In this document: piece after piece, positions 1 through 40,927 of the stretch
Layout: each line of letters opens with the position of its first letter
Position numbering within the stretch: position 1 is the stretch's first letter
IMG/VR virus record: IMGVR_UViG_3300026518_000003
Location: 1 to 40,927 of that record
Strand: one strand, 5' to 3'
DNA from: a virus
DNA: 40,927 bases
The notes under the pieces: generated by a model
Seen by the model: only the letters and a program-made list of their open reading frames with translations
Databases searched by the model: none
What the model was told of the DNA's origin: nothing
Program-made: the position numbers and the translations under genes

Positions 1-127
1 GTAGTGATAATATGTGTTAGTCGTAGGGTCTGCATAAGTGTAACCTAGGCTTATTATAGCCTCCCCATTATACATCTCCTGCATACTACCACCATCAACA
101 GAATAATGTTTATTCCAATAAGCCTCA
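1..127. repeat. Contig-end direct repeat, left copy
   Basis: Bases 1-127 are identical to 40801-40927. A repeat of exactly 127 bases at both contig ends is what an assembler using k=127 leaves when it closes a circle. It therefore most likely marks a circularly permuted or terminally redundant genome of 40,800 bp and is not a biological terminal repeat. Both copies lie inside the nozzle-like gene, which reads through the join without a frame break. Confidence 0.9.
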
Positions 128-3100
128 GCGGCTACAGGGTCTGAGAAGTACTGCACATCATTAAAGTTTGTAACTACATAAGAGTAAGAAGCTAAGGCAT
201 AAGTAGTGTTGAGTTTAGTACCCCAAGGAAATTGGTAAGTCTGGAAAGTAACTGTAAAGTCTAGAGGTTCGGTAGTACCTTGCGGCTGTCCATAAGCATT
301 GTTAGGCAGGGTTTTCCACTTGCCGCCTGTATAGGTAGTGCTTACCCCGTCAGGCACAGTAGTATCCAGTACCTTACCAGCAAAATCTGCTATGCCTGCC
401 AAGAGCTCTAAGGTAAAGGAATCTATACGACTAAGTTGAGCTACCCTAAGGCTGCCATAGGGCTCGAGTAACTTCTGGTTATCAAACTTAAGGTGCACAC
501 TATTATAAGTCGCATCTTTAACAGCTACTCTAACCCCAGAGGTAGTAGTACCTTCGGGTATAATATAATCAGATAATAACTGAGCGTTAAAGGCTACATA
601 ATCTGCAGGAGTAATCATATCCCCTACATAAGGAGTATAAGTCAAACCTGCCTGTACTTCTAGCCCCGGAGGAGTACCAGTAGGATTAGCTGCTGTATTC
701 CATAGGCTATAATTATACTTATAGGTATTGTTCAGAGTCAGTGGAGCTAGTACGGTATAGTTAATATCCCACCAACCAGTAGCATCTGCCATGTTGAAAC
801 TAGGGTTTCGTATAGGGTCTGCTGGAGGATTACCGCCCATACCATATTGTAAGCTCCTGCCTAAGTATATAACCTCATGCTGCCTTACATTATTAGCCGT
901 GGTGGGCGTAAGACTAATGGCAAGGTACTTGCCCTCAAGAAAATCTAGCCTAGGGGTTACAAGAGACTGCTTAGCATATGCAGACAGTTCATTTGAGATT
1001 GCTCTAACCCCCCTAGCACTCACCTCAATCAATCTTTCCCCTGTGTATGCGAAGTGAGTCTGAGGGTCACCTACAGTAACCGCTAAAGCATTTAGTACTC
1101 CTTCCCTATCAGTTAGCAGCTTATATGAGTATGTAGTAGTTCCTCCTACATATTTAGCCAGTACGATACTACCCGTAGCATAGATGACAAACCCTTCTTC
1201 CATAGGAAGCACGGAAACAATGTTACCTACCAATGCATCGACCTTAGTTACATTAGCACGGGTCTTCAGACTAGGTGTGAAGTCCATAGGGTCTAGTGCG
1301 GATGAGGTGTAGACAGAGTTAGTACTATCCCATGCCATCATGCGCCCACGAGCAGCACAAATGCCTTGCATTTGCGCTAGATTGATAAAAGTAGGCGTAA
1401 GGTGTGCCCATGCACCAGTAGCTAAATCTAGGGTAAGCACATAGCCTAGCCCTTGACGATAACAATATAGAGTATTTTTTAATACGGCGTATGACCAAGA
1501 GTTCACAGTAGGTATGGTAGCCGTGGTGCTTATATAGAGCCTATTGACAGACTGATAATTGGGTGTAAAAGTAGCCACTGCCCCTGCATTATAAGGGAAA
1601 GTCATAGCATAGGTATCAGGCATCTTAGCAGTCCAAGCTCCAGGCACAACATCTACAAAAGCCTCAAGGTTCGTACCTGCAGGCTGTAATGTAAGACTAA
1701 CCCAGTCCGATACTGTAGAGGCGGGTGTAGGGTCTTGCTGGAAGTTGGTTACACCTAGCCTTGTAAGGTAGTCTGTGGTAGCGCCAGGCGTAGTGAACCT
1801 ATGTCCCATACGCCACCAGTCATTAGCCGTGCCAGTGAAAGTCTGTAAGAGCTTCTGTAGAGTACCTCCCTTATCCCCACCTACGGATAATATAGTACCT
1901 CCTGCAGGGTAGTCAATATAAAAGTTCTCTGCATGCCCCATATAATCCATACCATGAGCACTACCTGAGATATTAGATAGGGTTACGGTAACAGGATGAG
2001 CTACGCCACTATTCCCAAACCTGAATAAGTAGGTAGCAGAATCACGACAATGAGTAAATAGTGTAGTACCCGCAGTAATAGCTGCGTTAATCTGAGCACC
2101 AGTAAAGTGATAATTTGCGTCAGTCCAAATACCTAACGGGTCAGTAATAGGGCAAGGCTCACCACCAGAGATTAGGGCATATACATCCGTAGGTACTAGG
2201 TTAGCAGTCCCTGAGAACCTTAATGCAGTAATAGAGTTACCTGCAATTACACTGTCTTGTACTGCCCAGTCCGCTAAGCCATTGACGCCATCAAATGTAT
2301 TAACCCCATTATGCCAACTTAGGGTATGATTCGAGGCACTAGGCGAAGGAAGCACATAAACTGGGGAAGGCTGGGCGTCAAATACCATAAAGCTGGCGCT
2401 TGTGGGAGCTAAATCTAGTAGATTCTTGGCATTTAGGGTAGGGATAGCCGTATTCAGGGCAGTTACCATCTGAGTCTTTAAAGTAGTAGTATTGTATAGT
2501 GTATTCGCCAATGTAGTAGCAGGTACTGTTACGGTAGCACTGCCTGCAAGGTTGATACAATGCAATTTTTCATTAGGCTGTACCTTAGAACTACTCCATC
2601 CTAGGCAGGTCATTGTATTCCTGTCCCAGAAGCTAAATGGCATAAGAGTGGCTACATTGGTTGCATATATATCAACCTTCCAGCCTAGAGCTACCGAATA
2701 TTTAGCAGCTTCGAATTGATAGCCTAGGCAAGGGAAGAATACTTTTGTACCTAAGCCATTACTCAGAGGATAAAAATAGCTTAAAGAATCCCCCAACTCT
2801 ACATAATCCATGGCAAATTGGAAGCTTTCATAACGGCTAGGAGTACCAGCACCTACATAACTAAATACCGCATAACATACCTTACCCCTGTGAGCCGAAA
2901 GGTCTAACACTCTACGCTTCAATGAAACAGCTGAGCCGTCAAGAGTACCTACTAGAGTACCTACTGCAGCCTGTGCAGCTGTAAGGTCGAATAACGATAC
3001 TTTACGGGCGGAACTGTAGGGTGAAGCTTCATGCACTTGAATTCTGGTAGCTCCGTCAGCCTTTACCGTACCTGAAGCTTGGTTACCGAGCAGGTTAGCC

Positions 3101-3894
3101 AGTAGTCCATCTCGTAACTGAGTAGCCGTATCTCCAGCCTGCGCAGTATATAAGGCGTCTGAATAGTAATTCGTAAGTTGATATGTATGCCCAGCTACTA
3201 CTGTCATACCGGCTAGGTCTATGGTATGCGTATCCCTTGTATATGCATAGGATGTAGTAGGCGTATAGGCACTATCGTAAGGCATATCAATACGCTTAGG
3301 AGCATAGTAGCCATTATTTACTGGCGCATAAGCTATATACAAGGGTAGGGTACTATTTAAGGGCATACCTAAAGGATGCAGTGCACCGCTAGCTAAGAAA
3401 TAAGAGGAGTCATAACCTAAGCGTTGACTAGCAAAGTTATGATTTGCAAGTACAGTATCAGCAGGGGGCATAGCCAGAGGCTGATGATGGGTAACCGTAA
3501 GTATGGCTGCGGATACAGAATTACGCACTAGACCTTGTAATTGTCCAGTAGGCAGAGCTAACCCCTCAGTAATGTCCCAAGTAATACCGTCCCTAGATAC
3601 ATACGCCCCATACATACCTAGAGCTATGATGAAATTATTACCTGCAGCGTCCAAGTAGGTGAATATACGCTCCGTACCCTCAGGCAGATTAGGAAGTCCT
3701 AAATCATTAGAACCAAAGAAGGACGCGTAACCTAAGGGTGTAGGCAATACATTCTGAATATCTAAAGGAGTAAGCTTTGGGGGTACTGCTAACCTACCAG
3801 CTTCCATACCAGGCTCTGCCTTATCAGGATGATATTCCTGCCCAAAAGGAAAGACAGGGATACTTAGGTCTACGGGATAAGTTTTCTTAGTCAT
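1..3894 (-). CDS. Nozzle-like tail protein, N-terminal 1298 codons (gene continues across contig join)
   Basis: This reading frame is open from ATG at 3894 to base 1. It continues in frame from base 40800 to the stop at 39790, giving 1634 aa, the largest protein here. It begins MTKKTYPVDLSIPVF and shares one base with the stop of the previous gene (TAATG). The protein is rich in Thr, Tyr and Gly and looks beta-rich. Around residues 730-920 it has runs such as RQGLGYVLTLDLATGAW and SSALDPMDFTPS, followed by YATGSIVLAKYVGG, like the propeller part of podovirus nozzle proteins (T7 gp12). Its place upstream of three ejection-type genes is the T7 order. It is about twice the length of T7 gp12 (794 aa), so extra domains, perhaps receptor-binding, are likely. 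The nozzle role is inferred from pattern and position. Confidence 0.8.
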   Translation of the reverse strand, partial: MTKKTYPVDLSIPVFPFGQEYHPDKAEPGMEAGRLAVPPKLTPLDIQNVLPTPLGYASFFGSNDLGLPNLPEGTERIFTYLDAAGNNFIIALGMYGAYVSRDGITWDITEGLALPTGQLQGLVRNSVSAAILTVTHHQPLAMPPADTVLANHNFASQRLGYDSSYFLASGALHPLGMPLNSTLPLYIAYAPVNNGYYAPKRIDMPYDSAYTPTTSYAYTRDTHTIDLAGMTVVAGHTYQLTNYYSDALYTAQAGDTATQLRDGLLANLLGNQASGTVKADGATRIQVHEASPYSSARKVSLFDLTAAQAAVGTLVGTLDGSAVSLKRRVLDLSAHRGKVCYAVFSYVGAGTPSRYESFQFAMDYVELGDSLSYFYPLSNGLGTKVFFPCLGYQFEAAKYSVALGWKVDIYATNVATLMPFSFWDRNTMTCLGWSSSKVQPNEKLHCINLAGSATVTVPATTLANTLYNTTTLKTQMVTALNTAIPTLNAKNLLDLAPTSASFMVFDAQPSPVYVLPSPSASNHTLSWHNGVNTFDGVNGLADWAVQDSVIAGNSITALRFSGTANLVPTDVYALISGGEPCPITDPLGIWTDANYHFTGAQINAAITAGTTLFTHCRDSATYLFRFGNSGVAHPVTVTLSNISGSAHGMDYMGHAENFYIDYPAGGTILSVGGDKGGTLQKLLQTFTGTANDWWRMGHRFTTPGATTDYLTRLGVTNFQQDPTPASTVSDWVSLTLQPAGTNLEAFVDVVPGAWTAKMPDTYAMTFPYNAGAVATFTPNYQSVNRLYISTTATIPTVNSWSYAVLKNTLYCYRQGLGYVLTLDLATGAWAHLTPTFINLAQMQGICAARGRMMAWDSTNSVYTSSALDPMDFTPSLKTRANVTKVDALVGNIVSVLPMEEGFVIYATGSIVLAKYVGGTTTYSYKLLTDREGVLNALAVTVGDPQTHFAYTGERLIEVSARGVRAISNELSAYAKQSLVTPRLDFLEGKYLAISLTPTTANNVRQHEVIYLGRSLQYGMGGNPPADPIRNPSFNMADATGWWDINYTVLAPLTLNNTYKYNYSLWNTAANPTGTPPGLEVQAGLTYTPYVGDMITPADYVAFNAQLLSDYIIPEGTTTSGVRVAVKDATYNSVHLKFDNQKLLEPYGSLRVAQLSRIDSFTLELLAGIADFAGKVLDTTVPDGVSTTYTGGKWKTLPNNAYGQPQGTTEPLDFTVTFQTYQFPWGTKLNTTYALASYSYVVTNFNDVQYFSDPVAAEAYWNKHYSVDGGSMQEMYNGEAIISLGYTYADPTTNTYYHY

Positions 3895-4286
3895 TATTGA
3901 TTTCCTAGTGTAACATCATTTGCTAAGCCTGCGAAGGCTGAGATTTGCTGTATATATAGAGTACCCGCTACAGAGATACCAATAGCACTAAAGCCTGTAG
4001 CTGCAGGAGGTAGCATACAAGTCACGCGCTCGCCAGCGGATATGAATAGGGCAGCCTGCCCAGCAGCAGGCTTAACGGCTACCCCTACAAAGTCTACGAT
4101 GCAGTCCTCTGTAGCGTAAAGCACAAAAACCCCGTCCTGTACGAACGGGGCTGTATCGAGGGCTGTACCTGTAGTGATATTAAAGGTCACGGAGTGCAAT
4201 GTAAGCACCCGTACCATATCCAAATGGATTTGCTTGCCGTCCTGCGTAGCTATAGGATAGGCATCAACTGGTAATGCTTGTGGCAT
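3894..4286 (-). CDS. Virion-associated protein, unknown, 130 aa
   Basis: I do not recognise this protein. It begins MPQALPVDAYPIATQDG and is hydrophobic and beta-rich, with alternating small and hydrophobic residues and few charges. There is no signal peptide and no clear membrane helix. It lies between the holin and the giant nozzle-like gene, and its stop overlaps the nozzle start by one base, so the two are translationally coupled. A small tail or decoration subunit would fit the context, but no motif supports a specific role. Confidence 0.8.
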   Translation of the reverse strand: MPQALPVDAYPIATQDGKQIHLDMVRVLTLHSVTFNITTGTALDTAPFVQDGVFVLYATEDCIVDFVGVAVKPAAGQAALFISAGERVTCMLPPAATGFSAIGISVAGTLYIQQISAFAGLANDVTLGNQ

Positions 4287-4287
4287 A

Positions 4288-4713
4288 TTACTTCCCCCAT
4301 TTATTCTTGCTATGCTTACCTACTTCACGAGCTGCGGTATAGCCTAGATAGCCAGTGCCAAACAACGCCCACATAGGGTCGGGGATGGCAGCTAGCCAAT
4401 CCTTCATACCAGCAATCACATCTTTTGCTACTGCAGGATTATACGCCATGAGGAAACCCATAGGGATAGCAGCTAGAATCATAGCATACATTACATATAG
4501 AAATGAAGGGCGGGCACGGCTAGTCCAAGGGTCTTCACTGTTAGCCTCGGCAACAATAGCACTCATCTGCAACTTCAAACCATCAAATTCACCCTTCTCT
4601 GCGAGTTTAGCGAGCTCGAGATTAGCCTTAGCTTTAGCTTCAGGGTCTGGGAGGAGCTTATCAATAAGCTTGCCTCCAATATCTAGGATACCTGTTAAAG
4701 GGTCGAATGCCAT
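4288..4713 (-). CDS. Holin, 3-TM GTA/phage holin type
   Basis: A 141-aa inner-membrane protein expected to permeabilise the cytoplasmic membrane and release the lysozyme. It starts MAFDPLTGILDIGGKLIDKL, with an amphipathic Asp/Lys-rich N-terminal third, then DPWTSRARPSFLYVMYAM. Hydrophobic segments follow at about residues 72-93 and 111-127, and the tail is basic (KHSKNKWGK). This matches the layout of the 3TM holin family found in gene-transfer agents and phages. I chose ATG at 4713, sharing one base with the lysozyme stop, because AGGAAAG lies about 8 bases upstream. A GTG at 4722 is also open. Confidence 0.85.
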   Translation of the reverse strand: MAFDPLTGILDIGGKLIDKLLPDPEAKAKANLELAKLAEKGEFDGLKLQMSAIVAEANSEDPWTSRARPSFLYVMYAMILAAIPMGFLMAYNPAVAKDVIAGMKDWLAAIPDPMWALFGTGYLGYTAAREVGKHSKNKWGK

Positions 4714-5123
4714 TATAACCACTTTCCTGTAAGCATCATAGTTTCTAGGTCTGTAGCTCTAACCCCTACTTGGGTAGCCCATTTACTGTTTTTAAGTTCT
4801 GCAGCAGCAGTTACATAGTCACCCTTAGATAAGGCAGCCTGAAACTTAACAAACTTACTAAATCCTGTAGCACCTAGGTTAAAAATCATATCCACTACTA
4901 CCGCTTGCCGTACATCACCCAGACCTTGAAACCATGGGTATAGGCTAGCAGCTGCATAAGCATTATCATAATCAATGGCAAACATAAGCTGAACTACCTT
5001 AGGATGTAAGGGTGCAGAGGTTAGATTATGCCCCACGCCAATAGTCAATATACCTGCGGAGTCCTTATAGGGCATATCACGAATACCCTCGTGCTTAATA
5101 ATCAAATCTTGTGCTCTTTGCAT
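4713..5123 (-). CDS. Endolysin, T4-type lysozyme (GH24)
   Basis: A 136-aa muramidase that cleaves peptidoglycan glycan strands. The N-terminal catalytic block reads KHEGIRDMPYKDSAGILTIG, placing the T4-lysozyme triad at Glu12, Asp21 and Thr27, followed by VGHNLT. The C-terminal part (GVRATDLETMMLTGKW) matches the family's usual ending. There is no signal peptide or SAR helix, so export should depend on the holin encoded immediately downstream. The upstream coiled-coil membrane gene ends 10 bases away. Confidence in the family is very high. Confidence 0.96.
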   Translation of the reverse strand: MQRAQDLIIKHEGIRDMPYKDSAGILTIGVGHNLTSAPLHPKVVQLMFAIDYDNAYAAASLYPWFQGLGDVRQAVVVDMIFNLGATGFSKFVKFQAALSKGDYVTAAAELKNSKWATQVGVRATDLETMMLTGKWL

Positions 5124-5133
5124 AATAATCTCC

Positions 5134-5520
5134 TTATCCTTTAATATAGTATAGTGCTAGGCTGAATATAAGCATGAGAACGCCTGAAGCTACCATTGTA
5201 TTTTTAGCTGTATCCACTTTCAACTTAGCCTCTGAGTTTTCCGTATCCTTTACCCTAGTAGTGATAATCTCAAGCTCCTTTTCGATGTGCGCTAACTTAA
5301 GTTCTTGAATCTGTAAGGTTTGTGCATGAGTATGAGATTTAGTACGAAGTTTAGACACTTCAGCTTGGATGAGTGCATTAGCCTCTTGCAAGGCTACCAC
5401 ATGACTTAAAAGCTTATTTATACCTTTAAGCTCCTTTTTAATTTCAGACTGCCCCTCAGCCATAGAGTCTAGCTGTCCCTTCATATGCTCTACCTCTAGA
5501 CGAGTAGCTTCAATCGTCAT
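5134..5520 (-). CDS. Coiled-coil protein with C-terminal membrane anchor (XhlA-like layout)
   Basis: This 128-aa protein (ATG at 5520, MTIEATRLEVEH) has a long charged coiled coil over about residues 1-100. One C-terminal membrane helix (TMVASGVLMLIFSLALYYI) ends in KG. The layout matches haemolysin XhlA-type lysis accessory proteins, and it sits directly upstream of lysozyme and holin, so a lysis or membrane-remodelling role is plausible. The frame is open further upstream to a TTG at 5544, but AGGAA precedes the ATG at 5520 and the upstream codons overlap another gene. XhlA identity is inferred from layout only. Confidence 0.8.
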   Translation of the reverse strand: MTIEATRLEVEHMKGQLDSMAEGQSEIKKELKGINKLLSHVVALQEANALIQAEVSKLRTKSHTHAQTLQIQELKLAHIEKELEIITTRVKDTENSEAKLKVDTAKNTMVASGVLMLIFSLALYYIKG

Positions 5521-5659
5521 CTGAGGCTTCCTGTTGCGCAGCAATTATCAACTGTTCCATAAATACAAAGGCACGGGCAGCATTAGCCCCAGTGCATTCT
5601 GCTAATACTTCAGCTACTCGCTTAGCTTCATCAAGGGTTAATGTAACCTTAGCATTCAT
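5510..5659 (-). CDS. Small protein, unknown, 49 aa
   Basis: This small gene fills the gap between its two neighbours. Its ATG at 5659 overlaps the stop of the 103-aa gene (ATGA), and its own stop overlaps the coiled-coil gene by 11 bases, so it is probably coupled to both. The product begins MNAKVTLTLDEAKRVAEVL and ends in an acidic tail (EASDDD). It looks helical and cytoplasmic, and I do not recognise a family. The overlap architecture and codon use like its neighbours make it a credible gene. Confidence 0.7.
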   Translation of the reverse strand: MNAKVTLTLDEAKRVAEVLAECTGANAARAFVFMEQLIIAAQQEASDDD

Positions 5660-5967
5660 ACTATCGTACCCCCGCTAAACATAGGCTCGGTGGCGATAAT
5701 ATGCTTTAGGATAGCCTTCTCATCACTGTAGCGACTCGTTACAGACTTACTAGGGTAATGGAAGTTTAGTACCATATCAGGCATTGAAGATAGGTCTAGA
5801 GGTTCTGCCCCACCTAAGGCAATCGCCTTACTGATGTAAGGTTTTAATGTGCATGATAAGGTAGAGGTCTCATAATCATCCATTAAATGTGCTAGATGAA
5901 AATACTCTATACTTACCCCTATAGGCAATTTGATTACCTTTTGAATGCCGAATTTGAAGTCACGCAT
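5656..5967 (-). CDS. Unknown late protein, 103 aa
   Basis: The product starts MRDFKFGIQKVIKLPIGVS and has mixed alpha/beta character with no membrane segment or catalytic motif I can name. It lies between the tail fibre and the lysis genes. It begins 10 bases after the fibre stop and overlaps the 49-aa gene by 4 bases. Position suggests a fibre-associated or lysis-region protein, but the function is unknown. Confidence 0.8.
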   Translation of the reverse strand: MRDFKFGIQKVIKLPIGVSIEYFHLAHLMDDYETSTLSCTLKPYISKAIALGGAEPLDLSSMPDMVLNFHYPSKSVTSRYSDEKAILKHIIATEPMFSGGTIV

Positions 5968-5977
5968 TGTAATGCTC

Positions 5978-7492
5978 CTAAGCTAAAGCTAATTGGGTTA
6001 CTGTGCCTGCACTACCTTTGTAGTACAAAGCTCCAGCGCTTATGTATATAATACCCCCACCAACTGGGTTTGTCAAGGGGGCAGTTACTGCATTCATCAT
6101 AGCTAGTACTCCCTTACCACCCCCATAGCTGCTAGTTGATAAACCTACATTCTGGTTAATGAACTCACCTTGTATTAAGGCGGGCTTAGCGGTATTGTAT
6201 CCAATTAGTAATGTATCGCTTACATTAGCAGAAGTAGCTGCACTACCTGTCATGTAACCTATAAACACATTCCGTAGTCCATTATTATACATACCTGCGC
6301 CGTAGCCTAGGAATGAATTATTGCTGCCAGTCTTAAGAAAGCGTCCAGCGAATGCGCCAATTAAGGTATTGCTTCCCCCAGTAGAGCCTAGTTGCATAGG
6401 AAATGCACCTACAAGCGTATTATAGCTGCCTGTAGTGTTAGCTTTCCCTGCACCAGCACCTAGTAAGGTATTGCCAGTGCCTGAGGTTAACTGTTGCCCC
6501 GAATCCCTACCAATAGATACATTCTGTGTACCAGTGGTACACTGGGCTAGTACAGAATCCCCAATAGCTACATTATTACCTACGCTAGAGAACTGTAAGG
6601 TGCGTTGACCTATGCCCACATTACCAGTACCATTGGCTGATATTAAAGCGTTACCGCCTATAGCAATATTATTGGTAGCCGTTGTGATATTTTTCAAGGC
6701 GTTTACGCCTAGGGCAGTATTATTACTTCCAGTTGAACCTGATAGCCCAGAGTTATAACCTATATAAACATTGCCAGTACCTGTGGTGGTACTGTGGCCT
6801 GCCATACCGCCTAGAGCGAGATTATAATTAGCCTTGTTAAGGAATAGGGCGCGATAACCGATAGCCGTACATTGCATTCCAGTTACCTGAGAAGCTAAGG
6901 TGCTTGAGCCAATAGCCAGATTACCTACCCCCGTAGTAAGTGCCTTCAATGAGCCCCTACCTACAGATATGGTATCACTTAGCGCTGAGGCAGTTAGTAA
7001 AGCACTACCTCCTATAGCAATGTTATTAGAACCTGTTAGGTTATTCTTACCTGCAAAATGCCCGAAGCTTATATTCTCTATACCAGTCTGATTCTGGAAG
7101 CCTGCGTAACTGCCTACGGAAGTATTGTAATTAGCAGTGCTATTGCTGAACCCTGCGTGATTACCTAGGGCTACATTCTCCAACCCAGTAGTTATGCTAT
7201 CACCTGCAAACGAGCCTATACCAACCGATAAGTTAGTATTGGGGCAGTTAAATAATGTAGGGATATGCAATAGGTTATTTGAGTTGTTTGCGTCTACACC
7301 AATACCCAGCCAGTTGCCATCAAAGGACAAGGCTATAGGGTCATCCATAAGCACACCACCCCAATCAGAGAATGGGATAGCGGCAACAGACGCCCCTGTA
7401 ATAGTCCCTAATGCTGGAGGAGGAGGTGGAGCAACTGGTGCAGCCTTAGCCGCACCCTTAGGCTTATCAAATGCCTTAGCATTCCCTAGCAT
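5978..7492 (-). CDS. Tail fibre/adhesin with repeated YadA-head-like motifs
   Basis: A 504-aa protein. After a Pro/Ala-rich linker (residues 8-28) and a short globular part, residues about 85-430 consist of many short imperfect repeats of the type TTGxxNxxIGxxA, for example ENVALGNHAGF, NNIAIGGSAL and NVSIGRDSGQQLTSGTGN. Such repeats form left-handed beta-rolls in YadA-type trimeric adhesin heads and in phage fibres. The C-terminal end (GGGIIYISAGALYYKGSAGT) resembles the closing segment of many tail fibres. The likely role is host surface recognition as a trimer. It sits between the adaptor and the lysis genes. Fibre assignment is strong; the receptor is unknown. Confidence 0.88.
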   Translation of the reverse strand: MLGNAKAFDKPKGAAKAAPVAPPPPPALGTITGASVAAIPFSDWGGVLMDDPIALSFDGNWLGIGVDANNSNNLLHIPTLFNCPNTNLSVGIGSFAGDSITTGLENVALGNHAGFSNSTANYNTSVGSYAGFQNQTGIENISFGHFAGKNNLTGSNNIAIGGSALLTASALSDTISVGRGSLKALTTGVGNLAIGSSTLASQVTGMQCTAIGYRALFLNKANYNLALGGMAGHSTTTGTGNVYIGYNSGLSGSTGSNNTALGVNALKNITTATNNIAIGGNALISANGTGNVGIGQRTLQFSSVGNNVAIGDSVLAQCTTGTQNVSIGRDSGQQLTSGTGNTLLGAGAGKANTTGSYNTLVGAFPMQLGSTGGSNTLIGAFAGRFLKTGSNNSFLGYGAGMYNNGLRNVFIGYMTGSAATSANVSDTLLIGYNTAKPALIQGEFINQNVGLSTSSYGGGKGVLAMMNAVTAPLTNPVGGGIIYISAGALYYKGSAGTVTQLALA

Positions 7493-7496
7493 AGTC

Positions 7497-8069
7497 TTAA
7501 ATCCTTACATCAGATTCTGTGAAGTCCATGAGCTGTTGAATGCGTAACTTAACGCCAGCTTCCAGACCGTTAGCACTTTGTACATCGCCAGTCACACGCA
7601 ATACCTTAGCACTTAACAAATCAATCAAAACATCCTGATAATCCTGTACTACCCAGTTAGTATCTGTATCCAATACTAGCGCAGCAGGATGCGCATAATA
7701 CCCGAATAATAGAGTGCTAACCTGATGCCCTTGCTGTAGGTTCACGATAATGTTGTTACCGCTACGGTAGTAACAATTTGTCACTGGTAATCCGTTAATG
7801 AATGCCTTCTGAGGCGTAATACGGGTTAGCAGTGCATTATATAAGTTAGGTCTAATATAAGCGACCTCTCGTAAGTCTGCTGGTACAGGAATGGAATGCA
7901 CTAAAAGTGCAGGGTCTACCTGTTGTGGCGCGTCAACTAGACTTATGGGATTGTCTCTTATGCCTGCAAGCATACGCACTAGGGAATCTATAGCTGCGCG
8001 CATATAGACTTCCTTATCAGGACGACCTGTAATGTCGATTACTGTAGCTATAATATCCCCTAGTGCCAT
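7497..8069 (-). CDS. Adaptor / tail tubular protein A-like (T7 gp11 position)
   Basis: A 190-aa protein starting MALGDIIATVIDITGRPD. It has a helical N-terminus, a beta-rich middle (SGNNIIVNLQQGHQVSTLLFGYYAHP) and a helical C-terminus (DYQDVLIDLLSAKVLRV). T7 gp11-like adaptors have a similar size and helical-beta-helical plan and join the portal to the nozzle. The order capsid, small gene, adaptor, fibre supports this. The family is inferred from position and architecture because no diagnostic motif is visible. Confidence 0.78.
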   Translation of the reverse strand: MALGDIIATVIDITGRPDKEVYMRAAIDSLVRMLAGIRDNPISLVDAPQQVDPALLVHSIPVPADLREVAYIRPNLYNALLTRITPQKAFINGLPVTNCYYRSGNNIIVNLQQGHQVSTLLFGYYAHPAALVLDTDTNWVVQDYQDVLIDLLSAKVLRVTGDVQSANGLEAGVKLRIQQLMDFTESDVRI

Positions 8070-8072
8070 GAT

Positions 8073-8348
8073 TTACCCCTTAGTGATTTCGACTAAGCCG
8101 CAATGCTCAGCAAACTCAGTTAAGTATTTAATTTCGTCCTTATTAGATGTAACATAAGGCATGCTAATCTCTGTACCATTGGGTAATGGGGTATTCACAG
8201 GGATATGCTCATACTTACGCTCGAACAATACTTCACCAGCCTGCAACTTAACAACCTCAACTTCAGGCTCAGGATTAGATACATCTTGTCCTTTACTAGC
8301 CGCATCCAACATATCGGTCAAATTAGGCTTATTAGATTTACCAGTCAT
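8073..8348 (-). CDS. Unknown structural-region protein, 91 aa
   Basis: Starts MTGKSNKPNLTDMLDAASKG. The N-terminal half is disordered and polar; the C-terminal half has an ordered beta/alpha stretch (YVTSNKDEIKYLTEFAEHCGLVEI). It sits between major capsid and adaptor, three bases from the adaptor start. It could be a head-completion or decoration protein, but I do not recognise it. Confidence 0.75.
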   Translation of the reverse strand: MTGKSNKPNLTDMLDAASKGQDVSNPEPEVEVVKLQAGEVLFERKYEHIPVNTPLPNGTEISMPYVTSNKDEIKYLTEFAEHCGLVEITKG

Positions 8349-8401
8349 ACTACACTCCTTTTAATAAATTAGATAGAGGGGAGACTAGCTCCCCAATACC
8401 A

Positions 8402-9601
8402 TTAAGCACCAGCTGTAAGTCCTGAAATAATACCACAAGTAGCAGGGTTAATGCACTCGCAAGCAAATTCGGATGTCAAGCTACCGCCTACGCTATCTTG
8501 ACCTTGCAACGCAGGTTTACCACCTACACCATACTCCTCAACCTTAGCATCACGACCTTCCATGTAAGCCAGTCGAATAGCAGGCAAGTCCACGACTACC
8601 ATAGTGTTAGCCAAAGCAGGCATGTCATTGAACATTGGGTGCTCAATTAAGCGGATAGTACCTTTGTAGAACTTCAAGGTATTAAACTGCAAGCCAAAGG
8701 TAGTTTCCTGAGAAGTAATCTCAACTACACCGTTCAAGCGACCAATATCATTAAGTACACGCATAGCAGTAGCACCAACAAAGGCTACACGCTGACGAGC
8801 ATTACCGATATCAGAGTTAACTGCGAACATGCTTTCCAACATAGCTACAAGTTGAGTGTAGTTAGTCGTAGCACCTGCTAACTTAACATTGTTAGGTGCG
8901 TACTGGTGAACGGCATCAATGATACCTTGAGTGGTATGCTCTGGCTGAGTACCAGTGGTAATCATTTGAGGCTGACCGAAGAACAGTGCAGACTCCATGT
9001 CTGCGGCATGCATTAGTGCCATGTCCTTACGAGATTCAGTCACATTACCAAAGCCTGCCTCTACCAAAGATGCACGAGCGGTATCAGTCACAGCCCAAGC
9101 ATTACGGAAGATTTGCGTATAGTTTGGTACATGGGTAGTGGTAATGGAGCGTGCAGTAGGACGATTAGACCCTTCAGCATGTGCATTACCAACGCCAGAT
9201 AAGACTACACCTGCAGCAATAGCGCCTGCAGCAATACGACCGTAGCCACGAGCTACAGTGATAGTAGTAGCAGAAGGTACGGATACTACCTTAATAAGCT
9301 CACGGGTAGCAGGGACTTCAAAAATCATACCTGGAACTAGACCTGCGGATGAGGCTACAGTTAATGTAGTAACTGCTGCCGCTGCTGCAGTAGCGCCCAT
9401 AGTCAAGGTAGGGTAGTTAAAAGTCTTCGTAAAGTAACCATGCGTAGATGATACGGCACGACCCTTCTTAGTTTGTGCAGTAAGCGCAAACAAGGGGGCT
9501 GAACCGCCTGCATACAAACGCAAGATTGCATGGTTGAAAGAGCGCATGTTAAGTTGCGCTGGGTTAAAGTTGGCGTTAAAGACGCCAGTTACTGGTGGCA
9601 T
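8402..9601 (-). CDS. Major capsid protein (DUF5309/SU10-like)
   Basis: A 399-aa head-shell protein. Residues about 65-135 form a Thr/Ala/Val-rich insertion (TTLTVASSAGLVPGMIFEV, then RELIKVVSV and ITVARGYGR) typical of the insertion domain of DUF5309/SU10-type capsids. Then come RPTARSITTTHVPNYTQIFR and a HAADMESALFFGQ helix. The C-terminal end contains conserved-looking segments such as KFYKGTIRLIEHPMF. It follows the scaffold gene by 15 bases, the normal scaffold-capsid order. High local expression is expected because the structured RNA lies about 1 kb upstream in the same transcript. Confidence 0.9.
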   Translation of the reverse strand: MPPVTGVFNANFNPAQLNMRSFNHAILRLYAGGSAPLFALTAQTKKGRAVSSTHGYFTKTFNYPTLTMGATAAAAAVTTLTVASSAGLVPGMIFEVPATRELIKVVSVPSATTITVARGYGRIAAGAIAAGVVLSGVGNAHAEGSNRPTARSITTTHVPNYTQIFRNAWAVTDTARASLVEAGFGNVTESRKDMALMHAADMESALFFGQPQMITTGTQPEHTTQGIIDAVHQYAPNNVKLAGATTNYTQLVAMLESMFAVNSDIGNARQRVAFVGATAMRVLNDIGRLNGVVEITSQETTFGLQFNTLKFYKGTIRLIEHPMFNDMPALANTMVVVDLPAIRLAYMEGRDAKVEEYGVGGKPALQGQDSVGGSLTSEFACECINPATCGIISGLTAGA

Positions 9602-9616
9602 AATAAGCTCCTAATA

Positions 9617-10360
9617 TTAGTCTTCAGCTAGCAGCTTGGAAAAATCTACCTCATCTGGTAGCGTAGGCTCTGCGGCTACAGCTGGAGTACCATTTAATTG
9701 CTTACCTAGCTCGCTTAGGTAAGTATTCGTTTGCTTAGCAATCCAAGCATTGTCGGCTGTAGGGTACTTAGCGCGTAACTGAGCGGCTACGCGGTCAAGC
9801 TCAGCCTTAACTACTGGATTGTCTGCGTTAGGTAATGAAGATAACGCTTGTGAGGTGATGGTTTGATTGACGCTAGCTTGAACTTCAGGCTTGAAGGACT
9901 CAAAGCGTTTGTCTAGGTGGTCATTGATTAAGGCTGCGTTGTGCTGCATTGCAGTCTTGTAAGAGTTTACACCAACCTGCTGAATAGCAGCCATAATAGC
10001 CTTAGGGTCGCCACTATTCAAGCCTTGTTGTACTTCAGGTGGTAAGCCTGAGGTGAAGTCTAAACTAGGGGTAATCTTATCCAATAGCTCGGTGGTTACT
10101 TCTAGCTTAGGCTGAGTTGGTTGGTCTGCGTTCGCTTCAGTCTTATATAAATCCTTAAAAGCGTCAAGAGGATTTACCTCAGATTTACCAGAATCAGGAT
10201 TAGCAGGATTAGCCACACCTGCTGCTGCAGGGTCTACGGAATTGCCCGAGCTAGTGGTAATCTGGTCTTTAGCAGTTGCAGCTGGTGGCTGGTCTTGTGG
10301 GGCTGCGCCTTGCGCCTGTGCAGGCTGTCCAGTAGGCGTACTGAATAACTTAGATAACAT
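9617..10360 (-). CDS. Capsid scaffold protein
   Basis: A 247-aa protein starting MLSKLFSTPTGQPAQAQG. It has a long Pro/Gln/Ala-rich disordered N-terminus (residues about 8-65), a helical middle and C-terminus, high Asp/Glu/Gln/Ala content, no Cys and an acidic end (VDFSKLLAED). This composition and its place immediately upstream of the major capsid gene are typical of podovirus scaffold (capsid assembly) proteins. It starts three bases after the 89-aa gene stop. Confidence 0.85.
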   Translation of the reverse strand: MLSKLFSTPTGQPAQAQGAAPQDQPPAATAKDQITTSSGNSVDPAAAGVANPANPDSGKSEVNPLDAFKDLYKTEANADQPTQPKLEVTTELLDKITPSLDFTSGLPPEVQQGLNSGDPKAIMAAIQQVGVNSYKTAMQHNAALINDHLDKRFESFKPEVQASVNQTITSQALSSLPNADNPVVKAELDRVAAQLRAKYPTADNAWIAKQTNTYLSELGKQLNGTPAVAAEPTLPDEVDFSKLLAED

Positions 10361-10363
10361 AAT

Positions 10364-10633
10364 TTACTCCTTTGTTGTATCCCGTGGGATTATTACATTA
10401 GCCGCAAGTAATGCGTCTAAAATTTGTACCTGCCCTGCTAGGTAGGCATTATTATACCTTATATCATCAGCATTAGCTGATTCTGGAGGTAATAATTTAA
10501 GCTCCAATGCATCATGTTTAATGCGTTGTAGATAAGCTTTAATTAAGTCATTGCCTAAGGCATGACGGATTAGCCTAACCTCCTCATCATTAAACACCCA
10601 AGGTAAGGCTTTAGTATTAGCTTCTAACTTCAT
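10364..10633 (-). CDS. Unknown small protein upstream of scaffold, 89 aa
   Basis: Starts MKLEANTKALPWVFNDEEVR and is predicted helical, with no recognised family. It is the first gene after the structured RNA at 10643-10807. Its Shine-Dalgarno sequence AAGGAG (about 10639-10644) adjoins and partly overlaps the RNA's possible closing strand GGAATAA. The gene is therefore a candidate target of RNA-structure control. It precedes the scaffold by three bases and is probably coupled to it. Confidence 0.78.
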   Translation of the reverse strand: MKLEANTKALPWVFNDEEVRLIRHALGNDLIKAYLQRIKHDALELKLLPPESANADDIRYNNAYLAGQVQILDALLAANVIIPRDTTKE

Positions 10634-10642
10634 ATAGACTCC

Positions 10643-10807
10643 TTATTCCGTATATCCTTGAACGCAGAGCTACCCTAGTCCCCCGACTACGACCGTCAAG
10701 TACCCACTACCGCCAGTCGCGCTTACGCGCTTTCAGGCTCTCGCTAGGGTACATTGACTGGTCTCGTCTGGGTGGACGGGCTACGCCCTGCTCCAAGGAA
10801 TAAACTA
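10643..10807 (-). ncRNA. Structured RNA element, copy 1 (pseudoknot; leader of scaffold-capsid genes)
   Basis: This lies in a 211-base gene-free gap between portal and the 89-aa gene. On the minus strand, in order: TAGTTTATTCCTTG (10807-10794), hairpin GGGC-GTA-GCCC (10788-10778), CCAGTC (10761-10756), AATG, TACCCTAG (10751-10744), C, GAGAG (10742-10738), a hairpin GCGC-GTAA-GCGC (10730-10719, GNRA loop), then directly GACTGG (10718-10713). CTAGGGTA (10678-10671) and TTCAAGG (ending 10656) follow. CCAGTC/GACTGG and TACCCTAG/CTAGGGTA interleave, giving an H-type pseudoknot. CCTTG/CAAGG and TTATT/AATAA can close the domain. A competing stem, GTCAA.TGTACCC (10758-10747) with GGGTAC.TTGAC (10705-10695), excludes the pseudoknot, so the RNA could be bistable. 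A related copy lies at 21063-21206. The class is not recognised; function is unknown. Confidence 0.7.
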
Positions 10808-10844
10808 CATGTTCGCAGCTTACTGACCGAGGTGCTTTTTTAAT

Positions 10845-12785
10845 CTAGCCTTGTTGCTGTCCCTGCTGCTGTTGTGCCATTTGCATCATCTCACCCAAGT
10901 AAGGCATAGCGGCAGCAATAATAGACTCTTTCGCCTGCGGGTCTAGCTTATACTGGGATAGATTCTTAACGCCCATCAGGCTCATTAAGTGGGCGAATAG
11001 GTCTGGCATATCGTAACCCATGTTAATCTGAGGATTCTGCTGTAAGACTTGGAAGGCTAGTTGAAGCTGCTGAGTGTCCGCCATCTTAGATTTAGGGGTG
11101 TAGCCATCAGCTACCTTGAACTCTAGTACAGTATCGAGGAACTCGCCCGGCTTAGCAGTATGTAGGTCTCCAGTATTGAAGGATAATGCAGTAATCTCAT
11201 CCTTATGAGAGATAATGTTTAACTTGATAATATCCTTCAAGGGCATCATAACCTGCATTTCCATCATTAAGGCAATCATACGACTACGGAGACTGGCGCT
11301 GTTATCAATCTGTTGGAACTCGCCTAAGGTACGGTTGCCTTTAACAGTCTGCCCTTGACGGAAAGGGTTAATGCCGAACAGCATATTGGACATTTGGATT
11401 GTTTGTTGCAAGTCCTGCATTGCGCCTGTAGTGCTAGTGTCTTGGAATGGGATAGGCTTGTAGGCATCGTTTAGGGTCTTACCCATTGTAAGATTACGCA
11501 CTGGGATTTTAGCTGCGGGTGTAGGGCTATTCACATCTACAGGGTCTATAAGGTTAGCATCATATAAGCCGCGGTCATTGATACTACGCTTAGCACTGTT
11601 GATGCGGATGTTGTACATATCACTAGCTGCTTGCTGGAAGGGTTGCTGTGCTTCGCCAATGCCACGGGTTTGGTAGCTGAAGCCATCCTCAATAGCCTGT
11701 CCGAACATAATGGGTAGGCGGTCATAGGGGGACTCTACAGGCTGCGCATGGATTATCACAGCTTCATTTACAATTTGTAACTTCCAGATTTGCGGGGTAT
11801 TAACCTCAGGTACTACAATATGATGCTCTTTAGGGATAATGCGGCAATAGATTGTGGCTACTTCGTACATATTAGCATAGCCGGGGTACAATCCCGGGGC
11901 TTGTGTAGTCCCCTCTAACCATTCTAGGTAGGTGCTACCTTGTGCATATGCACCACTATCTACATATTTACTAACCTGAGGCTTATCTACGAAAGTGATA
12001 GGTGAACCAGCACTAGCTATGCTGCCTTCGGCTACACTACCAGAAGCCAATGCACTAATACCAGCCTTATTATTAAGCGCAAGCTTGACATTCATATGGG
12101 TTTGTTCACGGCTATACTTATTAAGTAAGCGTTTAAGCTCAATACGGGACATTAATTCTACATACCCGCCATACTCACCCTGCTCCGCTACATCGGCGGG
12201 AGCTACACGATAGTCCCAGATGGTGTTATAGGGGTCTAACCTACGCACCTTAGTCAACAACTGGCTAGGAGATAACCCTTCTCTATCCTTGCTACCAAAG
12301 GACTTAGCTAACGCCTTACTAAACTCATCCATGCTACCCCAAGCGCCCTCCAATGCACAGAAGTTATACTTAGCTGCATCACGGAATAGCATTTGAAACT
12401 GTCTGGCATATCTACCCTTAACGGCATGACTATCCACAATACTCTCAAACTTCTCAGCTATAACCTTATTCTGGCTATTGGAGACTATAGGGAAGATTGG
12501 ATAACCGCTAAGGTATACATCTACTAAGTAAGCTACTACACTGTCCACTTGACTGGCGATGATAGGAATCTGCACATCAGATACAGGTAATAGCTTAGCT
12601 AAATCTACCTCGTTAACAGGTAATGCATCCTTCACCTGCGTAGCTTTGTAACAGGCGTAAGCAATGTCCACACTAGCCAGCTTATCTGCAAACTGCGTGA
12701 ATCTGCGCTTAGTCTCAAGGACGGAGGTAGCGTAGCGTACCAGACTATCCTGAGACTTCTTACTTAATACTAATGCGTTTGCCAT
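10845..12785 (-). CDS. Portal protein
   Basis: A 646-aa head-tail connector through which DNA is packaged and ejected. It starts MANALVLSKKSQDSLVRYAT. The middle part has typical podovirus portal features: YDRLPIMFGQ, GEAQQPFQQAASDMYNIRIN, MLFGINPFRQGQTVKGNRT and a following long helix with IALMMEMQVMMPLKDII. The C-terminus ends in a Gln-rich tail (MMQMAQQQQGQQQG), as in the coiled-coil barrels of many podovirus portals. It follows the large terminase by 8 bases. Its stop is followed within a few bases by the untranslated structured region. Confidence 0.9.
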   Translation of the reverse strand: MANALVLSKKSQDSLVRYATSVLETKRRFTQFADKLASVDIAYACYKATQVKDALPVNEVDLAKLLPVSDVQIPIIASQVDSVVAYLVDVYLSGYPIFPIVSNSQNKVIAEKFESIVDSHAVKGRYARQFQMLFRDAAKYNFCALEGAWGSMDEFSKALAKSFGSKDREGLSPSQLLTKVRRLDPYNTIWDYRVAPADVAEQGEYGGYVELMSRIELKRLLNKYSREQTHMNVKLALNNKAGISALASGSVAEGSIASAGSPITFVDKPQVSKYVDSGAYAQGSTYLEWLEGTTQAPGLYPGYANMYEVATIYCRIIPKEHHIVVPEVNTPQIWKLQIVNEAVIIHAQPVESPYDRLPIMFGQAIEDGFSYQTRGIGEAQQPFQQAASDMYNIRINSAKRSINDRGLYDANLIDPVDVNSPTPAAKIPVRNLTMGKTLNDAYKPIPFQDTSTTGAMQDLQQTIQMSNMLFGINPFRQGQTVKGNRTLGEFQQIDNSASLRSRMIALMMEMQVMMPLKDIIKLNIISHKDEITALSFNTGDLHTAKPGEFLDTVLEFKVADGYTPKSKMADTQQLQLAFQVLQQNPQINMGYDMPDLFAHLMSLMGVKNLSQYKLDPQAKESIIAAAMPYLGEMMQMAQQQQGQQQG

Positions 12786-12793
12786 ATATTCCC

Positions 12794-14338
12794 CTAATCT
12801 AAGAAACTGTTGTTATCAATTACATGCACATTCGCATGATTATCACAGCTATCATCGTACCTGTCAACTACTAAATCCTGATAGTCATTCCTGACATCTA
12901 GCCCGTAAGCACAAGCGTCTAATATATCATCCTTATTATCAGTGCGCTCCACCTTAAAGGCTAATGCTTGAAACATGACCGTATTGCGTACGCGAGGGGC
13001 TAGACTATAACTCCCTTCTAGGATTGTTTTAATCCACGCACGAATACGGCTAGTCTTATTCCTCCTGCTAGGCTTAACTTCGTACACCTTAACATTTAGA
13101 TTACTACCTACTCGTAAGGCTTCCTCTAGATGCCATTTAAGCGATTGCTGATAAGCTACGCTCTCAACGAATATGTGGCTGCATTTAAGCTCCGCCGCCA
13201 TGTCTAGTGCGCGCTGTATGCACTCACCCGGGTTCATAACGCTAGCTTTAATCTGCTCTACTCTATAATGCATAGGTGCATAGATGCAATGCCCAGCTAT
13301 CACAGTATCATCACTATCCTTCCTGTATCCACTAGGGTCAATTGTAATGAAGCTGCCTATAGGTACTTCTCCATCTATAATAGGCGTATCAGGTAGTTTA
13401 CCCTCTGGCAGCAAACTTAACTTACCTCCTACAGGTATATTCATTACCTCACTGTACCATACATCACCAAGCCCTAGTGCATTATCATGCTTATACTCAT
13501 TGATGAGCTGTTCTACGGTAAACATCTCTGGCCATAGCGTAGTCCAGTCCGCCAGTATAGCACCTACTACAAAGCTCTGCCACTGAGGATGTAATTTAAG
13601 CTGATTAAGCACACAGTCTTCATTATACATATTGCCAATGTATATCAATAGCGCACGCTGCATGTCCCTACACTTTAACAATGTACCAGTAAGCCATTCC
13701 ATAAGTGCCTTATTTTCAGTCTCGCTCTTAGCGCACTCCTTTGTCTGAATATCGTCCATGATGATGACATCTGGGCGTGTGTTGAGGATATTAAGCCCAC
13801 GGACGCTAGTACCAGCACCAAGTGCCGCAAGTACCACTTCCTTACCGTTAAACTTACCCCGCTTTAATCCTTTAGTGTCACGGACTAGCCCACTCTTCCA
13901 GTTGCCCCAGATATGTAATACATTAGGGCTAGACAGCATATAATCCACATCATCCATCATATTATAACTATGAGGCTCTGTACTACATACCATTAGTATG
14001 AAGTGTGCCCTGTTATATAGTACTAACCAGCAGATTAGCAGCTTAATAAATGATGTCTTAGCGTGACCACGAGGCAGCCCTAACGCGAAACGAAACACCT
14101 TACTGGTATCCATCTCAAGCGTAGTGAATAACTGCCATAGGTTATGGTAATATGGAGGAAACTTGACTAGCGGTATGCCTGTAAGCATAAGCGCAGCAAA
14201 CATATCTAAATCTGTTGCGCACCTTAGCCTTACTTCCTCAATGTTTAGGGTTACTTCTTGGCTTTGTCCTGCAATCGGGCAGCCAGTGCGTGAATCTGCA
14301 TCTTGTTCAACTTTGGCATGACTATCTCCTTCACTCAT
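12794..14338 (-). CDS. terL: Large terminase subunit (ATPase/nuclease)
   Basis: A 514-aa packaging motor protein. The ATPase domain shows Walker A as LPRGHAKTS (about 88-96) and Walker B as VIIMDDIQ (191-198), with Asp-Asp in place of the usual Asp-Glu. The nuclease domain has ITIDPSG (Asp334), an acidic strand FVES (Glu392) and the final acid in DILDACAYG (Asp474). ATG at 14338 overlaps the small terminase stop by 8 bases but lacks a good ribosome site. The first 28 residues in this frame (MSEGDSHAKVEQ onward) look unlike a normal terminase N-terminus, and a well-placed ribosome site points to an out-of-frame ATG at 14319. The exact start is therefore uncertain; the body of the gene is not. 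Confidence 0.95.
   Translation of the reverse strand: MSEGDSHAKVEQDADSRTGCPIAGQSQEVTLNIEEVRLRCATDLDMFAALMLTGIPLVKFPPYYHNLWQLFTTLEMDTSKVFRFALGLPRGHAKTSFIKLLICWLVLYNRAHFILMVCSTEPHSYNMMDDVDYMLSSPNVLHIWGNWKSGLVRDTKGLKRGKFNGKEVVLAALGAGTSVRGLNILNTRPDVIIMDDIQTKECAKSETENKALMEWLTGTLLKCRDMQRALLIYIGNMYNEDCVLNQLKLHPQWQSFVVGAILADWTTLWPEMFTVEQLINEYKHDNALGLGDVWYSEVMNIPVGGKLSLLPEGKLPDTPIIDGEVPIGSFITIDPSGYRKDSDDTVIAGHCIYAPMHYRVEQIKASVMNPGECIQRALDMAAELKCSHIFVESVAYQQSLKWHLEEALRVGSNLNVKVYEVKPSRRNKTSRIRAWIKTILEGSYSLAPRVRNTVMFQALAFKVERTDNKDDILDACAYGLDVRNDYQDLVVDRYDDSCDNHANVHVIDNNSFLD
14251..14319 (-). CDS. Nested 22-codon ORF with strong ribosome site at terL start
   Basis: An ATG at 14319 preceded by AAGGAG with 6-base spacing opens MPKLNKMQIHALAARLQDK plus AKK and then TAA. 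It overlaps the annotated N-terminus of terL in another frame. The peptide is helical and basic and looks more protein-like than the overlapping terL frame. It could be a separate micro-ORF, a coupling ORF for terL, or the true terL start followed by a -1 frameshift. I cannot tell which from one sequence. Confidence 0.4.
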   Translation of the reverse strand: MPKLNKMQIHALAARLQDKAKK

Positions 14339-14855
14339 TGTTTATACCATTAAGCTTACCTTCAATCGCCTTTGGTGTCAAGGGTAACATGCTTTGCCCG
14401 TCAACTTCTATTACCTCATTTCTAGCATTAGTCTGGATACTTAATCCGCCTAGGATATGCGCTGGCAGACTAACAGTAACCGTACCCATCTCACCCGCAT
14501 TCTGTGCCTGCATACCATTAACTTGTCTGCTAGGATTATGCTTACTAACCACATCCAGTGCCCTTGTTAACTCGCTCATGTCTCCAGTAGCCGCCCGCTC
14601 TCTGATACCATTCAACAAGGTAACTTCTAGCTTATCATACTTATTTTTCCGTTTTAGGTCTAACTCCATCCTATCACTACTAACTTCAACCATCTTATCT
14701 TTAACTGCATCTTTTTTACACAACTGGCTGATGTACCCAAGGCTAAAGCCTGTGGCATCTGCTACCTGCTTCTTACTGCAGCCACTAGCCAACAATACCG
14801 CTACTCTTTCTTGCTGTGGAGTCAATGCTTTATCTAAGCTATTTATATCATGCAT
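14331..14855 (-). CDS. terS: Small terminase subunit
   Basis: A 174-aa DNA-recognition subunit of the packaging complex. Residues about 12-50 form a helix-turn-helix (LTPQQERVAVLLASG, then SKKQVADATGFSLGYISQL). A charged helical middle follows (MELDLKRKNKYDKLEVTLL), and the C-terminal part could oligomerise or bind the large subunit (GTVTVSLPAHILGG). It is immediately upstream of and overlaps terL. The upstream region 14856-15123 has no gene. Confidence 0.88.
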   Translation of the reverse strand: MHDINSLDKALTPQQERVAVLLASGCSKKQVADATGFSLGYISQLCKKDAVKDKMVEVSSDRMELDLKRKNKYDKLEVTLLNGIRERAATGDMSELTRALDVVSKHNPSRQVNGMQAQNAGEMGTVTVSLPAHILGGLSIQTNARNEVIEVDGQSMLPLTPKAIEGKLNGINNE

Positions 14856-14930
14856 TAGTCTACTCCTGTACTCTAAAATTTTTTAGAAATTTTTTATGGA
14901 CTGCTTTAATAGGCGAGAGCTTTTAATCTT

Positions 14931-14957
14931 AAAAAAGCCCCTTGGGGGGTTGGGGGG
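14931..14957 (-). terminator. Weak terminator-like G/C run with T tract
   Basis: On the minus strand, two C runs (14957-14952, 14949-14944) precede GGGGC and then TTTTTT (14936-14931). Pairing the first C run with GGGG gives a short hairpin with a T tract. It lies inside the gene-free leader of terS (14856-15123), so it would attenuate transcription into the packaging genes. The same leader also holds a TATACT flanked by a 7-base inverted repeat (14999-15005 / 15030-15036). Confidence 0.3.
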
Positions 14958-15057
14958 ATGTAGGTTTGTGAGCCTGCGAACTATTCTTAGCGCAGATTAG
15001 CTGTTCTCAGGCTTAGGCTAGTATAGGGTAACAGCTAGGCTAGGCATTGAAAATAGC

Positions 15058-15088
15058 AAAAAAAAAGGGGCAAGCGTAAACTTGCCCC
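15058..15088 (-). terminator. Rho-independent terminator after the 193-aa gene
   Basis: On the minus strand an 8-bp stem GGGGCAAG / CTTGCCCC with a six-base loop (TTTACG) is followed by nine T residues (15066-15058). It sits 36 bases beyond the stop of the 193-aa gene. It separates the short leftward early-type genes from terminase, so the late genes need readthrough, antitermination or their own promoter. Confidence 0.9.
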
Positions 15089-15123
15089 CCCCCTTTGGTT
15101 GGTGGTTGGTGCTTAGGTGTGGC

Positions 15124-15705
15124 TTACCACTCTTCGCCATCGTCCTCGTTATCGAGTGCATCCGATAGCTTAGTTAAAGGTGCGGCGAGGCGTTCTAGTG
15201 CTTCGTCATCTAAAGCCCCTTGCAGTGATTCCACAATAGAACGAATGCGACCTTTTATGCTTTCGGATGCAACCGATAAGCCTACAGGGTTCGAGACTAG
15301 CTTGCGCACCTTGTCGCAACCTGCCGCACTCATTCCAGCTTTTTCGGCTACCGCTACGCATAGATTGACCACTTCGCGGAAGGCGGCTAGCCCTTCTGCA
15401 TTGTTGGTTTTATTCGCTTCGGCTTGCTGCTGCATCTCCAATAGCATGTTAGCAGTGATAGGTGCGCCGTTATACTGTGCCACCGCATCACGATTGATGC
15501 AGTTGCGTAAGCGTGAAGTTGCGCCAAGGTGATAGCATTCAACGATGAAAGTTTGTAGTTCTTCGTCTGCGGCTGTTTGCGCTAGGTTTAGCAGTTCGGC
15601 AAAGGTATATTGGCGGTAAGGTGAAGATTTCTCAACTTGTTTACCGTTGACTTTTGACTTAGTTTTAATGGTGATAACGCCTGCGGGGGTGGTTTCGTTT
15701 GTCAT
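15124..15705 (-). CDS. Unknown leftward early-type protein, 193 aa
   Basis: ATG at 15705 is preceded by AGGAG at 8-base spacing and by a good promoter at 15751-15779. The frame is open further upstream, but that extension would run through the promoter. The protein starts MTNETTPAGVITIKTKSK, is helical and ends in an acidic tail (LDNEDDGEEW). Two Cys (in VECYHLG and RNCINRD) lie about 15 residues apart. There are no recognised motifs. A strong terminator follows, so this gene forms its own short transcription unit. Confidence 0.82.
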   Translation of the reverse strand: MTNETTPAGVITIKTKSKVNGKQVEKSSPYRQYTFAELLNLAQTAADEELQTFIVECYHLGATSRLRNCINRDAVAQYNGAPITANMLLEMQQQAEANKTNNAEGLAAFREVVNLCVAVAEKAGMSAAGCDKVRKLVSNPVGLSVASESIKGRIRSIVESLQGALDDEALERLAAPLTKLSDALDNEDDGEEW

Positions 15706-15750
15706 GGTTCTGACTCCTAAAGTTTGATTTAAGCCTTGCGGCTTGGGGTT

Positions 15751-15779
15751 ATAATATAACAAAGCGTGGCATGTTGCAA
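15751..15779 (-). promoter_or_regulatory. Sigma-70-like promoter for the 193-aa gene
   Basis: Minus strand: -35 TTGCAA (15779-15774), 17-base spacer, -10 TATTAT (15756-15751). The -10 ends about 45 bases before ATG 15705. It implies transcription by host RNA polymerase. Confidence 0.7.
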
Positions 15780-15794
15780 GCATTGATATATCGG

Positions 15795-15823
15795 GGCGGT
15801 AAGGCGTGCGCTTACCCTCGCAA
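15795..15823 (-). repeat. Intercistronic hairpin repeat, copy 1
   Basis: The plus-strand block GGCGGTA.GGC.T.CGC.TACCCTCGCAA occurs here and at 16133-16161. It encloses a hairpin, GGTAAG / CTTACC with loop GCGTGCG. The other copy has GGTAGG / CCTACC with loop GCATACG, so a base pair has changed on both sides (A-T to G-C). Each copy lies in the short gap between two leftward genes. An RNA stability or processing hairpin, or a protein site, would fit. Confidence 0.65.
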
Positions 15824-15835
15824 GATTGGTGGGTG

Positions 15836-16102
15836 TTACTCTTGGGCGTGCTTGGTGTTATAGCTGGCTAGCTCCGCAAGCCCAATAGATGTAAAAGATA
15901 GGTCGTTGCCCTGTTCGGCTGCATATTGCTTTAATAGGGCTTCCAGTCCTAAGGTTAGGGCATCAACTAGCAAGTCTCGTTGATACTTGTTGGATTGTTG
16001 GGCGATTAGTTCGTTAATGGGGCAAGGCAATGCAAGATTGTATTCAGCCTTTACCGTTCTTGTTACCTGCAAGCTGGTCATAGGGTGCAAGTTCTGTTTC
16101 AT
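15836..16102 (-). CDS. Unknown early-type protein, 88 aa
   Basis: Starts MKQNLHPMTSLQVTRTVKAEY with AGGAG about 8 bases upstream. The protein is mainly helical, with a leucine-rich middle (LLVDALTLGLEALLKQYAAEQ) and no membrane helix or recognised motif. It lies between the two copies of the intercistronic hairpin repeat. Size, spacing and position near the divergent control region suggest an early host-interaction protein, but the function is unknown. Confidence 0.75.
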   Translation of the reverse strand: MKQNLHPMTSLQVTRTVKAEYNLALPCPINELIAQQSNKYQRDLLVDALTLGLEALLKQYAAEQGNDLSFTSIGLAELASYNTKHAQE

Positions 16103-16132
16103 GTTGTAAGCTCCTGTTATTGTTAATTATAT

Positions 16133-16161
16133 GGCGGTAGGGCATACGCCTACCCTCGCAA
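16133..16161 (-). repeat. Intercistronic hairpin repeat, copy 2
   Basis: This is the second copy of the block described at 15795-15823, with stem GGTAGG (16136-16141) / CCTACC (16149-16154) and loop GCATACG. It is followed on the plus strand by the same CTCGCAA. It lies between the 78-aa and 88-aa genes. Confidence 0.65.
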
Positions 16162-16170
16162 TAAGGGGGT

Positions 16171-16407
16171 TTATTCGGTATCGTATAGCTTAACGGTGTC
16201 GGCTAGGGTGTAAGTCTTATTGCCCCCTGTGGGTTCAATGCCTGCACATATCATAGCGTTAAGCTGCGAATATAGCCCCGATTCGATAGCGTGAGCGAAA
16301 GCATAGTGAGTTGCATTATCGTCTATGCTCTTTTTGGCTAGTGTTAGCAAGTCCGCTGGAAGTTGTAAAGCATAACCCCTTGTGCGTATAGTGTTAATTG
16401 CTGGCAT
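16171..16407 (-). CDS. Unknown early-type protein, 78 aa
   Basis: Starts MPAINTIRTRGYALQLPADLL immediately after the stop of the 60-aa gene (TAA then ATG), so it is probably translated by coupling, as no strong ribosome site is seen. The protein is helical and soluble with one Cys (ICAG). No family is recognised. Confidence 0.7.
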   Translation of the reverse strand: MPAINTIRTRGYALQLPADLLTLAKKSIDDNATHYAFAHAIESGLYSQLNAMICAGIEPTGGNKTYTLADTVKLYDTE

Positions 16408-16590
16408 TTAATTAGCCCCTACATGATAAAAGTGTTTCATGTTTTCGACTAGCCAAGACGGGGCGACCAGTTCCGCTATAAGGATGACATCATGGCGGTT
16501 CTGGGCGTAGGTGTCGTTTTCAAGGGCTAGGCGTAGCAGGTGCAATTCCAGCCGCTTCGCTATGCGTGTATAAATATCTTTATTGTTCAT
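16408..16590 (-). CDS. Unknown early-type protein, 60 aa
   Basis: Starts MNNKDIYTRIAKRLELHLLRL. The protein is helical, with a C-terminal segment VAPSWLVENMKHFYHVG. The start lies inside the 3' end of the 22-aa hydrophobic micro-ORF, whose GGAGG-containing end supplies the ribosome site. No motif is recognised. Confidence 0.72.
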   Translation of the reverse strand: MNNKDIYTRIAKRLELHLLRLALENDTYAQNRHDVILIAELVAPSWLVENMKHFYHVGAN

Positions 16591-16648
16591 TATCTTGCCC
16601 TCCTAAGATAGCGGCTAGGATGATGATTATCATGGTTATAAGTTCCAT
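16580..16648 (-). CDS. Micro-ORF: 22-aa hydrophobic peptide
   Basis: ATG at 16648 has an excellent ribosome site (GGAGG, 7 bases upstream). It encodes MELITMIIIILAAILGGQDN plus EQ, a single hydrophobic helix with a polar tail that could insert in the membrane. Its 3' end overlaps the start of the 60-aa gene by 11 bases. The 17 bases covering its ribosome site and start are identical to those before the 19-aa ORF at 16729-16788. It could be a leader peptide or a membrane micro-protein. Confidence 0.55.
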   Translation of the reverse strand: MELITMIIIILAAILGGQDNEQ

Positions 16649-16674
16649 TGTGTAGCCTCCTGTAGTATAGGGGG

Positions 16675-16713
16675 AACGCTAGGGGCTAGCGTTTAGGTTG
16701 TCAACCCCTAGCG
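16675..16713. repeat. Nested inverted repeats between two micro-ORFs
   Basis: AACGCTAG / CTAGCGTT (16675-16682, 16686-16693) forms an 8-bp hairpin with loop GGG. ACGCTAGGGG (16676-16685) can instead pair with CCCCTAGCGT (16704-16713), a 10-bp stem. The two folds exclude each other. A T run follows on the plus strand (16720-16725), so an attenuator or operator is possible. It lies between the 19-aa and 22-aa ORFs. Confidence 0.55.
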
Positions 16714-16728
16714 TAAACCTTTTTTGTG

Positions 16729-16788
16729 CTAGTCTTTTTTCTTAGGTGGGGTAAGGTCATAATCGTAAAGGGTGTAGTCTTTCGCCAT
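16729..16788 (-). CDS. Micro-ORF: 19-aa first leftward peptide
   Basis: ATG at 16788 with GGAGG 7 bases upstream encodes MAKDYTLYDYDLTPPKKKD and then TAG. The peptide is polar, Tyr/Asp-rich with a Lys tail. It is the first ORF downstream of the strong leftward promoter at 16839-16867 and shares its 17-base leader with the 22-aa micro-ORF. A leader-peptide role or a very small early effector is possible. Confidence 0.5.
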   Translation of the reverse strand: MAKDYTLYDYDLTPPKKKD

Positions 16789-16838
16789 TGTGTAGCCTCC
16801 TTTTTGTGGTGTCGGCGTTCCGCCTTGCCGATGTGGAA

Positions 16839-16867
16839 ATTATAGCGGCAAGGGCTAGGCTACGCAA
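16839..16867 (-). promoter_or_regulatory. Leftward early promoter
   Basis: Minus strand: -35 TTGCGT (16867-16862), 17-base spacer, perfect -10 TATAAT (16844-16839). Transcription would start near 16832 and read through the 19-aa, 22-aa, 60-aa, 78-aa and 88-aa ORFs. A small hairpin TCGGC / GCCGA lies in the leader. Confidence 0.75.
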
Positions 16868-17147
16868 GGGGTAATTTTGCACCATAGGGGCGGATTTTTT
16901 ACGCTATGGCGTGGCTAGGTTGGCATGGCGCTTGCTATTATTTAGATGCCTATTTTACGGGTGTTATATTAGACTATTATTATATTAGCATATGATTATA
17001 TGATTATATTAGTATATGGTGGGATTATGATACTACGCTAGTATGATGGGATAAGCTAGACCTACTAACAAGGCTGTACTATACTCAGGCGAGATAGTAT
17101 ATTAGATTAGATGCAGTGGGAGTAGGTTATTAGTACTCAGACTAATG

Positions 17148-17156
17148 TGGTATAAT
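17148..17156 (+). promoter_or_regulatory. Candidate rightward early promoter (extended -10)
   Basis: TGGTATAAT is an extended -10 motif (TGn plus TATAAT). The -35 (TTATTA at 17127-17132, 18-base spacer) is weak, which is usual with an extended -10. It would give a long leader of more than 500 bases before the first rightward gene. Confidence 0.45.
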
Positions 17157-17661
17157 AAATATTATTTATTTAATGTTGATTCAAGATTGGGGGATTAGTG
17201 TTAGGTTGGGTAGGTTAGTGCTAGTGTGTTAGTCTATTTCGTTAAAAAAGCGGGAAGTGCGGAAAAAAGTGTCTCCCCCTCGGTCGGGGCGTTTAGGTTT
17301 TCGCGTGAAGGCTTAAAGAATCTTTAGGATTATGTAATTTAGAAAAAGTCTGAAAAAAAGAAACACTATGATGTTAGGTTATTATTATGTTATATATAGA
17401 TTATTAGTATATTAGGTTTAATAGAGTAGAATAATTATCTTTTTTATTTTGTAGGGTATATTGTAAAAACTTAAATCAGGCGCGCTAGGGGGACGCACTT
17501 TTTCCAGATATTCCATGCAATCCAACGATTTAACCTAGATACCTATACCATAATCCTATCATAGAAGGTTAGTTTAGTATATCCTAAGGCTAATAGGTAA
17601 AAAATTAAATTAAGAATCATAAATTGATTTTATTGATTTAAGATGTTAGCTTATTGAAAGG

Positions 17662-17680
17662 GGTTAGGGATAACCTAACC
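17662..17680 (+). promoter_or_regulatory. Inverted repeat in early leader, operator or hairpin
   Basis: GGTTAGG (17662-17668) and CCTAACC (17674-17680) flank GATAA, a perfect 7-bp inverted repeat. It lies 11 bases before the GGAGG ribosome site of the first rightward gene. The half-site GTTAGG resembles the TTAGGTT repeats further upstream. It could be an operator for a small phage regulator or an RNA hairpin limiting translation. Confidence 0.55.
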
Positions 17681-17702
17681 ATAACAAACAGGAGGTTGTA
17701 CT

Positions 17703-18026
17703 ATGCTAGAATTGCTGGATAAGTTAAGGGTTGATATGGGGGAAGTGGTAGATGGGTTTAGTAAGGAGTTAGGGGAAGAGATAGGTAAGGTGATGGCTGG
17801 AGGGGATAAGGTAGGGAAGGTAGGAATATGGGTAGATAAGGGGAGTATAGTGGTTTATAAGGGTAATAGTGGGGTTGTTATTAGTAGTGGTAGTATTAAC
17901 ATGAAAGTGGTAAGTGGGGAGTGTAAGTTTAGACCCGGACTGGCGGGCAAAGCTATTAGCCACGCTGAAAGGTTATGGGGGATTAAGGAGATGTATGTAA
18001 GTGATACTGTATGGGTGGATATGTAA
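17703..18026 (+). CDS. First rightward early protein, unknown, 107 aa
   Basis: ATG at 17703 follows GGAGG by 7 bases. The protein starts MLELLDKLRVDMGEVVDGFS and is Val/Gly/Lys-rich with no recognised family. The C-terminal third (KFRPGLAGKAISHAERLWGI) looks better conserved than the rest. The coding strand is extraordinarily poor in C: I count four C in bases 17703-17930, while G is near 40-50 percent. Composition becomes ordinary abruptly at about 17932. It overlaps the next gene by one base (TAATG). Confidence 0.78.
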   Translation: MLELLDKLRVDMGEVVDGFSKELGEEIGKVMAGGDKVGKVGIWVDKGSIVVYKGNSGVVISSGSINMKVVSGECKFRPGLAGKAISHAERLWGIKEMYVSDTVWVDM

Positions 18027-18559
18027 TGGATATTAGTAAGGAGGTCTATAGAGGGGCTAAGGATAGGTTGAAAGAGGAAGGGGATGCGCTGTCCGCTATC
18101 AGGGTATTCGGTAAGAGCTTAGTAGGTATGGCGACCAGTAATATTGAGGTAGTAGTAAACTGGCTAGGCATACTGGAAAAGGCGGTAGAAGGGGATATAG
18201 CCGAATTAAAGAGTAAGGCTAATGTGTACTGGTTTAATGAGCCTGATTGGAGGGGGCTAGCGGAGTGTATGTTGTACGAATTGCAGAATACGCCCCTGAT
18301 ACAAGATGAGCTAGCTAAGAGAGAGGTTAGAAGAGGGGGATATAAGCTAGGTGGGGAACTAAGGGCGGTAAGTGACCTGCATGGTGAGTGGCTGTATGCG
18401 TTAGAAGATGGCAGGCTATTATATAAAGGTGAGGTGATAGGTGTGTATAAGAATAAGGATGAAGGTATAAAGTGGAAGGCTGGTGTTGATGTAGGAAAGC
18501 TAGAGCCTTGTTTATGTAAATTAGGTATTCATACAAATATGGTAGGTAAGGAGTGGTAA
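18026..18559 (+). CDS. Unknown early protein, 177 aa
   Basis: I chose ATG 18026 because it shares a base with the preceding stop (TAATG); an in-frame ATG at 18011 would lie inside the first gene. It begins MDISKEVYRGAKDRLKEEG and is helical, with a DLHGEWLYALEDGRLLYKGE segment and a C-terminal pair of Cys (EPCLCKL) that might bind metal. Purine-rich, C-poor coding continues. The function is unknown; position suggests an early host-takeover protein. Confidence 0.75.
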   Translation: MDISKEVYRGAKDRLKEEGDALSAIRVFGKSLVGMATSNIEVVVNWLGILEKAVEGDIAELKSKANVYWFNEPDWRGLAECMLYELQNTPLIQDELAKREVRRGGYKLGGELRAVSDLHGEWLYALEDGRLLYKGEVIGVYKNKDEGIKWKAGVDVGKLEPCLCKLGIHTNMVGKEW

Positions 18560-18560
18560 C

Positions 18561-18722
18561 ATGGAACAAGTTAAGTTTATTATCTCATTGGTACTATCGT
18601 TCCCTTTCATGCTAGCAATTATCTTATTACTCATTCCACTAGCATTCTGTGCGCTAACTATCGCCATCCTCTTAGAATCACTTGGTGGCATTAAACTTAG
18701 CCTACATCTAGGTAAGAGGTGA
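18561..18722 (+). CDS. Small membrane protein, 53 aa
   Basis: ATG at 18561, one base after the previous stop, with GGAG about 6 bases upstream. The protein starts MEQVKFIISLVLSFPFML and is hydrophobic over residues 5-38, enough for one long or two short membrane helices, then polar (HLGKR). The codons here contain normal amounts of C, unlike the genes on either side. Its stop overlaps the ribosome-site region of the next gene. The function is unknown. Confidence 0.7.
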   Translation: MEQVKFIISLVLSFPFMLAIILLLIPLAFCALTIAILLESLGGIKLSLHLGKR

Positions 18723-18727
18723 GTGAT

Positions 18728-18934
18728 ATGGAAGAACTTAGTAGGCTACGGGAGGAACTAAGGAAGTTAAGGGAAGAGAAGGAAGCGGAAAGGTTGAAGG
18801 AGGAGATTAGATTGTTGAAGATGACGGAGGAGGAGATAATGCTAGAGCATGAGAAGGAAAAGCTAGCGAGGGAGGATAGGAGAAGGGAAATGAGGTTCGT
18901 AGCGCTATGGAATAAGGGAGATGGGGATGAGTAA
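18728..18934 (+). CDS. Highly charged coiled-coil protein, 68 aa
   Basis: Start ATG 18728 is supported by AAGAGG about 8 bases upstream; a GTG at 18719 is also in frame. It starts MEELSRLREELRKLREEKEA and is almost entirely Glu/Lys/Arg/Leu heptads over residues 2-52, a coiled coil, followed by a short tail. The coding strand is purine-rich with many AGG and GAG codons. It is presumably a dimeric interaction module. It overlaps the next gene by 8 bases. Confidence 0.7.
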   Translation: MEELSRLREELRKLREEKEAERLKEEIRLLKMTEEEIMLEHEKEKLAREDRRREMRFVALWNKGDGDE

Positions 18935-19214
18935 GGGTACTATTCTAATGCGGCGTGGCGATATATTAAGAATGTATAAAAGGTTAGCGGTAGGGAAAGG
19001 AAGGGCTACAAAGTGGCAAATGTCATGGGTACTTTATCCTAAGGGTAAGGCTAGTGTACCAGACAGCATGGATATAGTAGATGCTAATACGCGCCTTGAG
19101 GTAGTGGATAAAAGGGGTGTAGTTGCAGGTTATATACACCCACATGGTAATGATAAGGATGTATGGATAGATTACATCTTAGATAACAAGAATAAACTAA
19201 AGGTGAAGGAGTAG
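18927..19214 (+). CDS. Unknown early protein, 95 aa
   Basis: ATG 18927 has GGGAG 6 bases upstream, better spaced than the in-frame ATG at 18921. It starts MSKGTILMRRGDILRMYKRL. It has a basic N-terminal part (RLAVGKGRATKWQ) and a beta-rich C-terminal part (GVVAGYIHPHGNDKDVWIDY). Basic charge and size would suit a nucleic-acid or host-protein binder, but no family is recognised. Confidence 0.7.
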   Translation: MSKGTILMRRGDILRMYKRLAVGKGRATKWQMSWVLYPKGKASVPDSMDIVDANTRLEVVDKRGVVAGYIHPHGNDKDVWIDYILDNKNKLKVKE

Positions 19215-19217
19215 GGT

Positions 19218-19418
19218 ATGGTTGAACCTATAGCAGTAATAACAGCAACGGCAGTAAATGTTAAGGTAGCTGGCAGGGATATGTTTACATTAGAACAATC
19301 AGATGTAGATGGTAAGCAGGGGTATCAGATGCTGGCTAGCCATGAATGGGCTAGTAAGGAAGACTTGAAATTATCACTGCGTGCTACATTAGAATACTTA
19401 GAAAGGGGTGTGCTATGA
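19218..19418 (+). CDS. Small protein A of a tandem paralogous pair, 66 aa
   Basis: ATG 19218 has AAGGAG 6 bases upstream. It starts MVEPIAVITATAVNVKVAGRD. Alignment by eye with the next product (79 aa) gives shared positions throughout: a T.V strand, LE, G..GY, H, AS and a C-terminal helix ending in EG or ERG, about one third identity over some 54 residues. The pair therefore looks like a tandem duplication of a beta-beta-alpha domain. The function is unknown. Confidence 0.7.
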   Translation: MVEPIAVITATAVNVKVAGRDMFTLEQSDVDGKQGYQMLASHEWASKEDLKLSLRATLEYLERGVL

Positions 19419-19654
19419 CTGAGAGTAATGAGATTATGCAGGATGAACCAGTAAGCCATGTGAAGGTTGTAGTAACAGGTGTTAGGTTCGAATTAGATGA
19501 TAAGCCTATGATGAACCTAGAGAAAGTAACTATTAAGGGTGAGGTAGGTTATGAATTGTACACCACTCACAAGTACGCATCTAGGGCAGAGCTAATGCAG
19601 GTACTAAATGCAGCTAAGAACTGGTTAATTGAGGAGGGAAAGGCTAATGTGTAA
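19415..19654 (+). CDS. Small protein B of a tandem paralogous pair, 79 aa
   Basis: It overlaps protein A by 4 bases (ATGA) and starts MTESNEIMQDEPVSHVKVVV. It is related to the preceding 66-aa protein (see there), with an extra acidic N-terminal 12 residues. Key shared elements are NLEKVTIKGEVGYELYTTH against TLEQSDVDGKQGYQMLASH. The function is unknown. Confidence 0.7.
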   Translation: MTESNEIMQDEPVSHVKVVVTGVRFELDDKPMMNLEKVTIKGEVGYELYTTHKYASRAELMQVLNAAKNWLIEEGKANV

Positions 19655-20213
19655 TAAGAGTGATAAGAAAACCTATGAAGTATGCGGTAACTGTGCATGC
19701 GCCGCAGTAACCTACCTGCCTAGTCATGAGACTAAGGTATGTCTAAACTGTGGTAAGTTTGTACATGGTAATATTAAAGCGCCTAAGTTACTAATCAAAT
19801 GCAGGCATCCTAACTGCCTACAGGGTGTAGTAGATACATGGCAAGGTAGATTCCTGTGTCCTGAGTGTAAGACTGCAGCTAGCGCAACATACGATAAGCT
19901 TAGAGATGAATACAATAAAAGTAAGGGGGATAAGATGGCGGTAGTTAATGAGGATAAGGTAGTAGATACCTTAAACCAGCGTGATAAAGTATACGGTAGC
20001 TTTACGGATGTAGCTGCCACCGCACAAGCACTAAAGGATGTCTTAAATCAGGATAACCTTAGTCCAAGCCAGCAGGAGGCTATTGATATGATATGCTCTA
20101 AGCTAGCCCGAATCACAAATGGCGATGCTGCATATGCGGATAGCTGGCTGGATATTGCAGGCTATGCTAAGCTAGTTTACAACGAACTAGAGGATAATGG
20201 AGGTGAGGGATAA
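19647..20213 (+). CDS. Zinc-finger protein fused to a DUF6378-like domain, 188 aa
   Basis: Start ATG 19647, with GGAGG upstream inside the previous gene. Residues about 13-81 carry four Cys pairs of ribbon type (CGNCAC, CLNCGK, CRHPNC, CPECK), enough for two zinc sites. Residues about 108-185 match the pattern of the DUF6378 domain common in phages: RDKVYGSFTDVAATAQALKD, QQEAIDMICSKLARITNGD, ADSWLDIAGYAKLV. DUF6378 has no known activity; the His/Asp-rich helical pattern suggests a helical-bundle fold. The zinc-finger fusion hints at nucleic-acid or host-complex binding. Confidence 0.82.
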   Translation: MCNKSDKKTYEVCGNCACAAVTYLPSHETKVCLNCGKFVHGNIKAPKLLIKCRHPNCLQGVVDTWQGRFLCPECKTAASATYDKLRDEYNKSKGDKMAVVNEDKVVDTLNQRDKVYGSFTDVAATAQALKDVLNQDNLSPSQQEAIDMICSKLARITNGDAAYADSWLDIAGYAKLVYNELEDNGGEG

Positions 20214-20599
20214 TGAATAAGGATAACAAAGTAAGCCAGAATGTGAAGCTAATAAATGAACAAGGGCGCACGCTAACGGTAACAGCCCGCATATCCCCTA
20301 GCATTGGCATCATCATGCTATCACCTAACGGCAAGTACCTAAAGGGTGAGTATGTGCGCGGTGAGAATAAGGGTAAGCGCATTGAGGTGTATCGCCTACG
20401 AAGCCCAGACTGGAAACTGTCTGCGCCAGCAGGTAAGCTATACCGTACCATGCTAAGCAATCGCGGGTTAGCCTATTGCCCAGCCTGCGATGACGAATGC
20501 CGAGTGGGGGTCAGTGTGTGCGTATATTGTAGCGGTGGCGGCGTAGTACCTAATAAAGAGGCTAACGCCTATGAGGAGGAAGCTAATGAGTGGGGATGA
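20213..20599 (+). CDS. Unknown early protein with C-terminal zinc motif, 128 aa
   Basis: Overlaps the previous stop (TAATG) and starts MNKDNKVSQNVKLINEQGRT. The N-terminal 80 residues are beta-rich and basic. The C-terminal part has CPACDDEC and CVYC, likely one zinc-ribbon site, followed by an acidic tail (EEEANEW). It could be a transcription or translation modifier by analogy with small phage zinc proteins, but no family is recognised. Confidence 0.72.
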   Translation: MNKDNKVSQNVKLINEQGRTLTVTARISPSIGIIMLSPNGKYLKGEYVRGENKGKRIEVYRLRSPDWKLSAPAGKLYRTMLSNRGLAYCPACDDECRVGVSVCVYCSGGGVVPNKEANAYEEEANEWG

Positions 20600-20960
20600 A
20601 ATCAAGGGGCTATGGGTGCATGTGCTATCTGGTCGTATAGTCGAAATACTATCCACAGGTAAGCATAAGGTACAACTATCCTTCATACACAGCAACCATG
20701 CCATCAACCTAAACCGTCAACTGTTCCTAGAGGATTTCACACCGCTAGACGAGGACTATGCACACACGGCGACCACCGCCGCCGACTTGCTACTCTTAGG
20801 TTATGAACTAGCACCTGCTATTCGCTACGGCAACATTAAACCTGGTAATCTAAAGTGGAAAGTGGGCGCAGCGTGGGGCAAAGAAAGGCGCAGGGCTATG
20901 GCAGACTGCATACGCTGGCACATAACCGCACGACCTGCTAAGCATCCAGCAGGACACTAG
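20586..20960 (+). CDS. Unknown early protein, last of operon, 124 aa
   Basis: ATG 20586 is preceded by GAGGAGG at about 6-7 bases; an in-frame ATG at 20571 precedes that site. It starts MSGDEIKGLWVHVLSGRIVE, an SH3-like beta beginning, and ends with a basic His/Arg-rich tail (MADCIRWHITARPAKHPAGH). Composition here is balanced, unlike the first genes of the operon. A strong terminator follows 14 bases after the stop. Confidence 0.75.
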   Translation: MSGDEIKGLWVHVLSGRIVEILSTGKHKVQLSFIHSNHAINLNRQLFLEDFTPLDEDYAHTATTAADLLLLGYELAPAIRYGNIKPGNLKWKVGAAWGKERRRAMADCIRWHITARPAKHPAGH

Positions 20961-20974
20961 GCGCACCATAGAAG

Positions 20975-21010
20975 GGGTGGCTGGCACATGCCAGTCGCCC
21001 TTTTCTTTTA
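20975..21010 (+). terminator. Rho-independent terminator of the early operon
   Basis: An 11-bp stem GGGTGGCTGGC / GCCAGTCGCCC (20975-20985, 20990-21000; two G-T pairs) with loop ACAT is followed by TTTTCTTTTA. It ends the rightward early transcript. Confidence 0.93.
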
Positions 21011-21062
21011 TACTATCTAGCCTACATTTCAGGCGCGCCCCGTGCAGTTTAGTTCTGCTTTA

Positions 21063-21206
21063 TAGTTTATTCCTTGTACCGCCGCGGAAAATGCAGTATA
21101 GGCTAAGTGAGAGTCAAGCACGCCTAGCGAGCAAGCATAGCGCAGCGAGTGGCTGCTTTACCGAACGCTAAGCCTATACTATCATTTTCAAGGCTGGTTC
21201 GAGGAA
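21063..21206 (+). ncRNA. Structured RNA element, copy 2 (pseudoknot)
   Basis: This lies in the gene-free gap 20961-21513. In order: TAGTTTATTCCTTG (21063-21076, the same 14-mer as in copy 1), CGGAAA (21085-21090), AATG (21090-21093), AGTATAGGCTAAG (21095-21107), T, GAGAG (21109-21113) and hairpin GCAGC-GAGTG-GCTGC (21142-21156). Then directly TTTACCG (21157-21163), CTAAGCCTATACT (21168-21180), TTTTCAAGG (to 21193) and GGAA (21203-21206). The 13-base arms pair with one A-A mismatch. CGGAAA can pair with TTTACCG (one bulge), interleaved with the long stem, the same pseudoknot as copy 1 but with different base pairs. CTATACT also has a second partner, AGTATAG, at 21222-21228. There is no adjacent start codon, so it may act as a free RNA. 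The class is not recognised. Confidence 0.65.
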
Positions 21207-21403
21207 TTGGACGGCTAAATCAGTATAGCTAGCTTATATGACACTTCACACTACATAACCCCTATAAATTAACCGATTTATCAAGCTTTCTTTTTAGCCT
21301 TTATATTTATGCACATAAAAAACTAAAGTCAATTTATGGGGTGTTTGCTTTCGTGTATCGGCGGAACGCCGCCGCCCGTACCCCCTGAATCACCCATAAA
21401 CGC

Positions 21404-21431
21404 TTGCAATATCCCCCGTTTTCTGTATATT
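21404..21431 (+). promoter_or_regulatory. Sigma-70-like promoter of the replication genes
   Basis: -35 TTGCAA (21404-21409), 16-base spacer, -10 TATATT (21426-21431). It lies 82 bases before the first replication-region gene. A GGCG-GAA-CGCC hairpin (about 21361-21371) is just upstream and a CTTGC / GCAAG hairpin (21476-21498) is in the leader. The rest of 21207-21403 is AT-rich with no gene. Confidence 0.6.
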
Positions 21432-21513
21432 TCACGAGTTCCACCTTTTTGGCGGACAAAAAACCATATGATGCCTTGCAGCGGTTAGACTAGCAAGACA
21501 CAAGGACTAAGCT

Positions 21514-21741
21514 ATGACTAACAAACCTAAAATATCTCCCCGATTATATCGGGCTGGAAACTACACCGAAGTACGGATAGGCGCAACTATCTATGCTTTC
21601 AGCTATGAACTCTTAATAGGACAGTGTAACCCTTTCACTAAAGTTTACAGCGTACTGCCTAACATTAGCCTAACCCAAGCAACGCAGAAACATATTGCTA
21701 ATTTTAAGCTGCGCCATAACCTAGAAGGGGGTAAGAAATGA
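21514..21741 (+). CDS. Unknown protein, 75 aa, first of replication operon
   Basis: ATG 21514 with AAGGA about 8 bases upstream; starts MTNKPKISPRLYRAGNYTEV. It is a small basic beta/alpha protein without recognised motif. Its stop overlaps the start of the next gene (ATGA). Position at the head of the replication genes suggests a regulatory or accessory role. Confidence 0.75.
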   Translation: MTNKPKISPRLYRAGNYTEVRIGATIYAFSYELLIGQCNPFTKVYSVLPNISLTQATQKHIANFKLRHNLEGGKK

Positions 21742-22706
21742 GCCAATCTAACCTAGTCTGCCCTACTACTGGAATCGTAATCTCACAACAACATAACACT
21801 AAGCTGGCACTTTCGCTAGTGTTTGAGTATAAGCATCCATTGGCTGATATTAACCTAGCCCTTAACACATTCAAGTCTGAAACTATCCTAGAAAAAGCTA
21901 ACCTGCCTTTAGCGGTAGGTGCATTATTTACCCTTTTGGATGCTAAGCATCGCCTAGTGCATAGCGATAACCTAAACACTGTAAGCATCGCAAATGCCGA
22001 AGTATGCAAACAGGCTAAACCTGCCCAAATCCTTAAAGCCTTGAAGCATTTAGTAACCAACTGGAACAGCGTAACCTATTACCTAGACAACGCCCCTAAG
22101 TTAGCCCTTACTGCAGCAGTCCCTTGTGGTACAGAACAGGATAACAAGGCACAATATTTTAGTGAATCCTTGTTAGCGTTAGTGTACGCAATCACTCCGC
22201 CAGTTGAAGCTCCATTGCCTAAGCTAACAAAACAAACTAATTCCTTAGGCATCGAATCTATCACCTTTGAGGATGAAGATTTGCTGGCACTTAGCGCACG
22301 CTTAGAGGATGACACAGCTAAACAGGTAGCTCGTACTACTTGTGAGGATATCAAGACTAAATTAAAGACAGCTAACGCACTAATGTTACGCTACGGAGTA
22401 ACTAATAAGGAACAGCGTAAGAAAATCGCTGGCTTTATCACTAGCGAGGCTATCCCTTCTAAGGTAGCCAACTTCTTACAGCATGAGCTTATCAGCTTCG
22501 CTAGAACTGCTGAGGCTAATAAGGCTCGTAAAGCGTTAGAGACCCGCGCAATGCTAAACTACGGTTTTGCTAAACTGCAACGCCAATGGGATAACTTACC
22601 CGATGAACTGGATAGCCCTGTACCTGAAGTTAAAGCAACGGTAGATAATAAACCATTAACACTTAAAGAGCGCTTAGCAGCTATTAAAGCTAAGAAAGGG
22701 GCATAA
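21738..22706 (+). CDS. Unknown replication-region protein with C-terminal shared peptide, 322 aa
   Basis: Starts MSQSNLVCPTTGIVISQQHN. It is mostly helical and has CPTTG near the start but no clear zinc site. The last residues, LTLKERLAAIKAKKGA, repeat the N-terminal peptide of the helicase encoded 2 bases downstream. The 13 identical residues use 9 different codons. The rest is not recognised. Context suggests a helicase partner or loader, and the shared tail may bind the same partner as the helicase. Confidence 0.82.
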   Translation: MSQSNLVCPTTGIVISQQHNTKLALSLVFEYKHPLADINLALNTFKSETILEKANLPLAVGALFTLLDAKHRLVHSDNLNTVSIANAEVCKQAKPAQILKALKHLVTNWNSVTYYLDNAPKLALTAAVPCGTEQDNKAQYFSESLLALVYAITPPVEAPLPKLTKQTNSLGIESITFEDEDLLALSARLEDDTAKQVARTTCEDIKTKLKTANALMLRYGVTNKEQRKKIAGFITSEAIPSKVANFLQHELISFARTAEANKARKALETRAMLNYGFAKLQRQWDNLPDELDSPVPEVKATVDNKPLTLKERLAAIKAKKGA

Positions 22707-22708
22707 TC

Positions 22709-24406
22709 ATGGCTATGACATTAAAGGAAAGGCTAGCCGCAATCAAGGCTAAGAAAGCCCTAGCAGCAGCTCAAGAGCTTAAACCTAACACTAACACTAA
22801 CACTACGCCTAACCATATCACGCTGAACGACAAGCAACAACTGGCAGTAAAGTACGCCAATGAAGGCAAATCCTTTGTGCTAACAGGTGCGGCTGGTACT
22901 GGTAAGACTTTAACCGTAACCACCATCGCCAAGCTATTCGCAGGCGATGGCATTATGATTGAGGGCGAGCGTACACGCCGTACGCTACCAGAGGTCGAGT
23001 TCCGTAACCCTTTGGGTGGCGTGAACGACCAGCAGGTTAAGCCTGCCATTGCTTTCGTAGCGTATACTAACCGTGCAGTAAACAATATGTACGGTAATCT
23101 ATGCCATAACACACCAGAGCTTAAAGATTCCTTAGGTAGTAATTTCCTTACCATCCATAAGCTACTAGAGGTAGCTCCAGAATACTACTATGATGATGAA
23201 GCTGGAAAGGATAAGATGCGCTTTACTCCTCGCCGTGACGAATACAATAAGCTACCATTAAAGCTACTCATAATAGAAGAAGCTTCAATGGTTGATATTA
23301 ACCTATGGAAGACTCTAAGGAAGGCGCTACTGGACGATTGTCAAATCATCCTACTAGGAGACCTTAACCAGCTCCAACCTGTATTCGGGGATTCTATCCT
23401 TAACTATGGCAGGGTACAACTACCTACTGTAGAACTTACTCATGTATATCGCCAAGCCCTAGACTCCCCAATCATCCGTCAGGCTCATAGCCTACTAAAG
23501 CATGGCACAATGCAGTCTGATACAGATGACTTCCAGATTGTGACGGGCAAGTCTAATAAGCCTGTAGGGGCTGAGCGGCTAGCCAAAGGCGTAGTCAATA
23601 CTCTAGCCCGTCTATACACGCAAGGGGATTATAACCCTGAAGCTCATATCCTACTATCTCCCTATAATAAGGGGGATGCAGGTACTACTATGCTAAACAA
23701 GCTAGTCGCGGATTTCTTGGATAAGGCTCGTTATGCTAAAGGCGACACTAACCCAGTATATGAAATTATAGCGGGATTTGAAAAGTCTTACTATGCTGTA
23801 GGTGACTGGATTTATGACGCTACATCTAAACAGCAGGGGCGTATCACGTCCATTAACCTAAACGGTAACTACCTAGGCAATGCCCCCCAACCTGAATCCA
23901 CTAACCTATCACGCTTCGGCTACCTTAACGGTCATGATGACATCTCACTAGATGATGAAGACCTAGATTTCACTTATAACACGGGAGCATTGGATGGTAT
24001 CCTAGACCAGTCTGTAGGCGAAGCCGAAGAACGGGTATTGGCAGCCTCACACTCTATCCACATAACCCTAGAGGATGGACAAGAGCTAATCTTATCTAGT
24101 GCGGGCGAAGTCAACGCCTTAGATTTAGGCTATTGCCTAACATGCCATAAGGCACAAGGGTGTGAATGGGAGAAGGTGTACATCTTGGTACATTCAACCC
24201 ATAATCTAGCCAACCGTGAATGGTTATATACTGCCATAACTCGTGCTAAGCAATCAGCCTTTATCTTCACGCAGGAAGCAACTATTGCTAAGGCTTGTAA
24301 ACGCCAACGCATTAAAGGTAGCACGGCAGAAGAAAAGCTAGAGAACTTTATTGAATCCCTAAAGGCTAAAGGAGCTAGTCATGATGTCGGCTTACCAAAA
24401 GACTAA
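22709..24406 (+). CDS. SF1B DNA helicase (Dda/RecD-like)
   Basis: A 565-aa ATP-dependent DNA helicase, probably 5'-3'. Residues 1-17 carry the shared TLKERLAAIKAKK peptide and a Thr/Asn-rich linker follows. Motifs: Q-like NDKQQLAV (40-47), Walker A GAAGTGKT (60-67), motif Ia AYTNRAV, Walker B LLIIEEAS (186-193), motif III GDLNQLQPV (217-225), motif IV-type VYRQ, motif V TCHKAQGCEW and motif VI WLYTAITRAK. This set is typical of Dda, RecD2 and related phage helicases. It probably works with the DNA polymerase and Sak4-like protein in replication and recombination. Confidence 0.93.
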   Translation: MAMTLKERLAAIKAKKALAAAQELKPNTNTNTTPNHITLNDKQQLAVKYANEGKSFVLTGAAGTGKTLTVTTIAKLFAGDGIMIEGERTRRTLPEVEFRNPLGGVNDQQVKPAIAFVAYTNRAVNNMYGNLCHNTPELKDSLGSNFLTIHKLLEVAPEYYYDDEAGKDKMRFTPRRDEYNKLPLKLLIIEEASMVDINLWKTLRKALLDDCQIILLGDLNQLQPVFGDSILNYGRVQLPTVELTHVYRQALDSPIIRQAHSLLKHGTMQSDTDDFQIVTGKSNKPVGAERLAKGVVNTLARLYTQGDYNPEAHILLSPYNKGDAGTTMLNKLVADFLDKARYAKGDTNPVYEIIAGFEKSYYAVGDWIYDATSKQQGRITSINLNGNYLGNAPQPESTNLSRFGYLNGHDDISLDDEDLDFTYNTGALDGILDQSVGEAEERVLAASHSIHITLEDGQELILSSAGEVNALDLGYCLTCHKAQGCEWEKVYILVHSTHNLANREWLYTAITRAKQSAFIFTQEATIAKACKRQRIKGSTAEEKLENFIESLKAKGASHDVGLPKD

Positions 24407-24857
24407 ACAACCATACCCCCCACTGGGGGGTATTTCCATTGCTGCTGTTAGGCTATCCCTATTCCCCGATATCCAAGCCCTGAAAGCCGTAGATACCGTG
24501 AGCTATAACCTGCAGGTAGCCGTAGACCAAGTGGGAGATAATGAGTACCACATTCAGCCGCGTTCACGCTACCTACCTAAGCTCAGACTAGCAGGTACAT
24601 ATTGCGTGCAGTGTCTAGCTCGGCAAGGCACATACCTTACCCCCGAAGGTAGTCTAGTCCCTTCCTGTCCAGATTGCCGCAAGAAGTACCAAGATGATGC
24701 TATCAATGCCGCCTTCATCCATGCTTTAGGATGCGCTGATAAGGTAGTACACTCTTATCAATCATCTATATGGTTATGCTGCGAAGCCATCAGGCTACAT
24801 AAGGATTGGATAATATCAGAGAAATCCGCCAAATATCAGAAATTGCATATGCGGTAA
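24381..24857 (+). CDS. Unknown protein with zinc-ribbon motif, 158 aa
   Basis: It starts inside the end of the helicase gene (26-base overlap) with GGAG about 7 bases before ATG 24381, and begins MMSAYQKTKQPYPPLGG. CVQC and CPDC (about residues 75-99) form a likely zinc ribbon in the middle. The C-terminal half is helical with a CCEAIRLHKDW segment. A small replication- or transcription-linked DNA-binding protein is possible, but it is not recognised. Confidence 0.78.
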   Translation: MMSAYQKTKQPYPPLGGISIAAVRLSLFPDIQALKAVDTVSYNLQVAVDQVGDNEYHIQPRSRYLPKLRLAGTYCVQCLARQGTYLTPEGSLVPSCPDCRKKYQDDAINAAFIHALGCADKVVHSYQSSIWLCCEAIRLHKDWIISEKSAKYQKLHMR

Positions 24858-24913
24858 AAATCGCATACAATCCCCCCAAGCGCAACAACTAACTCTTATA
24901 AGGAGCTAACATA

Positions 24914-25186
24914 ATGAATGCTAAAGATATTCTAGCCCAGCTAGAGCAACACCGCAGTCTCATTGTAACCGTGAGTTGCCACAGTTATGGTACAATGAAG
25001 AGCCGCATCAGTAACACCCGTAGTAGGATGATTGCTAAGCTACCAGAGAACGAGCGTCCAGATGATAAGCTACAATTTTATATCCTACTAGAAGGTGAAG
25101 ATACCCTACAGGTGCGAATCTCCCTAGTGGATAATTGTACACCTATTGACGGAATTATAAATGTAAAGCCAGCGGAGGACTTGTAA
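24914..25186 (+). CDS. Unknown protein, 90 aa
   Basis: ATG 24914 has AAGGAG about 8 bases upstream. Starts MNAKDILAQLEQHRSLIVTV. It appears alpha/beta, with a basic loop (KSRISNTRSRMIAKL) and a beta-rich C-terminus ending in VKPAEDL. No family is recognised. It precedes the 102-aa gene by one base. Confidence 0.75.
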   Translation: MNAKDILAQLEQHRSLIVTVSCHSYGTMKSRISNTRSRMIAKLPENERPDDKLQFYILLEGEDTLQVRISLVDNCTPIDGIINVKPAEDL

Positions 25187-25187
25187 G

Positions 25188-25496
25188 ATGAGCGTAGAGG
25201 TAGTCAAGACTTTAATAAATAAGATTAACGATGCCTTACTGGAATCAGACATGGGAGAGGTAGAGGAACACCTGCTAACCCTACAGCAACAGCTAAATGA
25301 CACCCCACACCTAGTGGATATGTTGCTGCCTGAAGATATTGGGGTACTTGTGACGGCGGAGCGTAAGCGTATGCAGCAAGATATACTACTGCAATCCCTA
25401 CCAGCTACACGCAAGAAGAAAGCCCCAGCCAAGAAGAAGGTTACTAAGGCTAAGGTAAACTTAGATAATCTAGACCTTGACCTAAGCGACTGGTAA
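25188..25496 (+). CDS. Unknown protein with Lys-rich linker and acidic tail, 102 aa
   Basis: Starts MSVEVVKTLINKINDALLES. A helical N-terminal domain is followed by a Lys/Ala-rich stretch (RKKKAPAKKKVTKAKV) and an acidic hydrophobic tail (NLDNLDLDLSDW). Such tails resemble the protein-docking ends of single-strand DNA-binding proteins, so it may recruit replication partners. That is an inference from shape only. Confidence 0.75.
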   Translation: MSVEVVKTLINKINDALLESDMGEVEEHLLTLQQQLNDTPHLVDMLLPEDIGVLVTAERKRMQQDILLQSLPATRKKKAPAKKKVTKAKVNLDNLDLDLSDW

Positions 25497-25507
25497 GGGA
25501 GAACAGT

Positions 25508-26452
25508 ATGCCACAAACAGGAGTCAGCATTAACCCTGCGGATGATTTAATCTTATCTTACTCATCCCTTAACACACTATCAGCTTGCCCACGCAAGTTT
25601 GAGCTGTACAAAGTCCACCCTATTGATGCGCCACGGGATACTAGCCCCGCACTGTCACTAGGTTCAGCAGTTGGTCGCGGCTATGCAGCCTACCTAGAAA
25701 CTAACGATATCGAAGATGATAAAGTCATCCTTGAGACTTGGCTAGGTTACTACCCACCACTAGAAGATAACATCCGTAGTTTATCTAAAGCTCATGTAAT
25801 TGTACAAGCTCTAGCTGATACGCCTATGAAACTTAACGGGCAAGATGACCCAGCAGATTGGGAGTTGGCAGTATTTAATGGTATTCCAGCGGTAGAGTTA
25901 TCCTTCTGCATTCGCCTATCCCCTAAGATGGTTTATGTAGGCTTCTTAGACGCTGTAATGTACTCGCCAAGTACAGGCATCTATCGCCCACTAGAACTTA
26001 AGACTTCCTCATTGACATCTAACCTTGAGGTAAACTTTAAGAACTCTGCGCAAGGGTTAGCTTATGCTCTCATCCTTGACGCTATTTGCCACAATGATAA
26101 GCCTCAACTTACCTTCGATATTCATTATCGAGTGGCGCAGCTACACCGTACTAAGGCTGAAGCCTTTCGCCCTACCATCCACGATTTCTTCTTCAAGAAG
26201 AATCTAATGGATAGGCTGGAATGGCTTATGAGTCTTAAACTAGAACAAGAGCGTATTGAATCTTACCTAGATAATTCACTGTTCCCTAAGAATGGCGGAG
26301 CTTGTTTATCTTGGGGTAAGCCTTGTCCTTACTATGGCATGTGCAACTTAACCCATAATGCTCCCATAAACGGGGAGACTAAAGAGTATCAATTCTACTT
26401 TGAACTTGATGACCTAATCAACAACGCCCTTACATTGGCAAAAGGAGTATAA
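25508..26452 (+). CDS. PD-(D/E)XK nuclease, Cas4/RecB-like with four Cys
   Basis: A 314-aa exonuclease-type protein. Catalytic residues appear as GFLDAV (Asp148) and LELKTS (Glu163, Lys165), with QGLAYALI as the following QxxxY-type helix. One Cys near the N-terminus (SACPRKF, Cys27) and three near the C-terminus (Cys266, Cys273, Cys279) match the iron-sulfur staple of Cas4/AddB nucleases. It lies directly before the Sak4-like gene, a common phage pairing of nuclease and recombinase. It probably processes DNA ends for recombination-dependent replication. Confidence 0.9.
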   Translation: MPQTGVSINPADDLILSYSSLNTLSACPRKFELYKVHPIDAPRDTSPALSLGSAVGRGYAAYLETNDIEDDKVILETWLGYYPPLEDNIRSLSKAHVIVQALADTPMKLNGQDDPADWELAVFNGIPAVELSFCIRLSPKMVYVGFLDAVMYSPSTGIYRPLELKTSSLTSNLEVNFKNSAQGLAYALILDAICHNDKPQLTFDIHYRVAQLHRTKAEAFRPTIHDFFFKKNLMDRLEWLMSLKLEQERIESYLDNSLFPKNGGACLSWGKPCPYYGMCNLTHNAPINGETKEYQFYFELDDLINNALTLAKGV

Positions 26453-26453
26453 C

Positions 26454-27269
26454 ATGGCATCATTAAAAGAGCTAGCTGCAGCAAGACACGCACTAACATC
26501 GTCTAAACTCAAACATGCCTTAATCTATGGGCAACCTAAGACGGGTAAGACATGGCTAGCAGGCACGGCTATTAAATCGGATAAGCTAACCCGCATCTTC
26601 TGGTTCGATATTGAAAACGGTAGCAGTACCCTACTAAACCCTGAGCTGGGTCTAACAGATGAGCAAATGGATAAGGTAGTTCTCTACCAAATCCCTGATA
26701 CCTGTAAGAACCCTGTAGCAATCGACACCATGCTAAAGGTAGTAAGCAACTTAAAGGGTATTGATATCTGCGAGGCACATGGTAAGGTAGCTTGCAGGGA
26801 TTGTAAGGTAGCCAAAGCTCCAACCGAACACTTCCCACCTATCGCAGAGCTAGGCGGTAACGACTTAATCGTTATTGACTCTTTATCGCAGCTAGGTGAT
26901 AGTGCATTCGCTGTAGCCGTAGCCTTAACTTCTGGGGAGCGTAACGCATTCGCTAAATACGGTGAGCAAGGTCGTCTACTATCAGACTTCCTTGGTATGA
27001 TTCAGCAGCTACGCACTAATGTAATCTGTATCTCGCACGTAACCACCAACGAGGCAGAGGATACTAAGAAGGAATTGACTATCCCATTATGTGGTACGCG
27101 TAACTTCTCTATGAAGGTAGCCAAAGGGTTTGACACCGTGATATACAATTCAATCGAGATGAAGAAGATGAAGTCTGGTAGCAGCCCTACCTACAAGGCT
27201 AACACTGTATCAGGCGACCGTGATGGTTTTAAGATGGAAGATGAAACCGACCTAGTGGGTATGTTCTAG
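26454..27269 (+). CDS. Sak4-like RecA-fold ATPase (single-strand annealing/recombinase)
   Basis: A 271-aa protein with Walker A GQPKTGKT (26-33), Walker B LIVIDS (137-142) and a following ISHVTTNEAEDT segment, typical of phage Sak4-type RecA-core ATPases. Between them is an unusual CxxH-x4-CxxC set (Cys105, His108, Cys113, Cys116) that could bind zinc. Its N-terminus (MASLKELAAARHAL) weakly resembles the peptide shared by the two upstream proteins. It follows the nuclease by one base. Its expected role is annealing or pairing of single strands with the SSB-like protein downstream. Confidence 0.88.
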   Translation: MASLKELAAARHALTSSKLKHALIYGQPKTGKTWLAGTAIKSDKLTRIFWFDIENGSSTLLNPELGLTDEQMDKVVLYQIPDTCKNPVAIDTMLKVVSNLKGIDICEAHGKVACRDCKVAKAPTEHFPPIAELGGNDLIVIDSLSQLGDSAFAVAVALTSGERNAFAKYGEQGRLLSDFLGMIQQLRTNVICISHVTTNEAEDTKKELTIPLCGTRNFSMKVAKGFDTVIYNSIEMKKMKSGSSPTYKANTVSGDRDGFKMEDETDLVGMF

Positions 27270-27349
27270 TGTACCCTGAATGGAAAGCCTTTCTTGTTCT
27301 GGTAAGTTTAATCTTTGTGGCTAGTGTGTACTTACTACTACGCCACTAA
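27269..27349 (+). CDS. Tiny membrane peptide, 26 aa, GTG start
   Basis: GTG at 27269 overlaps the Sak4 stop (TAGTG) and opens a short frame ending TAA at 27349. The product is MYPEWKAFLVLVSLIFVASV followed by YLLLRH, one membrane helix with a basic end. There is no strong ribosome site, so expression would rely on coupling. It is followed by a perfect 7-bp hairpin GTGCTAG / CTAGCAC (27355-27373) in the gap before the SSB-like gene. Moderate doubt remains. Confidence 0.45.
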   Translation: MYPEWKAFLVLVSLIFVASVYLLLRH

Positions 27350-27446
27350 TGGGTGTGCTAGCCCGACTAGCACTGTGCAACTGGCTCTGCCTGATTACCA
27401 GTATCATAACACTAAACGATAACGAATCGTAACTAAGGATAATATT

Positions 27447-27881
27447 ATGTCATTATTGGACTCTATGCTAGATAAATCAATGGACGAAGTTGAAACCGCA
27501 GCAGAATACTTAGACCTTCCAAATGGAGAGTATCACTTGGAAATCGTAAAGGCTGAACCTAAGGAATACCCTGCTAAGGATGATAAGCCTGCAAGTGTAG
27601 CCGTAACTGTAACCTATAGCGTACTGGAAACTGTAGCATTGAATGATGCTAACCAAACGCCAGTGGATGAAGGTAGCATGAACAGTGAGCGCTTTAACCT
27701 AAACGAGCAAGGTTTGCCTTTCTTCAAACGCTACCTTACTAATGTATTCGGTGAGGCTGACGGGGTATCTTTAGGTGAAGCTATTACCGCCTTGAAAGGT
27801 ACGCAAATCTCATGCTTGGTTAAGAACCGTGAGCATAATGGAACTAACTACATGAGCACTTCGCGTCAAGCTCAGTTGTAA
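27447..27881 (+). CDS. SSB-like single-strand DNA-binding protein
   Basis: A 144-aa protein starting MSLLDSMLDKSMDEVETAAE. The middle has OB-like strands (LPNGEYHLEIVKAEPKEY, ASVAVTVTYSVLETV), an insertion (NSERFNLNEQGLPFFKRYL) and IGTQ-type ISCLVKNREH. This arrangement is usual for phage SSB-like proteins encoded beside Sak4. No acidic C-terminal docking tail is present; the 102-aa protein upstream has one instead. Assignment is by pattern and neighbourhood. Confidence 0.72.
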   Translation: MSLLDSMLDKSMDEVETAAEYLDLPNGEYHLEIVKAEPKEYPAKDDKPASVAVTVTYSVLETVALNDANQTPVDEGSMNSERFNLNEQGLPFFKRYLTNVFGEADGVSLGEAITALKGTQISCLVKNREHNGTNYMSTSRQAQL

Positions 27882-27897
27882 ACTAGCCATAGCGAAT

Positions 27898-28025
27898 GGG
27901 AGTGGGGGCGTAAGCCTCCCTCCTTATCACTGTATGGTCTAGGCTAAATAGTGATAAGGATTTTGGCAATCTTGGGGTGGGTGTAGGAACGCAGGATGCC
28001 GCCGAAATCGGGGCGAGAATGCCCC
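27898..28025 (+). ncRNA. Structured untranslated region after the SSB-like gene
   Basis: Three hairpins fill the gap after the SSB-like gene. First, GGAG.GGGGGC-GTAA-GCCTCCCTCC (27899-27923) has a GNRA-type loop. Second, CCTTATCACT / AGTGATAAGG (27922-27931, 27950-27959) is a perfect 10-bp stem followed by ATTTT. Third, GGGGC / GCCCC (28010-28014, 28021-28025) has loop GAGAAT. The first two share two bases, so they compete slightly. It could be a terminator or attenuator, an RNA stability element or a regulatory leader. Confidence 0.5.
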
Positions 28026-28057
28026 TAGAATCCATCTTAAAAGGGGGAAAGGTACTA

Positions 28058-28267
28058 TTGAGTAAGCGAAAAAATAAAACGAAACAAAACGCAAATGGCG
28101 GGCTAGGGTATAGGGTACACTGGTATGACCAGCCTATCACTTATCATGCTACCCTACGCGAAGCCTTGCTAAACATATGGGATAGAGGCGCAGAGTATGC
28201 TTCTATGCTAATCACCCCAGAAGGTGAAATCCAAATAGGAAAGGATATATTCCATGCCAACAAGTAA
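28058..28267 (+). CDS. Unknown protein, 69 aa (TTG start proposed)
   Basis: The frame is open from ATG 27977, but that part overlaps the hairpin region and reads unnaturally. TTG at 28058 has a GGGGGAAAGG ribosome site upstream and begins MSKRKNKTKQNANGGLGYRV, a normal basic N-terminus. The rest (HWYDQPITYHATLREALLNI) is a small alpha/beta domain without recognised family. It overlaps the next gene by 14 bases. Confidence 0.65.
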   Translation: MSKRKNKTKQNANGGLGYRVHWYDQPITYHATLREALLNIWDRGAEYASMLITPEGEIQIGKDIFHANK

Positions 28268-28613
28268 TAAAGTAAAGCCCTATAAAGTACCTGATAAAGC
28301 GTTGTTAGTACAACTACGCCGTCCACTAGATATGGATGTACATGATAAGGTATTCTTGCATAACATTATCGAGCAGCACCCAGATTTAGTAAGTCACCTA
28401 CACGAGCATGTAGTGGACGAGTACACTAAGGAGGAGGTAATCGTAATGGATGCCTTTATCCTAGAGTATTCTAAGATTGCACACGCATTCCTTACTGATG
28501 CTAAGTTCCGCATTGTGGAGTTCGTGGGACGGGACACTAAGCCTATTGGTAGTAAAGAGCAAATTGAAGCCTTAATGAAGGAAGTCACTAAGGATGCGGA
28601 GGTAATAGACTAA
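28254..28613 (+). CDS. Unknown protein, 119 aa
   Basis: Starts MPTSNKVKPYKVPDKALLVQ. The product is mainly helical and His/Glu/Asp-rich in the middle (NIIEQHPDLVSHLHEHVVDE), which might bind metal but matches no motif I know. Its stop shares one base with the next start (TAATG). The function is unknown. Confidence 0.78.
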   Translation: MPTSNKVKPYKVPDKALLVQLRRPLDMDVHDKVFLHNIIEQHPDLVSHLHEHVVDEYTKEEVIVMDAFILEYSKIAHAFLTDAKFRIVEFVGRDTKPIGSKEQIEALMKEVTKDAEVID

Positions 28614-29155
28614 TGCTACTTATGCCCAAGATAGATGCTAAGCGTATGCGTAAACTTGACGCTAAGATGGGCGTAAGAGTAAAGCATACTCCAAGAGCTT
28701 ATGACATGGAATCGAAATCCAGAGCTAAGCCTAAATTGGATAGTAAAGCCCAGAAGGAACAGCGCCAGAAGGAAAGGATTAAGGCGTTCCTACTAGCTGA
28801 GGAGTATGCAAAGTCAGACCTCCCTTCCTTAGAAGCCTTTCGTAAAGCTGCGGCTACCTTAAACCCTCCCATCGCAGGGGACTACTTGCGCAGGCTATAC
28901 CTTAAATGGCTTAGTACGCTCCCTCCTGAGGAGTACGCTAAGCATCATGCGGCTACTAAGCATGGGAACTATGGGCGTGCAAAGGTAACTCGCCCCTTTA
29001 AGCATGAAGCTGCTTGTCGATGTATGCACGAGTTTCTAAACTCTGGTAAAGGGTACACAGTTATGGTAGCTGCTGCCAAGGCAGGTAATCGCCATAATAG
29101 GAATCCTCATACTCTGGTAACAGCCTACAGGAAATGGAAGAAGCGTAATGAATAG
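28613..29155 (+). CDS. Unknown basic protein, 180 aa, possible DNA-binding
   Basis: Starts MLLMPKIDAKRMRKLDAKMG; GGAGG lies 10 bases upstream. It is very basic, with Lys/Arg-rich segments (DSKAQKEQRQKERIKAF) and two helical repeats of the type SLEAFRKAAATLNPP...YLRRLYLKWL. The C-terminal part (NRHNRNPHTLVTAYRKWKKR) is also basic. A small DNA- or RNA-binding protein just before the polymerase would fit, but no family is assigned. Confidence 0.76.
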   Translation: MLLMPKIDAKRMRKLDAKMGVRVKHTPRAYDMESKSRAKPKLDSKAQKEQRQKERIKAFLLAEEYAKSDLPSLEAFRKAAATLNPPIAGDYLRRLYLKWLSTLPPEEYAKHHAATKHGNYGRAKVTRPFKHEAACRCMHEFLNSGKGYTVMVAAAKAGNRHNRNPHTLVTAYRKWKKRNE

Positions 29156-29285
29156 GCAGCTAACTAAGCTATCCAAGCATCAGATAGAGTTGTTAAAGGT
29201 ATGGCGAGATGCTATTAAAGAGCATGAGGCGCAGATTGCGTCTATTAAGCGTAATATTGAAGTACTAATAAGGAGTCCAAAATGA
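29148..29285 (+). CDS. Small helical protein, 45 aa
   Basis: ATG 29148 overlaps the preceding gene by 8 bases, and the stop overlaps the next ATG (ATGA). The product begins MNRQLTKLSKHQIELLKVWR and is one charged amphipathic helix or coiled coil. Both overlaps support translation by coupling. The function is unknown. Confidence 0.65.
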   Translation: MNRQLTKLSKHQIELLKVWRDAIKEHEAQIASIKRNIEVLIRSPK

Positions 29286-29491
29286 GTCTTAATGTAAACT
29301 ACATCCTACGCACTAAGTGCGATGTCTGTAACAAGCCTAATAAATGCTTGATGCTATCAAGGACTGGTAATGAGCCTGTACTAATTTGCGAGTACTGCCT
29401 TACGCACCATACAGTAACCTTACAAGCCGTACAGCGTACACTGCCTTATGCACTTACTTCCGTAGAGGAGTTAGATAATGACAGCGTATAA
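29282..29491 (+). CDS. Small zinc-ribbon protein, 69 aa
   Basis: Starts MSLNVNYILRTKCDVCNKPN; AAGGAG is about 7 bases upstream. CDVC and CEYC (with a further Cys in NKCLML) form a likely four-Cys zinc ribbon in the first 45 residues. It overlaps the DNA polymerase start by 14 bases. It may be a polymerase partner or a small transcription factor; no specific family. Confidence 0.75.
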   Translation: MSLNVNYILRTKCDVCNKPNKCLMLSRTGNEPVLICEYCLTHHTVTLQAVQRTLPYALTSVEELDNDSV

Positions 29492-31718
29492 GACTGCGCT
29501 AGTGTTGCATCCCCATCGGGATGCAGCGCACCTACCCATGATTAAGTCCATGCTGGCTAAGTACAACATTAACCGTGTTATCGCTGCCACATCTGCCTTA
29601 ACTCCAGACCAGATTAACACACGCTGTGATAGGTTTAAGGTAGATTATGTACTAATCGCCAATACAGAAGCAGTCTATCCTATTGTAAAAAGTGAATTGG
29701 GTAGGGCTAGGAAGATTGACCCTGAGATGTGGGCAGGCTCTATGCTAACTTGGGAAGATGGGCTAACCCGCCCTACCATGATTATGCTTCCGTTACACTA
29801 CCTACATACCAAGTCTTGGGGTAAGCATGTAATAGCGCAGCACCTTAAGAAGTTCTTTACGCCTCATGCTATCCAACGCTTACCACAAGGCGCAGAGTTT
29901 ACCAATGTAACTGCAGCCAATGCTGCTGCCTGCTTAGATATTCTGGCTAAGTCTGAGTATATGTCTATTGATATTGAGACTACAGAGCATATCCACATGG
30001 ATATGGTAGGCTACTGTGCGCGTATGCCAGATGGTACACCTCAAGCATTCATTGCAGAGTTTGGTAGCTTAGATACCATCTCCGTAGAAGTCATGCAATT
30101 CGTTAAGGATGCTAATAACCTACCCCAACCTAAGATTTTCCATAATGGCTGCTACGATAATCAGTTCTTCGCACGCTATCAGATGCCAGTACGCAACTAC
30201 ATCCTAGATACAGAGTATATGTTCTATTGCCAATTTGCAGAAATGCCTAAGACTCTAGCCTTTGTATCAGCTTACTATAACCCTATCGCAAGATACTGGA
30301 AACAGATGGTAGGTAAGGATAGAGCTAAGTATTGTGCGCTGGATTGCTATAACACGCTAATCGCACTGGAGGAGATGATTAAATCCTACCCAGATTATGC
30401 GTATAAGAACTACCAGATGCTATTCCCACTTACTACTGTAACCTTATGGTGCAACCTGCATGGCTTAAGGGTAGATGAGGCTAAACGGGATGCCGCTAAA
30501 CTCAAAGCTCAGGAGGATGTAGAACGCTTATCAGCAGACTTTAAGGCTATGTGTGGAGGGTTAGAGGTAAATATTAACTCACCTAAGCAGTTAAAGGCAC
30601 TACTCTACGGCCCGCTAAGAGCAAGACCTGTACGCATTAAGGGCGTAATTGGAGGCACTGATGCTACCACTATGGCTAAGTTAGCTGAACAAGATGCACT
30701 ACTAGCTAAGTTCATTGAGGTTATCCTATCCCTTCGTAAGAGTAAGAAGGCAATCTCAACTTACTATGAAGCTCGCCTATTCCACGGGCGCTTATTATAC
30801 TCCTACCGAATTGACGGTACTGAGACGGGTAGATTATCCTGCAATAAATCCTCCTTTGGTTGGGGTAATAAGCAATCTGAATCTTACGGCGCACAAGTAC
30901 AGAATGTGCCTTCATACCTTAAATCTGCACTTATCCCAGACGAAGGTTATATTATGGGAGAGAGTGATAAGTCACAGTCTGAAGCTAGATGCGTAGGGTA
31001 TATTGCCAATGACCGTAAACTAATCGCAGCCCTAGAATCAGAAGATGATTTCTATTGCATCTGCGGTAAGCTATTCTTTGGTATAACTATGGAGGAAGCT
31101 AAGAAAATCCGCCAGATTATTAAGAAGATTATTCATGGCAGTAACTACTGTATGCGTGGTAACACATTCATTGATAGCGTAAGGAAGGATTATGGTATTG
31201 CACCGCTAGTCCACGCCCAGCAAGAGCTTAACCGCCCACAAGGTGAAGACCTTTTCACCTTTGCTACTTACCTACTGTCCCTATACCGTACCACTTACGA
31301 CCAGATTCCTTTATGGTATGATAGGGTTCAGACTATGCTAATCACTAAGGGAAGGTTAACCTCACAGCTAGGTTGGACACGCATATTCTTTGGCGACCCT
31401 AGCTCTGATAACACCTTACGCTCGGTAGTTGCTCATGAGCCACAGAACTTATCTGTATCAATTATTAATATATCCTTTATTAAGCTATTCTGGGAGTTGC
31501 AAGTGCCATCTAATGGCGAGTTCATGCTAATCTTTCAAGTACATGATAGTATAGGGTATCAGATTAAAGAATCTATTGGTAAGGATAAGGTAGATTGGTA
31601 TCAGCGTGAGGTACAGCGTATTATGGATATACCTGTAACCTTTAAGACCTACCCTGAACACCCTATGAGAATACCAACAGACGGCAATCTAGGTTATTGC
31701 TGGAAGGACTGTCATTGA
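29478..31718 (+). CDS. Family A DNA polymerase with 3'-5' exonuclease
   Basis: A 746-aa replicative polymerase. The exonuclease has SIDIET (Asp165, Glu167), HNGCYDNQF (Asp227) and YCALD (Tyr285, Asp289). The polymerase has TETGRLS, motif A as SDKSQSEAR (Asp497), motif B helix starting RQIIKKIIHG and motif C as VHDS (His689, Asp690). In motif B, Arg545 and Lys549 align with E. coli Arg754 and Lys758, Tyr557 with Tyr766, and His553 with Phe762, a position usually Phe, Tyr or Leu. Motif C has Ser in place of the common Glu. The N-terminal 150 residues are phage-specific. GAGGAG precedes the start. It is the main replication enzyme. Confidence 0.96.
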   Translation: MTAYKTALVLHPHRDAAHLPMIKSMLAKYNINRVIAATSALTPDQINTRCDRFKVDYVLIANTEAVYPIVKSELGRARKIDPEMWAGSMLTWEDGLTRPTMIMLPLHYLHTKSWGKHVIAQHLKKFFTPHAIQRLPQGAEFTNVTAANAAACLDILAKSEYMSIDIETTEHIHMDMVGYCARMPDGTPQAFIAEFGSLDTISVEVMQFVKDANNLPQPKIFHNGCYDNQFFARYQMPVRNYILDTEYMFYCQFAEMPKTLAFVSAYYNPIARYWKQMVGKDRAKYCALDCYNTLIALEEMIKSYPDYAYKNYQMLFPLTTVTLWCNLHGLRVDEAKRDAAKLKAQEDVERLSADFKAMCGGLEVNINSPKQLKALLYGPLRARPVRIKGVIGGTDATTMAKLAEQDALLAKFIEVILSLRKSKKAISTYYEARLFHGRLLYSYRIDGTETGRLSCNKSSFGWGNKQSESYGAQVQNVPSYLKSALIPDEGYIMGESDKSQSEARCVGYIANDRKLIAALESEDDFYCICGKLFFGITMEEAKKIRQIIKKIIHGSNYCMRGNTFIDSVRKDYGIAPLVHAQQELNRPQGEDLFTFATYLLSLYRTTYDQIPLWYDRVQTMLITKGRLTSQLGWTRIFFGDPSSDNTLRSVVAHEPQNLSVSIINISFIKLFWELQVPSNGEFMLIFQVHDSIGYQIKESIGKDKVDWYQREVQRIMDIPVTFKTYPEHPMRIPTDGNLGYCWKDCH

Positions 31719-31719
31719 T

Positions 31720-32985
31720 ATGGCTAAGCAATTCTTTCAAGACTACTTTAATTATGTAGGCGAGACAGAAGCTCCAACGGAATACCACCGTTGGAGTATT
31801 TTGTCATGTATGGGGGCGGCTATAGGTAGGCGTGGATATTTACCTGTAGGACAATTTAAGCTATACCCTGCAATCTATACACTCTTAATCGGTGGAGGAG
31901 GTACTCGTAAGGGGGCAGCTATCAGTCTAGCTCGCAAGCTATTGGAGGGTAATAAGTACGCTACCTTTGCAGCGGATAGAACCACAAAAGAAAAGCTTAT
32001 CCAAGACCTCATGGATGCTAGTAAGGGTATCCAACTATGCACTGATGCTTCAGGTGAGGTTAAGCCCTCTGTTATCCCTAAGTCCGCTGAAACCTTCATT
32101 ATAACAGATGAAATCCAAGACTTTCTAGGTGTGAATAACCTAGATTTCATCACCTTACTAGGTAGATTATGGGAAGGTAAAAGTAATTATGAAACTCGTG
32201 TAAAGCATGGCAAGAGTGCTTATATTAAAGAGCCTTGCGTTAACTTACTGGCAGGTGCTACGCCTACAGGCTTTGGCATGACCTTCCCACCAGAGTTACT
32301 AGGTCAAGGGTTTATGTCTAAACTCATCCTGATTTATGGAGAGCCTACACGCAGACGCTTAGCTTTCCCTAAAGGAGGAACTAGAGCTAAGTTCAAAGAA
32401 CTCTCTCTACCCTTCTATAAAGCCCTACATAGAGATAAGTTTCAGTTCTCCTTAACATCCGAGGCTAAGGATATAATAACAGCCCTGTATGACGAGGAAA
32501 TTAAGCTTACTGACCCTAGATTCAAGGGTTACGAGGCTCGCCGCCATGAACACCTACTACGAATCTGCTGCTTAGTACGCTGCTTATCCTCCAGACCAGA
32601 CTATAAGACCATAACGTTAGAGGATGTGCTTATAGCTAATACTATGCTATATAGCGCGGAATGTAAGATGCCTATGGCACTTGGTGAGTTCGGGAAGGGT
32701 AAGTTCGCAGGTACATCTAATGCTATCATGGAAGCCTTACATCATAGTAATGTACCACTATCGTTAGGCGACTTATGGAAAATGGTAGCACAGGATTTAT
32801 CAAGCCAGAATGACCTAGTTGCTATCCTAAGGGGGTTACAGTCTATTGATAAGATTCAGTCCATTGAGACTGATAGCCAGATTAAGTTCTTGCCTAAAGT
32901 AACACACCCTATGAAAATGAAATCCGAGTATATAGATACCGAAGCACTAACACATGAAGAAGCTGTAGCTTGCGGTATTATATAA
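31720..32985 (+). CDS. DUF3987-like P-loop ATPase, probable replicative helicase
   Basis: A 421-aa protein immediately downstream of the polymerase. Walker A reads GGGGTRKGAA (58-67), Walker B FIITDE (126-131), followed by an arginine-rich C-terminal region (ARRHEHLLRICCLVRC). This pattern matches the ATPase part of DUF3987/primase-helicase type proteins of phages and mobile elements. No primase catalytic domain is visible here or elsewhere in the window. Its likely role is unwinding or loading at the fork. It is the last rightward gene. Confidence 0.75.
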   Translation: MAKQFFQDYFNYVGETEAPTEYHRWSILSCMGAAIGRRGYLPVGQFKLYPAIYTLLIGGGGTRKGAAISLARKLLEGNKYATFAADRTTKEKLIQDLMDASKGIQLCTDASGEVKPSVIPKSAETFIITDEIQDFLGVNNLDFITLLGRLWEGKSNYETRVKHGKSAYIKEPCVNLLAGATPTGFGMTFPPELLGQGFMSKLILIYGEPTRRRLAFPKGGTRAKFKELSLPFYKALHRDKFQFSLTSEAKDIITALYDEEIKLTDPRFKGYEARRHEHLLRICCLVRCLSSRPDYKTITLEDVLIANTMLYSAECKMPMALGEFGKGKFAGTSNAIMEALHHSNVPLSLGDLWKMVAQDLSSQNDLVAILRGLQSIDKIQSIETDSQIKFLPKVTHPMKMKSEYIDTEALTHEEAVACGII

Positions 32986-33056
32986 AAAAAGAAATGGCGA
33001 GGGGAGTACTAAGCTAGGGAGGAGTCAATTCCCAGCGTTTCCTGCAACCCTCGCCA
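32984..33056 (-). terminator. Late-operon terminator with long structured loop
   Basis: On the minus strand, TGGCGAGGG and CCCTCGCCA (33056-33048 and 33003-32995) pair over 9 bp. They enclose a 44-base loop that itself contains a small GGGA / TCCC hairpin, and are followed by TTTCTTTTTTTA. It lies 15 bases after the stop of the 1519-aa gene, so it ends the late leftward transcript. On the plus strand there is no T run, so it would not efficiently stop the convergent replication transcript. Confidence 0.8.
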
Positions 33057-33070
33057 ACTGTTAAGTGCTG

Positions 33071-36000
33071 CTAGTACAAGCCAGCACTAATTGCTAAGTT
33101 CAAACGGCTATCTTCCAGCGTAGCCATCTTCCCTTCAGTGTCCTCAATGTAACGCTTATTCAATGCTACATTAAAGCCTTTCACACTACCTCCTAAGTTC
33201 ATGTACTCCCGCAGGGCATCCCCTTTGTTAGCACCTAACCTAAGAGCTTTCATCACTTCGCGTCTAGCGGTATAGTTTGCACTGTGATAGAAAGACTGCT
33301 GATAACTAGCATCCCTTACTACCTGCTCTTGCAAACTGCGACTGCCCATAGCCCTAGCGAATGTAGCCCAGTTTAACTTAACCCCAGTCTCAGGGTCTAC
33401 TGTACCACCACGCTGGTCTATACTATGCCCTACAAACATATCCGCATACCTAGCTAAAGGTCGTGATAAAGTCTGCATTTGAAAGGCGGCTGCTAGACTG
33501 GCTGATATAGGTGTGCCATGACTGGCAGCACTATACACATTACTCATCATATCGAATAGCGTCTTGATAGGCGCAGTTGCAGCTATCGCTACCCCCATAT
33601 CGAAATTATCGAAGGTAATAGGTGAGCGTGGAGATAGCACGCCTCTAGTCCACAAGGATGTATTAAGCAGTGTACTAGGTGCGCCATATAACAACACTTC
33701 AGCTTGTCTATTCGAGGTTGCCCCTTCATAGATGTGCGTTGTAATATCTACGCCATTATTCTCACCATATGATGCGCCCATATAGTGGTTGATTGTATCA
33801 TACCCAGTCAAGGAACGCAAGCCGAAGATGCTTCCCTGAGCTGCTAGTAAGGATGCAGTACTCAACCTATTGCCAGCTTCCAGCCCCCTGAAGATACTCT
33901 GCCCCATAGTCCATGTAAAGGTTTGGAATAGACCTACCGCAGCACCCAAGTTACCCTGAAAGATAGCAGGGCGTTGTGCCGTAGTATAGTTACCCATAGA
34001 CCTCTTTACAAAAGCGTTAATAAAGGCTAAGCCTTCACCACTAGCTGCACTACCTACCCCATGCTCAGCCTCATAAATAGCCTGTGCGCTACCTGCCGCC
34101 AGCTTACGGGTAAACATTTCTGCATATTGACTAGGCTTCTGTAAGAAGTGGAATATAGGATTCCCTTCCATGATAGCGGTTAGCTTAGGCTTAGCAATCT
34201 GTGAAGCTAGGAAATCATTAACCTCACTAACCTCTGCATTGGTAATCCCTAGCCTATCCAACTCATCCATCATGCCTCTATTCTCAGGGTGGAAAGCCTT
34301 TCTAGCCCCTTCATACATAAGCTTAGTAGCTGAAAACTGCCCTACCTTACCACTTACGCCATGTGCACCTTCGGCTAGGATGGTAATAGGCGCAGATAAT
34401 ACAGTAACCATTGTATGTGACCAGTCCCATAAGCGTAAGGCAAGACTAGCCACTAGGAAGTTATTAGTACTAATCACTGCGGTGGCTTTATCACCAAGCT
34501 TCTTATAAGCCATAGTATCAGCTAACGCATCCACCTGATTATTCCAAGGCAGTTCCTTAGTAAGTCCCTGCTTCTCGAAGTCTGCCATAACAGAAGCTAC
34601 ACGCTCTTGATAACTACCTTCGGGTTTCTTACCTAGGATTCTACCCCCCACGCCTAGCACAGCACGCACATGATTACCAGCAAGCTCATCCAGCTTATCC
34701 ACTGTAACATTTATCACATTGCTAAACAAATCATTGGCTTGTGATAGGTACTTATGATTTCCTAAAGCACTACCACTAAATGCAGTCTGCTCTAAGTCCT
34801 GATACAACTTAATCCTATCTGGCGTAATCTCATCCATTAACTTCAAATGGTGCATCACTTCAGGGTTCATAAGTCTAGCATTCTTCTTACCCAACCTAGT
34901 CAAATACTGCCCATTGGCTTCAACGAAGGCCTCCATCTGCCCAGTCCAAGCATCCACGCTACTATGTACAGTCCTACCCTTAGCTTGATTATAATCTGCT
35001 GCACGCATTTCACCTACGGCTACATGGTCATGAATCTTATTAAACTTATCTAAATGCGACTTCTTAGTAAGAATCTCACGGTTAGGGAAGTCCTGCTTAG
35101 CCTTATTAACCAATAACTCTAAAGCTTGCGCCGTATCTGCATGATACAATGTAATATCATGGGTCTTAGGGTCAATGGCATAAGCTAAGTGTTTCTTGGT
35201 TAGATTCTTAGGAGGTAATTTAATACCCCTAGGTACAGCTTCCTCCTGTCCCATAAGCCCACGCTGGAAGTTAATATGCTGCCTTACCTCATCAGACACT
35301 GTATGCTGGAAGTTATCCCAGAAATCTACTACCTCCTTAGGCATAGTCTCAAGCTCTTTAATAGGCTCGAACTCTTTATTTCTGGTAATGCCTATAACGC
35401 CATCCTGTACAATAATAGCCTCATCACCATGCAACTGAATACTCCTAAGGATAGCTTCACTCTCATTCCACTTAACCCTAGTTACATTATCCATACTTAA
35501 CTGCTTTAGGCGTGTGTTAATATCCTTAGTAACCGCCTCTACGCCCTTCTGAATCTCATGCTGCATAGTACTACCGAAAGCTAAGATATGGTTTACAATA
35601 TCCCCTTGATGGCGTAATGCCATATCCTTACTGAGCGCCGTATCGCTAGCATACATGGCAGGGTTCAAGCCTCTTAAGCCTTGACGCATACCTGCACCGA
35701 AGCCTCCATTGGTAAGCTCATACTGCGCACGAATCAGCGCACTATCAGATTCACCTGCATAGAAGCTCATGAACTCATTGTTAGCAGTTCTAATTGCATC
35801 CGCATCTAGGGCTGCAGCCTGTTCTACAGTACTACGACCTAAGATAGCATCACCCTCCACTACCGCCATAGCCTTAATATCACTTGCTGTTACGCCTTCC
35901 TTAGTAGCAGGTAACAGTAAATCAGCTTTATTAACATCCTTACTAAGCTCCGCCTTATCTAAGGCTTTATAATCTGCATGGACTCGCAAGGATATTTCCA

Positions 36001-37630
36001 AGTTACTCTTACCCTGCTGCTTTAAATCCTCGATACGACTAAGCAACTTCGCATCCACTGCCTTAATAATATCCTCATGCTTCATGGGACTGTTACGAGC
36101 TACCTTACCATGATATGCAGCAGCCTTATAATGCAACAACCCACTTATATTAGCAGCATCTAATTGACGCTGGTTTACTTTCACACTACCAGCCACAGCC
36201 TTCACTGCACGCATGATAGCTTGCTGATTGTTATACTGCACTTGCCCAGCCAATAGGGTACTATGTCCCCCAGCCTTAACCTCTTTAATACCTAAGTCTG
36301 CAGCGGTGGCGATATTCTGCGCCTCTTCTAAGGAGATTACTTCACCAGTACGCGCATCTAGTGCTACTGTATTATTAAGCTTATGCACCTTCTCAATTAC
36401 GATTTGAGGCAACTTGAGAGCCTTAGAGAGTTTATTGGCGCTAGAGTTACCCTTATACTTCCAGCCCTTAGCCTGCTCATTATGGATAGCCTTGAACAAA
36501 TCCTTGTGCATTGAAGCGGGGATTTCATGAGACGCTAACAAGTCTTCAATAGGATGCCCAAAGAAGTGCGTATGCTCATCAGGATTAAAAGGCTTAACCC
36601 ACTTAGCACCTGCTAGTACATCTACACTATCCACATGCTTTAGTACTGCACTACGAAGCTCAGTTTCAAAGTGATAGCCTGCAGCGATAGCTTCTGGGGT
36701 TTGGCTGTCCCCCTGCTTAACTCGCAAGTCCTTATGAGTAATCTTATCCACTAAGTCCAATTGACGCACTAAATCAACACGCGTTTTATTCTCTAAAGCT
36801 TCCTTAACAGGTTTACTAATATCTGGATGCGTACGTAGCATCTCCGCAGTAACCTTAGCCTGCGCACTAATATGAGCAGCTTCACCCAGTGTACCCTGTA
36901 CATGACGAGGGATTTCAGCGGTATTATCTAGTACTGCATTGGCTAATTTAGCTGCAGGGTCAGCTGTAGCATCCTTCACCACTACATAAGCACGAGCGGC
37001 TGCATTCAAGCCCACATTAACCGCACCGCCAATAGCCATACCCCAAGCCATATCCTTTAATCCTGCATCCTTTAACGCATAACTTTGACTGAATACTAAA
37101 TCAAAAGCAGCCATGTTAGCTGCGCCATCCCTGAACACCTTACCACGGTTAGACCACTTATAAGCCTTAACAGCATCATTCAGAGCTTCACTAGCCACTC
37201 CAGCCTCACCCTTAGCCAGTACTTCCACTGCATGTTTCAGCTTCATAGTCCTAGACATAGTCTGCGCACTATCCGTTGCAAGGAACATGCCTTTACTCAG
37301 ACCCCAGTTTACAAGCTTAGCCCCAGCACCACCTACCATGAACCCACCAGCAATCAGTCCTAGAGTCTGAGTAGCTTCAGGGTGGTTAGTGTAGTACTGC
37401 TCTACTCCAGTGAACCCTGCATTAGCTACAAAGTCTAACACCTCAGATTGGGATTTATAGTCTACTACGCCAGTAAGGGAGGCTAAGTTGTATAGGCTCG
37501 CCCCTACATCAGTGATAACTGCGCCTACCGCATCTAGCGGATGCTTTAGAGCATCAGTTAAGAAGTTATTGCCAGTGCTACCATCCAACTCACTAGCGCT
37601 ACTTAAGAAATCTATATTGTTAGCCGTCAT
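33071..37630 (-). CDS. Large internal virion / DNA-ejection protein (T7 gp16 position)
   Basis: A 1519-aa, largely helical protein starting MTANNIDFLSSASELDGSTG. Hydrophobic, potentially membrane-active segments lie at about 82-105 (GGFMVGGAGAKLVNWGLSKG), about 1055-1090 (LVASLALRLWDW, VTVLSAPITILAEG) and in the C-terminal third (GLFQTFTWTMGQ). Being last after nozzle-, gp14- and gp15-like genes matches T7 gp16, which forms the trans-envelope ejection channel. I see no lytic transglycosylase motif at the N-terminus, unlike T7 gp16. The lysozyme gene may supply that activity, or another domain is undetected by eye. Confidence 0.85.
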   Translation of the reverse strand: MTANNIDFLSSASELDGSTGNNFLTDALKHPLDAVGAVITDVGASLYNLASLTGVVDYKSQSEVLDFVANAGFTGVEQYYTNHPEATQTLGLIAGGFMVGGAGAKLVNWGLSKGMFLATDSAQTMSRTMKLKHAVEVLAKGEAGVASEALNDAVKAYKWSNRGKVFRDGAANMAAFDLVFSQSYALKDAGLKDMAWGMAIGGAVNVGLNAAARAYVVVKDATADPAAKLANAVLDNTAEIPRHVQGTLGEAAHISAQAKVTAEMLRTHPDISKPVKEALENKTRVDLVRQLDLVDKITHKDLRVKQGDSQTPEAIAAGYHFETELRSAVLKHVDSVDVLAGAKWVKPFNPDEHTHFFGHPIEDLLASHEIPASMHKDLFKAIHNEQAKGWKYKGNSSANKLSKALKLPQIVIEKVHKLNNTVALDARTGEVISLEEAQNIATAADLGIKEVKAGGHSTLLAGQVQYNNQQAIMRAVKAVAGSVKVNQRQLDAANISGLLHYKAAAYHGKVARNSPMKHEDIIKAVDAKLLSRIEDLKQQGKSNLEISLRVHADYKALDKAELSKDVNKADLLLPATKEGVTASDIKAMAVVEGDAILGRSTVEQAAALDADAIRTANNEFMSFYAGESDSALIRAQYELTNGGFGAGMRQGLRGLNPAMYASDTALSKDMALRHQGDIVNHILAFGSTMQHEIQKGVEAVTKDINTRLKQLSMDNVTRVKWNESEAILRSIQLHGDEAIIVQDGVIGITRNKEFEPIKELETMPKEVVDFWDNFQHTVSDEVRQHINFQRGLMGQEEAVPRGIKLPPKNLTKKHLAYAIDPKTHDITLYHADTAQALELLVNKAKQDFPNREILTKKSHLDKFNKIHDHVAVGEMRAADYNQAKGRTVHSSVDAWTGQMEAFVEANGQYLTRLGKKNARLMNPEVMHHLKLMDEITPDRIKLYQDLEQTAFSGSALGNHKYLSQANDLFSNVINVTVDKLDELAGNHVRAVLGVGGRILGKKPEGSYQERVASVMADFEKQGLTKELPWNNQVDALADTMAYKKLGDKATAVISTNNFLVASLALRLWDWSHTMVTVLSAPITILAEGAHGVSGKVGQFSATKLMYEGARKAFHPENRGMMDELDRLGITNAEVSEVNDFLASQIAKPKLTAIMEGNPIFHFLQKPSQYAEMFTRKLAAGSAQAIYEAEHGVGSAASGEGLAFINAFVKRSMGNYTTAQRPAIFQGNLGAAVGLFQTFTWTMGQSIFRGLEAGNRLSTASLLAAQGSIFGLRSLTGYDTINHYMGASYGENNGVDITTHIYEGATSNRQAEVLLYGAPSTLLNTSLWTRGVLSPRSPITFDNFDMGVAIAATAPIKTLFDMMSNVYSAASHGTPISASLAAAFQMQTLSRPLARYADMFVGHSIDQRGGTVDPETGVKLNWATFARAMGSRSLQEQVVRDASYQQSFYHSANYTARREVMKALRLGANKGDALREYMNLGGSVKGFNVALNKRYIEDTEGKMATLEDSRLNLAISAGLY

Positions 37631-39081
37631 TAAAATAACCCCTCAGAGCCGTATAGCCCTAGTTTAATCAAAGCCTTCTTCTTCTCCTCGGCTAGGTAAT
37701 CAGGCGTAAGCCCTGCGCCTTTATCAATCACGTTAGCCTTGGCAAATATCTCAGTAAGTAAAGAGCCTACATTAGTCTGCATGGTATGGTAATCTAACCC
37801 TTTACCCTCCATAAAAGACTTGTAGTTAGATAGGCTCTTATATCCAGCCTCATGCAGCCCTTTATCCAGCAGGTTTACCGCCAGCTTAGACTGCACGGCG
37901 TGCTGGATGATACTAGGTAGCATAGCCTTGTCCGTAACCATTGAGGACTTATCCTCAGGGTTAGGTAGTTGACCAGCCGTAAACTTAGCTATAATCTCAT
38001 CCCTTACGGATGTCACAATATTAGTCTGCCTTACAGCTTCCTCTTTAGGCGTACCTTCTGCGATAGCTTGTTTACGATAATATCCATTAACCACTGCACC
38101 TGATGCGCCTACATAGTTATTGATTACAGGAGGCACATTCCCAGCTAGGATATTATCTACTACTTTATTCACCTCTTGAGCATTAGCTCCACTTACCATA
38201 TGCGTAATAGCTGCCGCTGGCAAGTCTGTATTGGTAAGCAAGTAATTGGCGTCTGCCTTTTGTCTAGAGTTAACCTCCCCCTTACTTGCCATCTTACGCT
38301 GTGCCAATAGGGCATTATTATGTGCCTCTAAAGCAGCTTTTACGGCAGGGTCGGAGTTGGCTTGATTCTCCGCTAGGGCATAGATACTAGCCTTACGCCC
38401 TGCAATATCCTTAGCTAACTGCAAAGAGTCAATAGCTGCTTGAGGGTCACGCCCGATGAAATTATCCGCATTAGCCTTTAGTTGTACCAGTTGCTGCATT
38501 AGCGGGTCATTCTGCAAGCCTTGCTCATAAATGTTGTCCCTTAGAGTAGTAAACTTAGCTGCATAATCTTGCTGCGTATTGCTTACAGGGTCAGGATACC
38601 CTTTATCCTTTACAATATTCAGCACCCCTACGCCCTTAGGTTTTACCTCAGTCGCATTAAGTTTATCATCAGGAATATTAAGGTAGTGATTAGTCCCTTT
38701 AATCTTGTAGATAGTCTGCCCATTCTGGTCACTAGGCATGACCACTTCTAACTTACTAGGGTCAAGCTCACCTGCGGCAGTCTTTAACAGCTTGGGAACT
38801 TCTACCGCAGGGTGTGCCTTAATCTCCTTCTTAGCTTGTGAGCTTAGTGGGATAGTGGAATGGATAGGCTTATTAACCGCTTCTGTAGCACGCTTTAAGG
38901 TAGCAGTAGCTTCCTTTAGTGTGGTCTTTTTACCATACTCAGGGGTGATAGCCGTCTGGTCGGTTGTCACTTGCTTAGCAAGTCCTGGATTATCTGCAGT
39001 AAGCTTTACTAAATCCTGCTTAATCCCTTGAGGGATATTATCTAGCCCTAACAAGGCTAAAGAATCTCTAAGATTAGTCAT
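37630..39081 (-). CDS. Internal virion protein (T7 gp15 position), 483 aa
   Basis: Starts MTNLRDSLALLGLDNIPQGI. It is mainly helical and charged, with Ala/Gln/Lys-rich stretches (QLVQLKANADNFIGRDPQAA) and no membrane segments. Its stop overlaps the start of the 1519-aa gene (TAATG). Order and composition fit a T7 gp15-like ejectosome tube protein, though it is shorter than T7 gp15 (747 aa). The role is inferred from gene order. Confidence 0.78.
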   Translation of the reverse strand: MTNLRDSLALLGLDNIPQGIKQDLVKLTADNPGLAKQVTTDQTAITPEYGKKTTLKEATATLKRATEAVNKPIHSTIPLSSQAKKEIKAHPAVEVPKLLKTAAGELDPSKLEVVMPSDQNGQTIYKIKGTNHYLNIPDDKLNATEVKPKGVGVLNIVKDKGYPDPVSNTQQDYAAKFTTLRDNIYEQGLQNDPLMQQLVQLKANADNFIGRDPQAAIDSLQLAKDIAGRKASIYALAENQANSDPAVKAALEAHNNALLAQRKMASKGEVNSRQKADANYLLTNTDLPAAAITHMVSGANAQEVNKVVDNILAGNVPPVINNYVGASGAVVNGYYRKQAIAEGTPKEEAVRQTNIVTSVRDEIIAKFTAGQLPNPEDKSSMVTDKAMLPSIIQHAVQSKLAVNLLDKGLHEAGYKSLSNYKSFMEGKGLDYHTMQTNVGSLLTEIFAKANVIDKGAGLTPDYLAEEKKKALIKLGLYGSEGLF

Positions 39082-39094
39082 ATATTACCCCCAA

Positions 39095-39790
39095 TCACTT
39101 ACGCTTTACGAAAGGGCTGATATAACCAGACCCTCCGCCTTGGGGATTACTTTTAAGGTTAGCAATAGCCCATTGAGTGTCATTCGTATTCTTATTATTA
39201 GCCCTGCTAGTAGCATTTACAGAATACTGGGCTGCTAGTTGAGCGTCCGCTGATAGTTGTGCATTATGCATACTTGCATTTGCCTGCGTATTGGCATTGT
39301 TAGCGCTAGTCAAATTCGTATTATAGATGCCCTGTAATTGTGCTTGTTGCCCTAATACTGCAGTATGAGCCTGCTGCAAGGTACTCAATAGATTATTAAG
39401 CTGCTGCATATGAGCATCTGCTGCTTTAGCTCTGGACTGTTCGTTAGAGGCTACAGCATTAGCTATATTCGCTCCTGCCTGTCCAGCTGCGTTAGCCGCA
39501 GCATTCTGAGCCAACAGCGCAGTTAATGCATCGCCGCTAGCTCCTGCATTCTGGGCAGCTGCTGTAATCTGCGGAATAATAGAATCATTGAACTGCTTTA
39601 GCATTAAGTCGGTGGATGCTTTAGTATCTGCCCTAACCTGAGCTCCACTACGAAGTTGCCCTATAGCGCCAGTAGATTGCTGAATCTGATTGGCTAGCTG
39701 CTGTAACTGGGCAGGATTCCCTGCCCCCTGAGTAGTAACAAGTGGCATCTGGCTACCTGCCCCCACTAAAGCTGGTACTGGTTGTAACAT
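39095..39790 (-). CDS. Internal virion protein (T7 gp14 position), 231 aa
   Basis: Starts MLQPVPALVGAGSQMPLVTT and is very rich in Ala, Gln and Asn (LQQLANQIQQSTGAI, NAAANAAGQAGANIANAVAS), a long helical low-charge protein. T7 gp14, which goes first into the outer membrane during ejection, has a similar size, composition and place after the nozzle gene. It overlaps the nozzle stop by one base. Assignment by order and composition. Confidence 0.78.
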   Translation of the reverse strand: MLQPVPALVGAGSQMPLVTTQGAGNPAQLQQLANQIQQSTGAIGQLRSGAQVRADTKASTDLMLKQFNDSIIPQITAAAQNAGASGDALTALLAQNAAANAAGQAGANIANAVASNEQSRAKAADAHMQQLNNLLSTLQQAHTAVLGQQAQLQGIYNTNLTSANNANTQANASMHNAQLSADAQLAAQYSVNATSRANNKNTNDTQWAIANLKSNPQGGGSGYISPFVKRK

Positions 39791-40927
39791 TATCGCTTAC
39801 CTCCACTCTCTGCGCTTATTGATAACGCAGTTAAATTGAACTGTCCTTTTACCCTAATCCTAAACCACTTAGCAGTCAAGACTTTATTTAGGTCTGCTAC
39901 CGAATTGGTACTAGCGGCACTTATATGTAGCAATGAGCTTAGCCCATTACCATCTATACTACCTATAACCTCTAACACTGCACCAGTCTCACGACTAAAT
40001 TGAGCCATAGCATTGAGCATTCGGGTCTTACCAGTCTCGCTTACTCCGAAGTCACCAAACTCTATGACAGACATTCCATTCTTATTTGTCTGTAGGGATA
40101 AACCAGACGAGAATCCTAAGCCTATTAAGCTAGCTTTTAAGTTATCATAAGTATAGCTTGTAACCTGCTCCCCTAAAGGTGACAGTGACCTTGCGTTTAC
40201 TGCCTGTAGGGAAGTTAGTAGTCTGTGAGGGTAGTCCATACTTCCCCAGTTCTTCTGGTCTATATCCAGTATTAAGCTACGGTCATAGACTGGTGAGAAC
40301 CCCTGCCTAGCACCAGATTGAGCTACAAAACTACCTCCAGGTAAGCTACCTATAACTGTATTAGGGTCGGGTGCGTTAGGAGGCGAATATGTTACCGTAC
40401 GCTGGAAGCTGGAAGAATTAGACGAGGGTTGCCCAGTACCTTGGAACTGTTTATCTACCAGTATATGGTCTGCGCCTGCCCCATCAGTCCAATGTGCTTT
40501 CATAGCCCCAGTCACTACCCCTAAACCATTAACTACACTAAATGCTAGTGTAATTTGTGAAGTATGTACTGTAGGTACATACAACAAGTGATTAGAGGCA
40601 ACAACATTAGCTAAGGCAGCATCAAGCTCTGAATAGTAAATGGCACGAGTAGCTGCAAGGGCTGCAGCTTCCGTATCAGGGAACTTAATATGTGTAGGCT
40701 GCGTAGGAGGGACTAGAGTAGTTTGGATTGCTGCCCCCGGATTGGCTAGTCTAATCTGGTCATATGCACCAGATATGGGTCTATAGGCTAGGTTGTATGT
40801 GTAGTGATAATATGTGTTAGTCGTAGGGTCTGCATAAGTGTAACCTAGGCTTATTATAGCCTCCCCATTATACATCTCCTGCATACTACCACCATCAACA
40901 GAATAATGTTTATTCCAATAAGCCTCA
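39790..40927 (-). CDS. Nozzle-like tail protein, C-terminal part (continues from base 1 copy)
   Basis: This is the 3' end of the 1634-aa gene whose start is at 3894. The part unique to this end of the contig is 40800-39790 (336 codons plus stop). An ATG at 40884 is in frame but internal: it lies in the terminal repeat, and the frame is open upstream of it on the other copy. The C-terminal region is Ser/Thr/Asn-rich and beta-rich (HTSQITLAFSVVNGLGVV, FQRTVTYSPPNAPDP), ending FNLTALSISAESGGKR. Read it together with the 1-3894 entry. Confidence 0.85.
   Translation of the reverse strand, partial: EAYWNKHYSVDGGSMQEMYNGEAIISLGYTYADPTTNTYYHYTYNLAYRPISGAYDQIRLANPGAAIQTTLVPPTQPTHIKFPDTEAAALAATRAIYYSELDAALANVVASNHLLYVPTVHTSQITLAFSVVNGLGVVTGAMKAHWTDGAGADHILVDKQFQGTGQPSSNSSSFQRTVTYSPPNAPDPNTVIGSLPGGSFVAQSGARQGFSPVYDRSLILDIDQKNWGSMDYPHRLLTSLQAVNARSLSPLGEQVTSYTYDNLKASLIGLGFSSGLSLQTNKNGMSVIEFGDFGVSETGKTRMLNAMAQFSRETGAVLEVIGSIDGNGLSSLLHISAASTNSVADLNKVLTAKWFRIRVKGQFNLTALSISAESGGKR
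40801..40927. repeat. Contig-end direct repeat, right copy
   Basis: Identical to 1-127 (see there). Trim one copy before any gene or length count. Confidence 0.9.

Follow-up and report, generated by a model that had tools for sequence, protein, structure and literature searches.

A family of rod-shaped RNA elements in a podophage genome

The virus record analysed here (the window; 40,927 bases, with a 127-bp repeat at its ends) carries two members, A and B, of a previously undescribed family of long, rod-shaped RNA elements. Element A occupies positions 10643–10807 on the minus strand, in the gap between the portal gene (10845–12785, minus strand) and an 89-aa ORF (10364–10633, minus strand), beyond which come a likely scaffold gene and then the capsid gene. 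Element B lies at 21063–21207 on the plus strand, between an intrinsic terminator (20971–21004, plus strand) and the promoter region of a helicase-leading operon, where a sigma70-like promoter, TTGCAA-16-TATATT, is found at 21404–21431 (plus strand). Judged from comparative sequence analysis, the family appears to consist of rods of about 110–200 nt at intergenic junctions of a wide podophage group that includes this clade and Aeromonas phage P5; the Pseudomonas PaMx41/PaP2/119X group probably belongs here as well. Each rod is a long imperfect helix with variable arms and conserved internal motifs, namely AGUCAA[GGG] opposite [CCC]UU(G/U)AC, CUAGCGAG/CUUAGUG, and apical loops of the GNNA type. 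The comparisons show a nested structure with compensatory change, recurrence before small ORF, scaffold and capsid genes, gain and loss at this site, and extra copies at other places (B, and several in P5). We give about even chances to the reading that A and B are intercistronic cassettes of this dispersed family, whose probable cis role is to separate downstream genes in expression or to enhance it.

The window encodes a portal, a terminase, a capsid protein, a helicase, a DNA polymerase and a primase of the type usual in podophages that are kin to EBPR podovirus 3, to Polaromonas phage Tiera, and to the Pseudomonas PaP2/119X/PaMx41 group. Tiera, the EBPR podovirus and PaMx41 are themselves mutually related (PMC9959647). 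A tRNA/tmRNA search gave no hits, and a search of bacterial genomes for hosts or prophages returned no match.

Structured gaps and the correspondence between A and B

After correction for GC content, A ranks first for structure among all 150-nt windows of the genome, and folding against dinucleotide shuffles gives z scores of −6.9 for A and −5.4 for B. The original prediction of no further structured gap holds approximately, with two exceptions. One is the second-ranked 150-nt window, 14951–15100, which was rejected as a further rod because it consists of back-to-back terminators; strong terminator hairpins lie back to back over 14887–15123, where they separate the terS gene from the upstream unit. 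The other is a structured stretch at 27876–28050 (plus strand), which contains the long hairpin CCTTATCACTGTAT...ATAGTGATAAGG and gives a weak match to covariance model R1 described below (11.2 bits, E 0.62).

The sequences and coordinates of both gaps are as predicted, and the gaps do have the 14-mer TAGTTTATTCCTTG in common. Because the genome contains seven inverted 14-mer pairs, the 14-mer alone is weak evidence of kinship. The true correspondence between A and B is AGTCAA-N6-CTAGCGAG, followed by a hairpin and then TT(G/T)AC, in addition to the 5′ 14-mer. In the window, exact AGTCAA-N6-CTAGCGAG occurs only in A (10740–10759, minus strand) and in B (21112–21131, plus strand), where it forms a family core that R1 aligns in register. 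The proposal that both belong to a single class of structured element is upheld: homologous phages show compensatory changes, and A is placed beside portal and scaffold genes.

Fold and conservation of element A

As for the architecture of A, the outer stem uses the 5′ 14-mer TAGTTTATTCCTTG (10794–10807; all features of A are on the minus strand) as its 5′ arm and CAAGG (10656–10660) as its 3′ arm. The nested core helix is formed by GUCAAUGUACCC (10747–10758), which is kept in the homologous contig L001, and GGGUACUUGAC (10695–10705). The AGTCAA motif common to most family members is located at 10754–10759, and the CTAGCGAG motif, also present in B, at 10740–10747. The apical hairpin GCGC-GUAA-GCGC (10719–10730) has a GNNA tetraloop, and its stem pairs covary in the family.

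In L001, the closest homologue, with a portal 89% identical to that of the window, A is 82–90% identical per 40-nt window, compared with 55–75% in the flanks. All 11 pairs of the nested helix GTCAA(U)GUACCC/GGGUACUUGAC (DNA form GTCAA(T)GTACCC/GGGTACTTGAC) are kept there, whereas the long stem TACCCTAG/CTAGGGTA of the original prediction is broken (6/8 pairs), the interleaved stem retains five of its six pairs, and the GAGAG motif reads GGGAG. The pseudoknot gives way to nested rods, and homologues do not preserve the interleaved stem. When eight A-site cores were aligned, both partners proved to be replaced in 8 of 20 pairs without loss of pairing, and the covariation score was reached by none of 500 shuffles. 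When the partner was shifted by one column as a sliding control, paired cells fell from 90% to about 50%. The compensatory changes expected in homologues are found for the nested pairs, and the interleaved stem of A is broken in L001.

One conserved A-site pair swaps C-G with U-G, an exchange more in keeping with RNA than with DNA. Furthermore, in each of the 12 clade elements examined, folding is more stable for the sense than for the antisense strand. At the level of sequence and predicted folding, this sense-strand bias and the C-G/U-G exchanges favour A and B acting as RNA. No promoter above chance was found within A; the A region has one promoter-like site (1.1 expected), located outside the rod, and a search upstream of A found no conserved promoter. 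TTGAC in the 3′ arm of A was considered as a −35 box and rejected, since inspection by eye gave no consistent −10 element. A separate observation is a AAAAAAGCGCC-like stretch 5′ of several rods (window, about 10830; L001, 4840; L111, about 180; L006, about 1010; also L013 and L102), which is sometimes pairable with a GGCGTWA stretch immediately 3′ of the rod.

Fold and conservation of element B

Element B has an outer stem between ATTCCTTGTACC (21069–21080; all features of B are on the plus strand) and GGTTCGAGGAAT (21196–21207), in which 11 of 12 pairs form in the window, 11 of 12 in contig L006, and all 12, with changes, in L111. Its long stem pairs AGTATAGGCTAAG (21095–21107) with CTAAGCCTATACT (21168–21180), and here the original prediction was right, as L006 has a compensatory T-A to G-C change in this stem. 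The suggested pairing of CCTTG with TTCAAGG is broken in L006 (4/5); CCTTG pairs instead with CGAGG in the outer stem, and this pairing is compensated in L111. B is 91% identical in L006, which comes from the same sample as L001, and its flanks there are not alignable; about 34 nt upstream of B are also conserved. Comparison of B, L006 and L111 shows 17 of 45 nested pairs doubly compensated with pairing kept, a result given by none of 500 shuffles, and B is therefore also a nested rod.

B aligns almost without gaps with the A-site element of contig G001 (L111 207–348), and among 2.9 million IMG/VR contigs, the three-part B pattern was found in two records only, G001 and L006. No equivalent of B exists at the same locus of G001, G002, G003 and G016, which makes B an extra copy of this lineage. 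Promoter sites like that at 21404–21431 are seen by eye at the equivalent locus of relatives that do not have B. The B region itself has one weak promoter-like site, which overlaps the 3′ arm.

Covariance models and database searches

Model R1 was built from the eight A-site cores. It detects L114, which lies outside its training set, at E 1.4e-14, and places B (21103–21172, E 0.015 within the gap) and the G001 site (E 0.005 within the gap) in the correct register; in a genome-wide search with R1, B is not significant. A second model, R2, was trained without the window and without L001. With R2, A ranks first in the window over both strands, although weakly (11.5 bits, E 0.68), so that the assignment of A otherwise rests on common position and motif.

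Comparison with Rfam, as originally suggested, yielded no family: the whole window, including B, had no match to Rfam 15 at the gathering threshold, the score on which the result for B is based, and A and the L011 element had none at E up to 1. Blastn of A and the L011 element against phage records also returned no match, and the kinship is visible only by structure, motif and position. Wider DNA patterns searched in IMG/VR gave mostly chance matches besides clade members.

Distribution, gain and loss

An A-type element, recognized by an AGTCAA / TT(G/T)AC core with a covarying apical hairpin, is present at the junction of the portal gene and the small ORF, before the small ORF, scaffold and capsid genes, in ten clade phages (the window, L001, L009, L010, L011, L013, L102, L104, L114 and L111). 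L114 has AGTCCA as core motif, and L111 is a variant with a different apical hairpin. In L008/L111 and L009, an extra ORF precedes the rod. Rods of 165–200 nt occupy the same junction in L019, L021, L078 and L081; since R1 and R2 do not recognize them there, they are regarded as analogues only.

The occurrence is otherwise sporadic. EBPR podovirus 3 and Polaromonas phage Tiera are without the element, in most of the distant relatives the portal gene and the small ORF are not separated by a gap, and L171 has an empty site, with four bases between the genes. Together with the extra copy B and the multiple copies in P5 described below, the empty sites portray a dispersed intergenic element. In L007 and L110, the gap contains a GIY-YIG ORF (PF01541 above cut-off) in place of the rod. 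These ORFs, at about 6356–6713 in L007 and about 1680–2081 in L110, lie exactly at the rod position of other members, and rod and GIY-YIG ORF are mutually exclusive at this junction in the genomes seen.

Relatives in cultured phages

Aeromonas phage P5 (L237), with a portal about 27% identical, carries a clear relative, and Pseudomonas phage PaMx41 (L238) a probable one. R2 matches the gap between the portal gene and the small ORF of P5 (E 0.0013) as well as further P5 sites. About seven rods can be discerned in P5, and all seven are located in gaps between same-strand genes. Five of them contain GTCAAGGG...CCCTT(G/T)AC, which did not arise in any of 100 shuffles of the P5 genome, and the other two were grouped by position, fold and partial motif. 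The arms of the P5 rods differ in sequence, yet form long helices; some copies have two hairpins at the tip, and several fold about equally well in sense and antisense. A strong structure at 37951–38100 of P5 overlaps the end of a coding region, and its motif is not that of the rod family.

In PaMx41, the most structured window (7081–7230 in NC_055711.1), located between gp09 and gp10, immediately precedes the small ORF and the genes for a structural protein and the capsid, and its sequence is 98–100% conserved in 16 records. R2 gives no match to the PaMx41 rod, which is thus grouped by position and fold only. The second most structured window of PaMx41 (42451–42600) is in a gap, on the strand opposite to the genes.

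Proposed function and alternative explanations

The retention of rods before scaffold and capsid genes, their location in same-strand gaps and the sense bias argue for a cis role at the junctions. We propose that the rods are transcribed together with the neighbouring genes and act as cis expression boundaries. The most likely route would be RNase III-like cleavage of the rod and/or shielding of the 5′ end so generated, which would allow the capsid-gene segment of the transcript to be made and to persist independently of the terminase/portal segment. Such RNA processing or 5′-end protection is the simplest mechanism we can infer. Long helices are seen in both A and B; as RNase III sites, they would have to lie in a polycistronic transcript. 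The conserved loop sequences hint at recognition more specific than is usually required by RNase III. Since B follows a terminator and precedes a promoter, and is not within an operon, a boundary role within a transcript is not obviously applicable to it. The rods would in addition move as cassettes from one junction to another, in line with the existence of copies like B, and the position of B between transcription units may indicate that the cassettes also move.

A more far-reaching version, which we hold only tentatively and consider clearly less probable than the cis role as such, is that AGUCAAGGG...CCCUU(G/U)AC is presented on changing arms throughout a large podophage group by a new dispersed RNA family, where it would be bound by a factor of the phage or its host, mark gene junctions across the genome, and set stepwise expression of capsid and replication genes. 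AGUCAAGGG/CCCUUGAC of a P5 rod is the candidate motif for such a putative recognizing factor. If true, this would amount to a junction-marking RNA code that has no known counterpart, with about seven marks in P5.

The main rival to a cis-acting family is selfish, functionless spread, in which mobile or recombination-prone hairpin cassettes come to rest at the intergenic sites that are least affected by them and render no service to the phage. This appears somewhat unlikely, although it would readily accommodate the empty site in L171 and the gapless junction in most relatives, the many P5 copies and the extra copy B, and the GIY-YIG ORFs that take the place of the rod in L007 and L110. It is harder to reconcile with the strong compensatory conservation, with 82–95% identity within A and B while the flanks drift, and with the rod having been retained over the long term at a single place ahead of the capsid genes. 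A rather improbable alternative is that the gaps encode a trans-acting noncoding RNA, such as a regulator, a decoy for host RNase or defence, or an assembly-related RNA. The conserved internal loops and GNNA tetraloops agree with such an RNA, as does the isolated position of B, which has its conserved upstream segment and is flanked by two transcription units, but A has no conserved upstream promoter, and the rods are found between same-strand genes, without exception in P5.

Control of transcription through the nascent RNA, by put-like antitermination or attenuation with the rod acting on RNA polymerase, is improbable. The sense-strand bias and the location of rods within long same-strand gene runs agree with it, whereas A is deep in the late genes and not beside a promoter, and B comes after a terminator. 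We attach equally little probability to a DNA-level site, i.e., an inverted repeat or cruciform with a bound protein, or a recombination site. GTCAAGGG...CCCTTGAC is indeed an inverted repeat, and the equal folding of both strands in several P5 copies would agree, but TTTAC variants break the repeat, and the C-G/U-G exchange at a conserved pair and the consistent sense bias in the clade speak against a function in DNA. The remaining idea, a pseudoknotted HDV-like ribozyme with putative self-cleavage, is largely refuted and has a very low probability. It derives from a strand order seen in the window copy only, and the original prediction of such an order is unsupported: the interleaved and long stems of A are broken in L001, the nested pairs covary, and A lacks an Rfam match even at the relaxed cut-off.

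Comparison with known systems

The resemblance of A to HDV-like ribozymes is superficial, being confined to strand order in the window copy; unlike the double pseudoknot of these ribozymes, the pairing in A and B is nested, and there is no Rfam match. In T7-like phages, RNase III processing hairpins are long imperfect helices between co-transcribed genes. The rods are likewise long imperfect helices between genes, with putative cleavage, but their conserved loop motifs and the copies outside operons are atypical for such hairpins. Arbiol and colleagues reportedly described, in 2010, mobile regulatory cassettes of T4-type phages, termed PeSLs. These consist of an early promoter and a short stem-loop, are intergenic and dispersed, and are linked to module exchange. 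Similarly, the rods are small stem-loop cassettes scattered over the gaps between the genes of a phage, but they have no evident promoter, are longer (110–200 nt), contain conserved internal motifs, and occur in an unrelated phage group. Mitochondrial repetitive or double-hairpin elements are also dispersed between genes and thought to be mobile, and some comprise two hairpins (PMC2800124). The intergenic dispersal, and the two hairpins at some P5 tips, are reminiscent of these elements, although the structure of the rods is kept by compensatory change, the fixed precapsid position is retained, and the genomes are different. The T4-type cassettes and the mitochondrial double-hairpin elements are the nearest ideas, and neither has the conserved core of the rods.

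With this family, an uncatalogued and clearly covarying RNA is added to a phage group whose cultured isolates include P5, and probably PaMx41, PaP2 and 119X. Because cultured Aeromonas and Pseudomonas phages carry a clear and a probable relative, respectively, the function of the rods is testable, and the question of how far more capsid than portal is produced from adjacent genes is now open to a rod-deletion test. Small structured cassettes that appear to move between junctions and share one site with GIY-YIG ORFs also bear on module shuffling in phages.

Other features of the window

A 1.1-kb AT-rich stretch without convincing genes (16591–17702) separates the minus- and plus-strand gene blocks, and may contain an origin or early promoters. 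The 29-mer GGCGGTAAGGCGTGCGCTTACCCTCGCAA, which can form a hairpin, occurs in two similar copies (86%) at 15795–15823 and 16133–16161, just 5′ of two minus-strand genes. The stem sequence differs between the copies with pairing largely intact, and the pair is possibly a shared operator.
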